In this document: piece after piece, positions 1 to 64,000 of the stretch
How positions within the stretch are numbered: position 1 is the stretch's first letter
Layout of the letters: the number at the start of each line of letters is the position of its first letter
Source of the DNA: Actinomycetospora cinnamomea
Lineage (GTDB): Bacteria; Actinomycetota; Actinomycetes; Mycobacteriales; Pseudonocardiaceae
Assembly (NCBI RefSeq): GCF_003096675.1
Contig: NZ_QEKW01000016.1
Coordinates: 1-64,000 of the forward strand
Direction: 5' to 3'
Length of the DNA: 64,000 nt
Notes under the pieces: model-generated
The model's database searches: none
Told to the model about the DNA's origin: nothing
The model's input: only the letters and a program-made list of their open reading frames with translations
Translations under genes and position numbers: made by a program

Positions 1-78
1 GAACCCGGAAGCTAAGCCCTCCAGCGCCGATGGTACTGCGACCGACAGGTCGTGGGAGAGTAGGACACCGCCGGAACA
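1..78 (+). rRNA. rrf: 5S ribosomal RNA, 3' part only
   Basis: The first bases match the 3' two thirds of an actinobacterial 5S rRNA: the conserved GAACCCGGAAGCTAAGCCC block, then the GATGGTACTGCGACC and GTGGGAGAGTAGG blocks, ending near ACCGCCGGA. The 5' part lies before the window, so this is the end of an rRNA operon. The exact 3' end is uncertain by a few bases. Confidence 0.93.
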
Positions 79-113
79 CCCGACCACCCCCACACATTCA
101 TGCAGGACCCACG

Positions 114-154
114 ACACAGGAGAGCGGGACACCCGCTCTCCTGTGTTGTGTTTT
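114..154 (+). terminator. Intrinsic terminator of the rRNA operon
   Basis: A perfect 15-bp stem (ACACAGGAGAGCGGG at 114-128 pairs with 132-146) with a 3-nt loop is followed by TGTGTTTT. This is a classical strong terminator about 36 bases after the 5S gene. The rest of 155-385 holds no convincing gene and is presumably leader and promoter for ssb. Confidence 0.9.
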
Positions 155-385
155 CAGCCGGCGGCAGGAGTGCGCCGTCCCGACAGCTCGAACCCGCACG
201 GCCGGATGGGTAGGCCCCTGATCCGATCGGCCGAAGACCCGCGCTCACCGTGACGCCGGCCCGTCCACACCCCTCGCGTCCGTCCCCAGGAGGACGCTCG
301 AGGCTCCCGTTCCGCACACCCGCCGCCCGATGCTGCTCGGAGCCCGCCGGGGAGTCGCCCCGGCGGCGGACGAGCGGAGGACGAC

Positions 386-1006
386 GTGAACGAGACGATC
401 GTGACGGTGACCGGCAACGTCGCCGGCGACGTGATCGCCCGCCGGGTGGGGGGCAACGAGGAGCACCTGCTGGTGACGTTCCGCGTCGCGAGCTCCGAGC
501 GGCGGTGGGACAAGGCCGCGGAGTCGTGGATCGACGGCGACCGCTTCACGGCATCGGTGAACTGCTGGCGTCGCCTCGCCGAGGGCGCGCGGGACTCGCT
601 CGTGAAGGGCGACCCGGTGGTGGTGACCGGCCGGCTGTCGGTGCGCGAGTACGAGGTCGAGGGCGTGCGGCGCTACATGACCGAGATCGCGGCGACGGCG
701 GTCGGACCCGACCTCTCGCGGTGCACCGCGCAGGTCCGGCGGCGCCGCGGAGCGGGCGCGGAAGCGGGCGAGACCGCCGCGACGGCGGACACCGCCGGGA
801 ACGGCACCGCGGATGTGGCGCACCTGCCCGTCGAGTCCGGTCCGGTGCGGCCCCAGGCGGACGGCGAGCTCGCCCGCGCGGCCCGGCCGCTCGTCCCGAC
901 CGGCCCCGACGCCGACGCCCCGCTCGAGGAGCCGACGGGCGCCGCGACCACCCGCACCGACGCGGGCGAACCCCGCCGCGGCGAGCCCGTCCGCGCGAGC
1001 GCCTGA
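386..1006 (+). CDS. ssb: Single-stranded DNA-binding protein (SSB paralogue)
   Basis: 206 aa. The first ~105 residues form an OB-fold SSB domain beginning NETIVTVTGNVAGD, with the RVASSERRWD and YEVEGVRRYMTEI segments typical of actinobacterial SSBs. The GTG at 386 follows GGAGGACGAC. The C-terminal half is low-complexity and ends VRASA, without the acidic D-D-x-I-P-F tip through which canonical SSBs recruit repair and replication proteins. This suggests an accessory SSB rather than the replication SSB. Its place directly before ettA matches Rv2478c of M. tuberculosis. Overlap with ettA is excluded: the gap is 50 bases. Confidence 0.88.
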   Translation: MNETIVTVTGNVAGDVIARRVGGNEEHLLVTFRVASSERRWDKAAESWIDGDRFTASVNCWRRLAEGARDSLVKGDPVVVTGRLSVREYEVEGVRRYMTEIAATAVGPDLSRCTAQVRRRRGAGAEAGETAATADTAGNGTADVAHLPVESGPVRPQADGELARAARPLVPTGPDADAPLEEPTGAATTRTDAGEPRRGEPVRASA

Positions 1007-1056
1007 CCCGCCCCGGGGCCGGTGGACGCCGAATCGTGGCAACTACCATCGTGGGC

Positions 1057-2733
<1,677 letters not shown>

Positions 2734-2745
2734 GGACCCGGCGAG

Positions 2746-5313
2746 GTGGAGGTGCCGGCACGGCAGGCCGCCGCCCACGGCCTCACCGCGAGCGCGATCC
2801 TGCAGGTCGCCGAGGGCCTGCGGTGGTCGGACCCGCAGCTGAGCGTCGCGCTGGCCGAGCACGTCGCCCGGGCGGCCGGCGACGACCCCCGTGCCCGGTC
2901 CGCCGCCGAGCGCTCCGCGGTGCTGGCCCTGGGCCGGCTCGACCGGCCGGCTGAGGTGGTCGTGCGGGCGTTGCCGCACCTCCTTGAGGCCGAGCGCGCC
3001 GGTCGTACCGCCGACGCGGCGGCCCTGAGGTGCGAGATCGCGCTCGCCGCCGCGCACCACGGCGACGCGGATGCTGCCGAGACGCTGCTGGAGCCGCTCG
3101 CCGGAGGCCGGTCGCTGCCGGTGGCGGTGCGGGCGGACGCCCTCGTGGCGTGGGCGGCAGCCCGGGCCGGTCGCGGGGACGTGCCGGGGGTGGACGCAGC
3201 GGCCCGGCGAATGGGAGAGCTCCCCGGGGACGGGGAGGCGGCCGACGGTGCCCGTCGCGTCGCGGTCGAGCGCTCCCGAGCACGCGCTCGCCGGCTGGCC
3301 GGCGACGTCTCGGCTGCCGCCGCGGTGCTGCTGGGGGTGGGCCCGGTCCCGACGGCGGGCGACGGCGGCCGGCAGGCCGCGCTGCTCGGTGCCGACGCGG
3401 TGGAGGTGCTGGGCGAACTGGGGCGGGTGGGGGAGGCCCGGGAGGTCGGGGATCCGCTGCTGGCGACCCCGCCCGGTCCGACCACCGCGGCCGCCCTCGG
3501 CCGCGTGCGCTGCGCCCTCGCCCGCGTGGTCCACCTGCCCGCGGGTGACCTCGACACCGCAGAACGACTGGCTCGCGAGGCGGAGGACGACCTCGCCCGC
3601 CGCGATCAGCCCGCCGAGCTGGCCGAGGCGTTCGAGGTGCTGGCCGCGGTCGCCGAGCGTCGTGGCGACGCCGCCGACGTGCTCCGGCAGCTCCGACGCG
3701 CCCACGAGCTCGCGACATCGGCGCGCGAGGAGGTGACGCGGGCGCGCGTGGCGCTCGCCGCCGCCCTGGCGCGGGAGGAGGACCGCCTTCCCGGTGCCGT
3801 GCCGCCGCGTGACGAGGTGACCGAGGAGTCGGCGCGGCGGTGGGCTGGTGTCACCCCCGCCGCGCTCGGGGAGCCACCCACCGGGCACGCGGTGGTCGGG
3901 CACGCGGTGGTCGGGCAGGCGGTGGTCGGGCAGGCGGTGGTCGGGCAGGCGGTGGTCGGGCACGCGGTGGTCGGGGACGCGGTGGTCGGGGACGCGGTGC
4001 GTGGGGTGTCGGGCAGCCAGGTGTCGGGGGCCGCCGGGGTCGGCGCCGGGCAGGCGGCGCTCGGGGAAGCCCTGCTCGCCGCGCCCGTGCCCGACGAGCT
4101 CGCACTCCACGAGCCGGCGCCCGGCGCCCCGGGATCGGGGCTCGGGACCTCGACGCACGCCGAGCCTGAGCCGTCGGAGGCTCGGGGGCCGGAGTCGACA
4201 CCCGGCGCGTCGGTCGGGGCCACCGCGGAGCGGGCGGACGCCGGCGGGCCCGCGATCCCCGACAGCGGTGCGCCCGGTGCAGCCCCGCCGTCGGCCGAGG
4301 CGCGGGCCGGGCTGTCGCTGTGGGAGGAGCTCGAGCGCGCCTCGGACGGGGACACGGCCATGGCGGCCAGCATCGGACAGGAGCTCGCGCGGGAGTCCGC
4401 GACGTCGTCGCGCGCGGTCGGGGAGGAGCCCGTGCCGGCGCGCGAGGCGGGCCGGCGCCGGCGGCGCGCGCGCTACCGGGACGACGCCGAGCCGGACGAG
4501 CTGCTCGCCGCCGCCCTCGCGGCCCGCGCGGGCGAAGGCCTCGATCCGCTCTCCCCACCGTCCGCCACCGACGCCCCGCGCCCGGGCAGCGCCGCACCGC
4601 AGGCTCCGGACAGCACCTCGGGGCCCGTGTCGGACCGTGAGGACCCGACGGATGATGCCGTCGCCCACGAGCGCGACCTGGGCGACGACCCGGGGGGCCG
4701 GGGGGCGGTCCCGGCACCGCCGGCGATCGACCTCGGCGCGGCGTCCCGCAGCCGGCGGCTCGCCCGCGCGCGAGCACGCTGGGAGGTGCCCGAGTCGCTG
4801 CTGCCGCGGCGCGGGGAGGACCGCCTCCCGGTCGGAGACGACTCCTCGTCGCCGCCCGGCGGGAGCAACGGGCTCGTGAACGGTCACGACGCGCGCCGCG
4901 AGGACACACGGGGCGCCGGCGACCGGCGGCCTCCGGGGGACGAGCCCGACCCCGCGACGGGTGTCGTCCCGCCGGCCCGGGATCGTGGCCCGGGCGGGAC
5001 GGACGACGAGTACGCCCGGGAGCTGGCGCTGACGCTGGTCGACCTGCTGGCCGAGTACCAGAATCCCGCCGTCCCGCTCGGCGGGCCCGGGAGCCCGCAC
5101 GGTGAGGCCATCGGCTCGGCCGCCCGTCCGACCACCAACGGGACGGCACCCCGCGACCGGCCCGCGGGCGGCGACCGCTCCGGAGTCCCGCCGCTCCGGC
5201 GCTCCGACGAGGCGGGTCCACGCCTGGCCGACCTGCTCGCCGACGCGATGGACGTCTACCACCGGTCGGGGTCCGGGCATGCGGCCGCCGACGACCGGCG
5301 GGCACGGAGATGA
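2746..5313 (+). CDS. Large Ala-rich protein with helical N-terminus and VVGHA/VVGQA repeat, function unknown
   Basis: 855 aa from a GTG 12 bases after ettA, so probably co-transcribed. Residues ~1-345 are a continuous run of short Ala/Arg/Leu helices resembling a TPR-like solenoid. A tandem (VVGHA/VVGQA/VVGDA) array follows at ~380-415, then a long Pro/Gly/acidic, probably disordered region with short conserved-looking blocks (LSLWEELERASDG, RYRDDAEPDELLAAAL, EYARELALTLVDLLAEYQNP, RLADLLADAMDVYHR). No signal peptide or membrane helix is visible. It sits between ettA and gdh, where mycobacteria have nothing, so it is lineage-specific. Function not recognised; a scaffold role is only a guess. 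Confidence 0.7.
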   Translation: MEVPARQAAAHGLTASAILQVAEGLRWSDPQLSVALAEHVARAAGDDPRARSAAERSAVLALGRLDRPAEVVVRALPHLLEAERAGRTADAAALRCEIALAAAHHGDADAAETLLEPLAGGRSLPVAVRADALVAWAAARAGRGDVPGVDAAARRMGELPGDGEAADGARRVAVERSRARARRLAGDVSAAAAVLLGVGPVPTAGDGGRQAALLGADAVEVLGELGRVGEAREVGDPLLATPPGPTTAAALGRVRCALARVVHLPAGDLDTAERLAREAEDDLARRDQPAELAEAFEVLAAVAERRGDAADVLRQLRRAHELATSAREEVTRARVALAAALAREEDRLPGAVPPRDEVTEESARRWAGVTPAALGEPPTGHAVVGHAVVGQAVVGQAVVGQAVVGHAVVGDAVVGDAVRGVSGSQVSGAAGVGAGQAALGEALLAAPVPDELALHEPAPGAPGSGLGTSTHAEPEPSEARGPESTPGASVGATAERADAGGPAIPDSGAPGAAPPSAEARAGLSLWEELERASDGDTAMAASIGQELARESATSSRAVGEEPVPAREAGRRRRRARYRDDAEPDELLAAALAARAGEGLDPLSPPSATDAPRPGSAAPQAPDSTSGPVSDREDPTDDAVAHERDLGDDPGGRGAVPAPPAIDLGAASRSRRLARARARWEVPESLLPRRGEDRLPVGDDSSSPPGGSNGLVNGHDARREDTRGAGDRRPPGDEPDPATGVVPPARDRGPGGTDDEYARELALTLVDLLAEYQNPAVPLGGPGSPHGEAIGSAARPTTNGTAPRDRPAGGDRSGVPPLRRSDEAGPRLADLLADAMDVYHRSGSGHAAADDRRARR
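3883..3997 (+). repeat. 15-bp coding tandem repeat (about 7.5 units)
   Basis: Unit GGGCACGCGGTGGTC with variants CAG or GAC in place of CAC, repeated in frame from 3883 and decaying after 3987. It encodes the pentapeptide VVG(H/Q/D)A. Near-identity at the DNA level implies recent slippage and likely copy-number variation between strains. Confidence 0.9.
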
Positions 5314-5448
5314 GGGACACGTCAAGCCTTCCTCAAGCACGATGGTGCCCGCGGACGGCGTCGTTAGGGTGGCCCGCGTGAACGCGCGGCCGCGTCCGGA
5401 CGACCCCTCGACCCGACGGCCCCGACCCACGACCGGCGGTGGCGCCCG

Positions 5449-8400
5449 ATGACCACGACCACGAGCAGGGACGTCGCGACGCCGGAGACGGCGGACGGCT
5501 GGCCGGCCGAGCGGGGGGCCCTGCGGGCCGTCGCGGCCACGCAGGACCCGCCCGACTCGACGCTGGGCGAGCTCGCGGTCACCTACTTCGCCCGGGTGCC
5601 AGACACCGAGCTCGTCGCCGACCCCGCCGATGCCCTGGCCACGGTGCGGGCGCACCGCAGCCTGGCGCGGCTGCGGGTGCCGGGGAAGCCGGTCACCGCG
5701 GTCCTCGACACCCCGGGCGCGGCGGGCCGCATCTCGGTGCTCGTCGTCACCGACGACATGCCGTTCCTCATCGACTCGGTGCTCGCCGAGCTCGACCGGA
5801 CGGGCGCGAGCGTGCACCGCGTGGTGCACCCGGTGATCGTGGTGCGCCGCGACGTCCGTGGCGAGCTGCTCGACATCCTGCCGCTCGCCGACCCCGCGGC
5901 GCCCCCGCCGGGCACCGTCGCCGAGTCGTGGATGAACATCGAGCTCGGCGACCTGCCCGGCTCCGATCCGGCCCGGGACCTCGCCGCCGACCTGCACGCG
6001 CGCCTGTCGGGCGTCCTCGTCGACGTGCGCGAGGTCGTCGAGGACGGCGACCGCATGGTGTCCACCGCGCGGGCCCTCGCCGACGAGCTCGCCGCCGCCG
6101 GCGGCAGCGACGACACGGCGGAGACCGCCGACACCGTGGCGCTGCTGCGGTGGTTCGCCCAAGGCAACCTGATCATGCTGGGCTACCGGCGGCAGGAGGT
6201 CGTCGACACCCCGGAGGGCCCGGCGCTGCGCGGCGTGCTGGCCACCGGGCTGGGCGTGCTGCGCCGCGACAGCCTCGTCGCCCGCACGCTGACCGCGAGC
6301 CCCGACAGCGTCACCCCGGCCGGCGTGGCCGGCGACGAGGGACCGCGCCGGCTGCTCGTGCTCACGCGCGCCAGCGCGCGCTCGACGGTGCACCGCCCCG
6401 AGCACCCGCTCTACGTCGGCGTGAGCATCCACGACGCCGACGGGCGGCTCGTCGGCGAGCACCGGTTCCTCGGCATCCTCACCGTCGCCGCCCGGCACGC
6501 CGACGTGCTCGGCATCCCGGTGGTGTCGCGGCGGGTGCAGGAGGTGGTGGCCGAGGCCGGCCTGCCCGTCGACTCGTGGTCGGGGCAGCGCCTGCTCGAG
6601 GTGCTCCAGACCTACCCCCGCGCGGAGCTGCTGTGCACCGACCGCGCGTCGCTCGAGGCGACCGCCACGGGCGTGCTCGACCTCGCCGAGCGACGGCGGG
6701 TCCGGCTGTTCCTGCGCCGCGACCCGTTCGGCCGTTACTTCTCCTGCATGATCTACCTGCCGCGCGACCGGTACACCACCGCGACCCGCACGCGCATGCA
6801 GGACGTCCTGATGCGCGATCTGCGCGGCACCGACCTCGAGCACACCGCGCGCGTGACCGAGGACCAGCTCGCGCTGCTGCACGTCACGGTGCACACGGGG
6901 CGCGAGGAGCCGGTGACGCCCGACCTGGACGCGCTGACCCGTGACCTGGCCGAGGCGGCGCGCACCTGGTCGGACCGCCTGCGCGAGCGCGCGACGGGGG
7001 AGGAGCGCGCGGTCCTCGCCGCGATCGGCGAGCCGTTCGGCGAGGCCTACAAGGAGGACTTCCCGCCCGAGCGCGGCCTGGCCGACCTGCGGGTCCTCGA
7101 CGGCCTGACCCCGGCCGGGAGCGAGGGCGAGGGTCGCGACACCGCCGTGCGGCTCTACCACCCGAGCAACCCGGACGCGGGGGACCGGCGGCTCAAGCTC
7201 TACCTCGCCGGGCGTCGGGCGACGCTGTCGTCGGTGCTGCCGGCGTTGCAGTCGCTCGGTGTCGTGGTGGTCGACGAGCGGCCCTACGAGGTCACACGCA
7301 GCGACGGCGTCACGTGCTGGATCAACGACTTCGGCCTGCGCCTCGGCGATACCGAGACCGTGCGGCCGGGCACCGAGCACGACCTCACCGAGCGGTTCGC
7401 CGAGGCGTTCGACGCGGTGTGGAGCGGGCACGTCGGCGCCGACGGGTTCAACGCGCTGGTCCTGCGCGCGGGCCTGTCGTGGCGCCAGGCGGCGGTGCTG
7501 CGCGCGTTCTCCCGCTACCTGCGCCAGGTCGGCAGCGCCTACGGCCAGAGCTACATCACCGACGTCGTCGGCGCCCACCGTGACGTCGCGGTGGGCCTGG
7601 TCGAGCTGTTCGAGGCCCGCTTCGATCCCGCGCTCGGCGAGGACGACCGCGCGCACCTCGTCGCGGAGATCGACGAGCGGGTGACGGCGGCGATCGCCGA
7701 GGTCACCAACCTCGACGCCGACCGCATCCTGCGGGCGCTGCTCGGCGTCGTGCGCGCGACGCTGCGCACCAACCACTTCCGCCGCGACGCGGCCGGGGCG
7801 CCGCGCGCGTTCCTGTCGCTCAAGCTCGACCCGGCGCAGGTGCCGGGGGTGCCCGAGCCGGTGCCGGCCATCGAGACCTTCGTGCACTCCAACCGGGTCG
7901 AGGGCGTGCACCTGCGCTTCGGGCCCATCGCGCGCGGGGGGCTGCGGTGGTCGGACCGCCTGCAGGACTACCGCACCGAGATCCTGGGGCTGGTCAAGGC
8001 GCAGGCCGTGAAGAACGCGGTGATCGTGCCGGTGGGGGCCAAGGGCGGTTTCGTCGTGAAGCGTCCGCCCGCTCCCACGGGCGACGCGGCGCACGACCGG
8101 GAGGCGACCCGGGCCGAGGGCGTCGCCTGCTACCGCATGTTCATCTCCGGCATGCTCGACCTCGTCGACGACCGGGCCGGTCACGCGGCGAACTCGGCGA
8201 TCCGCACCCCGTCCGACGTGGTGCGCTACGACGGCGACGACCCCTACCTGGTGGTGGCGGCCGACAAGGGCACCGCGACGTTCTCCGACCTCGCCAACGC
8301 CGTCGCCGCCGACTACGGGTTCTGGTTGGGTGACGCGTTCGCCTCGGGCGGCTCGGTGGGCTACGACCACAAGGCCATGGCCATCACGGCGCGCGGCGCG

Positions 8401-10398
8401 TGGGAGAGCGTGCGACGCCACTTCCGCGAGCTCGGGCGCGACGTGGCCACCGACGAGATCACCGTCGTCGGGGTCGGCGACATGTCCGGCGACGTCTTCG
8501 GCAACGGCATGCTCCTCTCGGAGCACCTGAAGATCATCGCCGCGTTCGACCACCGCCACGTCTTCCTCGACCCCGATCCCGACCCGGCGACGTCGTACGC
8601 CGAGCGGCGCCGGCTCTTCGGGCTGGCACGCTCGTCATGGGCCGACTACGACGAGTCGCTGATCAGCGCCGGTGGCGGGGTGTTCCCCCGCACGATGAAG
8701 TCGATCCCGGTGTCGCCCCGCGCGGCGGAGGTGCTCGGCGTCGAGCCCGGCGACCTCGACCCGCCGACGCTGATCCGCGCCGTGCTGCGCGCGCCGGCAG
8801 ACCTGTTCTGGAACGGCGGTATCGGCACCTACGTCAAGGCGTCCACCGAGACCCACGCCGATGTCGGCGACAAGGGCAACGACGCGGTGCGCGTCGACGC
8901 CGACGAGCTGCGCGTGGGGGTGGTCGGCGAGGGCGGCAACCTCGGGCTGACCCAGCGGGGGCGCATCGAGTACGCGCGCCACGGCGGCAAGGTCAACACC
9001 GACGCGGTCGACAACAGCGCGGGCGTCGACTGCTCCGACCACGAGGTCAACATCAAGATCCTGCTCGACTCGCTGGTCGAGCGCGGCGAGCTCGACCCGG
9101 CCGAGCGGGACCAGCAGATCGCCGCGACCACCGAGGACGTCGCCGCGCTCGTGCTCGCCGACAACGTCTCCCAGAACGAGGTGCTGGGCGTCTCGCGGGC
9201 CCACGCGACCGGGATGCTGCACGTGCACCGGGACCTGGTCGCCGACCTCGCGGCGCGGGGCCGGCTGGACCGCGAGCTCGACGTGCTGCCCGACGAGGAG
9301 GGCTTCGCGGCCCGGGCCGCCGACGACGAGGGCCTGTCCAGCCCGGAGCTGTGCACCCTTCTGGCGCACGTCAAGCTCGACCTCACCGACGCCCTGGCCG
9401 CCTCGGAGCTGCCCGACCTCGAGGTGTTCGCGCGCCGGCTGCCGGCGTACTTCCCGCCGGTGCTCGCCGAGAGCTACCCCGACGCCGTGGCCGCGCACCC
9501 GCTGCGACGGCAGATCGTCACCACGATGCTGGCGAACAGGGTGGTCGACGGGGGCGGGCTGACCTTCGTCCACCGGCTCGTGCAGGAGGTCGCGGCGTCG
9601 CCGGCCGACGCCGTGCGCGCCTACCACGTCGCGACCGCGGTGTTCGGCCTCGACGAGCTGGCCGACGATCTCGCGGCCGCCGACCAGGTGCTGCCGACCT
9701 ACGTCTCCGACCGCATCACGCTGGCGGCGCGGCGCCAGCTCGACCGCGCGGCGCGCTGGTTCCTCACCAAGCGCCCGCAGCCGCTGGCGGTGGGCGCGGA
9801 GATCGCCCGCTTCGGGCCGTGGCTCGCCAAGCTCGCCCCGCAGGTGCCCGACCTGCTGCGCGGCGGCGAGGCCGACGGGCTCTTCCGTCGCACGCAGGAC
9901 TTCGTGATCGCGGGCGCGCCGGTCGACCTGGCGCGGCGCGCGATCGGCGGGCTGTACGGGTTCGGGCTGCTCGACGTCGTCGAGATCGCCGAGATCGCCG
10001 AGCGCGAGCAGGGCGGCGTGCACGTCCACGACGGCGAGGTCACCGACGACGAGGTGCTCGCGGTCGCCGAGCTGTACTACGCGCTCTCCGAGCACCTCGG
10101 GCTCGACGCGCTGCTCACCGCCGTGGCGGGGCTGGACCGCACCGACCGCTGGTACGCGCTGGCGCGGCTCTCGCTGCGCGACGAGCTGTACGCGTCCCTG
10201 CGCGCGATCACCCTCGACGTCCTGGCCGACACCGGACCGGAGGAGTCGGTGGACGAGAAGATCGAGCACTGGGAGCAAGCGAACGCGTCGCGGCTGATCC
10301 GGGCGCGCACGGCGCTGGCCGAGATCGCGCAGGAGCGTCGCGACGACCTGGCGACGGTGTCGGTCGCCGCGCGCCAGCTGCGCAGCATGGTCCGCTGA
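5449..10398 (+). CDS. gdh: NAD-specific glutamate dehydrogenase, large (180-kDa) class
   Basis: 1649 aa, the size of the L_180 class (Rv2476c). It catalyses oxidative deamination of glutamate to 2-oxoglutarate with NAD+. N-terminal ACT-like regulatory segments occupy roughly the first 700 residues, and the catalytic core follows, with the family block RGGLRWSDRLQDYRTEILGL, the KNAVIVPVGAKGGFVVK segment, and the nucleotide-binding region VVGEGGNLGLTQRGRIEYA with VDNSAGVDCSDHEVNIKI. ATG at 5449 is the first start after the regulatory gap at 5314-5448. In mycobacteria this enzyme is controlled by the GarA/PknG pathway; nothing here tests that. Confidence 0.95.
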   Translation: MTTTTSRDVATPETADGWPAERGALRAVAATQDPPDSTLGELAVTYFARVPDTELVADPADALATVRAHRSLARLRVPGKPVTAVLDTPGAAGRISVLVVTDDMPFLIDSVLAELDRTGASVHRVVHPVIVVRRDVRGELLDILPLADPAAPPPGTVAESWMNIELGDLPGSDPARDLAADLHARLSGVLVDVREVVEDGDRMVSTARALADELAAAGGSDDTAETADTVALLRWFAQGNLIMLGYRRQEVVDTPEGPALRGVLATGLGVLRRDSLVARTLTASPDSVTPAGVAGDEGPRRLLVLTRASARSTVHRPEHPLYVGVSIHDADGRLVGEHRFLGILTVAARHADVLGIPVVSRRVQEVVAEAGLPVDSWSGQRLLEVLQTYPRAELLCTDRASLEATATGVLDLAERRRVRLFLRRDPFGRYFSCMIYLPRDRYTTATRTRMQDVLMRDLRGTDLEHTARVTEDQLALLHVTVHTGREEPVTPDLDALTRDLAEAARTWSDRLRERATGEERAVLAAIGEPFGEAYKEDFPPERGLADLRVLDGLTPAGSEGEGRDTAVRLYHPSNPDAGDRRLKLYLAGRRATLSSVLPALQSLGVVVVDERPYEVTRSDGVTCWINDFGLRLGDTETVRPGTEHDLTERFAEAFDAVWSGHVGADGFNALVLRAGLSWRQAAVLRAFSRYLRQVGSAYGQSYITDVVGAHRDVAVGLVELFEARFDPALGEDDRAHLVAEIDERVTAAIAEVTNLDADRILRALLGVVRATLRTNHFRRDAAGAPRAFLSLKLDPAQVPGVPEPVPAIETFVHSNRVEGVHLRFGPIARGGLRWSDRLQDYRTEILGLVKAQAVKNAVIVPVGAKGGFVVKRPPAPTGDAAHDREATRAEGVACYRMFISGMLDLVDDRAGHAANSAIRTPSDVVRYDGDDPYLVVAADKGTATFSDLANAVAADYGFWLGDAFASGGSVGYDHKAMAITARGAWESVRRHFRELGRDVATDEITVVGVGDMSGDVFGNGMLLSEHLKIIAAFDHRHVFLDPDPDPATSYAERRRLFGLARSSWADYDESLISAGGGVFPRTMKSIPVSPRAAEVLGVEPGDLDPPTLIRAVLRAPADLFWNGGIGTYVKASTETHADVGDKGNDAVRVDADELRVGVVGEGGNLGLTQRGRIEYARHGGKVNTDAVDNSAGVDCSDHEVNIKILLDSLVERGELDPAERDQQIAATTEDVAALVLADNVSQNEVLGVSRAHATGMLHVHRDLVADLAARGRLDRELDVLPDEEGFAARAADDEGLSSPELCTLLAHVKLDLTDALAASELPDLEVFARRLPAYFPPVLAESYPDAVAAHPLRRQIVTTMLANRVVDGGGLTFVHRLVQEVAASPADAVRAYHVATAVFGLDELADDLAAADQVLPTYVSDRITLAARRQLDRAARWFLTKRPQPLAVGAEIARFGPWLAKLAPQVPDLLRGGEADGLFRRTQDFVIAGAPVDLARRAIGGLYGFGLLDVVEIAEIAEREQGGVHVHDGEVTDDEVLAVAELYYALSEHLGLDALLTAVAGLDRTDRWYALARLSLRDELYASLRAITLDVLADTGPEESVDEKIEHWEQANASRLIRARTALAEIAQERRDDLATVSVAARQLRSMVR

Positions 10399-10420
10399 CG
10401 AACCGGGAGAGAGCAGCCGC

Positions 10421-10903
10421 GTGGCCCCCTACGTCACCGACGTCACCGTCCGCTGGTCGGACCAGGACGCCTACGGGCACGTCAACCATGCCCGCGTGGT
10501 GACGCTGCTCGAGGACGCCCGCACCGGCCTGCTGTTCGACGCGGCCACCCGGGCGGGCGTCGCCGCGTTCGAGGCCGGCCTGCTCGTCGCGACCCTCGAC
10601 GTCGCCTTCCGCCGCCCGATCCCGTGGACGCCCGCGGGGGTCCGGGTCGTGATGACGGCCGAGGACGTCCGGGCCGCGTCGTTCCGCGTCGCCTACCGGT
10701 TGCTGCTTCCCGACGGCGACGGCGGCTGGGACGAGCGCAGACCCGCCGCGACCGCCGGCACGCAGCTGGTGCCCTACGACCTGGCCACCGCCCGGCCCCG
10801 CCGCCTCACCGCCGAGGAGCGGGCGTTCCTGGCGGAGTACACCGCCGACGACGCATCAGCAGGACCCGCCGAGGGGCCGGGCTCGACCGTGGACCCCGCG
10901 TGA
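10421..10903 (+). CDS. Acyl-CoA thioesterase, hotdog fold (4HBT family)
   Basis: 160 aa. The N-terminus VTDVTVRWSDQDAYGHVNHARVVTLLEDAR carries the 4-hydroxybenzoyl-CoA-thioesterase signature, with the catalytic Asp in the DQDAYGHVNH loop. The GTG at 10421 is preceded by GGGAGAGAG. It lies 22 bases after gdh and overlaps the next gene at GTGA, so gdh, this gene and the next are probably one operon. Syntenic with Rv2475c. Natural substrate unknown; fatty acyl-CoA is likely. Confidence 0.85.
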   Translation: MAPYVTDVTVRWSDQDAYGHVNHARVVTLLEDARTGLLFDAATRAGVAAFEAGLLVATLDVAFRRPIPWTPAGVRVVMTAEDVRAASFRVAYRLLLPDGDGGWDERRPAATAGTQLVPYDLATARPRRLTAEERAFLAEYTADDASAGPAEGPGSTVDPA

Positions 10904-11484
10904 CGCTGGCGGTCCCCGGCGCGGCGGACCGGGCCGCGCTCGCCGACGTCGTCGGTCGCGTGGTGCGTCTCGACGCCGCGGCGGTGGTCCGGCTGCGTGA
11001 CCGCGGCGGACGGGTGGTGCTGTGGGCGGGCACGCCGTTCGACGTGCTCGTCACCGCGGCGGCGCCGGGGTCGGTGATGCCCGCCGACGTCACGGTGCCC
11101 GGCTCGGACCTGCTCGCCGCGCTCGGCGTGGTGGACGCCCCGGAGGTCGACCCCGGCACCGCGGTCGACGACCGCTGGCGCGGCGACCTGCCGGGCGAGG
11201 GCCCGTGGCGCGCGGTGGGGGCGATCCCGGCGGGCGAGGTCGACGCCGTGGTCGGGCGCACGGGTCCGGCGGCGCTCGACGAGACGGCCTGGGAGGCCGG
11301 CGGGGTCCGGGTGCCGGCCCGTTGCCTGGTGGCCGTCGCGGGGATGGGGTGGCCGGAGCAGGCCGGCGCGCTGCCCGTGGCACTCGCCGACGACGGGTCG
11401 TGGCTGCGCCTCGAGGCCGGCCCGGCATCCGTCCACGCGGCGATCGTGCGCCGCCGCCGGCCTCGGCTGGCGCTGCTCACGTGA
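10900..11484 (+). CDS. Conserved actinobacterial protein, Rv2474c-like, function unknown
   Basis: 194 aa starting at a GTG that overlaps the thioesterase stop (GTGA). It is rich in Ala, Val and Asp, with no signal or membrane segments. The first half (AALADVVGRVVRLDAAAVVRLRDRGGRVVLWAGTPF reads as alternating strands) suggests a small beta-rich domain, and the C-terminus ends in a basic RRRRPRLALLT. The position after the thioesterase matches Rv2474c. No function is assigned. The TGA stop lies inside the palindrome at 11481-11520. Confidence 0.75.
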   Translation: MTLAVPGAADRAALADVVGRVVRLDAAAVVRLRDRGGRVVLWAGTPFDVLVTAAAPGSVMPADVTVPGSDLLAALGVVDAPEVDPGTAVDDRWRGDLPGEGPWRAVGAIPAGEVDAVVGRTGPAALDETAWEAGGVRVPARCLVAVAGMGWPEQAGALPVALADDGSWLRLEAGPASVHAAIVRRRRPRLALLT

Positions 11485-11520
11485 GCGGACGTCACGGCTG
11501 TAGCCGTGACGTTCGCTCAC
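11481..11520. terminator. 40-bp hairpin with GTGAG/CTCAC ends, bidirectional terminator candidate
   Basis: The arms GTGAGCGGACGTCACGGCT (11481-11499) and 11502-11520 pair over 19 bp with one G-T wobble and a 2-nt loop. The upstream gene's TGA is inside the left arm, and the convergent dienelactone hydrolase gene stops 9 bases beyond. There is no T-tract, as is common in high-GC actinobacteria. Confidence 0.75.
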
Positions 11521-11528
11521 GTCGGGGG

Positions 11529-12248
11529 TCAGCGCAGGTTCGACCGCAGGAAGTTCAGCGTCTCGTTCCAGGCGATCCGCGCCTGCTCGGGGTCGTAGGT
11601 GCCCCTCTCGTGCTGGTCGTTGAAGAAGGCGTGGCCGGCGGGGTAGAGGCGGAAGTCGGGACGGCGGCCGGCCTCGGTCTCGATGCGGTCGGCGAGGGCC
11701 TTCACGGCAACCGGCGGGGCCATCGGGTCCTGCTCGCCGAAGTGCCCGAGCATCGGGGCGGAGAGGTTCGCGAAGCTCGGGTAGTCCTCGCCCAGCACGC
11801 CGTAGAACGGCACCGCGGCCCCGATCTTGTCGCCCTGCTGCGCGGCGAGGACGAGCACGAAGCCGCCGCCCATGCAGAAGCCGACCGCCCCGACCTTGCG
11901 TCCGACCACCGCCTCGTGCCCGAGCAGGAAGTCGACGGCGCCTCCGAGGTCGGTGGCCGCCTGGTCGACCGGCAGCTCCTGCATGAGCCGCCCGGCCTCC
12001 TCGGAGTCGTGCGTCGTGGCGCCGCCGTAGAGGTCGGGGGCGAGCGCGACGAAGCCCTCGGCAGCGAGCCGGTTGGTGACGTCGGCGATGTGGCTCGTCA
12101 GGCCCCACCACTCCTGGATGACCACGACCCCCGGACCCGCGCCCGACTCCGGCAGCGCCAGGTACCCGTGGGCGGTGCGTCCGTTGCTGGGGAAGGTGAC
12201 GTTCTGCAGCGGATTGTCAGAGGGGTTCGACACAGCCATGCGCGCCAT
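11529..12248 (-). CDS. Dienelactone hydrolase family protein
   Basis: 239 aa alpha/beta hydrolase. The nucleophile is Cys (~125) in VGAVGFCMGGGF, and the triad is completed by an Asp and the His of PAGHAFFNDQHE near the C-terminus. The family hydrolyses dienelactone in chlorocatechol breakdown, but many actinobacterial members act on other lactones or esters, so the substrate is open. ATG at 12248 or 12239 (M-AVSNPSDN) are both possible. It converges on the upstream gene at a shared hairpin and is co-directional with glbO, which lies upstream of it. Confidence 0.85.
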   Translation of the reverse strand: MARMAVSNPSDNPLQNVTFPSNGRTAHGYLALPESGAGPGVVVIQEWWGLTSHIADVTNRLAAEGFVALAPDLYGGATTHDSEEAGRLMQELPVDQAATDLGGAVDFLLGHEAVVGRKVGAVGFCMGGGFVLVLAAQQGDKIGAAVPFYGVLGEDYPSFANLSAPMLGHFGEQDPMAPPVAVKALADRIETEAGRRPDFRLYPAGHAFFNDQHERGTYDPEQARIAWNETLNFLRSNLR

Positions 12249-12301
12249 CCCACCAGCGATCAGGCAGCTACGCTCAGCGGCCCGCGCTCACCGGCCCGCG
12301 C

Positions 12302-12700
12302 TCACCAGCTCTTGTTCATCATGCTCGTGGCGGCCATCTCGAAGTAGTCCCACATCTGCCGGCGCCGCTCCTCGGGGAGGTCGGCCTCGTCCACGGCGAC
12401 GCGCATGCAGCGCAGCCACGCGTCGCGCTCGAGCGGTCCGATGGGGAACGGGCCGTGGCGCATGCGCAGGCGCGGGTGGCCGCGCTGGTGGGAGTAGGTC
12501 TGCGGGCCGCCCCAGTACTGCTCGAGGAACATGAGCAGTCGCTGCTCGGCCGGGCCCAGGTCCTCCTCCGGGTACAGGGGACGCAGGACCGGGTCCTCGG
12601 CGACCTGCTGGTAGAAGCGGTGCACGATCGCGGCGAACGTCTCGTGCCCGCCCACGGCGTCGTAGAACGTCTCGGGCCGTCCTGCCTGCGGTGCGCTCAC
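12302..12700 (-). CDS. glbO: Group II truncated haemoglobin
   Basis: 132 aa, normal for trHbO. The B10 Tyr lies in [12 protein letters not shown], the distal pocket/CD region in [13 protein letters not shown], the proximal His in RHGPFPIG, and the G8 Trp in [10 protein letters not shown]. These proteins bind O2 and NO and support respiration or detoxification in mycobacteria. Syntenic with Rv2470 and, as there, opposite in orientation to the flanking ssb-gdh operon. Confidence 0.93.
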
Positions 12701-12731
12701 ACCACCAGATTCCCAGATCCGCGCCGATGCG

Positions 12732-13796
12732 TCAGACGGCCGGGGTCCCGGGGCCCGCGACGCCGGGACGGCCGCCGAACGGGAACGGCGCGGGGACGCC
12801 GGCGACGTCGAGCGCCGACTTGATCTCGGCCGCCACGGCCCGCTGCACCGCCCACTGCTCGCCGGGGCGGGTGCGCACGGTCAGGCGCATGAGGACGCCC
12901 TCGGCGGTCACCGACTGCACGCCGAGCATCTCGGGCGGCGCGATCACCTTGCTCGCGATCTTGGGCTCGGCGCACTCGGCGTTGGCGGCGCGCTCGGCGA
13001 TCTCGAGCGCCTCGTCGACGTCGGCGGTGTGGCCGACGGGGATGTCCACGACCGCGACCGAGTAGCCCTGGCTGGAGTTGCCGACGCGCAGGATCTCGCC
13101 GTTGCGCACGTACCAGACGGTGCCCGCGATGTCGCGCAGCGTCGTCACCCGTAGTCCCACGGCCTCGACGGTGCCGCTGGCCTCGCCCAGGTCCACGAAG
13201 TCGCCGACCCCGTACTGGTCCTCGAGCATCATGAAGATGCCGGAGAGGAAGTCGCGGACGAGGTTCTGGGAGCCGAACCCGATCGCGACCCCGAGGATGC
13301 CGGCGGACGCGATGATCGGGGCGAGGTCGACCCCGAACTCGCCCAGGATCAGCATGAACGCGACGCCGTAGATGACGATCGTGCTGAACGAGCGGAGCAC
13401 CGAGCCGATCGCCTGGGCGCGCTGCGTGCGCCGCTCGACCATCACCGGCGCGGCATCGCGCAACGTCCGCACCGCGCGGTCGCGCAGCGGGCGCAGCAGC
13501 GCGGGCACGCGGCCCTCGCCCGCCCCGTTCGTGAGGCGGTGGATGGCCCGGTGCACGGCGAAGCGCAGCGCCACGGCGACCACGACGATCAGGAGCACGA
13601 TCACGGCGTGCGCGAGCAGCTGGTCGGCGGAGCGGGAGAGCCAGTCGGCCTGCGTCAGCTCGAAGACGCGCGCGCAGATGGAGCCCTGGTCGGCGGCGCA
13701 GGTGGGCGCACCCGGCGGCAACGGCAGTGACGCGGTGGTCGATGCCGGGGCGGCCGGGGAGCTGCCCGGTGTCGGGGTCGGCAACGGCACGTTCAC
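12732..13796 (-). CDS. MscS-family mechanosensitive ion channel
   Basis: 354 aa from the GTG at 13796. Three N-terminal helices are visible ([37 protein letters not shown] and the pore helix [20 protein letters not shown]). The hallmark block [24 protein letters not shown] marks the start of the beta domain. The C-terminal cytoplasmic cage domain ends with low-complexity Pro/Gly. It releases osmolytes on hypo-osmotic shock. The N-terminal ~40 residues are Pro/Thr/Ser-rich and the start is uncertain. Divergent from the HNH gene. Confidence 0.9.
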
Positions 13797-13959
13797 GTCG
13801 ACCGACGGTAGAGCACGCGGTCGAGTGAGCCGACCGCCCGTCCCGGCCGCGTCCTCCTCGCCGACACGCCGGTCGACCCGCGTGGCGCACGCCACCAACA
13901 CGCGTGCGAACGGGCGGGTTGTGTGGTCGACTAGGCGCAACTCGGCGGGAGGTGGTCGT

Positions 13960-14634
13960 GTGCACGAACGACAACCCGGCAGCGTGACTCCGCTGGTCAG
14001 CGAGGTCCCGCCCACCACCGCGCCACACGGCGCGTCCGACCCTCCCGTCCCCGATCTCTCCGTCGCTCCTCCGCTCGCTCCCCCGTCCGCTCCCGCCCCG
14101 TCGCCGTCGTCGCCCCCGTGGGGCCGCCGCCGGGTGCTGCTCCTCAACGCCACCTTCGAGCCCCTCACCGCGCTGCCGCTGCGCCGGGCGATCGTGCTGC
14201 TCGTGTGTGGCAAGGCCGAGATCGTGCACGGCGACGCCGCCGGGCTCGTGCTGCATTCGGCCACCGGTGCCGTCGACGTCCCCTCCGTCATCCGGCTCCG
14301 CACCTACGTCCGCGTGCCCTACCGCGCGCGCGTGCCGCTCACCCGCGCGGCACTCATGCACCGTGACCGGTTCCGCTGCGCCTACTGCGGCGGGCGTGCG
14401 GAGACCATCGACCACGTGGTGCCGCGCAGCCGCGGGGGCACGCACACGTGGGAGAACTGCGTGGCCTGCTGCGCGCGGTGCAATCACAAGAAGGCCGACA
14501 AGCTGCTCGCCGAGCTCGGCTGGCCGCTGCGCACCATGCCCACCGCGCCCCGCGGGCGGCACTGGCGGCTGCTCGCCGGGCTCGTCGACGCCGACCCGCT
14601 GTGGCTGCCCTACCTCGGCGAGACGGCGGCCTGA
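13960..14634 (+). CDS. HNH endonuclease family protein
   Basis: 224 aa. The N-terminal ~50 residues are Pro/Ser-rich; then comes RRVLLLNATFEPLTALPLRRA, typical of the family, and the HNH motif CAYCGGRAETIDHVVPRSRGG with NCVACCARCNHKKADK at ~139-185. Two CxxC pairs bind zinc, and the IDHVVP His plus the downstream N and H form the nuclease centre. GTG at 13960 is chosen for GGGAGG seven bases upstream. Syntenic with Rv2469c. Cellular role unknown; DNA nicking or repair is the family expectation. Confidence 0.88.
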   Translation: MHERQPGSVTPLVSEVPPTTAPHGASDPPVPDLSVAPPLAPPSAPAPSPSSPPWGRRRVLLLNATFEPLTALPLRRAIVLLVCGKAEIVHGDAAGLVLHSATGAVDVPSVIRLRTYVRVPYRARVPLTRAALMHRDRFRCAYCGGRAETIDHVVPRSRGGTHTWENCVACCARCNHKKADKLLAELGWPLRTMPTAPRGRHWRLLAGLVDADPLWLPYLGETAA

Positions 14635-14741
14635 GAACCTCGCGTCGCGATCGAGCGTGTGGCGTTGCGGACACTGGGTGTCAGCGATGGCCCACGGCTG
14701 ACACTCCGCCGACCCCCGCCATCGGGCACCATGCAGCATCC

Positions 14742-16148
14742 GTGAGCGATCTCCACGAGCTGAGCGCCCTCGAGACCGGGGCGGCGATCCGGCGCGGTGA
14801 CGTCTCGGCGCTGGAGGTGGTCGACGCGGCGCTCGAACGCGCCGACCGGCTGGGCCCCGGGCTCGGCGCCTTCACCGTGCTCACGCCCGAGCGGGCGCGG
14901 GACGCGGCGCGCGCCCTCGACCGGGCCGGGGTCGCCGACGGCGGCCCGCTCGCCGGGGTACCGACGGCGATCAAGGACCTCACCGCCACCGCCGGTGTCC
15001 CGACGGCCCGGGGCTCGGTGCTGAACGCGGGGCACGTCCCCGTCCACGACGACGACGTGGTCGGCCTCCTGCGCGCGGCCGGGACGATCAGCATCGGCAA
15101 GACCGCGGTGCCCGAGTTCGGGCTGCCCTGCTACACCGAGCCCGCCGGCGCGCCGCCTGCGGTCACCCCGTGGGACCGCACCCGCTCGGCGGGCGGATCG
15201 TCCGGCGGTGCGGCGGCGGCCGTCGCCGCGGGCATCCTGCCCGTGGCCCACGGCACCGACGGTGGTGGCTCGATCCGCATCCCGGCCTCGGTGTGCGGGC
15301 TGGTCGGGCTGAAGACGACCCGCGGGCGGGTGCCCGCCGGGCCGGCGGGCGGCGACCCGGCCGGGCTCTCGGTGCACGGCCCGCTGGCGCGCACCGTCGC
15401 CGACGCGGCGGCGTTCCTCGACGCGATCGGGGTGCCCGCGCCGGGAGAGCCGTTCGTGCCCGCGCCCCCGCCGCCGGGCGGCTATCTCGCCGGGCTCGGC
15501 CACGCCTCGGGACCCCGCCGGATCGCGCTGGCGGTCGACCCGCCGATCGACGGCGCCGAGGTCCACCCCGCGTGCCGTGGGGCCGCCGAGGACACCGCCG
15601 CGATGCTCGCGGACCTCGGCCACCACGTCGAACCCGTCGCGCACCGGCTGCCCGACGACGTCGTCGACGCGTTCCTCACCCTGTGGGCGGTGCTCTCGCT
15701 CGGTGACCCGGTGGACCCGGCCGACGAGCCCCGCCTGCAGCCGCTGACCCGGCACCTGCGCGCCCGCGGCCGCGAGGTCGCCGGGGCGGCGGCGATGGCC
15801 GCGCTGCACACGGTGCAGACCGCGACGCGGACCCTCGTCGCCGAGCGCGCCGCGTACGACGCCGTCCTGACCCCGACCGTCGCCCTGCCGCCGCGCCCGA
15901 TCGGGTGGTTCACCGCGGGCGGCGACCCCGCCGACGACTTCGCGCGCCAGATCGCGTTCACCCCGTGGACCGCGATCGCGAACCTCACCGGCGAGCCCGC
16001 GATCTCGCTGCCGACGAGCTGGTCGGACGGCTTGCCGATCGGGGTCGCGCTGCGCGGACGCCGGGGGGAGGAGGCGGTCCTGCTGGGGCTCGGCGCCGAG
16101 CTCGAAGCGGCCCGGCCGTGGGTGGGGCGGCGCCCGCCGGTGGTGTGA
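14742..16148 (+). CDS. Amidase (amidase-signature family)
   Basis: 468 aa. The Ser-cisSer-Lys triad is visible: Lys in PTAIKDLTATAGVP (~78), cis-Ser in the Gly/Ser-rich RSAGGSSGGAAAAVAAG (~152) and the nucleophile Ser in DGGGSIRIPAS (~176). Relatives include GatA-like amidases, 6-aminohexanoate-cyclic-dimer hydrolase and aryl-acylamidases; no gatB or gatC lies nearby, so this is a free-standing amidase. GTG 14742 is the only start that fits the family N-terminus (LHELSALETGAAIRRGDVSA). It has no counterpart at this place in M. tuberculosis. Confidence 0.9.
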   Translation: MSDLHELSALETGAAIRRGDVSALEVVDAALERADRLGPGLGAFTVLTPERARDAARALDRAGVADGGPLAGVPTAIKDLTATAGVPTARGSVLNAGHVPVHDDDVVGLLRAAGTISIGKTAVPEFGLPCYTEPAGAPPAVTPWDRTRSAGGSSGGAAAAVAAGILPVAHGTDGGGSIRIPASVCGLVGLKTTRGRVPAGPAGGDPAGLSVHGPLARTVADAAAFLDAIGVPAPGEPFVPAPPPPGGYLAGLGHASGPRRIALAVDPPIDGAEVHPACRGAAEDTAAMLADLGHHVEPVAHRLPDDVVDAFLTLWAVLSLGDPVDPADEPRLQPLTRHLRARGREVAGAAAMAALHTVQTATRTLVAERAAYDAVLTPTVALPPRPIGWFTAGGDPADDFARQIAFTPWTAIANLTGEPAISLPTSWSDGLPIGVALRGRRGEEAVLLGLGAELEAARPWVGRRPPVV

Positions 16149-16215
16149 GGCGCCCACGGCGCGGTGAGGCTCCTACGACGGGACGTCGTCGACGGCATCC
16201 ACTACGGTGCTGCGC

Positions 16216-16470
16216 GTGAGCCCCCTGACCACGATCCTGCTCTTCGTCGTGGCGCCGGTCGGAGGTCTGCTCCTGATCGCCGCGACGACCATGATCCGCC
16301 CGTCGCAGCGCGGTGCGCGCTACCGCTCCGGTGACGAGTGGGACCACGAGCCGCTGTGGTGGATGGGCAACCCCCGAGGCTCGGGCGTCCCCGGGCCGAC
16401 CGTCGAGGCCGTGCCATCGAGCCCGGCCGCCGAGCACACCGCCCGAGGAGGCGCTCGTGGCACGTGGTGA
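16216..16470 (+). CDS. ctaJ: Small one-helix membrane protein, probable CtaJ subunit of aa3 oxidase
   Basis: 84 aa. One transmembrane helix (PLTTILLFVVAPVGGLLLIAAT) is followed by a short soluble tail with GARYRSGDEWDHEPLWWMGN, which resembles the PRYRPGEPW...EPVWW segment of the CtaJ accessory subunit found in the mycobacterial bcc-aa3 supercomplex. In mycobacteria that gene also lies beside the DUF5130 gene and pepN. The start is GTG 16216 (GTG 16207 possible). It overlaps the next gene by 14 bases, so the two are translationally coupled. Confidence 0.6.
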   Translation: MSPLTTILLFVVAPVGGLLLIAATTMIRPSQRGARYRSGDEWDHEPLWWMGNPRGSGVPGPTVEAVPSSPAAEHTARGGARGTW

Positions 16471-16987
16471 GGTCGTCGCATCCGGGCAGGACGAGCCCGG
16501 GCAGACCACCCGGCTGAACCAGGGTCCGGGCGTCCTCGAGGACCCCATCTACGGACAGGCGCGCGTCGCCACCGCGTCGGGGCGCATCTCCGAGGCGATG
16601 GACGTGCTGTCGGAGGACTCGCGCACGCCGTTCTCGCCGTCCCAGCTCTCGCGTCTGGACGAGGCCCTCACGCTCGCCTGCCGCGAGACCGGGCTGCTGT
16701 TCACGCTGTACGTCGGTGCGCTCGGCACCCGCTCGCGGGAGCGTGCCGAGGAGCTGCACGCCTCGCTCGGTGACCGCGCGGCCGAGTCGGTCGTCGTGGC
16801 CGTCTCGCCGGGCGAGCGGGTCGTCGAGGTCGTCACCGGCGCCGAGTCCAGCCGGCGCATCGACGACCGCGCGGCCAAGCTCGCGGTGATGAGCATGGTG
16901 GCCTCGTTCAAGGAGTCCGACCTCGTCGGCGGCATGGTCGAGGGCCTGACGATGCTCGCCGACCAGGCCGGCCACATCCACCACTAG
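16457..16987 (+). CDS. DUF5130 family protein (Rv2468c-like)
   Basis: 176 aa. GTG 16457 is preceded by GAGGAG. The soluble protein has an N-terminal tail, then ISEAMDVLSEDSRTPFSPSQLSRLDEALTLACRETGLLFTLYVG, SVVVAVSPGERVVEVVTGAESSRRIDDRAAKLAVMSM and a final helix. This is a TPM/DUF5130-like alpha/beta pattern. It matches Rv2468c by position and length. Coupling to ctaJ suggests a link to respiration or the cell envelope, but the biochemical role is unknown. Confidence 0.75.
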   Translation: MARGEVVASGQDEPGQTTRLNQGPGVLEDPIYGQARVATASGRISEAMDVLSEDSRTPFSPSQLSRLDEALTLACRETGLLFTLYVGALGTRSRERAEELHASLGDRAAESVVVAVSPGERVVEVVTGAESSRRIDDRAAKLAVMSMVASFKESDLVGGMVEGLTMLADQAGHIHH

Positions 16988-17013
16988 ACAGTTCCGAGCA
17001 CCCCCGGAACGGC

Positions 17014-17060
17014 ACGAACGCGCTGTTCGCTGCGATAGAAGCAGCGAACAGCGCGTTCGT
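17014..17060. terminator. Perfect 20-bp-stem hairpin between convergent genes
   Basis: ACGAACGCGCTGTTCGCTGC (17014-17033) pairs without mismatch with 17041-17060 across the loop GATAGAA. It lies 27 bases after the DUF5130 stop and 17 before the pepN stop on the other strand, so it probably terminates both. Its sequence is unrelated to the GTGAG-type hairpins. Confidence 0.85.
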
Positions 17061-17076
17061 TGCGTTCGGGACGGCC

Positions 17077-19653
<2,577 letters not shown>

Positions 19654-19674
19654 GCCGACACCCTACGGCCGTCG

Positions 19675-19701
19675 GGAACATCACCGGGCTCGCCCGGGGT
19701 T
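19675..19701 (+). promoter_or_regulatory. SigH/SigR-type (thiol-stress) promoter
   Basis: GGAAC at 19675-19679 and GTT at 19699-19701 are 19 bases apart, matching the GGAAY-N18/19-GTT consensus of the oxidative and thiol stress sigma factors SigR (Streptomyces) and SigH (mycobacteria). It lies 38 bases before the nitroreductase start. Rv2466c is a known SigH target, which supports the reading. Confidence 0.7.
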
Positions 19702-19739
19702 GCCCCGGTGAGACCGTCAGGAAGGGGAACCCGACCGTC

Positions 19740-20348
19740 ATGGCTGAGAAGACCCGCGTCGACTTCTGGTTCGACCCGCTGTGCCCGTTCGCGTGGATCA
19801 CGTCGCGCTGGATGCTCGAGGTCGAGAAGGTCCGCGACGTGGAGACGCACTGGCACGTCATGAGTCTCGCGGTGCTCAACGAGGGCCGGGACCTGCCCGA
19901 GGAGTACGCCGAGATGATGACGAAGGCGTGGGGTCCCGTCCGCGTCTGCATCGCCGCGGCGCAGCAGAAGGGCGATGACGTCCTCGCCCCGCTGTACACG
20001 GCGATGGGCACCGAGATCCACAACAACGACAACAAGGACTTCGACGACGTCATCGCGAAGGCGCTCGACGAGGTCGGACTGGACGCGTCGCTGGCCCAGG
20101 CCGCGCACTCCGACGAGTACGACGACGAGCTGAAGAAGTCCCACCACGCGGGCATGGACCCGGTCGGCATGGACGTCGGCACCCCGGTCATCCACGTCGA
20201 GGGCTCGGCCTACTTCGGCCCCGTGATGACCCGCATCCCCCAGGGCGAACAGGCCGGCCAGATCTTCGACGGCGCGAAGCTTCTCGCGGGCTACGAGTAC
20301 TTCTACGAGCTCAAGCGCACCCGGGACACCGAGCTGCGATTTGACTAA
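19740..20348 (+). CDS. DsbA-fold mycothiol-dependent nitroreductase, Rv2466c family
   Basis: 202 aa, very similar in layout to Rv2466c: [24 protein letters not shown] at the thioredoxin active site, the helical insert, then [11 protein letters not shown] with the cis-Pro loop and a C-terminal FELKRTR-like helix. Rv2466c uses CPWC with mycothiol to reduce oxidised thiols and nitro-prodrugs. Here the motif is C-P-F-A, so the second (resolving) cysteine is missing, implying a monothiol mechanism. ATG 19740 follows AGGAAGG. It converges with the next gene, with stops overlapping. Confidence 0.88.
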
Positions 20349-21346
20349 CGTCTCGTGAGTGCTTGTCCGTCCTGGGGCACGGACAAGCACTCACAGGTCG
20401 CCGTGGTCGTCCGCAGCAGGAGGCCGCGTCGTCGCAGGATGGCGGTGACCATCGCCGCCGTCCGGCAGGGCGTGCCGGTGACCTCCTCCCATCCGAACGT
20501 CAGCCGGGCACGGCCCTCCAGCTCGGCCGCGTTGTCGCGGGCGCGATCGACGAACGCGGAGGCCCGGTCGGAGTGCCAGCGCCATCCGTCGAGCCGGACC
20601 GTGACGGGGCCCTCCGGCGTCTCGTACTCGCAGTCCTCGTACCGCGTGCTCCCGCCGACCCGCACGGCCGCCTGGCGGCGAGCCCGGGGCAGCCCGTGCG
20701 CGTCCTCGACGTCCACGGTGTAACGCGACTCCAGCGCCGAGGAGACCCCCTCGGCCAGCAACCGCGCCGCGTCCTTCAGCGGCTTTCGGTAGCGCCGGGG
20801 TCGGCGCAGTTCCATCACCGTCAGCAGCTGCCGCGCCGAGACCTTCATGCCGAGCGCGGCGTGGAGCATCGTCCGCATGGCCGTCCGCGGGTCCGACGCC
20901 GCCACGGCGAGGTCGAGGCAGGTGTCGGGACGCGAGACGGTCGGGAGATCGGACCGGTCGACGACCAGATGAGCGAAGGCGCGGGAGCGGTGCAGGGCGA
21001 CGTCGTCCCGGTCGTGGGCCGAGCTGCCGTAGGGGACGACGACGTGCACACGACCGTCACCGGGAACGCTCAAGCCGTGGCGGGCGGCTGCGGTGGCGTG
21101 GCTCAGGGCGGCGCTCGGGCCGGTGCACAGCAGCGCGGCGCGCTGTCGTTGGCGTTCGGTCGGCGCGCCCGTGGTCGTCAGATAGACCTTGCGATGCAGG
21201 CGCAGCATGCGTCGCGCCGTCAGCTGCGCCTCGATCCACTCGTCGGTGTAGCCGGCCGCCAGGATCTGGGCGCGTGTCAGCAGGTCGTCCTGCGTCCGCG
21301 CGGTGCGGCGCAGGGCCAGTTCGTCTCTCATGTCCCGACCGTCCAT
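20345..21346 (-). CDS. AbiEi-like N-domain plus DUF559 (Vsr-like) protein
   Basis: 333 aa from ATG 21346 (ATG 21331 also possible). Residues ~10-60 ([33 protein letters not shown]) form the AbiEi-type wHTH. The middle part is variable. The end ([25 protein letters not shown] then FGWEEV) matches the Vsr/PD-(D/E)XK-like DUF559 fold, but the usual ExD acid appears as Arg (V-R-L-D-G), so nuclease activity is doubtful. Such proteins are frequent, often multicopy, in actinobacteria; a toxin-antitoxin role is unproven and no partner gene is adjacent. The last ~17 codons run through the 40-bp palindrome at 20355. Confidence 0.75.
20355..20394. repeat. 40-bp palindrome family, copy A
   Basis: GTGAGTGCTTGTCCGT (20355-20370) pairs perfectly with 20379-20394 over 16 bp. 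The copy lies 6 bases after the nitroreductase stop and inside the C-terminal coding end of the DUF559 gene. It may serve as a bidirectional terminator. The same 40-bp sequence recurs at 21459, 24057 and 27789. Confidence 0.9.
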
Positions 21347-21458
21347 CACCCGTGCTGACCAGCGGTAACAGTCGGCCCGGCCCTGTGGACGCATTCGGCC
21401 GATGGGGACGGAACAGCGGTCGGGGACTCGGTGCGGCAGGCTGGGGCTGGGCGCGGGT

Positions 21459-21498
21459 GTGAGTGCTTCTCCGTGCCCCGACACGGGCAAGCACGCAC
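21459..21498. repeat. 40-bp palindrome family, copy B (degenerate)
   Basis: The left arm GTGAGTGCTTCTCCGTG and the right arm ending GGCAAGCACGCAC pair with several mismatches. It lies between the divergent DUF559 and aldehyde dehydrogenase genes, so unlike the other copies it cannot be a gene-end terminator. It ends 17 bases before the ALDH start. Confidence 0.85.
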
Positions 21499-21515
21499 GA
21501 GACCGGAGGTCAAAG

Positions 21516-22937
21516 GTGACGAGCGTCGAGACCCTCTCGCGGCACTGGATCGACGGGGCCTGGCAGGAGGGCTCAGGCTCCATCGCGGTGGTGAACCCGG
21601 CGACGGAGGAGACGATCGCGGAGGTCCCGGCCGGGGGCGCCTCGGAGATCGACACCGCCGTGGTGGCCGCGCGACACGCGTTCAAGGGCTGGGCGGCGAC
21701 GCCGCTGGCCGATCGGGTCGCGATGGTCCTCGCCATCCGCGAGGGCATCAAGTCCCGCAGCGCCGAGATCGCCTCGTCGATCACCGCGGAGATGGGTTCG
21801 CCGACGAAGTTCGCCAACTCGGTCCAGGTCGGCATGCCGATGGCGACCTCCAAGGGCGTCGCCGGGCTGGCCGAGTCGTTCCCGTGGACCGAGGAGATCG
21901 GCAACTCGCTGGTCGTCCGCGAGCCGATCGGTGTCGTCGGCGCGGTGACCCCGTGGAACTACCCCCTGCACCAGGTGGTCGCCAAGGTCGCGCCCGCCCT
22001 CGTGGCGGGCTGCACGATCGTGCTCAAGCCCAGCGAGGTCGCGCCGCTGACCGCGAGCATCCTCGCCGAGATCACCGCCGAGGCCGGGCTGCCCGCCGGG
22101 GTGTTCAACGTCGTGCACGGCACCGGGCCCGAGGCCGGCGAGGCGCTCGCCGCGCACCACGGCGTCGACATGGTCTCGTTCACCGGCTCGGTGCCTGCCG
22201 GGCGTCGCGTGCAGGAGGTCGCCGCGGCGACGGTCAAGCGGGTGGCCCTCGAGCTCGGCGGCAAGTCGGCCAACATCGTGCTCGACGACGCCGACCTCAC
22301 CCAGGCCGTCAAGCTCGGCCTGGGCAACTGCTTCATCAACGGCGGCCAGACGTGCACCGCCTGGACCCGCCTGCTCGTCCCCGAGGCCCTGCACGACCAG
22401 GTCGTCGAGATGGCCGTCGAGCAGTCGGGCAAGTACACCGTCGGCGACCCGACCGAGGAGTCCACCCGCATCGGACCCATGTCGTCGGAGCGCCAGCGCG
22501 AGCGCGTCGAGCACTACATCACCACGGGCGTCCAGGAGGGCGCCGAGCTCGCGGTCGGCGGGCCCGGCCGCCCGGAGGGGCTCGAGGGCGGCGCGTACGT
22601 CCGGCCCACGATCTTCTCCGGCGTGCGCCCCGACATGACCATCGCCCAGGAGGAGATCTTCGGTCCGGTGCTGTCGGTGATGCCCTACGCCGACGAGGAC
22701 GAGGCCGTCGAGATCGCCAACGCCACCGTGTACGGGCTGGCCGGCGCGGTGTTCGCGGGCTCGCAGGAGCGCGGGGTCGAGGTGGCCAAGCGCATGCGCA
22801 CCGGTCAGGTCGACGTCAACGGCGGCGCGTTCAACCCCCTCGCCCCGTTCGGCGGCTACAAGCAGTCGGGCACCGGCCGCGAGCTGGGCCGCTACGGGCT
22901 CGAGGAGTTCCTCGAGGTCAAGTCGATCCAGCTGTAG
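21516..22937 (+). CDS. NAD(P)-dependent aldehyde dehydrogenase
   Basis: 473 aa. The ALDH motifs are in order: PWNYPLHQVVAKVAPALVAG (cofactor and oxyanion Asn), FTGSVPAGRRV, the general-base Glu in LELGGKSANIV (~246), the catalytic Cys in NGGQTCTAWTRLL (~279), and EEIFGPVLSV. GTG 21516 is preceded by GGAGGTCAAA. It oxidises an aldehyde to the acid; the relatives are broad-range ALDHs and the substrate is not evident. The acyltransferase gene starts 5 bases after it. Confidence 0.94.
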   Translation: MTSVETLSRHWIDGAWQEGSGSIAVVNPATEETIAEVPAGGASEIDTAVVAARHAFKGWAATPLADRVAMVLAIREGIKSRSAEIASSITAEMGSPTKFANSVQVGMPMATSKGVAGLAESFPWTEEIGNSLVVREPIGVVGAVTPWNYPLHQVVAKVAPALVAGCTIVLKPSEVAPLTASILAEITAEAGLPAGVFNVVHGTGPEAGEALAAHHGVDMVSFTGSVPAGRRVQEVAAATVKRVALELGGKSANIVLDDADLTQAVKLGLGNCFINGGQTCTAWTRLLVPEALHDQVVEMAVEQSGKYTVGDPTEESTRIGPMSSERQRERVEHYITTGVQEGAELAVGGPGRPEGLEGGAYVRPTIFSGVRPDMTIAQEEIFGPVLSVMPYADEDEAVEIANATVYGLAGAVFAGSQERGVEVAKRMRTGQVDVNGGAFNPLAPFGGYKQSGTGRELGRYGLEEFLEVKSIQL

Positions 22938-22942
22938 GACCG

Positions 22943-24040
22943 GTGACCGGGTCGCCCACCGGCGGCGTCGCGGCCCTCGCGGACGCGACGCCGGCCGGGC
23001 GCGACCGGGTGGTCGACGCGGTCCGCGCGGCCGCGATCGTCGTGGTGGTCCTGTGGCACTGGGTCGGGTCGCTGACGCACCGCGGTCCGGACGGCGTGGT
23101 GGTGATGCCGAACCCGGTCGACGTCGTCCCGCTCGGCTGGGCGGCGACGTGGGTGCTGCAGGTGATGCCGGCCTTCTTCGTCGTCGGCGGGTTCGCGAAC
23201 CTCGCGGGGTGGGACGCCGCGGGCCACCGCGCCGGGCCGTTCCTGCGGCGGCGGGCGCGGCGGCTGCTCGCGCCGCTGGCGGTGTGGGTCGGGCTGTGGG
23301 CGGCGGTCGAGGCCGTGGCGTTCCTCCTCGGGGCGGCGACGCCGCTGGTGGCGTGGTTCCCCGGGGTGCTGACGCCGTTGTGGTTCCTCGGGGTGTATGT
23401 GCTGGTCACAGCCGTGGTGCCGGTGACGGCGCGGTGGCACCGCCGCGCCCCGGCCCGGACCCTGGTGCTGCTCGGGCTCGCGGTCGTGGCGGGCGAGGTG
23501 GTGCGGCGGGCCGTCGACGTCGCGGCCGCAGCGGCGATCTCGTCCGCCGTGGTGTGGCTGGTCGTCCACCAACTCGGCTACCTGTGGCGCGACCACGGGC
23601 GACTCCCGAGGCGCAGGGCGCTGGCCGTCGCCGTGGCCGGTGTCGCCGGGCTCGCGGTGCTCACGGGGGTGCTCGGCTACCCGCGGTCGATGGTGGCCGG
23701 GGCCGAGGGCTCCAACCTCTGGCCGACGACCCCGGCCGTCGCCGCGCTCGCGGTCCTCCAGCTCGGGCTGATCGCGCTCGTGGCGCCGGCTCTGGACCGG
23801 GTGCTGCGGCGACGTCGGCCGTGGCGCGGCGTCGTGGCGGTCAACGCGGTGGCGATGACGCTGTTCGTGTGGCACATGACGGCGTGGGCCCTCGTGTTCC
23901 TCGCCGTCGAGCGCCTCGGGCTCGCGCCCGGGGGCGTGCCTGACCTCGGGTGGGTGCTGGCACGACCGTTCTGGCTGGTGGCGCCGGCGGTGGTGCTGGC
24001 CGGGTTCGTCGTGGTGTTCCGCCGGGCCGAGGTGCGGTGA
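22943..24040 (+). CDS. Acyltransferase 3 (OafA/YrhL-like) integral membrane protein
   Basis: 365 aa, about ten hydrophobic helices. The N-terminal RVVDAVRAAAIVVVVLWHW has the R-x-x-D-x-x-R and H pattern of acyltransferase-3 proteins, which transfer acyl groups to sugars or lipids at the membrane. Loops such as FLRRRARRLLAPL are positively charged, and the C-terminus ends FVVVFRRAEVR. GTG 22943 lies 5 bases after the ALDH stop, so the two are an operon. Acceptor unknown. Confidence 0.82.
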   Translation: MTGSPTGGVAALADATPAGRDRVVDAVRAAAIVVVVLWHWVGSLTHRGPDGVVVMPNPVDVVPLGWAATWVLQVMPAFFVVGGFANLAGWDAAGHRAGPFLRRRARRLLAPLAVWVGLWAAVEAVAFLLGAATPLVAWFPGVLTPLWFLGVYVLVTAVVPVTARWHRRAPARTLVLLGLAVVAGEVVRRAVDVAAAAAISSAVVWLVVHQLGYLWRDHGRLPRRRALAVAVAGVAGLAVLTGVLGYPRSMVAGAEGSNLWPTTPAVAALAVLQLGLIALVAPALDRVLRRRRPWRGVVAVNAVAMTLFVWHMTAWALVFLAVERLGLAPGGVPDLGWVLARPFWLVAPAVVLAGFVVVFRRAEVR

Positions 24041-24056
24041 CGACCCGCCGCCAGGT

Positions 24057-24096
24057 GTGAGTGCTCGTCCGTGCCCTGGCACGGGCAAGCACTCAC
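24057..24096. repeat. 40-bp palindrome family, copy C
   Basis: GTGAGTGCTCGTCCGTGCC pairs with the right arm with two G-T-type changes. It lies 16 bases after the acyltransferase stop and contains the TGA stop of the convergent S9 peptidase (24093-24095), so it is well placed to terminate both transcripts. Confidence 0.9.
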
Positions 24097-25937
24097 GAGC
24101 CCGAAGGGCAAAGGTGCGTCTCCAGCCAGTCGGTGCACTCGTGGATGAAGCGCACGCGGTTCTCGGTGCGCTGGATCTCGTGGCCCTCGTCGTCGAAGAG
24201 CAGGTACTTCAGCGGCACGCCCGCGGCCTTCGCGCCGTGGACGGCGAGCTCGGCCTCGTGCACCGGCACGTTGGTGTCCCAGCGCCCGTGCACGACGAGC
24301 AGGGGCGCGCGGAGGTGCTCCATGCGGTGCACGGGGGAGAGCTCGCGCAGCAGGTTGCGGTCGTGGATCGGGTGCCCGTACTCGCCGACCGCGGCATCGG
24401 CGATCCACGGCTCGGTGCGGGCGAAGAAGGTCTCGAAGTCGGCCATGCCGCACACGTCGATGCCGACCGCGAAGAGCTCGGGGTGGTTGACGAGCGCGGC
24501 CAGGGTCAGGTAGCCGCCGTAGGAGCGGCCCATGACGCCGACGCGGTCGCGGTCGGCGACCCCGGTGCGGACGAGGTGCTCCGCGCAGGTGGCGACGTCG
24601 CGGATCGCCGCGAAGCGGCCCGCGCCGTTGTCGGCGTTGACGAACGAGCGGCCGAACCCCGAGGACCCGCGGACGTTCGCGGCGTAGACGGCGATTCCGC
24701 GGGCGAGCAGGTGCTGGTAGAGCGGGGTGAAGACCGGGCGCTCCTGGGCCTCCGGGCCCCCGTGCAGGTAGATCACGGTCGGCAGCGGGCCCGCCTGCCC
24801 GCGTGGGCGGTACAGCCAGCCGGGCAGGCGCAGCCCGTCGGGCGTGGTGACGACCTCGAGCGACGGGTGCACGAGCTGGCCGGGCGACCAGGCCGGCTCC
24901 TCCTGCGGGCAGATCAGCGCGGTGGTGTCCGACGACAGCTCGTGGCACCACACGGCGGCGGGCACCTCGGGTGACTGGATGCCCATGACCAGCGAGTCGC
25001 CGTCGTGGCTGAACACGGCGCTGGTGACGACGTCGCCGGGTGGGGCGTAGGGCGTGGACTTGCCGGTGGCGATGTCGAGCAGGTCGACCTCACTGCGCCC
25101 CGCGACGTTCCACACGAGGGCGGCGAGCGCGCCGTCCTCGGTGAGCGCGAAGGCCTCGAGGTCGGCGTCCTCGCGCTCGGCGAGGACCTCGGGCGTCATC
25201 GGGCTCGCGTCGGTGGCGACGTCCACGGCCACCAGGGCCGTCCGCTCCCGCCCGCCGTCGGTGAGCAGCAGCATCCTCGTGCCGTCGGGCGTGAACCGGC
25301 CCGCGACGACGCTGGAGTCCCACGTGATGGCGACCGGGTGCTCCACCGCCCCGGGGGGCCCGCCGGGGCCGCGCAGCGAGTCGATCTCGTGCCAGCCCTC
25401 GGTGCCGTCGAGGTCGACGATGCCGACGTGACGCGATCCGCGGCGGCCGCGGCGCAGCAGCGCGCGCCGCCGGTCCCGGCTCACGTCGAGGATCTTCAGG
25501 GCGTGCCCCGAACCGAGCCGCTGGCGCTGCGACGAGTCGGCGTCGACCAGCCACGCGGTGGTGGTCTCGATGTCGGACTCGGTGATCGCGAGGACCGAAC
25601 CGGTGTGGGTGAAACGGTCGAGGCTCACCGCCCCGCGGTCGCCGTCGCCGACGCCGCGCACGGCCCGCAGGTCGCTGCCGTCGGGGCGGATGATCGAGAC
25701 GTTGGTGCGCTCCCCGCCGTCGGGGGCGGTCTCGAGGGCGAGCCAGGCCCCGTCCGGGGACCAGCGGACGGTGGACACGAGGTCCTCGCCCGTGTCGATC
25801 GACCACTCCTCGCCGGTGGCCCGGCGGTGCAGGCGGACCTGCGGCCGGCCGTCGCCGTCCCACACGAACGCGATCGCGGTCCCGTCGGGGGAGGGGCTGG
25901 GCGACCAGCAGCGCGTGGCGCTGATCCACTCGTCCAC
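24093..25937 (-). CDS. S9 family prolyl-oligopeptidase-type peptidase
   Basis: 614 aa. The N-terminal ~350 residues form a WD-like/beta-propeller domain (repeated SPDG, HDGD motifs). The C-terminal alpha/beta hydrolase has the nucleophile Ser in MGRSYGGYLTLAAL (~469), Asp in VHGRWDTNVPVHE and His in DDEGHEIQR. It has no signal peptide, so it is cytosolic. Relatives are acylaminoacyl- and dipeptidyl-peptidases. It starts 55 bases after asnB and is the last gene of the leftward ligase-asnB-peptidase set, so it may turn over the product peptide. Confidence 0.92.
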   Translation of the reverse strand: MDEWISATRCWSPSPSPDGTAIAFVWDGDGRPQVRLHRRATGEEWSIDTGEDLVSTVRWSPDGAWLALETAPDGGERTNVSIIRPDGSDLRAVRGVGDGDRGAVSLDRFTHTGSVLAITESDIETTTAWLVDADSSQRQRLGSGHALKILDVSRDRRRALLRRGRRGSRHVGIVDLDGTEGWHEIDSLRGPGGPPGAVEHPVAITWDSSVVAGRFTPDGTRMLLLTDGGRERTALVAVDVATDASPMTPEVLAEREDADLEAFALTEDGALAALVWNVAGRSEVDLLDIATGKSTPYAPPGDVVTSAVFSHDGDSLVMGIQSPEVPAAVWCHELSSDTTALICPQEEPAWSPGQLVHPSLEVVTTPDGLRLPGWLYRPRGQAGPLPTVIYLHGGPEAQERPVFTPLYQHLLARGIAVYAANVRGSSGFGRSFVNADNGAGRFAAIRDVATCAEHLVRTGVADRDRVGVMGRSYGGYLTLAALVNHPELFAVGIDVCGMADFETFFARTEPWIADAAVGEYGHPIHDRNLLRELSPVHRMEHLRAPLLVVHGRWDTNVPVHEAELAVHGAKAAGVPLKYLLFDDEGHEIQRTENRVRFIHECTDWLETHLCPSGS

Positions 25938-25992
25938 CGGGCGGGGCCTCCTCGGGTTCGGGCGACGCAGGCCAGTACCCCGGAACGGTACG

Positions 25993-27768
25993 TCAGGTGA
26001 TGCCGTGTGCCTGCAGCCACATCTCGAGCAGGGCCACCTGCCAGAGGGCGTTGGCGCCGAGGTTGGTCCGGCCCGAATTGGGGTCGTCGAGCATCTTCTC
26101 CACCGCGTCGGCGCGGAAGAGCCCGCGCGAGCGGGCCGCCGGGTCGGTGAGGGCCGCGCGGACCCGCTCGAGCACCGGCCCCGAGAGCTGGCGGATCGCC
26201 GGGACGGGGAAGTAGCTCTTCCTCCGGTCGATGATCTCGTCGGGCAGCACCCCGCGCGCCGCGGCCTTGAGCACGCCCTTGCCGCCGTCGGCGAGCTTGT
26301 ACTCCGGCGGGCAGGCTCCCATCGTCTCGACGAACTCGTGGTCGAGGAACGGGACGCGCGCCTCGAGGCCCCACGCCATGGTCATGTTGTCGACGCGCTT
26401 CACCGGGTCGTCGACCAGCATGATCGTGGTGTCGAGGCGCAGCGCGGCGTCGACGGCGGAGTCCGCGCCCGGGCGGGCGAAGTGCTCGGCGACGAACGCG
26501 CGGCTGACGTCGGAGTCGACGAGCGCGCCCGGCGCCAGCAGCTCCGCGACCTCGGCGTGCGGGCGGTCGAAGAACGACTTCTGGTAGGCCTCGACGGCGT
26601 CGGCGCGGGGCACGCCGGCCAGCGGCGGGTACCAGTCGTAGCCGCCGAGGATCTCGTCGGCGCCCTGTCCGGACTGCACGACCTTGATCGACTTCGAGAC
26701 CTCGCGGGACAGCAGGTAGAAGGCGACGACGTCGTGGCTGACCATCGGCTCGGCCATCGCCGCGACGGCGCCCTCGAGAGCGTCGTCGGTCTCGTGCTTC
26801 GCCACCGTGAACTTGACGTGGTCGGTGCCGTAGGTCTGCGCGACGAGGTCGGAGTAGTCGAACTCGTCGCCGGCCTCACCCGCCTCGGACTCGAAGCCGA
26901 TCGAGAAGGTCTTGAGGTCCTTCTGTCCCATCTCGGCGAGCAGGGCCACGACGATCGACGAGTCGATGCCGCCGGAGAGCAGCACGCCCACCGGGACGTC
27001 GGCGACCATGCGCCGCTCGACGGCGGTGCGCAGCGAGCTCAGCGCGGTCTCCGCCCACTCCTCGGCCGAGCGCTCCCGGTCGCGGACGAACGAGGGCTCC
27101 CAGTAGGTCCAGTCGTCGGTGCCGCCGTCGGGCGAGACGGTGCGGACCGTGGCCGGCGGCAGCTTGCGCACGCCCTGCAGGATCGTCCGCGGCGCGGGCA
27201 CCACGGAGTGGAAGCTCATGTAGTGGTGCAGGGAGACGCGGTCGACGTCGGTGTTGACCCCGCCGCCCGCGAGCAGGGCGGGCAGCGACGACGCGAAGCG
27301 CACCGCGCCCGGCACATGCGCGACGTAGAGCGGCTTGATCCCCAGACGGTCGCGGCCGAGGACCAGCTCGCCGGTGCGCCGGTCGGCGACCGCGAACGCG
27401 AACATGCCCTTGAAGTGCTCGACGCACGCCTTGCCCCACCGGTGGATGGCCTTGAGCACCACCTCGGTGTCCGAGGTCGAGAAGAACCGGTAGCCCTCGG
27501 CGTGCAGCTGCTCGCGGAGCTCCTTGTAGTTGTAGATGATCCCGTTGAAGACCGCGGTCAGGCCGAGCTCGCTGTCGACCATCGGCTGGGCGCCGGTCTC
27601 CGACAGGTCGATGATCTTCAGGCGCTGGTGGGCGAGCGCCAGCGGGCCGTGGCCGACGATGCCCCAGCCGTCGGGTCCGCGCGGCTCGAGCACGCGGGCC
27701 ATGTCGAGCACCGTCGCCGCCTCGGCCGCCCGGCCGTCGAATCGGAACTCACCGGCGATGCCGCACAC
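25993..27768 (-). CDS. Asparagine-synthase-type amidotransferase, N-acetylglutaminylglutamine amidotransferase-like
   Basis: 591 aa. GTG 27768 puts the nucleophile Cys at position 2 (M-CGIAGEFRFDG) and has GGAGG upstream. The class-II glutaminase domain (RGPDG, HQRLKIIDLSETGAQPM) is followed by a PP-loop synthetase domain with VLLSGGIDSSIV (~260) and SGQGADEILGGYDWYP. Segments such as LHHYMSFHSVVPAPRTILQGVRKLPPATV are characteristic of the NAGGN amidotransferase subgroup rather than of general AsnB. That enzyme amidates the terminal carboxylate of an acetylated Gln-Gln dipeptide osmolyte. The upstream ligase fusion supports amidation of a small peptide here. Confidence 0.88.
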   Translation of the reverse strand: MCGIAGEFRFDGRAAEAATVLDMARVLEPRGPDGWGIVGHGPLALAHQRLKIIDLSETGAQPMVDSELGLTAVFNGIIYNYKELREQLHAEGYRFFSTSDTEVVLKAIHRWGKACVEHFKGMFAFAVADRRTGELVLGRDRLGIKPLYVAHVPGAVRFASSLPALLAGGGVNTDVDRVSLHHYMSFHSVVPAPRTILQGVRKLPPATVRTVSPDGGTDDWTYWEPSFVRDRERSAEEWAETALSSLRTAVERRMVADVPVGVLLSGGIDSSIVVALLAEMGQKDLKTFSIGFESEAGEAGDEFDYSDLVAQTYGTDHVKFTVAKHETDDALEGAVAAMAEPMVSHDVVAFYLLSREVSKSIKVVQSGQGADEILGGYDWYPPLAGVPRADAVEAYQKSFFDRPHAEVAELLAPGALVDSDVSRAFVAEHFARPGADSAVDAALRLDTTIMLVDDPVKRVDNMTMAWGLEARVPFLDHEFVETMGACPPEYKLADGGKGVLKAAARGVLPDEIIDRRKSYFPVPAIRQLSGPVLERVRAALTDPAARSRGLFRADAVEKMLDDPNSGRTNLGANALWQVALLEMWLQAHGIT

Positions 27769-27788
27769 TTTGCCTCCTCCGTCGGCGT

Positions 27789-27828
27789 GTGAGTGCCTTT
27801 CCGTGCTCTGGCACGGACAAGCACTCAC
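27789..27828. repeat. 40-bp palindrome family, copy D
   Basis: GTGAGTGCCTTTCCGTGC (27789-27806) pairs with 27811-27828 across the loop TCTG, with two mismatches. It sits between two co-directional genes, 26 bases downstream of the ligase-fusion stop and 20 upstream of the asnB start, so it could act as an attenuator or RNA-stability element inside the operon. Confidence 0.9.
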
Positions 27829-27854
27829 AGTTCACGCAGCACTCCGATAGGGCG

Positions 27855-30437
27855 TCAGCGCAAAATCCAGGTGTCCTTCGAGCCCCCGCCGCGCGAGGAG
27901 TTGACCACGAGGGAGTCGGCCGGCGCGACCCGGGTGAGCGGGGTCGGGAGCACCGTCGGGGTGGGCGCGAGCACGACGAACGCACGCAGGTCGACCACCC
28001 GGGGCTCCAGCACCGCGCCCGTGAACGTGGGGTGGGTGGAGATCCGGACGGTCTCCTGGGCCACGAACCCGGCGGGATGCGCGCGGACCTCCGCCGCGAC
28101 CTGCTCGAGCTCCTCGGCGCTCGCGTACGGGCCGACCACGATGCCCTGCCCGCCGTAGCCGTCGACGGGCTTGATCACCAGCTCCTCGAGGTGGTCGAGG
28201 ACGTGCTCGCGCTGGTCGGGGTCGGCGCACGACCAGGTCGGGACAGCCGCGAGCGTCGCCTTCTCGCCGAAGTAGAACTCGGTCAGCGCGGAGATGAAGG
28301 GGTAGACGCCCTTGTCGTCGACCAGCCCGTTGCCCGGCGCGTTGGACAGGGTGAGGCGCCCGGTCCGCACGGCCTCCTGGACCGGCCCACCGAGCCGCAC
28401 GCCCTCGGCGTCCCGGGCGTCGAAGAGCACCTCCTCGTCGATGCGCCGGTAGAGCACGTCGACGGGCCGCCCGTTCTCCGCGATCGTGATCATGCCGGCC
28501 GCCGCCCGCAGCTCGCCGGGCGTGAGCAGCGGGACGCCCATCTCCTCGGCGAGCATGCGGTGCTCGAAGTAGGCGGCGTCGCTGGGCCCCTCGGTGACGA
28601 CGGCCAGGACGGGGTCGTGGCCCGCGGCGGGCGGCGCGCTCGCCAGCAGCGCCTCGCGCAGCATCGCCGGGCCCTCGTCGGCGTCGAGCACCCCGTGGGG
28701 CGCCTGCAGCTCGGGCAGCACGCTGCGCACCACCCGCCGGTCGGCCAGCGCGTAGCCGATGCCCGACGGGATGCGCAGGTTGTCCTCGAGGACCTTCCAC
28801 TCGCCCTCGCCGTCGCACACCAGATCCAGACCGCTGACCAGCGCGCGCACGGCACCGGGATGCAGGTTCATCGCCGCCTCGTGCGGCTGGGGGATCCACC
28901 GCAGCGCCGCCTCGGGCAGGACGCCGTCGTGCAGGCAGGCGCGCTCGCCGTGCAGGTCCTGCAGCAGCGCCTCGCAGGTGCGGGCGCGCTGCACGAGACC
29001 CGCGGTCAGCGTCTCCCACTCGCCGGGCGTGATCAGGCGCGGCACGAGGTCGAGGGGGAACAGGCGCTCGGCGTCGTCGTCCTGCGGGAAGAGCATGCCG
29101 CGGGCGCGCTGCTCGGCGTCGCGGCTCTTCTCGTGCACGAGCAGCCCCGAGGGCCCGATCCGCTCGAGGGTCGAGACGAGCCAGGAGTACGCCGGGCGGA
29201 CGGTGCCGTCCTCGGCGACGGCCTCGTCGTACGCGGCGGGCGCGTAGTCGGCGAGCAGGACCGGGGCGACGGTCTCGGAGACGGGCGCGTCGACGGGGGA
29301 GTCGGGGGCCCCGCGGGTCTCGGCGACGAGCATGTCGACGACGGCCTCGAGGGTCCCGCTGCGGTTGGCGCGCTGGCGCTGGCGTGCCGCCGAGCTGCCG
29401 CGCGCGAGGGCGTCGACGGCGAGCTCGTGCACGACGTCGCGGTCGCCGGCCTCGTCCAGCTCGTCGTCGAGGTGCTCGAGCAGCAGGCGCACCGCCCGCG
29501 ACGGCGGGACGAGCTCGCGCCCGCGCACGTCGACGAGGTCGCCCTCGAGACCCGAGCGCGCGGCGCGCCAGCTCGCCGCGCGCAGGAGCTCGGGGCGGTA
29601 CCGGGGGCTGGGGCGGCCCGCGAGGTGGGCGCGCACGCCGTGGCGCACCAGCGCCCGGGCCAGGCCCGCGACGAGCACGACGCCGTCGACGCTGGGCCCG
29701 GCGTCGCAGATACGCAGCTCGACCGTGTCCTGGTGCGCCGAGGGCCGCATGTCGAAATAGACCATGCCGGGGTCGGACATCGTCCCGGAGGCGAGCAGGT
29801 CGGCGATGAGCGCGTCGTAGTCGGCCGCGTCGCGCAGGGGCGCGGGCGGCCCCGCGGTGGGCCAGCGGTGCCACGCGAGGGTGCGCGAGCTCGCGTACCC
29901 GGTGTCCTGTCCCTTCCAGAACGGCGAGCTGGCCGAGAGCGCGAGGAGCACCGGCAGCCAGGGCGCGCTGTGCTGCATCACCGTGATCGCCGCGTCGCGG
30001 TCGGGGACGTCGACGTGCACCTGCGTGCCGCAGATCTGCTGCTCGAAGGCGAGCACCTGGTACTCGTCGCGCATCCGCTCGTAGCGCGGCGAGGCGGTGA
30101 TGCCCTCGGCCGAGCCGTCGATCAGCGGCACGGTGCCCGCGCCGACCACGCCGAGCCCCCGGCCGTCGGCGATGTGGGCGAGCATCCCGCGCAGGCGCAC
30201 GAGCTCGGTGCGCAGGTCGGCGAGGTCGTGGGTGGGGCGCGAGTTGGTCTCGATGATCGAGGGCTTGAGCTCCGCGGCGAACGCGTCGCCGTCGAGGGCC
30301 TGCAGCTCGTCGAGCAGCTCCGGGACGCGCGGCACCGCCGACCGCGTCTCGAGATCGACGAGGTGGAACTCCTCCTCGACGCCCAGGACGACCTCGGGCG
30401 CGGGTGGCAGACGGCGGTCCGACGGTCGCGCTCCCAT
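27855..30437 (-). CDS. Carboxylate-amine ligase (GCS2/YbdK type) fused to circularly permuted ATP-grasp
   Basis: 860 aa. Residues ~15-370 are a glutamate-cysteine-ligase-2-like COOH-NH2 ligase (LGVEEEFHLVD at ~18, ELKPSIIETNSRP, QICGTQVHVDVPD, FDMRPSAHQDTVELRICDAGPS). After a linker, residues ~410-860 are a type-2 circularly permuted ATP-grasp (LVHEKSRDAEQRARGMLF, CDGEGEWKVLEDNLRIPSGI, APGNGLVDDKGVYPFI, ELVIKPVDGYGGQGIVVGP at ~752). Both halves make ATP-dependent amide bonds, so one polypeptide could join two successive building blocks. Substrates are unknown. It is the first gene of a leftward set with asnB and the S9 peptidase; ATG 30437 is divergent from rpiB with 95 bases between. Confidence 0.85.
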   Translation of the reverse strand: MGARPSDRRLPPAPEVVLGVEEEFHLVDLETRSAVPRVPELLDELQALDGDAFAAELKPSIIETNSRPTHDLADLRTELVRLRGMLAHIADGRGLGVVGAGTVPLIDGSAEGITASPRYERMRDEYQVLAFEQQICGTQVHVDVPDRDAAITVMQHSAPWLPVLLALSASSPFWKGQDTGYASSRTLAWHRWPTAGPPAPLRDAADYDALIADLLASGTMSDPGMVYFDMRPSAHQDTVELRICDAGPSVDGVVLVAGLARALVRHGVRAHLAGRPSPRYRPELLRAASWRAARSGLEGDLVDVRGRELVPPSRAVRLLLEHLDDELDEAGDRDVVHELAVDALARGSSAARQRQRANRSGTLEAVVDMLVAETRGAPDSPVDAPVSETVAPVLLADYAPAAYDEAVAEDGTVRPAYSWLVSTLERIGPSGLLVHEKSRDAEQRARGMLFPQDDDAERLFPLDLVPRLITPGEWETLTAGLVQRARTCEALLQDLHGERACLHDGVLPEAALRWIPQPHEAAMNLHPGAVRALVSGLDLVCDGEGEWKVLEDNLRIPSGIGYALADRRVVRSVLPELQAPHGVLDADEGPAMLREALLASAPPAAGHDPVLAVVTEGPSDAAYFEHRMLAEEMGVPLLTPGELRAAAGMITIAENGRPVDVLYRRIDEEVLFDARDAEGVRLGGPVQEAVRTGRLTLSNAPGNGLVDDKGVYPFISALTEFYFGEKATLAAVPTWSCADPDQREHVLDHLEELVIKPVDGYGGQGIVVGPYASAEELEQVAAEVRAHPAGFVAQETVRISTHPTFTGAVLEPRVVDLRAFVVLAPTPTVLPTPLTRVAPADSLVVNSSRGGGSKDTWILR

Positions 30438-30532
30438 GTGCGCAAACTACGAGTGGTGTGTCACGGGCGTGTTTCCGAGGTCCTTCCCACGGCCCGCGCG
30501 GCGGCCCGCGTCACACCTGCGAGACTGCGCGC

Positions 30533-31003
30533 GTGCGCGTCTTCCTCGGTTCGGACCACGCGGGGTTCGACCTCAAGGCCCATCTGCTGCGCGAGCTGGC
30601 GAAGGCCGGCCACGACGTCGTCGATGTCGGGCCCGTCGAGTACGACCCCGCGGACGACTACCCGCCGTTCTGCGTGGAGACCGGACGCCGGACCGTGGCC
30701 GCCGCGGGCAGCCTCGGCGTGGTGATCGGCGGGTCGGGCAACGGCGAGCAGATCGCGGCCAACAAGGTGCCCGGCTGCCGGGCCGCGCTGGCGTGGAGCG
30801 TCGAGACCGCGCAGCTCGCCCGGCGCCACAACGACGCGCAGGTCGTGTCCATCGGCGCCCGGATGCACACGGCGGAGGCCGCGACCGAGATCGTCACCGC
30901 GTTCCTCGCCGCGCCGTTCGAGGGCGGGCGTCACCAGCGCCGCATCGACATGCTCACCGAGTACGAGCGCACCGGCGAGCCGCCCGCGCTTCCCGAGGAC
31001 TGA
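30533..31003 (+). CDS. rpiB: Ribose-5-phosphate isomerase B
   Basis: 156 aa, LacAB/RpiB family. The motifs LGSDHAGFDLKAHL, PPFCVETGRRT, GVVIGGSGNGEQIAANKVPGCRAAL and HNDAQVVSIGARM are all present; the Glu of GSGNGEQ is the catalytic base used by mycobacterial RpiB. It interconverts ribose-5-phosphate and ribulose-5-phosphate. GTG 30533 is set by alignment to the family start. Syntenic with Rv2465c, followed 40 bases on by nei. Confidence 0.95.
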   Translation: MRVFLGSDHAGFDLKAHLLRELAKAGHDVVDVGPVEYDPADDYPPFCVETGRRTVAAAGSLGVVIGGSGNGEQIAANKVPGCRAALAWSVETAQLARRHNDAQVVSIGARMHTAEAATEIVTAFLAAPFEGGRHQRRIDMLTEYERTGEPPALPED

Positions 31004-31043
31004 CCCGCGTCTGAACCCGCCCGCCCCGGGGTAGGCGGGCCCG

Positions 31044-31826
31044 GTGCCCGAAGGCCACACCGTCCGGCGTCTCGCGCGGACCCACGCGCGCCGGTTCGTG
31101 GGCCACGAGGTGGCCGTCTCCTCGCCGCAGGGGCGCTTCGCCCGCGACGCGGAGCTGGTGGACGGCCGGGTGCTGCGGGCGGCCGACGCGCACGGCAAGC
31201 ACCTCTTCCACGTCTACGCCGACGACCTCGTCGTGCACGTCCACCTCGGGCTCTACGGCAAGTTCACGATGCACACCGGGGACGTGACGCCGCCGCGCGG
31301 CCAGGTGCGGATGCGCCTCGTGGGGCCGACGCACTGGACCGACCTGCGCGGTCCGATCGCGTGCGAGGTGCTCACCGAGGGCGAGGTCGACGGCATCCGC
31401 GCGCGGCTCGGCCCCGACCCGCTGCGCGACGACGCCGACCCGGAGGCGGCGTGGGCGCGCATCGGGCGGTCGCGGGCCCCGCTGGCGACGTTGCTCATGG
31501 ACCAGTCGGTGATGGCCGGCGTCGGCAACGTCTACCGGGCCGAGGTGCTCTTCCGGCACGGGCTGGACCCGCTGCTGCCCGGACGGGACCTCGGGCGGGA
31601 GCGCTTCGACGCCGTGTGGGCCGACCTGGTGGTGCTCCTCGCCGACGGAGTGCGTCGTGGCGTGATCGACACCGTGCGTCCCGAGCACCGGGACGGCGGC
31701 GGGCGGGAGTACTACGTGTACCGCCGGACGGGGCAGCCGTGTCGGGTGTGCGGCACGGAGGTCCAGCGCCGGACGCACGCCAGCCGCAACCTCTTCTGGT
31801 GCCCGGAGTGTCAGGCCGCGACCTGA
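31044..31826 (+). CDS. nei: Fpg/Nei-family DNA glycosylase (endonuclease VIII type)
   Basis: 260 aa. After the start GTG comes P-E-G-H-T-V-R-R, i.e. the catalytic Pro2 and Glu3 of the family. The H2TH region contains LLMDQSVMAGVGNVYRAEVLF, and the C-terminal zinc finger is CRVCGT...WCPEC. It excises oxidised bases and cleaves the AP site. Position and length match Rv2464c. No RBS is evident beyond CCCGGTGCC, but the second-codon Pro fixes the start. Confidence 0.95.
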   Translation: MPEGHTVRRLARTHARRFVGHEVAVSSPQGRFARDAELVDGRVLRAADAHGKHLFHVYADDLVVHVHLGLYGKFTMHTGDVTPPRGQVRMRLVGPTHWTDLRGPIACEVLTEGEVDGIRARLGPDPLRDDADPEAAWARIGRSRAPLATLLMDQSVMAGVGNVYRAEVLFRHGLDPLLPGRDLGRERFDAVWADLVVLLADGVRRGVIDTVRPEHRDGGGREYYVYRRTGQPCRVCGTEVQRRTHASRNLFWCPECQAAT

Positions 31827-31968
31827 CCGTTACGTTTCGCGCCGCGCGTACGATCCATCACCCAGTGGGGTGACACGTGCGCCGTCCGTGGAGGGGGCAG
31901 CGGGCCGCGCGTCCATCCCGTGTGTCCTGTCGGGTGACCGGAGCCCTGGGCTCCCCGAGGAGGTGTGC

Positions 31969-33393
31969 GTGGCCCGGTCCCGCCCGCGCTGGCAGATGAC
32001 CACCCGCTCGCGCTTCGCCGTGGTGCTCGGCCTGGCCGGACTCGCCGTCGCCGGCGTGCAGCTGGCGATGCTCTCCGACCCGCCGACCGTGCTGCAGCTG
32101 GTGGTGGTCGCGTTCTGGAGCGTGGTGGGCGTGGCCTACCTCGTCTCGGCCGTGGCCCAGCGCCTCCGCGCCCGCCGTCGCCCCACCCCGGCCCCGGTGC
32201 CGGCGCCCGCCCCGCTCGACGAGATCGTCCCGGTGCCCGTGCGCCCCGCCCGCCCCCGGCCGCGGGCGGACACCGCGGCGCCGGACCCGCCGTCCGGGCC
32301 CGCGCCGGACGAGGGCGCGTCGCCGCCCGCCGAGGCCGCCCCCTCCGAGCCGACCAGGGTCGCCATCCGCGCTCGGCGTGCGGGAGCAACGGGAGCGACG
32401 GGAGCGACGGCGGTCCCCGAGCCGGTGACCACCGCAGCGCCCGCCCCGGGGGCCCCGACGCCGGCGCTCCAACCGTCCCCGACGCCCGCTCCGGCCCCGC
32501 CGACGCCGGTCCCGACGCCGGCGCCGAAGCCGGCCCCGCAGGCGGCGCCGACGCCGGTCCCGACGCCGGCGCCGAAGCCGGCACCGCAGGCGGCGCCGAA
32601 GCCGGCCCCGCAGGCGGCGCCGAAGCCGGCGCCGAAGCCGGCACCGCAGGCGGCGCCGAAGCCGGCCCCTCTGCCCGCACCGACGCCGGCGGCGGCGACC
32701 GTGACGTCGACCCCGACGTCGGTCCCGACGTCGACCCCCACGCCGTCGTCTACGGGGTCCCCGGCGCCGGCAGCGACGCTCGCTGCGGTGCCCGCGATGG
32801 CCCTCGTGTCGCCGGCCCCCGCACGCCCGACCCCGGCACCCCCGGCTCCGGCACCCCCGGCCCCCGCACGCCCGGGGCCGACGCGCTCGACCCCTGCACG
32901 GCCGGCACCTTCGTCCGCGGCCCCCGACCCGTCGCCGCGGCGCGCGGCCGGGCCGACGCCGCGTCCGGCCGCCCCGGCGCCGGAGGAGACGACCGACGCC
33001 TTCACCGTCCGTGCGGCGTCCCCGTCCCCGTCCCGGCAGGCCCCGACCGGCGGCGTGCCCGTCCCCGCGGAGTTCGGATCGGCGCTGTCCTTCGGGCCGT
33101 CGCGCGCCGCCGCGCCGAGACGTCGCGAGGCCCGCCCCGCCCGGCCCACACCGTCCGGCGGCCTGCCGCGGGTCGGCACGGGACCGATCGGGGAGTCGGG
33201 CGGCGAGCGACCGGCGGCGCACCGCCGGAGCGGGGCCCACGCGGCCCCCGACGGCGCCGTGCCGACGCCCCGCGCGCGACACCGGGCCGACGTGGAGGAC
33301 CCCGTCGCGGCCCGACGCCTCGGCGGGGAGCGGACCCGCGGGCGGCACGCGAGCGACGAGGCGCCGGCCGTCGGTGTCCGCGGTGGCCGGTAG
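31969..33393 (+). CDS. Membrane-anchored Pro/Ala-rich protein, unknown function
   Basis: 474 aa from GTG 31969 (GAGGAGG just upstream). Two N-terminal transmembrane helices (FAVVLGLAGLAVAGVQLAML and LQLVVVAFWSVVGVAYLVSAV) are followed by RLRARRR and then ~400 residues of Pro/Ala/Thr-rich, disordered sequence including (PKPAPQAA)n repeats. The tail holds basic Arg-rich patches. The composition resembles wall-spanning or cytoplasmic scaffolding tails. Other frames are also open across this stretch because of the composition, but only this one has the helices and RBS. It opens the accessory region after nei. Confidence 0.65.
   Translation: MARSRPRWQMTTRSRFAVVLGLAGLAVAGVQLAMLSDPPTVLQLVVVAFWSVVGVAYLVSAVAQRLRARRRPTPAPVPAPAPLDEIVPVPVRPARPRPRADTAAPDPPSGPAPDEGASPPAEAAPSEPTRVAIRARRAGATGATGATAVPEPVTTAAPAPGAPTPALQPSPTPAPAPPTPVPTPAPKPAPQAAPTPVPTPAPKPAPQAAPKPAPQAAPKPAPKPAPQAAPKPAPLPAPTPAAATVTSTPTSVPTSTPTPSSTGSPAPAATLAAVPAMALVSPAPARPTPAPPAPAPPAPARPGPTRSTPARPAPSSAAPDPSPRRAAGPTPRPAAPAPEETTDAFTVRAASPSPSRQAPTGGVPVPAEFGSALSFGPSRAAAPRRREARPARPTPSGGLPRVGTGPIGESGGERPAAHRRSGAHAAPDGAVPTPRARHRADVEDPVAARRLGGERTRGRHASDEAPAVGVRGGR
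32490..32670 (+). repeat. 24-bp coding tandem repeat, Lys-Pro-Ala-Pro-Gln-Ala-Ala
   Basis: Imperfect units built from GCGCCGAAGCCGGC and CCGCAGGCG, with interspersed CCGACGCCGGTC blocks. It encodes alternating PKPAPQAA and PTPVPTPA octapeptides. DNA similarity between units implies slippage and possible length variation. Confidence 0.85.
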
Positions 33394-33430
33394 CCTGGGC
33401 ATCGTCCGGTTCCGGCCACCGAGGAGCGCG

Positions 33431-33568
33431 ATGAGCAAGCGCACCGATCCCACCGAGGGCGTCTCGGAGCCCGACGTCTCGACGCCGCACCGCCCGTGGA
33501 TCCGCGTGACGACGGTCATCGTGCTCGCCGTGTTCGTCCTCGCCACCCTGGTGAGCGCGCTGCTGTAG
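33431..33568 (+). CDS. Small single-helix membrane protein (45 aa)
   Basis: A 45-residue reading frame with ATG 33431 after GAGGAGCGCG. The first 22 residues are polar (SKRTDPTEGVSEPDVSTPHRP), then one C-terminal membrane helix of about 20 hydrophobic residues ends LVSALL. It lies 37 bases after the Pro/Ala-rich gene and 8 before the MmcQ gene, so it is likely co-transcribed. Function unknown. Confidence 0.6.
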   Translation: MSKRTDPTEGVSEPDVSTPHRPWIRVTTVIVLAVFVLATLVSALL

Positions 33569-33576
33569 CCGCCACC

Positions 33577-33960
33577 ATGTCCGATGTGGACCCGGACGTG
33601 CTGGTCGAGCGGCTGCGTGCGGTGTGCCTCGCGCTGCCCGAGGTCACCGAGAAGATCAGCCACGGCTCGCCGAGCTGGTTCGTGCGCAGGATGTTCGTGA
33701 GCTGGGTCGGCCGCCACCACGGCGACCCGCACCTCTCGCTCTGGGCGGCCGCGCCCGAGGGCGCCCAGGCCGAGATGGTCGCCGCCGAGCCCGACCGGTT
33801 CTTCGTCCCGCCCTACGTCGGGCACCGCGGGTGGCTGGGGATGCGCCTCGACGTCGCCGGCGGCCCGGACTGGGACGAGATCCGCGAGGTCGTCACCGAC
33901 GCCTACCGGTGCACGGCCCCGCGCCGTCTGGTCGCGCAGCTCGAGACCCACGGCCCTTGA
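33577..33960 (+). CDS. MmcQ/YjbR family DNA-binding protein
   Basis: 127 aa. The pattern LPEVTEKISHGSPSWFVRRMFVSW ... RFFVPPYVGHRGWLGMRLD ... DEIREVVTDAYRCTAPRRLVAQL is the YjbR/CyaY-like fold. ATG 33577 is chosen because the family starts just before VDPDVLVERL. Members are presumed DNA-binding but their role is unsettled. Its stop overlaps the -35 element of the next promoter. Confidence 0.85.
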   Translation: MSDVDPDVLVERLRAVCLALPEVTEKISHGSPSWFVRRMFVSWVGRHHGDPHLSLWAAAPEGAQAEMVAAEPDRFFVPPYVGHRGWLGMRLDVAGGPDWDEIREVVTDAYRCTAPRRLVAQLETHGP

Positions 33961-33987
33961 CCTCGACCATGGTCGAGGTCGCACGCT
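33957..33987 (+). promoter_or_regulatory. MerR-family-type promoter with palindromic 19-bp spacer
   Basis: TTGACC (33957-33962) and a weak -10 CACGCT (33982-33987) are 19 bases apart. A 22-bp perfect palindrome (GACCTCGACCA and its complement, 33959-33980) fills the spacer. The long spacer carrying a dyad is the hallmark of MerR-regulated promoters. The next gene starts 7 bases after the -10, so its mRNA would be leaderless. Confidence 0.65.
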
Positions 33988-33993
33988 CCTGAC

Positions 33994-34710
33994 GTGAGTG
34001 ACGAGCTGCCGCCCCTGCCCGACGACTGGTCACGCGCCCTCGCCGTGGCCGCGCACCCCGACGACCTCGAGTACGGCACGGCCGCGGCCGTCGCGGCGTG
34101 GACCGCGGCGGGCCGGTCCGTGTCGTACGTGCTGGTCACCCGCGGCGAGGCCGGCATGGCCGGCACGCCCCCGGAGAGCGCCGCCGCCATCCGCGAGGAC
34201 GAGGAGCGGCGCAGCGCCGCGGCGGTCGGGGTGCACGACCTGCGCTTCCTCGGCCACCGTGACGGCGTCGTCACCGAGGGCCTCGACCTGCGCCGTGACC
34301 TGGCGAGGGAGATCCGGCGCGCGCGTCCCGAGCTGGTCGTGGTCACGAATCACCACGAGACCTTCGGCCCCGGTATGTGGAACAGCGCCGACCACCGGGC
34401 GGTCGGCCGCGCGACACTCGACGCGGTGGGCGACGCCGGCAACGCGTGGATCTTCCCCGAGCTCGTCGACGAGGGCTTCGAACCGTGGCCAGGCGTGCGG
34501 CACGTCGCCGTGGCCCACTCGCCGCAGCCCACCCATGCCGTGGACGTGACGGGCTGGCGCGACGCCGCCATCGCCTCCCTGTCGGAGCAGAAGGCCTACC
34601 TCGCCGCGCTGGACCCGCGCCCCGTCGCCGAGCAGGCCCGCGACATCGTCCTCATGACCACGGGCGGCGAGGACGGGCCGGTGCAGGTGCGGTTCGAGGT
34701 CTTCGGTTAG
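33994..34710 (+). CDS. PIG-L/LmbE family N-deacetylase
   Basis: 238 aa. The zinc motif AHPDDLEYG is at ~20, with a second metal ligand in NSADHRAVGRATLDA; LVTRGEAGMAG and VVTNHHETFGPGMWN are typical of actinobacterial members. The family includes MshB (mycothiol) and Mca, but this gene is not next to other mycothiol genes and may act on another amide or on xenobiotics. GTG 33994 lies right at the predicted transcription start. The stop overlaps the convergent SGNH gene by 4 bases. Confidence 0.9.
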   Translation: MSDELPPLPDDWSRALAVAAHPDDLEYGTAAAVAAWTAAGRSVSYVLVTRGEAGMAGTPPESAAAIREDEERRSAAAVGVHDLRFLGHRDGVVTEGLDLRRDLAREIRRARPELVVVTNHHETFGPGMWNSADHRAVGRATLDAVGDAGNAWIFPELVDEGFEPWPGVRHVAVAHSPQPTHAVDVTGWRDAAIASLSEQKAYLAALDPRPVAEQARDIVLMTTGGEDGPVQVRFEVFG

Positions 34711-35621
34711 CCGGTGAACAGCGGGAGCCCGCCGGCCTCGGCGCCGCGACCGTCGACGGGCGGGGCCGCGGTGGCGCTCGGTGGTGTGGTGGCCGGCGGC
34801 GGGGCAGCCGCGGCGGGCGCGGCGAGAGCGGCCACCATGCCCAGCGCGTGGCCGCTCGCGGTGGGGGCGCCGGCGAGCAGGGTGTCGGCGCCGGTCAGCG
34901 GCGTGAGCCACGGCTCGGGCGCGCAGACCCCGTGCCCGCGGAAGGTGTCGCGCACGTCGACGAAGCGCATCCCGGCGGCGACGGCCCGTTCGGCGAGGAC
35001 GCCGTCGAGCCGGGTCACCGCGTCGTCGAGGCGCGTGGCGCGGGAGATGTCGGCCGGGCCGGCGGGGCACGCGCGGCCCTCGGCGAGCAACGGGTAGCCG
35101 GTGATGCTGACCGCGGCGCGGGGCGCGCGCCGGCGCATGTCGGCGAGGGCGGTGTCCAGGGCACCGGGCAGGGACGCCAGGGCCTGGTCGAAGCGGGCCG
35201 CGGCGGCGTCGCACCGCGCGGCGGTGCCGGCGGCCGAGCACGCGGCGGCGAGGGCGCCGAGGCCCGTCGCGTCGGCGCCGACGGTCGCGCTGACGACCTC
35301 GGTGGCCGGGGTCAGCGAGGTGAACTGGTCGTTGCCGCCGCCGGTGGACGACGCGCACGCCCGCGAGGTCCAGAAGGTCTCGCCGCCCGCCCGGGCGATC
35401 ACCGCAGGGTAGGCCAGGACGCTGCGCCGGCACGTGCCCGAGGCGGCCTCGACCCCGCCGGCCGCGGTGCCGGCGGCCCACGAGTCGCCGAGCGCCACCC
35501 GGCGGGCGCCGTCGCCGCCGGAGGCGGGGCTCCCGGCGGGCAGCGCCGCGACGGGCACCGCCGGGACCAGGGCCAGCGCCGCGCCCACGAGCACCGCCGC
35601 CACGACCGACCGCGTCCGCAT
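34707..35621 (-). CDS. Secreted SGNH/GDSL hydrolase
   Basis: 304 aa. A signal peptide (MRTRSVVAAVLVGAALALVPAVPVAA) is followed by the block-I nucleophile in RVALGDSWAAG, then a Gly/Asn region (STGGGNDQF) and a C-terminal PTASGHALGM carrying the catalytic His. Six cysteines suggest disulfides, as in Streptomyces SCO7513-type lipases. The C-terminus is a short Pro/Ala tail. An extracellular lipase or esterase is likely. Confidence 0.87.
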   Translation of the reverse strand: MRTRSVVAAVLVGAALALVPAVPVAALPAGSPASGGDGARRVALGDSWAAGTAAGGVEAASGTCRRSVLAYPAVIARAGGETFWTSRACASSTGGGNDQFTSLTPATEVVSATVGADATGLGALAAACSAAGTAARCDAAAARFDQALASLPGALDTALADMRRRAPRAAVSITGYPLLAEGRACPAGPADISRATRLDDAVTRLDGVLAERAVAAGMRFVDVRDTFRGHGVCAPEPWLTPLTGADTLLAGAPTASGHALGMVAALAAPAAAAPPPATTPPSATAAPPVDGRGAEAGGLPLFTG

Positions 35622-35712
35622 CGCGTCACCCCTCCGCCCGAGATCGACGCCGGTCAGTGTCGGCCTCGACACCCACAGGAGGCCGGGACGTCACGCCGTC
35701 GCGGCGGCACGA

Positions 35713-36921
35713 TCACCCACACGAGGTGCGCGGAGCGCACGGATCGGTCAGGGCGGGGCGGTCGAGGGCGAACGCGCCGATGGGGTGGCGGGTGGTCCCC
35801 GTCGTGGCGAGGTCGGCGAGGATCCGCCCGATCAGCGAGGCGAACGTGAACGCGTGCCCCGCCCCTACGGCGACGCTCACGCGCGGCGTTCCGGGCACCG
35901 TGTCGATGACGTCGTGCTGGTCGGGCGCGATCGTGCAGAGGCGGGTCCTCGTGGACAGCTCCGGGCCGCCGAAGCCGGGGAGGTGCTCGGCGAGGAAGGC
36001 CTCCTGGCGCTTCCGCCGCAGGGGGTCGGGTTCGTCGGTGCGGGTGTCGGCGGGGACCTCGTGCCCGCCGCTGTGCTGGCCCAGCTTCGTGGCCACCTCG
36101 CCGTGCACCGGGAAGCCGTGGAAGTCGTGGAAGTCGTCCGCGCCGTGCCACGTGAACACCGGGAAGCGCGCCGACGAGAAGTCGAGCAGGTTCGGCGTGG
36201 CGTAGGAGGTGACCTGCTCCTGGGTGACCGTCAGCGGGAGCCGGATCAGGCCGTCGAGCACCTCGTTGGTGCGGGCGTCGGCGGTGACGACGACGTGCTC
36301 GGCGCGGATCACCTCGTCGTCGAGCACGACCTCGACGTGCCCGGCGGTGGGGCGCAGGGCCCGGACGGGGGAGTGCTCGCGGACCTCCGCGCCGTGCCCG
36401 CGGGCCAGGGCGACGTGGGTGGCGTCGGCGCGGCGGGCGTCGACGACGCCCGTGCGTCGCTGGTAGAAGGCCTCCTCGGTGCCGTGGAGGTGGAACTGGG
36501 GCCAGCGCCGCATCACCCCGCGGGCGTCGAGCAGCTCGAAGTCGACGCCGTGGCGGTCGGCGACGGCCGCGTAGCCGCCGAGGTTGCGGCCCACGGTGGC
36601 GAGCCCCAGCCGGGACTCCACGTCCTCGATCACCAGCCCGCCGGTCTCGGCGACCAGCGTCTGCCCGGAGACCCGCTCGAGGTCGCGCCAGGCGGCGTAC
36701 GCGGCGGGGGCGAGGGCGGCGTAGGCGTCCTGGTGCTGGGCGTAGCGGATGATCCGCGAGTGGTCCTGGCTCGCGCCGTGGTCGTGGCCGAGGGTGTGGC
36801 GCTCGAGGACCAGCACGCGGCCCCCCGCCGCGCGGGAGAGCCAGTAGGCGGCGGCGGAGCCGAGGCCTCCACAGCCGACGACGACGTAGCGGTGGTCGGA
36901 CCGTGATCGAGTGCTGTGCAC
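35713..36921 (-). CDS. Sarcosine oxidase / N-methyltryptophan oxidase-like FAD enzyme
   Basis: 402 aa. The FAD-binding dinucleotide fold starts YVVVGCGGLGSAAAYWLSRA, followed by GASQDHSRIIRYAQHQDAYA, characteristic of monomeric sarcosine oxidase (MSOX/MTOX). The Cys in RTRLCTIAPDQHDVIDTVP aligns with the covalent flavin attachment cysteine, and VAVGAGHAFTFASLIGRILA closes the fold. It oxidises N-methyl amino acids, releasing formaldehyde and H2O2. GTG 36921. Divergent from a LysR regulator, its probable controller. Confidence 0.88.
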   Translation of the reverse strand: MHSTRSRSDHRYVVVGCGGLGSAAAYWLSRAAGGRVLVLERHTLGHDHGASQDHSRIIRYAQHQDAYAALAPAAYAAWRDLERVSGQTLVAETGGLVIEDVESRLGLATVGRNLGGYAAVADRHGVDFELLDARGVMRRWPQFHLHGTEEAFYQRRTGVVDARRADATHVALARGHGAEVREHSPVRALRPTAGHVEVVLDDEVIRAEHVVVTADARTNEVLDGLIRLPLTVTQEQVTSYATPNLLDFSSARFPVFTWHGADDFHDFHGFPVHGEVATKLGQHSGGHEVPADTRTDEPDPLRRKRQEAFLAEHLPGFGGPELSTRTRLCTIAPDQHDVIDTVPGTPRVSVAVGAGHAFTFASLIGRILADLATTGTTRHPIGAFALDRPALTDPCAPRTSCG

Positions 36922-37064
36922 GGTGATCGCTCCGGGTCGGCGCTGCCGGTGGTGCCCTCACCTTCGCCCGTCACCCCTCCGTGCGGTGTGGATCGGCGAT
37001 GCGCCCTGCCACTGCTCCCATCAGGGAGGGCTTATGAGCGGTCCGGCGGGGCAGGATCGACCGC

Positions 37065-37952
37065 ATGGACGTCGAGCTGCGCCAGCTGCGGGTGTTCCTC
37101 ACCGTCGCTTCGGAGCTGCACTTCAGCCGCGCCGCCCGGCGGCTGCACGTCAGCCAGCCCGCGCTGTCGCAGCAGATCCGGGCGCTCGAGAAGACCCTCG
37201 GTGCGGCGTTGTTCGACCGCTCGAGCCGCGCCACCGAGCTCACGCCGGCGGGACGGGTGCTCCTGGACGCCGCGCCGCGCGTGCTGTTCGAGGCCGAGCG
37301 GGCGCAGTCGCTGGTCACGCAGGCGGCGAACGGGGCGGTGGGGCTGCTCGTCGTCGGGTCGGTGGGCACGGCGCTGGCCTCGATCACCCCGCGCATCCTG
37401 CGGGCGATGCGGGCGTCGTTCCCCGACCTGCAGCTCGAGGTCTCCCAGCAGGACACGGCCGCGCAGCTCGTCGCGCTCGCCGACGGCCGTCTCGACGTGG
37501 GCGTGGTGCGGGCGGCGTCGCCGACGGCGACGGTGGCGGTCGAGCACCTCGTCTCCGAGCCACTGCTGGCCGCGCTGCCGGGCGACCACCCCCTCGCCGG
37601 GGAGGACGAGATCGACCCCGCGGCCCTGGCCGAGGAGCCCTTCGTGCTCTGGCCGCGCCCGCTGGGCCGGGCGTTCTTCGACATCATCACCGCGTACTGC
37701 CGCGACCACGGTTTCAGCCCGCGGATCGTCGCCGAGGGCGCGGACATCGAGACCCAGCTCGGGCTCGTCGCCGCCGGGCTGGGCGTGTCGCTGCAGCCGG
37801 CCTACTACGCGAACCTGCGCCCGCCCGGCGTGGTGTTCCGCCCGCTGTCGGGCGAGGTCCCGATGGTGTCGCTGCAGGTCGCCTGGCGCCGCAACGACCA
37901 CTCGCCGGCCGTGGCGCACTTCGTCGACGCGGCCCGCGCCTCCGCCCCGTGA
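37065..37952 (+). CDS. LysR-family transcriptional regulator
   Basis: 295 aa. The N-terminal wHTH ELRQLRVFLTVASELHFSRAARRLHVSQPALSQQIRALEKTLGAALFDR is textbook LysR, and the rest is a periplasmic-binding-like effector domain. ATG 37065 is 143 bases from the divergent oxidase start. The intergenic region has a CCCTG-N13-CAGGG inverted repeat (37004-37026) that could be its operator. The stop codon falls inside the palindrome at 37949. Confidence 0.93.
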   Translation: MDVELRQLRVFLTVASELHFSRAARRLHVSQPALSQQIRALEKTLGAALFDRSSRATELTPAGRVLLDAAPRVLFEAERAQSLVTQAANGAVGLLVVGSVGTALASITPRILRAMRASFPDLQLEVSQQDTAAQLVALADGRLDVGVVRAASPTATVAVEHLVSEPLLAALPGDHPLAGEDEIDPAALAEEPFVLWPRPLGRAFFDIITAYCRDHGFSPRIVAEGADIETQLGLVAAGLGVSLQPAYYANLRPPGVVFRPLSGEVPMVSLQVAWRRNDHSPAVAHFVDAARASAP

Positions 37953-37986
37953 GAGCGGCCCGGCTGTAGCCGGGAAATCCGCTCAC
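37949..37986. terminator. 38-bp GTGAG/CTCAC hairpin at convergent gene ends
   Basis: GTGAGAGCGGCCCGGCT, loop GT, AGCCGGGAAATCCGCTCAC. The inner CCCGGCT/AGCCGGG and outer ends pair, with bulges between. It contains the lysR stop and lies 5 bases from the SDR stop on the other strand. The CGGCTGTAGCCG core is shared with the hairpin at 11481. Confidence 0.65.
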
Positions 37987-37991
37987 ATGGG

Positions 37992-38699
37992 TCACCAGGG
38001 CACGTGCTCGCCGTCCTGGAGGAACGAGCCGGAGGGGAACGAGGCGGGGTAGCGGACTACCTCGACGATCCCGGCCGCGCCGTCGGCCACCGGGCGCCCG
38101 CTCGGGCCTCCCATGTCGGTGGCGGTCCAGCCCGGCGACACGGCGTGCACCGCGATGCCGTCGCGGGTCAGCGCGTCGGCGAACACCCGGGTCAGCGCGT
38201 TGACCCCGGCCTTCGACACGCTGTAGGCGGGTGAGGTCGCGCCCATCCGCGTCAGCGAGCCCAGCCCACTGGTGACGTTGACGATCACCGGTTCGTGCCC
38301 GGCGCGCAGCAGCGGGACGAACGCCTGCGTGAGCCGCCAGGGCGCGAGCACGTTCGTGCGCCACGCGCCGTCGGCGATCTCGAGGTCCTCGACCACGGGG
38401 TCCGAGCCCGCGTCGTAGTGCGCCGCGGCGTTGTTCACGAGGGCGTCGAGGTGCCCGTGCCGGCGGTCGACGGCCTCCACCGCGGCCTGCACCGACTCGG
38501 GGTCGGTGACGTCGAGGGTCAGCGGCCAGGCGTGCTCGCCCAGCTCCTTCGCCACCGATGCGCCGGCCTGGGCGTCGCGCGCCGCGACCACCGCGGTGCA
38601 GGGCTCGTCGCCCGTCACGAGCTGGCGGGCGATCTCCGGGCCCAGCCCGCGGCCGCCGCCGGTTACGAGGACGACGCGCTCGCGGTTGCGTTCGCTCAT
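37992..38699 (-). CDS. Short-chain dehydrogenase/reductase (carbonyl-reductase-like)
   Basis: 235 aa classical SDR. The cofactor motif is VLVTGGGRGLGPEIARQL, NNAAAH follows, and the catalytic Ser and YSVSK are in VTSGLGSL ... SPAYSVSKAGVNALTRVFA. The PGWTATDMGG tail resembles plant- and mammal-like carbonyl reductases. NADP(H) is likely from the Arg after the Gly motif (AARDAQ). Substrate unknown. ATG 38699 is 120 bases from the divergent P450. Confidence 0.9.
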   Translation of the reverse strand: MSERNRERVVLVTGGGRGLGPEIARQLVTGDEPCTAVVAARDAQAGASVAKELGEHAWPLTLDVTDPESVQAAVEAVDRRHGHLDALVNNAAAHYDAGSDPVVEDLEIADGAWRTNVLAPWRLTQAFVPLLRAGHEPVIVNVTSGLGSLTRMGATSPAYSVSKAGVNALTRVFADALTRDGIAVHAVSPGWTATDMGGPSGRPVADGAAGIVEVVRYPASFPSGSFLQDGEHVPW

Positions 38700-38819
38700 G
38701 GGAGAGGTGGTGCCCGCCGCGTGGACAGCGCACGCGTGAGGTGGACACCTCAGGACCGAGAAACGGCAGCGCGCTCCCACTTCGCGTACGGTCGAGCCAT
38801 TCCGAGCAGGGGAGCGGCG

Positions 38820-40016
38820 ATGAGCACCACGAGCGGGACCCCCACGATTCCCCGCCACATGCAGCGCGACCGGTTCGCCCCGGTCCCCGAGACGCAGGCC
38901 GCCCGCGACGAGCCGGGGCTCCCGACGATCCGCACCGCGTTCGGCACGACGGCCCGGCTCGTGACGCGCCACGCCGACGTGCGCGAGGTGCTCGGCGACG
39001 CCGAGCGCTTCTCCAACGCCTCGATGCCGCCGCTGCCCCTGCCGGACGAGGAGTCCGTGGAGGACCGCCGCGCCGGGCAGCTGCTCCTGCAGGACCCGCC
39101 CGAGCACACCCGGCTGCGCCGCCTGCTCACCGGCGAGTTCACCGTCAAGCGCATCCGCCGCCTCGAGCCGCGCATCGCCGAGATCGTCGACGACCATCTC
39201 GACGCGATGGCCGCCGCGGGCCCGCCGGCCGAGCTCGTCAGCGCGTTCGCCCTGCCCGTGCCCAGCCTGGTGATCTGCGAGCTGCTCGGCGTCCCGTACA
39301 CCGACCGCGGCGAGTTCCAGGGCCGCGCGGCCCGCCAGCTCGACGTCAGCCGTCCGCTCGAGGAGCGCGGCCGCCTCGCGGTCGAGGGTCGCGAGTACAT
39401 GGGCGAGCTGGTCGACCGCGCCCGCGCCGAGCCGGGCGAGGACATGCTCGGCATGCTCGTGCGCGAGCACGGCGACGACCTCACGCGCTCCGAGCTCATC
39501 GGCGTCGCGAACCTGCTGCTCATCGCCGGCCACGAGACGACGGCCAACATGCTGGGGCTCGGCACGCTCGCCCTCCTCCGGGCGCCCGACCAGCTCGCCC
39601 GTGTCCGCGACGAGCCCGACGCCGTCGCGCCGGCCATCGAGGAGTTGCTGCGCTTCCTGTCGGTGGTGCACTCCGGCGTGCCGCGGACCGTCCGCCACGA
39701 CACCACGGTCGGCGGCACGCCCGTCGCCGCCAGGGAGCTGCTGGTCCTGAGCCTGCCCGCCGCCAACCGCGACCCCGCGGCCGTCACCGACCCCGACGAG
39801 CTCGACGTCACCCGCACGGTCGCCCCGCACCTGGCCTTCGGGCACGGCGTGCACCACTGCCTCGGCGCCCCGCTGGCCCGCGCGGAGATGGCGGTGGCGT
39901 TCCCCGCCCTGTTCCGGCGCTTCCCCCCGCTCGCGCTGGGCATACCGTTCGACGAGATCGAGTTCCGCTCGGCCACCGTGGTGCACGGGCTGCGCGCGCT
40001 GCCCGTCACCTGGTGA
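38820..40016 (+). CDS. Cytochrome P450
   Basis: 398 aa soluble bacterial P450. The I-helix motif is LLIAGHETTANMLG, the ExxR is in EELLRF, and the heme loop is FGHGVHHCLGAPLARAEM with the Cys at ~347. ATG 38820 follows a GGGGAGCGGCG stretch. It inserts one oxygen atom into an organic substrate; the substrate is not predictable. A dedicated 3Fe-4S ferredoxin follows 23 bases later and a TetR gene comes next, a common catabolic or tailoring layout. No ferredoxin reductase is present. Confidence 0.95.
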   Translation: MSTTSGTPTIPRHMQRDRFAPVPETQAARDEPGLPTIRTAFGTTARLVTRHADVREVLGDAERFSNASMPPLPLPDEESVEDRRAGQLLLQDPPEHTRLRRLLTGEFTVKRIRRLEPRIAEIVDDHLDAMAAAGPPAELVSAFALPVPSLVICELLGVPYTDRGEFQGRAARQLDVSRPLEERGRLAVEGREYMGELVDRARAEPGEDMLGMLVREHGDDLTRSELIGVANLLLIAGHETTANMLGLGTLALLRAPDQLARVRDEPDAVAPAIEELLRFLSVVHSGVPRTVRHDTTVGGTPVAARELLVLSLPAANRDPAAVTDPDELDVTRTVAPHLAFGHGVHHCLGAPLARAEMAVAFPALFRRFPPLALGIPFDEIEFRSATVVHGLRALPVTW

Positions 40017-40039
40017 TCCACCACCACCCGAGGAGGACC

Positions 40040-40234
40040 ATGCGCATCGAGGCCAACCGGGACGTCTGCATCGGCGCCGGCAACTGCGTGCTCGCCGCCG
40101 AGGACGTCTTCGACCAGGACGACGAGGCCCTGGTCGTCGTGCTCGAGGAGCACCCGTCGGACGACCAGGTCGCCGAGGTGCGCAACGCCGTGGCGCAGTG
40201 CCCGTCGGGAGCCCTGGGCCTCGTCGAGGACTGA
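40040..40234 (+). CDS. 3Fe-4S ferredoxin
   Basis: 64 aa, ATG after GAGGAGGACC. Three cluster cysteines are visible, C10-x5-C16 and C54 (QCPSGAL); the position of a fourth ligand is Ala13, so a [3Fe-4S] cluster is expected. Acidic surface. It is the probable electron donor to the P450 directly upstream, with which it is co-transcribed. Confidence 0.93.
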   Translation: MRIEANRDVCIGAGNCVLAAEDVFDQDDEALVVVLEEHPSDDQVAEVRNAVAQCPSGALGLVED

Positions 40235-40279
40235 GCGACCGATCGCGCACGACCGGTCACCACCGGTACCCTCTGCCCG

Positions 40280-40852
40280 ATGTCCGTGACGTCCGGTCCG
40301 ACGTCCGGCCCGCTGACCCGTGCGGACCGGCCGCTGCGCGCCGACGCGGCCCGCAACCACGCCGCGATCCTCGCCGCCGCCGGTGCCGCCCTCGCGGCGT
40401 GCGGGCCGGACGTCTCGCTGGAGGAGGTCGCGCGGCGGGCGGGCGTCGCCCCGTCGACGCTCTACCGACGCTTCGCCGGGCGCGACGAGCTGGTGGCCGC
40501 CGTGCTCGAGGACCACGTCGCCGCGTCGGTGGAACCGCTGCTCGCGCGGGCGGCCGAGGTGGCCGACCCGTGGGAGGCGATCGCCGGGGTGCTCGAGGGG
40601 CTCGTCGACGACGTCACCCGCCACCGCGCCCTGCTCACCGCCGCCTCGGCCACCGGGGCGTTCACCCCCGAGCTCGCCGCGCGCACGCTCGCCCCCCTCG
40701 GCGAGCTGCTGCGGCGCGCCCAGGCCGCCGGCGTGGTGCGCGCGGACCTGGAGCCCGAGGACCTGCCGACCGTCGTGCACATGGCCGTCGTGACCGCCGA
40801 CCCCCGTCGCTTCCTCGGGCTGCTGCTCGATGCGCTCCGCGCACGTGAGTGA
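40280..40852 (+). CDS. TetR-family transcriptional regulator
   Basis: 190 aa. The HTH is LEEVARRAGVAPSTLYRRFAGRDELVAAVLEDHV, preceded by an Arg-rich N-terminal arm. A probable -10 (TACCCT, 40267-40272) lies 7 bases before ATG 40280, so the transcript may be leaderless; GACCGGTC-type dyads just upstream could be its operator. It probably controls the P450-ferredoxin pair or the following permease. The stop codon touches the palindrome at 40845. Confidence 0.9.
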   Translation: MSVTSGPTSGPLTRADRPLRADAARNHAAILAAAGAALAACGPDVSLEEVARRAGVAPSTLYRRFAGRDELVAAVLEDHVAASVEPLLARAAEVADPWEAIAGVLEGLVDDVTRHRALLTAASATGAFTPELAARTLAPLGELLRRAQAAGVVRADLEPEDLPTVVHMAVVTADPRRFLGLLLDALRARE

Positions 40853-40884
40853 ATCGGGTCGTGATGACGACCCGGATCGCTCAC
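40845..40884. repeat. 40-bp GTGAG/CTCAC palindrome between tetR and permease
   Basis: GTGAGTGAATCGGGTCGT (40845-40862), loop GATG, 40867-40884; 16 of 18 pairs match. It begins 8 bases before the end of tetR and ends 12 bases before the permease start. The genes are co-directional, so it may be a partial terminator or a processing site. Confidence 0.75.
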
Positions 40885-40895
40885 GAGGCGAAGCC

Positions 40896-42278
40896 ATGAG
40901 ATGGACGGTGCACGGTGACGGTCGCGCGCCGGCGCCCGGCGAGGTGGTGCGGCCCGACGAGCGTCTCTCGTGGGGGCGCACGGCGGGCCTCGGCGCCCAG
41001 CACGTGCTGGCGATGTTCGGGGCGACGTTCGTCTTCCCCGTGCTCATGGGCCTCGACCCGAACCTCGCGATCCTGCTCTCCGGGCTCGCGACGATGCTGT
41101 TCCTGCTGATGACGCGCGGGCGGGTGCCCAGCTACCTCGGCACGAGCGCCTCGTTCGTCGGCGTCGTGGCCGCGGTGCGCGCCGACGGCGGCACCCCCGC
41201 GGAGATCACGGGGGCGATCGCGGTGTGCGGCGTCGTGGTCGCCCTCGTCGGGCTCGCGGTGCACCTCGGCGGGGCACGGACGGTGTCCGCGGTGCTGCCG
41301 CCGGCGGTGACGGGCGCGGTCGTGCTGCTCATCGGCTTCAACCTGGCCCCGGTCGTCGCGGGCACCTACTGGCCGCAGGACGAGGCCGTCGCCCTGGTGA
41401 CCATGCTCGTGGTCATGGTCACCGCCGTGGCCGGGCGCGGGATGCTCGGTCGGCTGGGCGTGCTGGTCGGCCTCGTCGTCGGCTTCGGGCTCTCGCTGCT
41501 GCTCGACGCGGTGCTCGGGCCGATCACCGCGCCCGACGCGTCCGGGGTCGTGTCCGCCCACCCGCGCGTGGACCTCTCCGGGGTCACCGATGCGCCGTGG
41601 ATCGGGCTGCCGCTGGGGACGCCGGACGCGCCGGGCCTGCACATGCCCGCGTTCAGCGCCTCGGCGATCCTCATCGTGGTGCCGGTGGCCATCGCGCTGA
41701 TCGCGGAGAACACCGGGCACGTCAAAGCCGTCGCCAGCATGACCCGGGAGGACCTCGACCCCTACCTGGGACGGGCACTGGCCGCCGACGGCATCGCCAC
41801 CGCGGTGGCGGGCGGCGTCGGGGGCTCGCCGACCACCACCTACGCCGAGAACATCGGAGTGATGGCCGCGACGCGGGTCTACTCGACCGCGGCGTACTGG
41901 GTGGCGGCACTGGTCGCGGTGGCGATCGGGTTCTGCCCCAAGTTCGGGGCGGTGGTGGCCGCGACACCCGGCGGGGTGCTCGGCGGCATCACGGTCGTGC
42001 TCTACGGGATGATCGGCCTGCTCGGCGCGCGTATCTGGGTGGAGAACCGGGTCGACTTCGCCCGCCCGGAGGTCCTCGTCCCGCTCGCGGCCGGGATCGT
42101 CATCGGCATCGGGGACGTCGCGCTGTCGGCCGGCGGCGGATCGTTGTCGGGGATCGCCCTGGGCACGATCGTCGTGGTCGTCGGCTACCACCTGCTCCGC
42201 CGCCTCGCGTCCGATCGCGCCGAGGAGCGTCCCGGTCTCGGGGCCGACGCGGCCGCGGAGGACCGGCCGCCACGCTGA
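40896..42278 (+). CDS. Nucleobase:cation symporter-2 family permease (uracil/xanthine type)
   Basis: 460 aa, about 14 hydrophobic segments. The family N-terminal pattern WGRTAGLGAQHVLAMFGATFVFPVLMGLDPNLA and the substrate-site motif LIAENTGHVKAVASMTRED, then GGVGGSPTTTYAENIGVMAATRVYS, place it near UraA and uracil-xanthine permeases. It imports a purine or pyrimidine base with protons. ATG 40896. Confidence 0.93.
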   Translation: MRWTVHGDGRAPAPGEVVRPDERLSWGRTAGLGAQHVLAMFGATFVFPVLMGLDPNLAILLSGLATMLFLLMTRGRVPSYLGTSASFVGVVAAVRADGGTPAEITGAIAVCGVVVALVGLAVHLGGARTVSAVLPPAVTGAVVLLIGFNLAPVVAGTYWPQDEAVALVTMLVVMVTAVAGRGMLGRLGVLVGLVVGFGLSLLLDAVLGPITAPDASGVVSAHPRVDLSGVTDAPWIGLPLGTPDAPGLHMPAFSASAILIVVPVAIALIAENTGHVKAVASMTREDLDPYLGRALAADGIATAVAGGVGGSPTTTYAENIGVMAATRVYSTAAYWVAALVAVAIGFCPKFGAVVAATPGGVLGGITVVLYGMIGLLGARIWVENRVDFARPEVLVPLAAGIVIGIGDVALSAGGGSLSGIALGTIVVVVGYHLLRRLASDRAEERPGLGADAAAEDRPPR

Positions 42279-42305
42279 CAGGGGGCCGGCTCCGGCACGC
42301 TGGCC

Positions 42306-42348
42306 GGGCGGGTCCCGGTGGCGATTCCGGCGCCACCGGGACCCGCCC
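42306..42348 (+). terminator. Terminator hairpin after the permease
   Basis: A perfect 18-bp stem GGGCGGGTCCCGGTGGCG (42306-42323) with 42331-42348 and loop ATTCCGG, 28 bases after the permease stop. No T-tract. Confidence 0.8.
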
Positions 42349-42362
42349 ACCTGCCCGTTGAT

Positions 42363-42393
42363 CCCGTCCCGGTCCCCCGAGGACCGGGACGGG
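42363..42393 (-). terminator. Terminator hairpin after the small secreted protein
   Basis: A perfect 13-bp stem CCCGTCCCGGTCC (42363-42375) with 42381-42393, loop CCCGA. It is immediately downstream of the stop of the leftward gene at 42395. Confidence 0.75.
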
Positions 42394-42394
42394 G

Positions 42395-42673
42395 CTAGAG
42401 CAGGCCGTCGACGACGTCGCCGACCGCGTCGCTGCCCAGCACGCCGCCGACCGCGCCGCCGACGCCCCCGAGGAGGCCGCCGACGCCGCCCGCGAGCTCG
42501 CCGCCCGCGCCGACCAGGCCGGTCACCAGACCGCCGCGGTCCCCGGTGGTGCTCCCGGTGGTGGTGTCGTCCTCGTGGGCGTGCGACTCGGTCGCGCTCG
42601 CCACACCGGACAGGCCGAGGCTGCCGGCACCGACGAGGGCGGTGGCCGCGGCCAGGCGCTGCAGTCGGGTCAT
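42395..42673 (-). CDS. Small secreted Gly-rich protein
   Basis: 92 aa from ATG 42673 (GAGGAGATCACC upstream). Signal peptide MTRLQRLAAATALVGAGSLGLSGVASA, cleavage after ASA, then an acidic/His N-terminal stretch (TESHAHEDDTTTG) and a Gly/Val repeat (LVGAGGELAGGVGGLLGGVGG). It resembles the short chaplin-like or Gly-rich envelope proteins of actinobacteria in composition only; no chaplin domain is seen. Function unknown. 42674-42930 upstream holds only its promoter region and a GCCGACCGC hairpin near 42790. Confidence 0.72.
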   Translation of the reverse strand: MTRLQRLAAATALVGAGSLGLSGVASATESHAHEDDTTTGSTTGDRGGLVTGLVGAGGELAGGVGGLLGGVGGAVGGVLGSDAVGDVVDGLL

Positions 42674-42930
42674 GGTGATCTCCTCTCGTTCGTCGCCGCG
42701 GTGATCGCGGCAGGGAGGAGTCTCCCGGGTCGCTGAACGAGGATTCATCGAGGGTGCGTTCAGTGAACACACGCTCGATCAAGCGTACGGCCGACCGCCG
42801 ACCTGCGGTCGGCGCAACGCCGCACGGCACCCGGGTGCCCGGAACACTCGACGGGATGATGAGTCGCTCGTTGGAGTGAAACTTCATGGGTGGAGTTCAC
42901 GGTGCGCGACATCTCCTGGTCGGGCCCCGA

Positions 42931-43839
42931 TCACGGCGCGTCGAGAACGATGACGACCTTCCCCAGCGCGTGCCCGTCCTCCACGCGCGCCACCGCGTCG
43001 GCCGCCCGCGCGAAGGGGACGACGGTGCGCACCCAGGGGTCCAGCCCGCCCGCCGCCACCCGGGCGGCGAGGGCGTCGAGCACCGCCGTGCTGCGGTCGC
43101 GCGGCACGTCACGGCCGCCGAGCTCGGCCACCAGCGACTTGTCGGCGACCGAGAACAGCCGGCCGGGCGGGGCCAGCCCGGCCACCGCGCGCAGCGCCTC
43201 GCCTCCGACCAGGTCGAACACGCCGTCGACGCCGTCCGGGGCCGCCTCGCGCACCCGTGCGGCGACACCGTCGCCCCCGACGACCGGGACGACACCGAGC
43301 CCCGCGAGCAGGTCCTGCTTGGCGGCGCCCGCGGTGCCGACGACCCGCAGGCCCCGGGCGCGGGCGAGCTGCACCGTGGGCAGGCCGACCCCGCCACCGG
43401 CGCCGTTGACCAGCAGCGTGGCGCCCGCGGGCAGCGCGAGGGCCTCGAGGGCGTCGTACGCGGTGCCGGCGGCCACCGGGAGCGCGGCCGCGTCCTCGGG
43501 CGAGACCGCCGCCGGCCGGTGCGCGGCGAACGACGCGGTGACCAGCGCCTGCTCCGCCCAGCCGCCGACCATGCCCGGGCACCCGCCGAACACCTCGTCG
43601 CCGGGAGCGAAGGCCGTCACGCCCTCGCCGGCGGCCACCACCGTCCCGGCGACCTCGCGGCCCAGCACCGCGGGCCCGGTGACGTCGTACTCGCCCCGGC
43701 GCATCCGGATGTCGCCGGGGTTCACCCCCGCCGCCCGCACCTGCACCAGCAGCCGGCCGGGCCCCGGCTCGGGCACGGGGACGTCGAGGAAGGCCTGCTG
43801 CGCGGGGCCGCCGACCCCGAGGAACCCGAACGCGCGCAC
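42931..43839 (-). CDS. NADP-dependent quinone-oxidoreductase-like MDR enzyme
   Basis: 302 aa, medium-chain dehydrogenase/reductase without zinc ligands (no GHE or structural Cys block). AAGVNPGDIRMRRGEY, VLGREVAGTVVAAGEGV and the Rossmann motif LLVNGAGGGVGLPTVQLARARG are typical of the QOR/NADP-dependent oxidoreductase group. GTG 43839. It reduces quinones or enones with NADPH. Short for the family (~310-330) but apparently complete. Confidence 0.88.
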   Translation of the reverse strand: MRAFGFLGVGGPAQQAFLDVPVPEPGPGRLLVQVRAAGVNPGDIRMRRGEYDVTGPAVLGREVAGTVVAAGEGVTAFAPGDEVFGGCPGMVGGWAEQALVTASFAAHRPAAVSPEDAAALPVAAGTAYDALEALALPAGATLLVNGAGGGVGLPTVQLARARGLRVVGTAGAAKQDLLAGLGVVPVVGGDGVAARVREAAPDGVDGVFDLVGGEALRAVAGLAPPGRLFSVADKSLVAELGGRDVPRDRSTAVLDALAARVAAGGLDPWVRTVVPFARAADAVARVEDGHALGKVVIVLDAP

Positions 43840-43908
43840 CCCGTGTTCCTACCCGGTCCCACCCGACGGGGCCGGTTGTGCGGGCCCCGGGTCCGGGCAC
43901 CCGCGGGG

Positions 43909-44268
43909 ATGACGTCCAGCACCGGCTACGACGACCTCTGGAGCGAGTTCCACCGCGTGGTGAACATGGACTCGCGCGAGCTGGAGCGCTGGCTGCTCAC
44001 CGAGGAAGCGACCGAGGACGCGGACTTCGTTCCCGGCGAGCGGATGCCGCCGACGGGCGCGGAGGTGCTCGCGATCCTCGGCAAGCGCAAGACCGACCTC
44101 GACGACCACGACCTCGAGGTGATGCAGCGGGTCGTCGACATCGTCCACCAGGAGCGCGGCGAGGACCTCGAGCCCGATGCCGGGGACTCCGCGCAGTGGC
44201 GCCGCTTCCTCATGACCATGGGCCACGACCCGCTGCGGCCGGCCGGCGACCGGCGGACGGACCGTTAG
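43909..44268 (+). CDS. DUF3140 family protein
   Basis: 119 aa. DDLWSEFHRVVNMDSRELERWLLTEEA ... ILGKRKTDLDDHDLEVMQRVVDIVHQERGED ... WRRFLMTMGHDPLRP matches the DUF3140 pattern, small soluble proteins of actinobacteria and some fungi and bacteria that may bind DNA. ATG 43909. It overlaps the convergent membrane protein gene by 4 bases. Confidence 0.82.
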   Translation: MTSSTGYDDLWSEFHRVVNMDSRELERWLLTEEATEDADFVPGERMPPTGAEVLAILGKRKTDLDDHDLEVMQRVVDIVHQERGEDLEPDAGDSAQWRRFLMTMGHDPLRPAGDRRTDR

Positions 44269-45731
44269 ACGCGTCGGCGGCGGGACCGCATGGCCGTGAC
44301 GAGGGCGGTGGCGGCGGCGCCGAGGAGGCAGAGTCCGGCGAGGGCCAGCAGGTAGGCCGCGAGCCAGACGTGCTTGAACACCTCGAAGTACCCGTCGCCC
44401 GCCACGGCCACCACGACGAGGGCCAGCGCGGTGGACGCGGCGAGGCCGGCGGCGAGCGACCAGCGTCCCGCGGCGCCCTGCCACCGCGCGGTGGCGGCGG
44501 CGAGGAGCGCCACGACGACCAGCGCGGACGGGAGCCACGGCGGGCGACGCGTGGCGTCGAGGACCTGCGCGAGGTCGGGCTGGCGCGCTCCCGCCCAGCC
44601 CGGGTGGCCCGAGGGCGCCGAGGGGTTCGCCGGCGACGCGGGCAGGGAGTCGAGGTAGGGAAGGTCGGCGAGCGTCGTGGCCTGCAACCCCACTCCCACC
44701 GCGCGGGCGGCCGCCGTCGGGTGCTCGGCGAGCAGCACCAGCGCGGCCGCGCGGGTCTCCGCGGGCCGGCCGAGGATCGCGCCCTCCCACCACGGCACGC
44801 CGTCGGGACGCGGGGGACCGTTGAAGTAGCCGTTGCCCGTGAGCCGCGCCGCGTCGGGCGGCAGGCCCAGGGGTGCGGTGGCGGAGGGCCCGACCTCGAG
44901 CAGCACCGTCGTGAAGACCAGGTTGTGGGCGTTGACGGCGGCGTAGAACTGCTGCTGGCGCTCGAGGGCGTCCACGACCGGCGCGACGGCCAGCAGGGCG
45001 GTCACCACCGCCAGCGCGGGACCCACCCGCCGCGGCCGCCGCACCCCGACGGCGGTGAGAGCGCACACGAGCACCGCGGCGGCCAGCACCGGCACGTAGG
45101 CCACCTTCGCGGTCGTCGCGACCAGCCCCCCGGCCGCGGTGAGCACGAGGGCCACGACGCGGGCCGCCCGGTGCTCGCGCCGCGTCACGAGCACGGCGGC
45201 GACGCCCACCGCCGTCGTCAGGCTGCCGAGCAGGCCGGCCGGCTCGCTGTAGGTCGAGACGAAGAACCGCGAGAAGGTGGCCGCGGCCAGCGGCAGCGCC
45301 GGCACGGCCACCACCAGGGCCTGCCGGCGGCCGGCCGCCGACGCGGCCCACGCCCCGAGGCCGACGACCATGCCCACGAGCACGGCGTAGGTCCAACCGA
45401 GGATCGCCGGCGACCAGGTGTCGCCGGCGAACCACGTCGTGATCCGGGTGATGACGAGCGCGGACGACGGGACCGGGCCGGGACAGGTCGGCGGCCCGAC
45501 GGCGAAGTCGGTGGTCCACCCGCCGCGCCAGCTCGCGTACCCGTCCGCGGTGAGCGGGGTGAGTCCGGCGCCGCAGAAGAGGCGGTAGCCGTCCCCGTTG
45601 TCCTCGACGCCCAGCGGGCTCCCGGAGGGCAGGCGCAGCGCGAGGACCACGAGCAGGGCCGCGGCGAGGCCGCCGGCCGCGCCGAGGAGGACGCGGTCGC
45701 GGGGACGGGGGCCGGTCGCCGTCGCGGTCAT
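44265..45731 (-). CDS. Polytopic membrane protein, GT-C-glycosyltransferase-like, unknown
   Basis: 488 aa with about 10-11 hydrophobic helices. A large extracytoplasmic loop after the first helix contains VEDNGDGYRLFCGAGL, an acidic motif placed like the catalytic Asp of GT-C transferases; a second loop near residue 290-370 is polar and Pro-rich. Overall layout fits lipid-linked-sugar glycosyltransferases of actinobacterial cell walls, but no family signature is decisive. The frame is supported by strong third-position GC and an ATG at 45731. Confidence 0.68.
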   Translation of the reverse strand: MTATATGPRPRDRVLLGAAGGLAAALLVVLALRLPSGSPLGVEDNGDGYRLFCGAGLTPLTADGYASWRGGWTTDFAVGPPTCPGPVPSSALVITRITTWFAGDTWSPAILGWTYAVLVGMVVGLGAWAASAAGRRQALVVAVPALPLAAATFSRFFVSTYSEPAGLLGSLTTAVGVAAVLVTRREHRAARVVALVLTAAGGLVATTAKVAYVPVLAAAVLVCALTAVGVRRPRRVGPALAVVTALLAVAPVVDALERQQQFYAAVNAHNLVFTTVLLEVGPSATAPLGLPPDAARLTGNGYFNGPPRPDGVPWWEGAILGRPAETRAAALVLLAEHPTAAARAVGVGLQATTLADLPYLDSLPASPANPSAPSGHPGWAGARQPDLAQVLDATRRPPWLPSALVVVALLAAATARWQGAAGRWSLAAGLAASTALALVVVAVAGDGYFEVFKHVWLAAYLLALAGLCLLGAAATALVTAMRSRRRRV

Positions 45732-45795
45732 GTCGCCGTCATGATGCCCGAGGGCCCGGGGGAGCCGGCCGGGCCGGGCCCGCGGCCGGACGGCG

Positions 45796-46233
45796 TCAGT
45801 CGCTCGTGTCGACGTTCTGGTCGATGATCGTCTGGCGCTCGGGGGTGATCCACAGGATCACGCGCTCGGACTTGATGGCCTCGGGCGGGTAGTCGCCGCC
45901 GATGTAGCGCTGCGCCAGCTCGTCGATGTGGCGGCGGGCCTCGTCCCCGGTGGTGGTGCGCTCCACCCGCCCGCGGACCTCGGCGTAGCGGTACGGGTCG
46001 TCCTCGTCGCGGATGAGCACCGTGACCCGGGAGTCCCGCTGAAGGTTCTCGTAGCGCTTGCGGTGGGTCTCGGTGTTGAGCACCAGCGACCCGTCCTTGA
46101 TGCCCACCCAGAGGATCTGCGTCTGGATGCGGCCGCTGGGCAGCAGCGTCGAGACCGCGGCGAAGTTGCGGCCCTTCGTCGCCAGCTCCTCGGTCATGGG
46201 GTGCAGCTCGGTTCCGTTGCGGGTGTCGGCCAT
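45796..46233 (-). CDS. PPOX-class F420-dependent oxidoreductase
   Basis: 145 aa split-barrel flavin/deazaflavin protein. TKGRNFAAVSTLLPSGRIQTQILWVGIKDGSLVLNTETHRKRYENLQRDSRVTVLI is the typical N-half, ending with EVRGRVE and IDELAQRYIGGDYP. Members use F420H2 or bind other cofactors in redox stress. ATG 46233 or the internal ATG before TEELATKG. Co-directional with the DinB gene 28 bases upstream. Confidence 0.85.
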   Translation of the reverse strand: MADTRNGTELHPMTEELATKGRNFAAVSTLLPSGRIQTQILWVGIKDGSLVLNTETHRKRYENLQRDSRVTVLIRDEDDPYRYAEVRGRVERTTTGDEARRHIDELAQRYIGGDYPPEAIKSERVILWITPERQTIIDQNVDTSD

Positions 46234-46261
46234 CCACGCGGCTACCCGCGCGATGGCGCGA

Positions 46262-46822
46262 TCACCCCGCCCGCGCGCGGTGCAGGTCGAGCAGCAGCGC
46301 GATCTCGGCCCCGTGGTGGAGCAGCTCGCGGTTGATGTGCAGCACCAGCAGGGCCATGGGTTCGTCGGCGTACGGGCCCTCGCTGGGCCCGCACGGCGCG
46401 GCCAGCCCGTCCTCGCCGAGCGCGCGGACCCCCGCCGTCCACGCCGCGTACGCCTCGTCGAACTGGGCGATCGCCCCGCGGGCGGTGGCCGCGTAGTGGT
46501 GGCTGCCGTAGTCGACCGGCGGCCCCCCGAAGTGGCCGGCGACGCGCATTGCGAGGACGCCCACGATGAGGTGGCCGAGCCGCCAGGCGACGGTGGTGAC
46601 CGGGGGCGGGTCGGGCTCGGGGTAGGCGAAATCGATCACCATCTCGCCGGCGCCCGCCGCCATCGGCGTCACGGCCCGGTCCCGGGGGCGCACGCTCCAC
46701 GCGCCCGGCGCGGGCTCCCACAGGTACTGCTCGTCGGTGAGGCCGTCCAGGCGCGGGCGCAGGTACTCCCGCCACTGCCAGTCGGCCTGCTCGCGCACCA
46801 GCGCGTTCCACTCCAGCGCCAT
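46262..46822 (-). CDS. DinB-family protein (four-helix-bundle thiol/metal enzyme fold)
   Basis: 186 aa. WNALVREQADWQWREYLRPRLDGLTDEQYLWEPAPGAWSVRP and WRLGHLIVGVLAMRVAGHFGG followed by LHINRELLHHGAEIALLLDLHR show the DinB/YfiT pattern with three His as metal ligands. Some relatives are mycothiol- or bacillithiol-dependent S-transferases; the activity here is unknown. ATG 46822. Confidence 0.83.
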   Translation of the reverse strand: MALEWNALVREQADWQWREYLRPRLDGLTDEQYLWEPAPGAWSVRPRDRAVTPMAAGAGEMVIDFAYPEPDPPPVTTVAWRLGHLIVGVLAMRVAGHFGGPPVDYGSHHYAATARGAIAQFDEAYAAWTAGVRALGEDGLAAPCGPSEGPYADEPMALLVLHINRELLHHGAEIALLLDLHRARAG

Positions 46823-46926
46823 GGCTCCTCCTCGTGATGGTGCCCGCGACGGTAGGGCCGGGGTCCGACAGCGGCACCCGCCGTCACCCCTCCCCTCGGG
46901 CAGGTCCTCGCGGCCGACAGCACGGG

Positions 46927-46959
46927 CCGCACCCCGTGTGGTCGGCCGCACACTGTGTG
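46927..46959. promoter_or_regulatory. Tandem operator-like repeats before the serine hydrolase
   Basis: CCGCACCCCGTGTG (46927-46940) and CCGCACACTGTGTG (46946-46959) are near-identical 14-mers 19 bases apart, each a dyad; the second extends to GCACAC-T-GTGTGC. They lie in the divergent DinB/serine hydrolase intergenic region, as expected for a cooperatively bound regulator. Confidence 0.45.
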
Positions 46960-46990
46960 CTGCTGATCACGGCGGAGGAGGATCCACACC

Positions 46991-48166
46991 ATGGGCAGGA
47001 CGATCGACGGCTCCGGGATCGACGGTGTGCTGCAGGCGGCGGTCGACGCGGGGCACGTGCCCCACGCCGTGGCCGTCGCCGCGGACGCCGACGGCGTGTT
47101 CTACGAGGGCGGCGCCGGCCCGCGGGTCGTGGGTGAGGACTCGGAGACGGTTTCCGGCGGCACCCACTTCCGGATCATGTCGATGACCAAGATGGTCGCG
47201 ACCACCGCCGCGCTCCAGCAGGTCGAACGCGGCGAGCTCGACCTCGACGCGCCGGTGGACACCTACCGGCCCGAGTTCGCCGGGATCCAGGTGCTCGAGG
47301 GCTTCGACGGCGACACCCCGCGGCTGCGGGCGCCGGCGAGCCGGGCGACGGTCCGGCAGCTGGTCACGCACACCTCCGGTCTGAGCTACTGGTTCTGGAA
47401 CGCCGACCTGGTGAAGTACGAGCAGGTCACCGGCCTGCCGAACGTGGTGCCCGGTGACCGGCGGGCGCTGTTCGCGCCGATGGTGGCCGACCCGGGCACG
47501 CGCTTCGAGTACGGCATCAACACCGACTGGCTCGGCCTGGTCGTCGAGACCGTGGCGGGCGCGACGCTCGACGTCGTGATCAAGGAGAACGTCACCGGCC
47601 CGCTCGGCATGGACGAGACGATGTTCCTGCTCGACGACGGGCGGCAGGGCAACAAGTCCCCGGTGCACGTCCGTGGCGAGGACGCCCGGTGGACGTCGGC
47701 GGGCAACGTCCTCCCGGACGAGCCCGAGTGGTGGCCCGCCGGCCACGGCCTGCACTCCACGCCCCGCGACTACATCCGCTTCCAGCGGGCGCTCCTGCGC
47801 GGCGGCGAGCTCGACGGCGCGCGCATCCTGCACCAGGAGACCGTGGACGCCGCGTTCTCGGACCAGCTCGGCGGGCTCCCGATGCCCACCGAGATCGCCT
47901 CGGCCGACCCGGCGACCACCGACACGCTGCACCTCGGCCCGGGCTGGACGTGGGGCTACGGCCTCCTGCTCAACACCGACGACGTCCCCGGTCGGCGGCG
48001 GGCCTGGAGCGGCGCGTGGGCCGGGCTGCTCAACACCCACTTCTTCATCGACCGCACCACCGGCATCTGCGCCTCGATCTACACCAACTCGCTGCCGTTC
48101 ATCAGCGAGCACGAGGCGTGGAAGCTCTACGGCGACTTCGAGTCGGCGCTCTACGCGGCGCTGTAG
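46991..48166 (+). CDS. Serine hydrolase of the beta-lactamase (class C/EstB) family
   Basis: 391 aa. The S-x-x-K motif is FRIMSMTKMVATTAALQQ (Ser ~64), the Y-x-N is FEYGINTDWL (~174), and the third motif region is near WTWGYGLLLN. No signal peptide is visible, so it is likely a cytosolic esterase rather than a resistance beta-lactamase. ATG 46991 follows GGAGGAGG. The last 16 bases overlap the convergent phosphatase gene. Confidence 0.9.
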   Translation: MGRTIDGSGIDGVLQAAVDAGHVPHAVAVAADADGVFYEGGAGPRVVGEDSETVSGGTHFRIMSMTKMVATTAALQQVERGELDLDAPVDTYRPEFAGIQVLEGFDGDTPRLRAPASRATVRQLVTHTSGLSYWFWNADLVKYEQVTGLPNVVPGDRRALFAPMVADPGTRFEYGINTDWLGLVVETVAGATLDVVIKENVTGPLGMDETMFLLDDGRQGNKSPVHVRGEDARWTSAGNVLPDEPEWWPAGHGLHSTPRDYIRFQRALLRGGELDGARILHQETVDAAFSDQLGGLPMPTEIASADPATTDTLHLGPGWTWGYGLLLNTDDVPGRRRAWSGAWAGLLNTHFFIDRTTGICASIYTNSLPFISEHEAWKLYGDFESALYAAL

Positions 48167-49524
48167 CCCTCCCCGAGGCGGACGGCGAGGGCGACCACGT
48201 CGTCCTCGCCGGGGGAGAGCTCGGCGACCACCCGCTCGGGCAGCGTCGCCACGTCCTCGTCGCGGAGGCGTGCGAGCGTCCCCAGCAGGCGGTCGGTGCC
48301 GGCGTCGAGGTCCCCGCCGCGGCGTTCGACCAGCCCGTCGGTGTGCAGGAACAGCAGCGACCCCTCGGGCACCGGTTCGCGGGCGTCCGCGCGGGGCCGG
48401 GGGAGCAGGTGCGGGAAGCCGAACATCGGGTCGCACCCGGCGAGCAGGCGCGGCGGCCGTCCCGGCGCCACGAGGATCGGGGGCGGGTGGCCGGCGTTGC
48501 TCCAGGTCAGCATCGTCGTCCCGTCGGGGGCGCGGCGGAGGTGCGCGAGCACCAGCGTCCCGCGGGCCCGCGGTCCGACCGTCTCGTTGGCGTCCTCGAA
48601 CGCCGCGACGACCTGCGACGGCGCGCGTCCGGCCCGGTCCCACGCGGCCTGGCGCAGCATCGAGCGGACCTGTCCCATCTCGGTGGCCGCCGACAGCGTG
48701 TGACCGGCGATGTCGCCGACGGAGAGGACGAGGACGTCGTCGCCGCCCTCGCTGCCGTCACCGGCCGCGGGCAGGCGCACGACGTCGTACCAGTCGCCGC
48801 CGACGTCCTCCCGCGCGTCGGCCGGGGCGTAGTGCGCGGCCATCGCCAGGCCGTCGACCCGGGGCAGCGTCGTGAGCATCGCGCGCTGGAGGGTGTGGGT
48901 GGCCGTCGTGCGGTGCTGGAGCTGCTGCCGAAGACGCACGTCGAGCTCGTCGCGCCGGCGGCGCTCGCGCTCGGCGTCGACGGTCGCGAGGCGGAGCCGC
49001 AGCGCCACCGAGCACATCCGCGCCAGGTCCTCGAGGGCACCGAGCTGCGCCGGGTCCCAGCGACGCGGCACGTGGTCGATCGCGCACAGCGAGCCCAGGA
49101 CGTTGCCGGCGGCGTCGGTCAGGGGGAAGCCGGCGTAGGCGACGACCGCGAGGTCCCGGACGGCGCCGTTGTCGGCGACGAGCTCGTGCTCGCGGGCGTC
49201 CTCGACGATCAGCGGCTGCGCGGTGAGCACCACGTGCTGGCAGAACGAGTGGGTCAGGGGGGTCCGCCGCTCCCACGACACCGGCTCGGGCAGGCCCGCG
49301 GCTCCGGGGAAGACCTGCTCGTCGGGGCGCACGAGCGACACCAGCGCGATGGGCACCCCGAGCCAGCGCCGCACCCGCCCGGCGAACAGCTCCATGTCGG
49401 GGTCCGGGTCCGCCGAGAGCCCCGCGTCGGCGAGAGCCCGGAGGCGTGCGGGGTCGGTGAGGTCGAGGCAGGCCGCGGCGGTGAGGCCGTCCGCGTGGAG
49501 AGCCGCCGTGCGAGAAGTGCCCAT
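48151..49524 (-). CDS. GAF-domain PP2C/SpoIIE-type serine phosphatase
   Basis: 457 aa. Residues ~30-190 form a GAF sensor (VRPDEQVFPGAAGLPEP, CQHVVLTAQPLIVEDAREH, AGFPLTDAAGNVLGSLCAIDHVPRRW). Residues ~220-455 are a PP2C SpoIIE phosphatase with metal Asp motifs DVGGDWYDVV and LSVGDIAGHTLSAA, then TWSNAGHPPPILV and LFLHTDGLVERRGGD. Such proteins dephosphorylate anti-anti-sigma factors in stress signalling; no RsbV/W partner is in the window. ATG 49524. Confidence 0.92.
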   Translation of the reverse strand: MGTSRTAALHADGLTAAACLDLTDPARLRALADAGLSADPDPDMELFAGRVRRWLGVPIALVSLVRPDEQVFPGAAGLPEPVSWERRTPLTHSFCQHVVLTAQPLIVEDAREHELVADNGAVRDLAVVAYAGFPLTDAAGNVLGSLCAIDHVPRRWDPAQLGALEDLARMCSVALRLRLATVDAERERRRRDELDVRLRQQLQHRTTATHTLQRAMLTTLPRVDGLAMAAHYAPADAREDVGGDWYDVVRLPAAGDGSEGGDDVLVLSVGDIAGHTLSAATEMGQVRSMLRQAAWDRAGRAPSQVVAAFEDANETVGPRARGTLVLAHLRRAPDGTTMLTWSNAGHPPPILVAPGRPPRLLAGCDPMFGFPHLLPRPRADAREPVPEGSLLFLHTDGLVERRGGDLDAGTDRLLGTLARLRDEDVATLPERVVAELSPGEDDVVALAVRLGEGYSAA

Positions 49525-49748
49525 GCGGCCGAACCCCCCGGTGGTGGAACGGTGCGGTCGGGCCGTCGCCGAGGGCCCGACGAGGCGCGGCCGGGCACCC
49601 GCACCGTCCCGATGCCCGGAGGACCGAGAGTACGTCACGAACGGTCGTGTCCTGCCGATCGGCGACCTCGTCCTCGCCCTCCTCGACAGCACGACGGGCG
49701 CCCCGTCGGCGATGTCCGCGGCACCGCCGACGAGGCGCCCGGTCAGGA

Positions 49749-50711
49749 TCACGGGCGCCCGATGTGCGCCTCCGGCGCGCGGAAGGAGACGCCCGTGAGC
49801 TCCTCGGAGACGCGCCACACGCGCTCGGCCTCCGCGGTGCTGCGCAGCGGGGCGTAGAGCGCCTGCTCCGCGGGCCGCCCGCCGAGGTGGCCGAGGCCGG
49901 CGGGTCCGTAGAAGTGCCCGCCACGTGCGTCGGGGGAGGTCGCGGCGTAGAGGGCGGGGAGCCCGGCGCTCTCGGCGGTCCCGACCAGGATGCCGCGGGC
50001 GGACAGGGCCCCGATCACCTTCCGGCCCCGCACCTGCTCGTCCCGTCCGATCTCCGGCCGTGCCTCGAGCAGGCTCGTCGGCGCGATCCCCGGGTGCGAG
50101 ACGTTGCTGGTGATGCCCCAGCCACCGGCCCGGCTGCGCCGGTCGAGCTCGAGCCCGAAGAGACCGATCGCGATCTTCGACTGACTGTAGGCGCGCATCC
50201 CGTCGTAGGAGCGCACCCAGCCCAGGTCGTCCCAGTTGATCGTGCCGCGGCGCGCGGCGACGCTGATCTGCGAGGTCACCCGGCCGCGGCCGGCGCGTAG
50301 CAACGGCAGCAGGTGGGCGACCAGGGCGACGTGACCGAGGTGGTTGGTGCCGAACTGCAGCTCGAAGCCGTCGGCGGTGGTCTGCCGGTCCGGCGGGGTC
50401 ATGACGCCGGCGTTGTTGATCAGGAAGTGGATCGGCCGGTCCTCCTCGCGCAGGGTCGCGCCGAGCGCGGCGACGGAGGCGAGCGAGGACAGGTCGAGCG
50501 CGCGCAGCGACACGGCCGCCCCGCGGACCCGCTCGCGGATCGCGGCGACCGCCGCCTCGCCCTTGCGCGGGTTGCGGACCGGCAGCACCACCTCGGCGCC
50601 GGCCGCGGCGAGCCGCGTGGCGATCCCGAGGCCGATGCCGTCGCTGGCGCCGGTGACGACGGCACGCCTGCCGGCGAGGCTCGGGACGGTGATGTCGGGG
50701 GTGCGGGGCAT
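49749..50711 (-). CDS. Short-chain dehydrogenase (retinol-dehydrogenase-like SDR)
   Basis: 320 aa. [22 protein letters not shown], then [17 protein letters not shown] and [11 protein letters not shown] give all classical SDR motifs; the longer C-terminus ([27 protein letters not shown]) is typical of the RDH/WWOX-like actinobacterial group. Shares an apparent transcript with the DUF3159 gene (43 bases upstream) that is divergent from an MmyB-type regulator, a frequent pairing. Confidence 0.9.
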
Positions 50712-50754
50712 GGGTTCCTCCTGGGGTTCGTGATCGGGCGTGACGGCGCCGGAC

Positions 50755-51558
50755 TCAGACGGCGTCCGGTGCGGTGGCGGGGGAGGTGACGGGAGAGGCG
50801 GTGACCGGAGAGGAGGTGACGGGAGAGGAGGTGACGGGAGAGGAGGTGACGGGAGAGGAGGTGACGGGAGAGGAGGTGACGGCGCGGCGGGCCGCGACGA
50901 GGGTGAAGGCGGCCAGCACGGCGAAGGCGGGTGCGGCGGCGATCCCGAGTGCGGCCAGGACGGCCGGCTGGTCGGCGACGTAGAACGCGATCCGGAGGAC
51001 GGCGTTGACGGCGTGCACCCCCGCGCCGGCCAGGGTGGTGATGCTGTAGACGTGCAGCAGCGGGGCGTGGCCGCGCCAGTCCTGCGGTCCGCCGACGAGG
51101 CGGTTGAACAGCAGCCCGGTCACCGGCCGGCGCACGAGCACCGAGCCGAGGAACAGCAGCCCGAGCCCGACGGGGAGCAGCGCCGGGAGCAGGAAGAAGG
51201 CGCGTGCCTCACCGGAGAGGGCGGCGACGAGCGCGCACACCCCGGCGACGAGGAGGCCGATCAGCGCGCCCCGCAGGGACTCGCGGCGGGCGAGCCGGAT
51301 GCCGAACGCCACGGGCGAGCTCACCGCGAGGGCGACGAAGGCCCAGGTCAGCCCGCCGAGGGCGTCGGCCACGACGAACGCAACGGCAGGTGCGGCCGCA
51401 ACGAGGATCCCGGTCGGTCCACCGGACCGCGCGAGCGTCCGGCGCAGGGTCGCGGCGAGGGTGACCGGCTCGTCGTCGGCGATCCGGTCGGTGGTCCGGT
51501 CGGTGATTCGGCCGGTGAGTCGCTCGGGCGGGCCGATCGTGGCGGGGTCGTTCGTCAT
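50755..51558 (-). CDS. DUF3159 family membrane protein
   Basis: 267 aa. Six hydrophobic helices ([76 protein letters not shown], and two near the end) with the family segment [14 protein letters not shown] and [29 protein letters not shown]. The C-terminal 35 residues are (SSPVT)n, a repeat outside the family. ATG 51558. Role unknown. Confidence 0.85.
50786..50881 (-). repeat. 15-bp coding tandem repeat (six units)
   Basis: Unit GTGACGGGAGAGGAG on the + strand, six copies with two variant units at the left end, encoding SSPVT on the minus strand at the C-terminus of the DUF3159 protein. Confidence 0.9.
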
Positions 51559-51618
51559 GGAGCGCTCCTTGTCGTCGGTGGGGAGGTGCCGTCGAGATTT
51601 GCGCGCTGCCGGGAGGGG

Positions 51619-51691
51619 AGCCACGGCCTGCTGATCCGTGGCTCGCGGGGCCGTCACTGCGGTCCGAGGGGTGGATCGCCGATCCGTGGCT
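51619..51691. promoter_or_regulatory. Operator candidate for the MmyB-type regulator
   Basis: AGCCACGG-N9-CCGTGGCT (51619-51643) is an 8+8 dyad, and the right half with flank, GATCCGTGGCT, recurs exactly at 51681-51691. Both lie between the divergent DUF3159 and regulator genes. Confidence 0.5.
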
Positions 51692-51745
51692 GAGGGCGGC
51701 GCCGCCGCGGTAGGAACGGGGCACATCGGACGGGAGGGGCGCGTC

Positions 51746-52606
51746 GTGATCGACCGGGCCGGCTTGGCGGAGTTCCTGCGGCGCCGACGGGAGTCGCTGC
51801 AGCCCGAGGACGTCGGCCTGCTGCGCGGGCCGCGGCGCCGGACCAGCGGGCTGCGGCGCGAGGAGGTCGCGGCGCTGTGCCACATGTCGACCGACTACTA
51901 CGCGCGCCTCGAGCGGGAGCGCGGCCCGCAGCCGTCCGAGCAGATGATCGCCTCGATCGCGCAGGGGCTGCACCTCGCCCTCGACGAGCGCGACCACCTG
52001 TTCCGGCTCGCCGGGCACCACCCCCCGCTGCGGGGCCCGGCCAGCGAGCACATCAGTCCCGGCCTGCTGCGCATCCTCGACCGGCTGACGGACACGCCCG
52101 CGGAGATCGTCACCGAGCTGGGGGAGACGCTGCGCCAGAGCCCCCTGGGGGTCGCGCTCACCGGCGACGCGACCGCCTATACCGGCCCGGCGCGCAGCCG
52201 CGGCTACCGGTGGTTCACCGACCCCGCCTCCCGCACGCTGTACGCGCCCGAGGAGCACGAGTTCCTCTCACGCATGTACGCCTCGGGCCTGCGGGGGCTC
52301 GTCACCCTGCGCGGTCCCGACTCGAGGGCGGCGCACCTCGCCGACCAGCTGCTCGCGCAGAGCGAGGAGTTCCGGCGGCTGTGGGAGTCCCACGAGATCG
52401 GCGTCCGGCCACACGACGTCAAGCGCTTCGTCCACCCCGAGGTCGGGGAGCTGGAGCTGAACTGCCAGACGCTGCTCGACCCGGAGCAGTCGCACCGGTT
52501 GTTCGTCTACACCGCGGTGCCGGGCAGCGAGAGTCACGAGAAGCTCCAGCTGCTGTCCGTCATCGGCGCCCCGGGGGTCCGGCCGGAGGCGCGGTCACGG
52601 CCGTGA
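51746..52606 (+). CDS. XRE-type regulator with MmyB-like ligand-binding domain
   Basis: 286 aa. The N-terminal HTH LAEFLRRRRESLQPEDVGLL then LRREEVAALCHMSTDYYARLERERG, and the C-terminal MmyB_LBD (VALTGDATAYTGPARSRGYRWFTDP, LNCQTLLDPEQSHRLFVYTAVPGSE) that binds fatty-acid-like ligands in homologues. GTG 51746 follows GGGAGGGGC. Likely represses the divergent DUF3159-SDR operon. Its last 47 bases overlap the convergent map gene. Confidence 0.9.
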   Translation: MIDRAGLAEFLRRRRESLQPEDVGLLRGPRRRTSGLRREEVAALCHMSTDYYARLERERGPQPSEQMIASIAQGLHLALDERDHLFRLAGHHPPLRGPASEHISPGLLRILDRLTDTPAEIVTELGETLRQSPLGVALTGDATAYTGPARSRGYRWFTDPASRTLYAPEEHEFLSRMYASGLRGLVTLRGPDSRAAHLADQLLAQSEEFRRLWESHEIGVRPHDVKRFVHPEVGELELNCQTLLDPEQSHRLFVYTAVPGSESHEKLQLLSVIGAPGVRPEARSRP

Positions 52607-53387
52607 CGTGCCGGGTGAGGATCTCCGGACCGTGGTCGGTGACGGCGACGGTGTGCTCGATGTGGGCGGCGCGGCTGCGGTCCGCGGTGCGCAGGGTCCA
52701 GCCGTCGGGGTCCTCGACGTAGGCGTCGGTCCCGCCCGTGATCAGCATCGGTTCGAGCGCGAGGACCAGGCCGGGGCGCAGCCGCAGCCCGCGCCCGGGT
52801 CGGCCCTCGTTGGGGACGTGCGGGGCCTCGTGCATCTCGCGGCCGATGCCGTGCCCGCCGTGGTTCTCCATGAGCCCGTAGCCGCCGCTGCGGGCGACCC
52901 TCCCGATCGCGTGGGCGACGTCGCCGAGTCTCGCGCCCGGCTGGGCGGCGGCGACACCGGCGTCGAGGGCGGCCCGGGTGGTGGCGATCAGCGCTTCGTC
53001 GCTGCGGGTGACCCGCGGATCGGGGTGCTCGCCGACGATGAACGAGACGGCGGCGTCGCCGCTCCAGCCGCGGTAGCGGGCCCCGCAGTCGACGGAGACC
53101 AGGTCGCCCGGGGCGAGGGTGTACGACCCGGGGATGCCGTGCACGACCGCGTCGTTGACGCTGATGCAGGTCACGCCGGGATAGGGCGAGGGTGCCGAGC
53201 TCGGATGGTGGCCCAGGAAGAGCGCGTCGGCGCCGGCCGCGGCGATGACCTCGGCGGCCACGGCGTCCAGCTCGTCGAGGCGGACGCCGACGTCGGCCGC
53301 GTCCCGGGCGGCGGCCAGGGCGGCGGCGGTGATCCGGCCCGCCTTGCGCATCAGCTCGATCTCGCCGGGGGTCTTCAGTTCGATCAC
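52560..53387 (-). CDS. map: Type I methionine aminopeptidase
   Basis: 275 aa from GTG 53387 (V-IELKTPGEIELMRKAGRITA; GTG 53402 also possible). The metal ligands are in SVDCGARYRGWSGDAAVSF (two Asp), NHGGHGIG (His), LALEPML (Glu) and IEHTVAVTD (Glu), and the substrate-pocket HHPSSAPSPYPGVTCISVNDAVVHG is intact. It removes N-terminal Met co-translationally. Its divergent XRE neighbour and lone setting suggest a second, regulated MAP rather than the housekeeping copy usually found by secY/adk. Confidence 0.93.
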   Translation of the reverse strand: MIELKTPGEIELMRKAGRITAAALAAARDAADVGVRLDELDAVAAEVIAAAGADALFLGHHPSSAPSPYPGVTCISVNDAVVHGIPGSYTLAPGDLVSVDCGARYRGWSGDAAVSFIVGEHPDPRVTRSDEALIATTRAALDAGVAAAQPGARLGDVAHAIGRVARSGGYGLMENHGGHGIGREMHEAPHVPNEGRPGRGLRLRPGLVLALEPMLITGGTDAYVEDPDGWTLRTADRSRAAHIEHTVAVTDHGPEILTRHVTAVTAPPAGPPGRR

Positions 53388-53406
53388 GGCACGGTGCTCC
53401 ACGACT

Positions 53407-53422
53407 CGGGATAACTATCCCG
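53407..53422. promoter_or_regulatory. Dyad operator between map and the XRE gene
   Basis: CGGGAT-AACT-ATCCCG is a perfect 6+6 palindrome in the only AT-richer stretch here; ATAACTAT and TATTACTAT follow each other across it. It lies 19 bases before the map start on one side and 17 before the XRE start on the other, so it overlaps both promoters. Confidence 0.6.
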
Positions 53423-53439
53423 GTATTACTATCACGCCC

Positions 53440-53709
53440 ATGGTCCGCGTGCCGTTGACTCCCCAGGAGCGCGATCGAGGCCGTCGTCTCGGCGAGGTGC
53501 TGCGCGAGGCGCGCGGCTGCCGGTCCATGACCTCGGTGGCGGCCGCGGTCGGCATGCCGGTGGAGACGCTGCGCAAGATCGAGTCCGGACGCGTGCCGAC
53601 GCCGGCGTTCTTCACGATCGCCGCCCTGGCGGGCGAGCTGGCGCTACCGCTCCACGAGCTGGTCGAGGCCTGCGAGTCGGCGCCGGGGGAGCACCCGAGG
53701 ACGGCGTGA
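53440..53709 (+). CDS. Small XRE/HTH regulator
   Basis: 89 aa from ATG 53440. RGRRLGEVLREARGCRSMTSVAAAVGMPVETLRKIESGRVPTPAFFTIAALAGELALPL is a complete Cro/C1-type HTH with nothing else attached. Divergent from map across a dyad, so it probably autoregulates and controls map. Confidence 0.85.
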   Translation: MVRVPLTPQERDRGRRLGEVLREARGCRSMTSVAAAVGMPVETLRKIESGRVPTPAFFTIAALAGELALPLHELVEACESAPGEHPRTA

Positions 53710-53813
53710 GCTCGTCACCGACGGGGTGAGCGGGGGATCGATCCGGTGCGGTCCGGCCCGGCGATGCCCGGCAGTACGGTGGCGATGCGGCACGAGCCAG
53801 GACCTGAGCTTTC

Positions 53814-53833
53814 CATGGCAATGTGATGCCATA
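53814..53833. promoter_or_regulatory. TetR operator CATNGCA-N6-TGCNATR, copy 1
   Basis: CATGGCA-ATGTGA-TGCCATA lies 11 bases before the TetR start. The same pattern occurs at 54898-54917 before ridA. Confidence 0.6.
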
Positions 53834-53844
53834 GAGTCTGCCGG

Positions 53845-54498
53845 GTGGCGAGGCAGAAGGACCCGGCCGTGCGCACGCAGCTGCTGGAGCGTGCCGCGCG
53901 GATGCTCCGTGAGCGCGAGCCGATCACGTTACGATCGCTCGTCGCCGGGACGGGGGTCTCGACGATGGCCGTCTACACCTACTTCGGCGGGATGGACGGG
54001 GTGTGGCGTGCGCTGCGCCAGGAGGGCTTCACGCGGCTGGCGGCCCGTCTCGAGGCGCTCGTCGTGCCCGCCGATCCCGTCGAGGACCTCGTCGCCGGGG
54101 CGGCCGCCTATGTCGTCAACGCCCTCGAGCATCCCGACCTCTACCGGGTCATGTTCGATGCGACCGTCGACCTCGAGGATCTCGAGGCCGCGGAGGCGAC
54201 CCTCGGTCACCTCGAGCGTGCCGCGCGACGCTGTCGCGACGGGGGGCGGATTGCCGAGGACGCCGATCCCGACCGGCTCGCCACCGAGGTCTGGACGGTC
54301 TGCCACGGGATCGTGTCGCTGGTCGTGAGTCGGGTGGCCTCTCGGCGCACCCTCGCCTCGGGCATCCCCCTCCTCGCCGCGGTGATCACCGCCGCCGGTG
54401 ACGACCCCGCGGCGTGCCGACGCTCGGTCGAGGCCGGCTGGGCCGCGCTGCGCCCGCCTCAGGGCAGCACGGCCACGGCGTCGACCTCGACGAGGTAG
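53845..54498 (+). CDS. TetR-family transcriptional regulator
   Basis: 217 aa from GTG 53845. HTH ITLRSLVAGTGVSTMAVYTYFGGMDGVWRALRQEGF, then a TetR_C-type helical domain (EDLVAGAAAYVVNALEHPDLYRVMF). An operator-like palindrome sits right upstream and a matching one before the convergent ridA gene, so it probably represses both. Its last 40 bases overlap ridA. Confidence 0.92.
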   Translation: MARQKDPAVRTQLLERAARMLREREPITLRSLVAGTGVSTMAVYTYFGGMDGVWRALRQEGFTRLAARLEALVVPADPVEDLVAGAAAYVVNALEHPDLYRVMFDATVDLEDLEAAEATLGHLERAARRCRDGGRIAEDADPDRLATEVWTVCHGIVSLVVSRVASRRTLASGIPLLAAVITAAGDDPAACRRSVEAGWAALRPPQGSTATASTSTR

Positions 54499-54866
54499 CC
54501 CGGCGCGGCCAGCGCGGTGACCCCGATCCAGGTGCTGGGCTGCTGGAGCTCGACCCCCAGCGTCGCGGCCGCCCGGTCGCGTCCGGCGACCAGCTGCTCG
54601 GCCTTCGTCTCGTCGAGGCCGACGACGTAGACGGTGATCTTGGCCAGGTCGGCCATCGTCGCCCCCACCGCGTCGAGCGCGGCGGCGACGTTGAGGAAGC
54701 ACGTCTCGGCCTGCGCGGCGAGGTCGTCGCGACCGATGAGGTTGCCCTCGGTGTCCCAGGACACCTGCCCGGCCAGGTACACGGTGCGTGAGCCCTGGGT
54801 GTCGGCGACCTGGTGGTGGACGGCGACCCGGTGGACGCGCTCGGGATGCACCAGCGTGACGGTCAT
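54459..54866 (-). CDS. RidA family (YjgF/YER057c/UK114) protein
   Basis: 135 aa. RTVYLAGQVSWDTEGNLIGRDDLAAQAETCFLNVAAALDAVGATMADLAKITVYVV is the RidA trimer fold. The C-terminal segment after GVTALAAPGYLVEVDAVAVLP lacks the canonical Arg of the imine deaminase RidA (R in PARxxVEV), reading APGYLVEV, so the deaminase activity is doubtful and it fits another Rid subfamily. ATG 54866. Confidence 0.88.
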   Translation of the reverse strand: MTVTLVHPERVHRVAVHHQVADTQGSRTVYLAGQVSWDTEGNLIGRDDLAAQAETCFLNVAAALDAVGATMADLAKITVYVVGLDETKAEQLVAGRDRAAATLGVELQQPSTWIGVTALAAPGYLVEVDAVAVLP

Positions 54867-55171
54867 CGTCGTGCTCCTCTCTCTTCGGCCGCCGGAACAT
54901 AGCACAGCAATGCAATGTTAAGGGTCGGCCGATGCGGCACGGTGGTGACGATCCTGCCGGCGACGGAGCCCTCTGACCCGAGCCCGGCGCGGCCTTCGAC
55001 AGGCACGGGGAGCAGGAACCGCCATCGCACGCCAATCGCACGGAGGAGGTCGTCCCGTCGTGCCCGAGCAGCGCTCGCGCCCAGGACCTGCCCACTCTCC
55101 GCAGGTCGCCGGGGGTGCGGGGGCGGCGAGCGCCCCGCCGCTGTGTCGTCGACTGGCAACATCATGGAGGT
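54867..55171. other. Divergent intergenic region ridA / DMSP-lyase-like gene
   Basis: 305 bases without a convincing gene. It contains the ridA operator at 54898-54917 in a short AT-rich patch and otherwise high-GC sequence; no promoter for the rightward gene is obvious. A GGAGG at 55066-55070-like position is not followed by a start. Confidence 0.5.
54898..54917. promoter_or_regulatory. TetR operator CATNGCA-N6-TGCNATR, copy 2
   Basis: CATAGCA-CAGCAA-TGCAATG, flanked by a further AA/TT pair, 32 bases before the ridA start on the minus strand. Same spacing and conserved bases as the copy before tetR. Confidence 0.6.
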
Positions 55172-55810
55172 GTGCAAGGAGACATCGAGCAGCGTCGGGC
55201 CGCGTCGTCCCGTTTGACCAGCTACCTCCACGACCGACTGCGCGGTGCTGGCATGGACGCCCACGCCGCTGCTCTGGCAGCAGGTGAAGTGGCACCGGCG
55301 CCGGCTGCATGCAATGAGTCCGCGCCTAGTGTGATTGATCATCTAGAGGCAGCATTGGCGGACTCGGCCCCGGCGATCTCGAGCGATATCCAGCAGGCAA
55401 TTGGCGTCCTTGCGCTGGCGGCGTCGTGGCGTCAGACGGCGTCGTACGTCGAGTGCCCGCCGAGCGCGGAGTTCCTGGACAACTATGCGCACGCGACTCT
55501 TCTGGGTCCTCCTGACGATGTGCCGATGTCTGACGTCTCGGGTCAGAACGGCGTGGCGGTCGGGTTGGTGCTCCTCGGCCCGGGCGTGGTGTATCCGCCG
55601 CATCAGCACCCGGCGGACGAGGTGTACGTCCCCTTACAACGCATCGAGTGGACGCACGAGCGACACGGAATGCCCGCGGCGGTCGCGCCTGGCGACCTCA
55701 TCCATCACGTGCCTTGGCAGCCACATTCGATGAGAGTCGGCGCTCGTCCCGCTCTTCTGCTCTACATATGGTCGGGCGACGTTGTCACTCCGTCGCGGTT
55801 CTGCGCCTGA
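55172..55810 (+). CDS. Cupin of the DMSP-lyase (DddL/DddQ-like) family
   Basis: 212 aa from GTG 55172 (ATG 55253 would give 185). The N-terminal half is helical. The cupin has GVAVGLVLLGPGVVYPPHQHPADEVYVPL, whose H-x-H-x3-E-x-Y arrangement (~144-152) matches the metal ligands of DMSP lyases, and a later His in WQPHSMRVG (~184). The family cleaves dimethylsulfoniopropionate to DMS and acrylate, but many terrestrial members are uncharacterised. The gene is visibly less GC-rich than its surroundings and lies beside a tRNA gene, suggesting transfer. Confidence 0.75.
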   Translation: MQGDIEQRRAASSRLTSYLHDRLRGAGMDAHAAALAAGEVAPAPAACNESAPSVIDHLEAALADSAPAISSDIQQAIGVLALAASWRQTASYVECPPSAEFLDNYAHATLLGPPDDVPMSDVSGQNGVAVGLVLLGPGVVYPPHQHPADEVYVPLQRIEWTHERHGMPAAVAPGDLIHHVPWQPHSMRVGARPALLLYIWSGDVVTPSRFCA

Positions 55811-56072
55811 TCGAGGTGTCGAGTCGAGGAGGACCTGGCGGCTCATCAGGTCTCGGGTGTGGCCGGCCGTGCCCGCGCCGGCCGCCGGGCCCGGAGCGGC
55901 CCGTCAAGGACGAGGGTGATGACGACGGCCAGGAGCACTCCAGGGCGAGGGCGGTGACGGCGATGCGATCCCGGCCTAATCGCACGCTGCTCGCACGACG
56001 GCGGGGTCGACGCGGCGCCGGATGATCAAGCGTCCTGCCGGGCCAGTGCTCTGACCTGCACCAACAGTGTGG
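55811..56072. other. Non-coding stretch with possible membrane-protein remnant on the minus strand
   Basis: No intact gene. On the minus strand (about 55848-55990) two frames read in succession as AIAVTALAL and GVLLAVVITLVLDGPLRARRP followed by two stops; joined by a one-base shift they look like the last helix of a membrane protein. This is weak evidence for a decayed gene. Confidence 0.25.
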
Positions 56073-56143
56073 AGCGGGCGACGGGAATCGAACCCGCGTA
56101 GCCAGTTTGGAAGACTGGGGCTCTACCATTGAGCTACGCCCGC
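56073..56143 (-). tRNA. tRNA-Gly (anticodon TCC)
   Basis: 71 nt. The minus strand reads GCGGGCG-TAGCTCAATGGTAGAGC, anticodon loop CTTCCAA, T-arm GGGTTCGATTCCC, acceptor CGCCCGC and discriminator T. CCA is not encoded. All four stems pair. Confidence 0.96.
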
Positions 56144-56345
56144 GTGGGCCTCTCGGCCCGCCACTCCACCGTAGCGGACGCCTCTCCTGCCGCCCGGCCG
56201 GTGGTCCCGCCCCGCGTCGGCGGCGTCTGGATCGGTCGACCAGAACGATCCATGCCGGCGTGACACCCAACCGATACCTCCCGGTAGGCGTCTCTCCATC
56301 GTCACGATGGGTACGTCGGATCCCATCCAGTGAGAGGAGTCGGGG

Positions 56346-56420
56346 ATGTTCAACGCACAGAAGGCCGTCGACCAGGTCGAGGTCACGGAGGACGACCACA
56401 TCGTCCGCGGTCTGGACTAG
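56346..56420 (+). CDS. Candidate 24-residue micropeptide
   Basis: ATG 56346 follows GAGAGGAG at a good distance, and the frame runs MFNAQKAVDQVEVTEDDHIV then RGLD and TAG. It is acidic and amphipathic, with no Cys, leader-peptidase site or membrane helix. It lies alone between tRNA-Gly and tRNA-Pro. Coding status is unproven; it is listed for the strong RBS and complete small frame. Confidence 0.35.
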   Translation: MFNAQKAVDQVEVTEDDHIVRGLD

Positions 56421-56478
56421 GTCCGCCCGGCGACGGGCCGGGAGGCAGCGGCGCCTCCGCGGTCCAGGTCCCCCGCCC

Positions 56479-56495
56479 CTAGACTCGCCGCCACG
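56479..56495 (+). promoter_or_regulatory. 17-bp promoter-like repeat before tRNA-Pro, copy 1
   Basis: CTAGACTCGCCGCCACG contains TAGACT, a good actinobacterial -10, about 9 bases before the tRNA. The identical 17-mer occurs at 61235-61251 before tig. No clear -35 is seen. Confidence 0.5.
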
Positions 56496-56567
56496 GGGTG
56501 TGGCGCAGCTTGGTAGCGCACTCGCTTTGGGAGCGAGGGGCCGTCGGTTCGAATCCGGCCACCCCGA
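56494..56567 (+). tRNA. tRNA-Pro (anticodon TGG)
   Basis: 74 nt. CGGGGTG pairs with CACCCCG; D-arm GGCGCAGCTTGGTAGCGC; anticodon stem CTCGC/GCGAG with loop TTTGGGA; T-arm CGGTTCGAATCCG; discriminator A. CCA is not encoded. A Pro tRNA also lies close to tig in mycobacteria. Confidence 0.97.
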
Positions 56568-56606
56568 CCGTGTGGGACGGGCACGAACGCGCGTGCGGGC
56601 CCGTGC

Positions 56607-57404
56607 TCACCGACGTGCCTGCACCACGTGCGCCGTCATCGCAGCAGAGACCGGGCCCTCACCCAGGACGGCGGTCATGTGCGCGGCGACCAGCCGCGTC
56701 GTCTCGTCGAGGTCACCGCGCGCCTCGATCTCTCCGCGCAGCGGGGTGCCGGTGCAGAAGCCGGTCGCGACGTCGGCCGCCGAAGCCGCCCGCCCCTCGA
56801 GCGTCACCGTCTCGACCGACTCCACCTCCAACCCCGCTCCCCGGAGGTCCCCGACGACGACCTGCGGGTCGGCGTAACCGTGGGGTACCTGCGCGAGGAA
56901 GGCCGGGACGTCGCCGGTGAGGGCACGTTCCAGGCCCTCGACGAGGACCCGGGCGAACCCGTGGGTGTCGATCCGGTCCCAGGTGTTCACCAGCACGTGA
57001 CCCGAGGGCGCCAGCACCCGGCGGAACTCGGAGTACGCCGCGGGCCGATCCGGGAAGAACATCACCCCGAACTGGCACACCACCAGGTCGAAGACGCCGT
57101 CGTCGAACGGGAGACTCGACGCGTCCGCGCGCTGCCATGCGGCCGCAGCAACCCGTTCCTCGCCCGCCTCGACCATCGCCGGGTTGAGGTCCGTCGCCGT
57201 GAGGTGGGCTTCCGGGGTCGCCGCGAGGAGCTCCGCGGTCGCCACCCCCGTGCCGGCGGCGACCTCCACCACCCTGCTCGGCCGGAGGCGTGCGGCCCGC
57301 CGTGCGACGTCCACCGCGAACGGACGGAAGACCGCGTCGGCCAGACACCGGTCGTAGACGTCCGGCATCGACCCGACCCATCGACGGTGCTGGTCCTCGG
57401 TCAC
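56607..57404 (-). CDS. Class I SAM-dependent methyltransferase (UbiE/COQ5-like)
   Basis: 265 aa from GTG 57404. Motif I VVEVAAGTGVATAELLA, motif II region ATDLNPAMVEAGEERV, then FDLVVCQFGVMFFPDRPAAYSEFRRVLAPSGHVLVNTWD, the methyltransferase_11 pattern. Substrate unknown. The far N-terminus VTEDQHRRWVGSMPDVYDRCL is typical of this actinobacterial group. Confidence 0.9.
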   Translation of the reverse strand: MTEDQHRRWVGSMPDVYDRCLADAVFRPFAVDVARRAARLRPSRVVEVAAGTGVATAELLAATPEAHLTATDLNPAMVEAGEERVAAAAWQRADASSLPFDDGVFDLVVCQFGVMFFPDRPAAYSEFRRVLAPSGHVLVNTWDRIDTHGFARVLVEGLERALTGDVPAFLAQVPHGYADPQVVVGDLRGAGLEVESVETVTLEGRAASAADVATGFCTGTPLRGEIEARGDLDETTRLVAAHMTAVLGEGPVSAAMTAHVVQARR

Positions 57405-57507
57405 GGGGAATGTTCTGGCACGCAGCAGGAGTTGCCACAAGCCCGTGCGGCGTCATCCGTCGCGCCGGAGCGCGAGACCGGGGGCCGGCACCGCCCGGCC
57501 CCCCTCG

Positions 57508-58080
57508 TCAGAGCGTCACCGACGGGTCCGGCTCGCCCAGGCGGCCGATGAGCCACGTCGCCTGCGCGGTGAGCCCGAGCGCGTCGACGACCCGCCGCGC
57601 CCCACCCGGCGCGGTCTCCTCGAGCAGGAGCGCCAGGAGCCGTCGGCGGACGACGCTGCGGCCGCGGGGGTCGGTGCTGCGATCGCGGCGCACCCAACCG
57701 GTCAGGTCCGCCTCGCGCCCCGTGCGCTCCTGCAGCGCCCCGAGCGCGCGCACCGAGCCGTCGCTCAGGTGCATCTCGTCGGGGGCGGGGAGCACGCCCG
57801 GCCGCGCGCCGATGCCGACGTCGACGGGCCGCCCCACCTGCGCCTGCACCGCGGAGAAGTCACCGCCCGCCTCGTGCGCGAGCCGGCGTGCGATGGGGTC
57901 GAGCAGGCTCGCGACCAGCAGGTGCTCGGTGCCCACCCGCCACGACCCGACGCGTTCGGCCTCCTGAACCGCGCCGAGCCCGTGCGCCCACGACATCAGC
58001 TCCTGGTCGCACGACGCACCCGTCCCGGGCGACGCCGGCCGCGCCGGCAGGTCGTTCCCGGGCCCCGACAGCACGGTCAC
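57508..58080 (-). CDS. Clp-N-domain protein without ATPase (1)
   Basis: 190 aa from GTG 58080. EAERVGSWRVGTEHLLVASLLDPIARRLAHEAGG is one Clp_N repeat and READLTGWVRRDRSTDPRGRSVVRRRLLALLLEETAPGGARRVVDALG approximates the second; no AAA+ domain follows. Such stand-alone N-domains may be adaptors or decoys for ClpC or ClpP partners. It forms a pair with the next gene, which lies 53 bases upstream. Confidence 0.75.
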   Translation of the reverse strand: MTVLSGPGNDLPARPASPGTGASCDQELMSWAHGLGAVQEAERVGSWRVGTEHLLVASLLDPIARRLAHEAGGDFSAVQAQVGRPVDVGIGARPGVLPAPDEMHLSDGSVRALGALQERTGREADLTGWVRRDRSTDPRGRSVVRRRLLALLLEETAPGGARRVVDALGLTAQATWLIGRLGEPDPSVTL

Positions 58081-58133
58081 AGACTGCCATCACCGCCGGC
58101 CGTGCACACCTCGGTGGCGCACGACCGACCTCA

Positions 58134-58571
58134 TCACGGCTGGCGCGTCAGCACGCGGGCCAGGCCCCGCCCCACCCCGAGGTAGTTCAGCACCGTTCGG
58201 GCCAGGCCGGGATCGTCGTCCACGAGCAGGACCGCCAGCAGCGCCTCGTCGGTGATCCCACCGCCCGCGGTCGTCCGTGCGGCACGGTCGAGCAGCACCT
58301 GCGCCCGACGCGCGACGTCGACGTCCCGGGGATCGGTGTGCGTCGCCGGAGCGGTCGGACCGTGCAACCCGGCGAGCGCGAGCTCGCACTGCACCCGGGT
58401 CACGCCCGCGTCGCGCAGCACCCGCTGGGCCTCGCCCTCCGGCCGGGCGAGGAGCGCGAGCAGGAGGTGTTGCGTGCCGACCCAGCGATCGCCGCGCCGC
58501 GCCGCCTCGCGCCGGGCCTGCGCGAGCCCGTCCCAGGTGTCCCGTTCGTCCCCATGTCGCTGCGTCGACAC
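58134..58571 (-). CDS. Clp-N-domain protein without ATPase (2)
   Basis: 145 aa from GTG 58571, the length of one Clp_N double repeat. ARREAARRGDRWVGTQHLLLALLARPEGEAQRVLRDAGVTRVQCE is the first repeat, ARRAQVLLDRAARTTAGGGITDEALLAVLLVDDDPGLARTVLNYLGV the second. As in ClpC, each has the xGTxHLLLALL signature or its echo. Same orientation as the preceding Clp-N gene; function inferred only from the fold. Confidence 0.8.
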   Translation of the reverse strand: MSTQRHGDERDTWDGLAQARREAARRGDRWVGTQHLLLALLARPEGEAQRVLRDAGVTRVQCELALAGLHGPTAPATHTDPRDVDVARRAQVLLDRAARTTAGGGITDEALLAVLLVDDDPGLARTVLNYLGVGRGLARVLTRQP

Positions 58572-58650
58572 GCCACCATCTTGCGACAGCCCCGCAACGC
58601 CGACACAGCGGAGATCGCTCGATCGTCGGACGGGCACCGGGAGCGGCGGC

Positions 58651-59253
58651 TCAGCCGCGCGGCGGCGGGGTGTCCAGCGTGTGACGGGGGTGCTGGCCGT
58701 AGGCCCGGTGGTACAGGCCGGAGAAGCGCCCTCGGTGCGTGAAGCCCCACCAGGCCGCGATCATCGCGACGGTCCGACCCTCGAAGGGGTCGGCCGCGAC
58801 CAGCTCGGCGTGGGCGCGCTCGAGGCGCACCGCACGGAGCAACCCCGTGGGGCTCGTGCCCCGTCGAGCGCGGAACACCTCCTGCAGCCGGCGGACGCTG
58901 GCCCCGGCGGCCGATGCGATGTCCGCCGCGATGACGTGCTCCGCGGCGTTCTCCTCGATGAAGGCCACCGCGCGGCGGACCACACCTTCTGCTGCCGTGT
59001 CGGCGTCGGCGGGGGCTGCACGGTGCGCGCCGGCCGTGCCGCGTCGTGCGTCGGCACGTCGGGAACGGACCCGGGCACGGAGCTCGCGGGCCTCGCGGGC
59101 CTCGCGGGCCTCGCGGGCCTCGCGGGCCTCGCGGGCCTCGCGGGCCTCGCGGGCCTCGCGGGCCATGGCCCCTGCCCGCGTGCGCGCCACGTCCCCGTCC
59201 GCGCCCCCGCCCGGACGGTCCCGTGTCGCGGGCAGCGGACCGAATATCCACAT
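58651..59253 (-). CDS. AraC-family regulator with EAR-repeat linker
   Basis: 200 aa from ATG 59253. The N-terminus is short, then (Arg-Glu-Ala)n encoded by nine 9-bp repeats, a basic linker, and a complete AraC HTH pair: AADIASAAGASVRRLQEVFRARRGTSPTGLLRAVRLERAHAEL and IAAWWGFTHRGRFSGLYHRAYGQHP. There is no effector domain of the usual ~150 residues, so it may be a truncated or minimal regulator. ATG 59165 right before the repeat is an alternative start. Confidence 0.8.
   Translation of the reverse strand: MWIFGPLPATRDRPGGGADGDVARTRAGAMAREAREAREAREAREAREAREAREARELRARVRSRRADARRGTAGAHRAAPADADTAAEGVVRRAVAFIEENAAEHVIAADIASAAGASVRRLQEVFRARRGTSPTGLLRAVRLERAHAELVAADPFEGRTVAMIAAWWGFTHRGRFSGLYHRAYGQHPRHTLDTPPPRG
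59083..59163 (+). repeat. 9-bp VNTR, nine perfect copies
   Basis: CTCGCGGGC repeated nine times without a mismatch (81 bp). On the minus strand it encodes an in-frame Ala-Arg-Glu helix in the AraC-type regulator, so unit changes alter linker length without frameshift. Confidence 0.95.
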
Positions 59254-59540
59254 CGCGCGATACGACGCGGCTTGACCGATCAAGGCGCGCGGAGTCGCTG
59301 AGCGGTCGGTGCCGGTCCGTGGCCGCCGAGGAGGACGGTGGGCGGGTTCGGAGAAGGTCACGATTCGGTCACCCCCGGGCGCGGTCGGATCGTGCCCGCC
59401 GGGCACGATGTGCGCGGCGGTTCACACGGAAGCCGCGGCGGCGGCCCTGCTGCGACAGGTGGCTCTTCAGCGGCAGGGCCGCCACCCCCGGCGCCGGGAA
59501 ACCGCTCGATCACCGTCGTCGGACGTGGTGGGGTCCTCCC

Positions 59541-59927
59541 GTGACCGCGACGACCACCGTGCGCCACGGCGTGCGCGTCCTGCAGCTGAGCGAGTCCGGC
59601 CCCGCGATCGCGGGTGAGTCGGACGCGACCGACCTGCTCGGGGAGGCGTACGGCGCGCAGGCGGAGATCGTCGCCGTGCCCGTCGGCCGGCTGACCCCCG
59701 AGTTCGTCCGGCTGTCCAGCGGTGTCGCGGGCGCGATCGTCCAGAGGTTCGTGAACCACCGGCTGCGCCTCGTCGTCATCGGATCCCTCGACCACCTCGG
59801 GCCGGCGACGGGACCGGTCGCCGACTGGGTGCACGAGGCGAACGGGGGCGACGACCTGTGGTTCGTCGACGACCTCGACGAGCTGGACGCGCGTCTCAGG
59901 GGCGCGGACATGAGCACGCCGTCCTGA
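59541..59927 (+). CDS. DUF4180 family protein
   Basis: 128 aa from GTG 59541. HGVRVLQLSESGPAIAGESDATDLLGEAYGAQAEIVAVPVGRLTPEFVRLSSGVAGAIVQRFVNHRLRLVVIG is the DUF4180 signature (STAS-like alpha/beta). The function of the family is unknown. 59254-59540 upstream is the divergent promoter region shared with the AraC gene; nothing else is seen there. Confidence 0.88.
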   Translation: MTATTTVRHGVRVLQLSESGPAIAGESDATDLLGEAYGAQAEIVAVPVGRLTPEFVRLSSGVAGAIVQRFVNHRLRLVVIGSLDHLGPATGPVADWVHEANGGDDLWFVDDLDELDARLRGADMSTPS

Positions 59928-60000
59928 CGAGACGGACCGAGCCACGCGCGGCCGGTCTCCGGGACCGCGGCCAGGGCGACCAGCGCGCTCGGGCGCACGG

Positions 60001-60798
60001 TCACCGCGCGGGCGGTACGGGAGCCCAGTGGTCGGGACGGGCGAGGTGCGCGGGGACGGTGGTGGCGTGGTCGCCGCGCGTGGCGGCGAGCTGGGGTGCG
60101 GTGAGCAGCAGGGCGCCCGCCAGGTGTGCACCGCGGACGTCGGCGCCGCGCAGGTCGGCGCCGAGGAGCTCGGCGCGGTCGAGGTCCACGCCGCGCAGGT
60201 CGGCGCCGACGAGCAGGGCGCTGCGCAGCCGCGCACCGCGCAGGTCGCGGCGACGCAGGTCGGCGCCGACGAGGTCGGCCCCACGCAGGTCGGGACCCCG
60301 CCGGCCCGTGCGGGCCTCGACGACGACCGCGTCGAACAGCGCGCCCGCCTCGCCGCGCACCGCAGCCAGGTCGACGTCGACGAGGGCCCCGGCGTCGAGG
60401 GAGACGAGGGCCTCGACGCGCGTGCGCAGGTCGGCGGCCGCGGCCCCGTGCCCGGGCGAGGCGACCGCCTCGTCGAGCAGGGCGAGCACCTCGTGCAGCG
60501 GGCGCAGCACCTCGAGGGCATCGAACATCGCGGTCGTCCGACGGCGTGCGCCGCCGAAGGTCACCTGCACGACCTGCTGGCCCGCGCCGAAGCAGTCGAA
60601 CACCGCGCAGCCGCCGAAGCCCCGCTCCCGCAGGCGGTCGTGGATGCCGCAGAGGTCGTCGGCGCGCAGGTGCGGGCACGGGACACCGGCCGGCTTGTCC
60701 AGCGCGAAGTCGGCGGAGGCGACGAACGCCGGGCCGACGCAGCACAGCGCCAGGCACCGGGCGCAGTCCGCCGACCTCGCCGGCGCCGAGGCGCTCAC
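60001..60798 (-). CDS. Pentapeptide-repeat protein with N-terminal cysteine cluster
   Basis: 265 aa from GTG 60798. Residues 1-80 carry Cys in CARCLALCCVG, VPCPHL, LCGIHDR and GGCAVFDCFGAG, a YkgJ-like cluster that could hold zinc or Fe-S. A helical middle follows, then about nine A(D/N)LxG pentapeptides from LRGADLVGADLRRRDLRGARL onward, forming a right-handed quadrilateral helix. Such proteins can mimic DNA (gyrase protection) or act as scaffolds; the Cys domain makes this variant distinct. A 31-aa basic peptide gene lies directly upstream. Confidence 0.85.
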   Translation of the reverse strand: MSASAPARSADCARCLALCCVGPAFVASADFALDKPAGVPCPHLRADDLCGIHDRLRERGFGGCAVFDCFGAGQQVVQVTFGGARRRTTAMFDALEVLRPLHEVLALLDEAVASPGHGAAAADLRTRVEALVSLDAGALVDVDLAAVRGEAGALFDAVVVEARTGRRGPDLRGADLVGADLRRRDLRGARLRSALLVGADLRGVDLDRAELLGADLRGADVRGAHLAGALLLTAPQLAATRGDHATTVPAHLARPDHWAPVPPAR

Positions 60799-60802
60799 AC
60801 CG

Positions 60803-60898
60803 TCAGCGCCGGGCGCGCTTGCGGCGCCTGGGCCCGAGGCCGGACAGCGCCTCGAAGGTCTCGAGCGCGCGCTCGATGCCGCCGCGGATCCTCTTCAT
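60803..60898 (-). CDS. Candidate 31-aa basic micropeptide upstream of the pentapeptide gene
   Basis: ATG 60898 is preceded by GAGGAGGAGC on the minus strand; the frame reads MKRIRGGIERALETFEALSG then LGPRRRKRARR and TGA. It ends 4 bases before the pentapeptide-repeat start, which suggests translational coupling. An amphipathic helix followed by a polybasic tail; function unknown. Confidence 0.45.
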   Translation of the reverse strand: MKRIRGGIERALETFEALSGLGPRRRKRARR

Positions 60899-61403
60899 CC
60901 GGCTCACTGCTCCTCCTCGTGACCTCTCCGTGCCCGTCGGGGGCGCGGTCCCCTCCACCGTGCCAGCCGCCCCGACGGCGTCCGGCCCCGCGCCGGGACG
61001 GTCCGGTGTCCTCCGGACGGACGCACCGTGCGGCGTGTCGCCGCGCGATCGTGCGGCGCGTCGTCAGGTGCGGGAGACGGGCGGCGGGCGGCCGACCGCG
61101 TACCGCGGGCGCGGCGCCGGTTCCGGTGAGGTCGGCGGTCGCGGCGCGGCGCCCGACGGCGGGCCCGCGCGGGCACCCGTCGGGGGCTCACCGGCCGGCG
61201 TGCGGGCGCCACGGCGCGCGGTCGGGGGGCACGTCTAGACTCGCCGCCACGCCCGGGCGGGCGCGCAAACAGGTGCAGGCACCGGCTCCCGGTGCTCCTC
61301 GACCGTGAGCGGTGAGGTGGCCTCCCGCGTCACGCCTCGGACCCGACCCGTCCGACGACGGGTCACCGCACGAGCGCAGTCCTGCCCCGAGGAGAGACGA
61401 CCA
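60899..61403. other. Tig upstream region, no gene
   Basis: 505 bases without a supported gene. The left part is the shared upstream of the leftward micropeptide. The right part is the tig leader of about 150 nt, starting near the TAGACT -10 at 61236-61241, with a hairpin ACCCGTC-CGAC-GACGGGT (61346-61363). Confidence 0.55.
61235..61251 (+). promoter_or_regulatory. 17-bp promoter-like repeat before tig, copy 2
   Basis: CTAGACTCGCCGCCACG, identical to 56479-56495. TAGACT is the probable -10 of tig. Confidence 0.5.
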
Positions 61404-62972
61404 GTGAAGTCCACCGTCGAGCACCTGTCGCCGACGCGCGTCAAACTCGCCGTCGAGGTGCCCTTCGACGAGCTCAAGCCCAACTTCGACCGGGCCTACA
61501 AGAAGATCGCGCAGCAGGTGCGCATCCCGGGCTTCCGTCCCGGGAAGGCGCCTGCGCGCATCCTCGACCAGCGCCTCGGTCGCGGGGTCGTGCTCGAGGA
61601 GGTCGTCAACGAGGCCATCCCCGCCAAGTACGGGGAGGCCGTCTCGGAGGCGGAGGTCCAGCCGCTGGGTCAGCCCGAGATCGAGGTCACCGAGATCGAG
61701 GACGGGGACAAGCTCTCCTTCACCGCCGAGGTCGACGTGCGCCCGGAGATCACGGTGCCCGACTACGCGTCGATCTCCGTACAGGTCGACGACGCCGAGG
61801 TGAGCGACGCCGACGTCGACGACCAGCTCAAGGGCCTGCAGGCCCGCTTCGGCACGCTCACCGGCGTCGACCGCGCGGTGCAGAACGGCGACTTCGTCGT
61901 CATCGACCTCTCGGCCACCGTCGACGGCGAGGCCGTCGAGGAGGCCCAGACCACGGGCATGTCGCACGAGGTCGGCTCCGGCCAGCTCATCGAGGGCCTC
62001 GACGAGGCGCTCGAGGGGATGACCGCGGGCGAGACCAAGCAGTTCACGACGACGCTGGTCGCCGGCGAGCACGCGGGGCGGGACGCCGAGGTCAGCGTCA
62101 CCGTGCAGTCGGTCAAGGAGCGCCAGCTCCCGGAGGCCGACGACGAGTTCGCCCAGCTCGCCAGCGAGTTCGACACCCTCGACGAGCTCAAGGACGACCT
62201 GCGCACCCGCTACGCACGGGTGAAGCGCATGGAGCAGGGCAGCCAGGCGCGGGACCGCGTCCTCGAGGCGCTGCTCGAGGCCGCCGACGTGCCGCTGCCC
62301 GAGTCGGTCGTGCAGTCCGAGGTCGAGGTCCGCGCCCACGAGGCGGTCCACGAGTTCGACCACGACGAGCAGAAGCTGACGCAGTACGTCGAGTCCCAGG
62401 GCCAGACCCGCGAGGAGTTCGACACCGAGCTGCGCACCACCGCCGAGCAGGCCGTGAAGACCCAGCTGCTCCTGGACAAGATCGCCGACGACACCGGCGT
62501 CCAGGTCGAGCAGCAGGAGCTCATGGAACGCATCATGATGCAGGCCCAGCGCTTCGGGGTGAGCCCCGAGGAGTACATCCAGCAGGCGCAGCAGGCCAAC
62601 CAGCTCGGCGCGATCTTCGCCGACGTCCGCCGCGGCAAGGCGCTGGCCACCGTCGTGCAGGCCGCGACGATCACCGGTCCGGACGGCGAGCCGGTCGACC
62701 TGTCCGAGCTGTTCGGCACCGCCGGCGAGGTCGAGGGCGAGACGCTCGACGAGGCCGTCGAGGGGCCCACCGAGGTCACCGCCGACGAGGACGCCCCCAC
62801 CGCCGAGGGCGCCGACACCGCGGCGGGTCCGGGCGACGGCACCCAGGTCGCCGACGCCGGCACCGACGCGAGCGACCCGGCGTCGCCGAGCTCGCAGGTG
62901 GAGGTCGACGACTCGACGGGGACGGCCGACACCGAGGTCGTCGGCGCCCCCGACTCGACCTCGCGCACCTGA
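61404..62972 (+). CDS. tig: Trigger factor
   Basis: 522 aa. The ribosome-binding N-domain has [39 protein letters not shown] with the FRxGxxP signature (~43), the PPIase FKBP domain follows (~155-250: [18 protein letters not shown]), then the helical C-domain. The last ~75 residues are an acidic, Asp/Glu/Thr-rich tail beyond the usual ~450-residue core. It is the ribosome-associated chaperone for nascent chains; GTG 61404 has GGAGAGACGACCA upstream. Next to clpP1P2 as in mycobacteria (Rv2462c). Confidence 0.96.
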
Positions 62973-63111
62973 CCCGCACGGCCTGTCGCTCGGCCAGGAG
63001 CGAACACGGCCCGTCGACGGACTCCCCGGTCCCTTCCGGTGGTTACTGTCGAAGTCGGTGGGCCCGACCGACGCCAGACCGATACCTCTCTACGTGAAAG
63101 CAGGGACCCAG

Positions 63112-63750
63112 GTGAGCCAGCACCTCTCCATCCCGGCCGGGGCGGTCATGCGTTCCGCCGGAGGGTCGATGACGCTCAACGACTCGGTCTACGAGCGCCT
63201 CCTCCGGGAGCGCATCGTGGTCCTGGGTCAGGAGGTCAACGACACCATCGCCAACCAGATCTCGGCGCAGCTGCTGCTGCTCGCCGCGGAGGACCCCAAG
63301 AGCGACATCACGCTCTACATCAACTCGCCCGGCGGTTCGGTGTCGGCGGGCATGGCGATCTACGACACCATGGAGTGGATCGAGCCCGACGTGTCCACGG
63401 TCGCGATGGGCCTCGCCGCGTCCATGGGGCAGTTCCTGCTCTCGGCCGGCGCCCGGGGCAAGCGCCTGGCGCTGCCGCACGCGCAGATCATGATGCACCA
63501 GCCCTCGGGCGGTCTCGGCGGCACCGAATCGGACATCACGATCCGCGCCGAGTCGATGCGCAAGCTCAAGCGTCAGCTCGCCGAGCTGATCGCCCAGCAC
63601 ACGGGCCAGACCTTCGAGCGGATCACCGAGGACTCGGACCGCGACCGGTGGTTCGACCCCTACGAGGCCCTCGAGTACGGGTTCATCGACCACGTCGTGA
63701 CGCGCTCCACCGATCAGCCGTCGAGCAACGGCGACGCGCCCCAGAGTTGA
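63112..63750 (+). CDS. clpP1: ATP-dependent Clp protease proteolytic subunit 1
   Basis: 212 aa from GTG 63112 (GTG 63058 would add 18 residues; ATG 63169 is also possible). The catalytic triad is visible: Ser in [14 protein letters not shown], His in [11 protein letters not shown], Asp in [39 protein letters not shown] and the [12 protein letters not shown] start are standard. It forms the mixed ClpP1P2 peptidase with the next gene and works with ClpX or ClpC1. In M. tuberculosis the operon is ClgR-controlled. Confidence 0.95.
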
Positions 63751-63779
63751 GACACGGCCGCAGACAGGAGTCCCAGCAG

Positions 63780-64000
63780 ATGAGTGAGCTCCACGTGCCG
63801 GGCGGCACGGCTCCGGCCTCGCCGCAGGCGCGCTACATCCTTCCCTCCTTCGTCGAGCGCACCAGCTACGGCGTCAAGGAGTCGAACCCCTACAACAAGC
63901 TCTTCGAGGAACGGATCATCTTCCTCGGGGTGCAGATCGACGACGCCTCGGCGAACGACGTGATGGCGCAGCTGCTGTTCCTGGAGTCGAACGACCCGGA
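63780..64000 (+). CDS. clpP2: ATP-dependent Clp protease proteolytic subunit 2, 5' part
   Basis: The first 73 codons only; the window ends inside the gene. [54 protein letters not shown] matches the N-terminus of mycobacterial ClpP2 (Rv2460c). ATG 63780 follows AGGAGTCCCAGCAG. Cotranscribed with clpP1, 29 bases downstream. Confidence 0.95.

Follow-up and report, generated by a model that had tools for sequence, protein, structure and literature searches.

The closest described counterpart of the locus analyzed here is the NAGGN system, found for example in Sinorhizobium meliloti (L119), in which asnO and ngg are accompanied by a gene for an M42 peptidase (TIGR03104, TIGR03103, and TIGR03106, respectively). 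The window, a stretch of 64,000 nucleotides from Actinomycetospora cinnamomea, holds a cassette that shares the AsnB family with this system, and each of the two combines one peptide-synthesis protein with one peptidase in a small cluster; however, the A. cinnamomea genome lacks Ngg and M42 and possesses a fusion of GCS2 with a circularly permuted (CP) ATP-grasp domain and an S9 peptidase instead. The halves of this fusion belong to the same domain families as YbdK/GCS2 (1r8g) and COG2308/CP_ATPgrasp_2 (3n6x), which are separate proteins elsewhere in genomes, whereas here they are fused and adjoin a NAGGN-type AsnB. Among the papers that the literature searches listed, a possible relative of the cassette is mentioned only in Frankia reports, under the name 'asnO-ngg'. 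For Casuarina Frankia, identities of more than 60% to others were described for AsnO and of less than 15% to known Ngg for 'Ngg'; a dipeptidase gene separates asnO from ngg, and the product was termed NAGGN (PMC5563000, in excerpt). These clusters are possibly related to the cassette. The excerpt names no GCS2 or CP-ATP-grasp domain, and their gene order as given there fits the AsnB-S9-ATP-grasp layout of L135, L136, L159, and L162 better than the order in the window.

Gene content of the locus

Three leftward genes make up the locus, and the coordinates and all three protein families of the cassette that had been predicted here were borne out by Pfam and TIGR profile matches:

27855..30437, minus strand: fusion of GCS2 (carboxylate-amine ligase) with a circularly permuted ATP-grasp of type 2, 860 aa (PF04107 and PF14403)
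25993..27768, minus strand: amidotransferase of AsnB type in the NAGGN family (TIGR03104), 591 aa when started at GTG (TIGR03104 score; ribosome-binding site and start)
24093..25937, minus strand: peptidase of family S9 (prolyl oligopeptidases), 614 aa (PF00326, 147 bits; motifs; PDB neighbours)
27787..27826, no strand: REP-like palindrome between the fusion stop and the AsnB start, not needed for the cassette

The palindrome was missing from the corresponding site in all 11 aligned relatives. We think it fairly probable that the three genes, all read in one direction, constitute a cassette for making, capping, and recycling a small peptide amide, working in the manner of the NAGGN system with other enzymes. 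The cassette looks like a variant of the known NAGGN pathway, the amide-capped product of which serves cells under salt stress, with the peptide-making enzyme and the peptidase swapped for unrelated ones.

Profile searches of the fusion matched both amide-bond-forming domains expected in the first gene, GCS2 at residues 18-297 (186.7 bits) and CP_ATPgrasp_2 at residues 466-838 (368.4 bits), and the nearest solved structures were YbdK 1r8g for residues 55-340 (E 1.1e-22) and 3n6x for residues 402-860 (E 4.1e-92). Among 26 aligned fusions, E21-E23, Q139, H141, R231, E240, and R242 of the GCS2 half and E551, D552, N553, R555, K756, N846, K854, and D855 of the ATP-grasp half were invariant. The motifs E-E-E-F, Q-V-H-V, and T-V-E-x-R, chosen as typical of GCS2 carboxylate-amine ligases, are present in the window fusion at 21, 139, and 238, and those chosen for circularly permuted ATP-grasp type 2 proteins (EDN-PSG, K-x-V-x-G, and SS-GGG-KD) at 551, 756, and 846. 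Looser GCS2 patterns matched 104, 106, and 108 of 108 GCS2 segments from all layouts, some of which begin inside the first motif. In the GCS2 tree, row L077_B_16554 represents a second, unfused GCS2, although it is labelled as fusion type.

The listed AsnB open reading frame spans 25993-27828 (minus strand), but translation probably begins with the GTG at 27768, directly downstream of GGAGGAGG, a start that gives the N-terminus M-C-G and thus a length of 591 aa. Judged from its sequence, the AsnB of the window belongs fully to the NAGGN amidotransferase (TIGR03104) family: it scored 923.5 bits against a cut-off of 570.1 over 589 of 589 model positions, and the next-best AsnB-like gene of the genome stayed below the cut-off with 278.5 bits, so that its predicted placement in the NAGGN subgroup instead of among ordinary asparagine synthetases stands. 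Comparison of 82 cassette-type with 37 Ngg-type sequences along the whole chain revealed 169 columns in which more than 97% of both sets share an identical residue, among them C2, R49, N75, G76, D100, S265-G266-G267, and D269-S270-S271, and 2 positions that separate the sets. The glutaminase residue Cys2 and the SGG-DSS motif of the synthetase are intact and conserved at this level. By score, cassette and Ngg-type AsnB make up one family; as a subgroup, cassette AsnB fell outside the Ngg-type group with an SH-aLRT of 99 in a first tree, the root position of which depends on two very long outgroup branches, and in a more careful tree the split between cassette and Ngg type received an SH-aLRT of 98 with a bootstrap of only 52.

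The third protein matched Peptidase_S9 and carries GRSYGG at 470, HGRWDTN at 550, and DEGHEI at 583. A PD40 propeller repeat at residues 12-34 lies almost at the N-terminus, for which reason the peptidase is probably cytosolic. Its closest solved structure was the amino acyl peptidase 5l8s, with the acylamino-acid-releasing enzyme 1ve6 among the next. The G-x-S-Y-G-G motif was found in 90 of 92 S9 matches, being absent from L097, which is not a cassette S9, and from the cassette S9 of L161; a combined Ser and His pattern, drawn too narrowly for His, matched 31 of the 92.

Conservation among relatives and alternative layouts

The cassette reading required the fusion and AsnB to lie side by side in related genomes as well, and this was found for most of them. 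From 46 fetched loci, 45 hold the full fusion (the remaining one, L087, showed ATP-grasp matches only), and in all 45, of which 16 are from Actinomycetospora, fusion, AsnB, and S9 adjoin in this order on the same strand. In an order-wide sample, AsnB lay directly downstream of the fusion in 34 of 40 fusion genomes, with S9 also present in 31 of these 34 loci; L142 and L152 have fusion and AsnB without S9. The six order-sample loci in which AsnB does not adjoin the fusion indicate that the amide cap is not obligatory: S9 is kept in L179, L181, and L182, and neither AsnB nor S9 occurs in the fetched stretch of L180, L186, and L195, the first of which stops at a contig end. The neighbourhood recurs in 24 compared lineage groups of Actinomycetota, mostly with all three genes. 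The fusion, AsnB, and S9 families are the only ones to recur across more than 5 of the 24 groups (38 loci, neighbours judged by eye from open reading frames called by a composition rule of our own, without domain scan, so that small or variable genes could escape), which speaks against a GNAT, transporter, or regulator having been overlooked next to the cassette as a recurrent family. By eye, none of the 38 loci showed an osmotic regulator adjoining the cassette. A likely membrane transporter lies near the cassette in 5 Micromonosporaceae groups.

Classification of 137 AsnB loci assigned 37 to the type with Ngg, and at none of these 37 was GCS2, ATP-grasp, or S9 found within 5.5 kb at 60 bits. 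Other layouts comprise GCS2, AsnB, and S9 (Streptomyces, Nonomuraea, and Embleya), separate genes for GCS2, ATP-grasp, AsnB, and a DUF1028 protein, and five loci in which ATP-grasp and AsnB stand without an adjacent GCS2; in two of the five ATP-grasps from loci without GCS2 the EDN-PSG pattern is missing. This joint rearrangement of the parts supports the reading as one cassette. In the Streptomyces type (type C), a hidden ATP-grasp partner was ruled out for the four genomes searched, none of which gave a match at E ≤ 1e-10; moreover, Embleya and S. fungicidicus, represented by plasmid records, showed GCS2 matches and no ATP-grasp. Hence the proposed pairing of two ligase domains stands for the window fusion but not for the Streptomyces-type cassettes, and the two domains are not always together.

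The absence of both Ngg and M42 that the original prediction had assumed was confirmed in the A. cinnamomea genome, and for Ngg also in most cassette genomes. The best match to the NAGGN synthetase model TIGR03103 (GNAT and ATP-grasp) in the A. cinnamomea genome reached 35.5 bits against a cut-off of 569, which rules out a hidden Ngg there, and the NAGGN-type M42 model TIGR03106 gave zero matches at E ≤ 1e-3. None of the 45 full-fusion genomes exceeded the TIGR03103 cut-off; matches of 150-184 bits in 24 of them fall below it, cover the C-terminal part of the model (about 236-527), and sit in frames of 914-1215 aa. Furthermore, Ngg was not found at E ≤ 1e-60 in 55 of 59 further genomes (39 of them fusion genomes and 20 having another AsnB layout; the 59 may overlap the 45), and it was missing from 36 of the 40 order-sample fusion genomes. 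Four genomes possess both a classical Ngg locus and the fusion cassette, with Ngg beside a separate AsnB.

Proposed pathway and alternative explanations

Following the chemistry of the families, we propose that GCS2 would use ATP to activate the side-chain carboxylate of glutamate and join it to an amine, yielding a gamma-glutamyl peptide such as gamma-Glu-Gln, after which the circularly permuted ATP-grasp might form a second amide bond, adding either another residue or an acyl group at the N-terminus; layouts with a single ligase, be it GCS2 or ATP-grasp, would yield a dipeptide. AsnB would subsequently use glutamine-derived ammonia to amidate the C-terminal residue at its free alpha-carboxylate, so that the peptide, like NAGGN, would end in an uncharged ...-Gln-NH2; this capping step is supported by family membership and the conserved residues. 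Once no longer needed, the N-blocked peptide may be cleaved in the cytosol by the S9 peptidase, which would take the place of the M42 peptidase of NAGGN clusters, as the DUF1028 protein perhaps does in one other lineage. By analogy with the family of AsnB, from which the solute role is deduced, the cassette probably yields a compatible solute that resembles NAGGN without being identical with it, and a non-acetylated gamma-glutamyl peptide amide acting as osmolyte or signal, as originally suggested, is plausible. We give an even chance to the broader proposal that Actinomycetota have a second family of peptide solutes with an amide cap that has so far been overlooked, gamma-glutamyl amides made by GCS2 and/or CP-ATP-grasp together with a NAGGN-type AsnB, and that their present annotation as NAGGN derives solely from the AsnB in common.

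NAGGN itself might be the product if the fusion joined N-acetylglutamate or N-acetylglutamine to glutamine before capping by AsnB, since a building block already acylated in arginine metabolism would make a dedicated GNAT dispensable. This would be in line with the near identity of cassette and Ngg-type AsnB at the conserved columns, with Ngg and the cassette usually being alternatives in the order sample, and with the structural proximity of S9 to acylaminoacyl peptidases, the substrates of which are N-acylated peptides. Nonetheless, we hold it to be unlikely: the bond made by GCS2 enzymes involves the gamma-carboxylate of glutamate, whereas the peptide bond of NAGGN is an alpha bond, and the four genomes keeping both loci, which would be redundant if the product were identical, suggest a different one.

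Alternatively, the cassette could make a signalling or secondary-metabolite peptide amide, or tag proteins, like other peptidase-linked CP-ATP-grasp systems. Iyer and colleagues are said to have predicted in 2009 that systems with such a domain act together with peptidases, and 3n6x, the structure nearest to that half of the fusion, belongs to the CP_ATPgrasp_2 family. We regard this as quite improbable given that AsnB belongs to an osmolyte family, that no export signal is visible at the start of the S9 peptidase, and that the survey by eye of the 24 groups, made without domain scan, showed no additional gene family in more than 5 of them. That the genes adjoin by descent or chance and AsnB is an ordinary asparagine synthetase can be set aside as extremely unlikely: although it also passes TIGR01536, the general AsnB model (426.9 bits against a cut-off of 267.1), the protein scored more than twice as high with TIGR03104, and the neighbourhood recurs across the lineage groups.

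Annotation of NAGGN-type AsnB loci

The preferred reading of the cassette as a source of a solute related to NAGGN would provide a route of three enzymes, open to testing, that may lead to a new class of compatible solutes, and in which one capping enzyme pairs with different synthetases and unrelated hydrolases (M42, S9, and the DUF1028 protein). A TIGR03104 AsnB receives the name of the NAGGN amidotransferase whatever its partners. In the plasmid record of Streptomyces fungicidicus, for instance, AsnB is named 'N-acetylglutaminylglutamine amidotransferase' and is flanked by a glutamate--cysteine ligase on one side and a hydrolase on the other, and the 17.8 kb shown contain no Ngg. In a sample of the phylum, 10 of 31 TIGR03104 AsnB loci had partners other than Ngg, and hence the molecule predicted as NAGGN in some actinobacteria may in fact be a different one.

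The three-gene cassette and the family of its AsnB

The three leftward genes of the original prediction are present at 24093-30437 and encode a GCS2-CP-ATP-grasp fusion, an AsnB and an S9 peptidase, with intergenic gaps of 86 and 55 bp; the window is contig C16 within the 5.97 Mb assembly.

27855-30437, minus strand: GCS2-CP-ATP-grasp fusion, Pfam GCS2 at residues 18-297 and CP_ATPgrasp_2 at residues 466-838
25993-27768, minus strand: AsnB (TIGR03104), start probably GTG 27768, preceded by GGAGGAGG
24093-25937, minus strand: S9 peptidase, closest to acylaminoacyl peptidases
30404-31003 (listed ORF), strand opposite to the cassette: rpiB, divergent, on the other side of the cassette, TIGR02133 over cut-off

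The fusion shares 88-91% identity with 9 of 16 Actinomycetospora records and 75-77% with the other 7; the PDB neighbours of its halves are YbdK 1r8g (GCS2) and 3n6x (CP-ATP-grasp), and in each half the motif residues show no variation across 26 aligned fusions, a subset of the 45 found. Membership of the AsnB in the NAGGN subgroup was borne out by a full-length TIGR03104 match of 923.5 bits (cut-off 570.1); the protein also exceeds the general model TIGR01536 (426.9 vs 267.1 bits), and the second-best AsnB-like gene of the genome gave 278.5 bits. The claimed replacement of the usual NAGGN partners agrees with searches of this genome: TIGR03103 (Ngg) reached at best 35.5 bits against a cut-off of 569, and TIGR03106 (M42 peptidase) had no match at E <= 1e-3.

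Recurrence of the cassette in related genomes

The cassette is real and recurrent, and its AsnB is of the NAGGN family. The neighbourhood of fusion and AsnB in related genomes, set beforehand as a check, was observed in 45 of the 46 loci of a genome-collection scan, where fusion, AsnB and S9 follow each other on the same strand, and in 34 of 40 fusion genomes of an order-wide sample. The 46th scan locus, L087, has ATP-grasp matches only, and in locus L055 the ATP-grasp match is split into two overlapping pieces, perhaps by a frameshift. Sixteen of the 45 full-fusion loci are from Actinomycetospora, and the others are from Actinoplanes and relatives, Streptosporangium and two MAGs (Pseudonocardiales, Acidimicrobiales). 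The order-wide sample comprised 397 genomes, 204 with a TIGR03104 AsnB and 40 with the full fusion (E <= 1e-160), and all 40 fusion loci were inspected (39 fetched stretches plus the window). AsnB lies directly downstream in the 34, including L185, where its first part is followed by the contig end, and S9 is also present in 31 of these. Among the six loci without adjacent AsnB, L179, L181 and L182 retain fusion and S9, and L180, L186 and L195 have neither AsnB nor S9 by the fusion within the stretch fetched. In L179, opposite-strand genes resembling (by eye) a sugar isomerase and a ROK regulator lie between fusion and S9. Across 86 loci having ATP-grasp and AsnB, the former lies less than 400 bp upstream in 80.

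Neighbours were clustered for 38 representative loci from 24 lineage groups and read by eye. The only families to recur in more than five of the groups were GCS2/fusion, AsnB and S9, and five Micromonosporaceae groups share a likely membrane transporter. A second, unfused GCS2 gene was seen downstream of the Streptosporangium cassette (L077:16554-17639, L076:16142-17227).

None of the 45 full-fusion genomes of the scan reaches the TIGR03103 cut-off, 24 of them having matches of 150-184 bits to the C-terminal part of the model only. Within another set of 59 genomes (39 with fusion and 20 with other AsnB layouts, possibly overlapping with the 45), 55 lack a TIGR03103 match at E <= 1e-60 and four reach the cut-off, Ngg adjoining a separate AsnB in all four; in these four, Ngg locus and cassette are present together.

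Other AsnB layouts and the trees

A TIGR03104 AsnB was found in 31 of 296 genomes of a phylum sample, and classification of these loci (30 fetched plus the window) gave 21 with Ngg (L116 with its ATP-grasp half only), four GCS2-AsnB-S9, two fusion-AsnB-S9 including the window, three with a separate ATP-grasp gene and one with a distant GCS2. The GCS2-AsnB-S9 loci are Streptomyces-like, as judged by resemblance to the S. fungicidicus locus, and an ATP-grasp of the cassette kind was found in none of these four genomes at E <= 1e-10. As to the separate-ATP-grasp loci, a DUF1028 protein is encoded downstream in L099 and L104 and near by in L100, whose ATP-grasp match is in two pieces; L100 and L104 also have a separate GCS2-like gene. 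Ngg occurs in 37 of 137 TIGR03104 loci gathered, a set enriched for fusions (45 from the fusion query), and at a threshold of 60 bits all 37 are free of GCS2, ATP-grasp and S9 to a distance of 5.5 kb; an S9-like match in L097 (48 bits) falls under this line. Many genomes of one genus, which we infer to be of the Micromonosporaceae, have two AsnB loci, in some of which one adjoins GCS2, mostly on the opposite strand. Such a NAGGN-type AsnB by a mostly opposite-strand GCS2, in several genomes as a second copy, was noticed in loci L164-L173, L175 and L176, whose GCS2 is of another lineage than that of the cassette.

An AsnB tree of 85 rows placed Ngg-type, DUF1028-type and opposite-strand GCS2-type sequences, locus L117 and two partnerless rows in one group (SH-aLRT 99), with all fusion, GCS2-S9 and ATP-grasp-S9 rows outside it. 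In a careful tree of 58 rows, without outgroup and L117, this same division is again recovered as a single branch, supported by SH-aLRT 98 and a bootstrap of only 52, and is thus favoured, not proven. The 61-row GCS2 tree set fusion and Streptomyces-type GCS2 apart from the other GCS2 of the sampled genomes (SH-aLRT 86, not strong). The opposite-strand type was placed among these other GCS2, away from that of the cassette, and GCS2 may therefore have been recruited more than once. Nonomuraea, whose GCS2 stands alone, is placed as sister of the fusions from Streptosporangium (100) and away from the Streptomyces type, which indicates at least two losses or gains of the ATP-grasp half.

Proposed product and associated elements

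GCS2 enzymes produce gamma-glutamyl amides and ATP-grasp enzymes form amides via acyl phosphates. We propose that GCS2 would substitute for the GNAT and CP-ATP-grasp for the ATP-grasp half of Ngg, which would make a gamma-glutamyl cap in place of the acetyl cap the simplest reading. At 169 AsnB columns more than 97% of each set (82 cassette-type, 37 Ngg-type) have one and the same residue, and the sets can be told apart at only two positions, with 85% required in each; both types probably amidate the same kind of C-terminal residue, and for this reason a product ending in ...-Gln-NH2 is proposed. The AsnB family is common to NAGGN clusters and the cassette, whereas two defining features of the former are missing, so that the cassette should not be named a NAGGN cluster; it probably works like one, with a related amide as product.

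In open-licence PMC, the fusion with AsnB and S9 was absent from titles and abstract openings among the matches listed. Such neighbourhoods may reportedly be among those listed by Iyer and colleagues in 2009 for amidoligases. PMC7824335 counts N-carbamoyl-glutamine amide, like NAGGN, among the solutes, so that there is precedent for a Gln-amide end with varied N-caps. Further reports describe a Casuarina Frankia 'Ngg' whose identity to known Ngg is less than 15% and which is separated from asnO by a dipeptidase (PMC5563000), a cluster that may be a relative, its gene order seeming a better fit to the AsnB-S9-ATP-grasp layout; 2.2-fold up-regulation under PEG of FRAAL1888, a glutamine amidotransferase linked to NAGGN, along with an N-acyltransferase (PMC5768760); NAGGN itself in Micromonospora provocatoris, together with the genes asnO and ngg (PMC8146288); and mainly core NAGGN genes in Micromonospora (PMC12915310).

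A palindrome also occurs in the window:

20352-20392, 21458-21496, 24055-24094 and 27787-27826, no strand: REP-like palindrome of about 36 bp, four copies

Whole-genome search at <=3 mismatches found 22 places, the more diverged 21458 copy not among them, and none for a reversed control. The 27787-27826 copy, which separates fusion and AsnB, is missing from this site in all 11 aligned Actinomycetospora relatives, and similar elements occur in the stretch of one of 16 relatives (L043), at other places; the element looks mobile.
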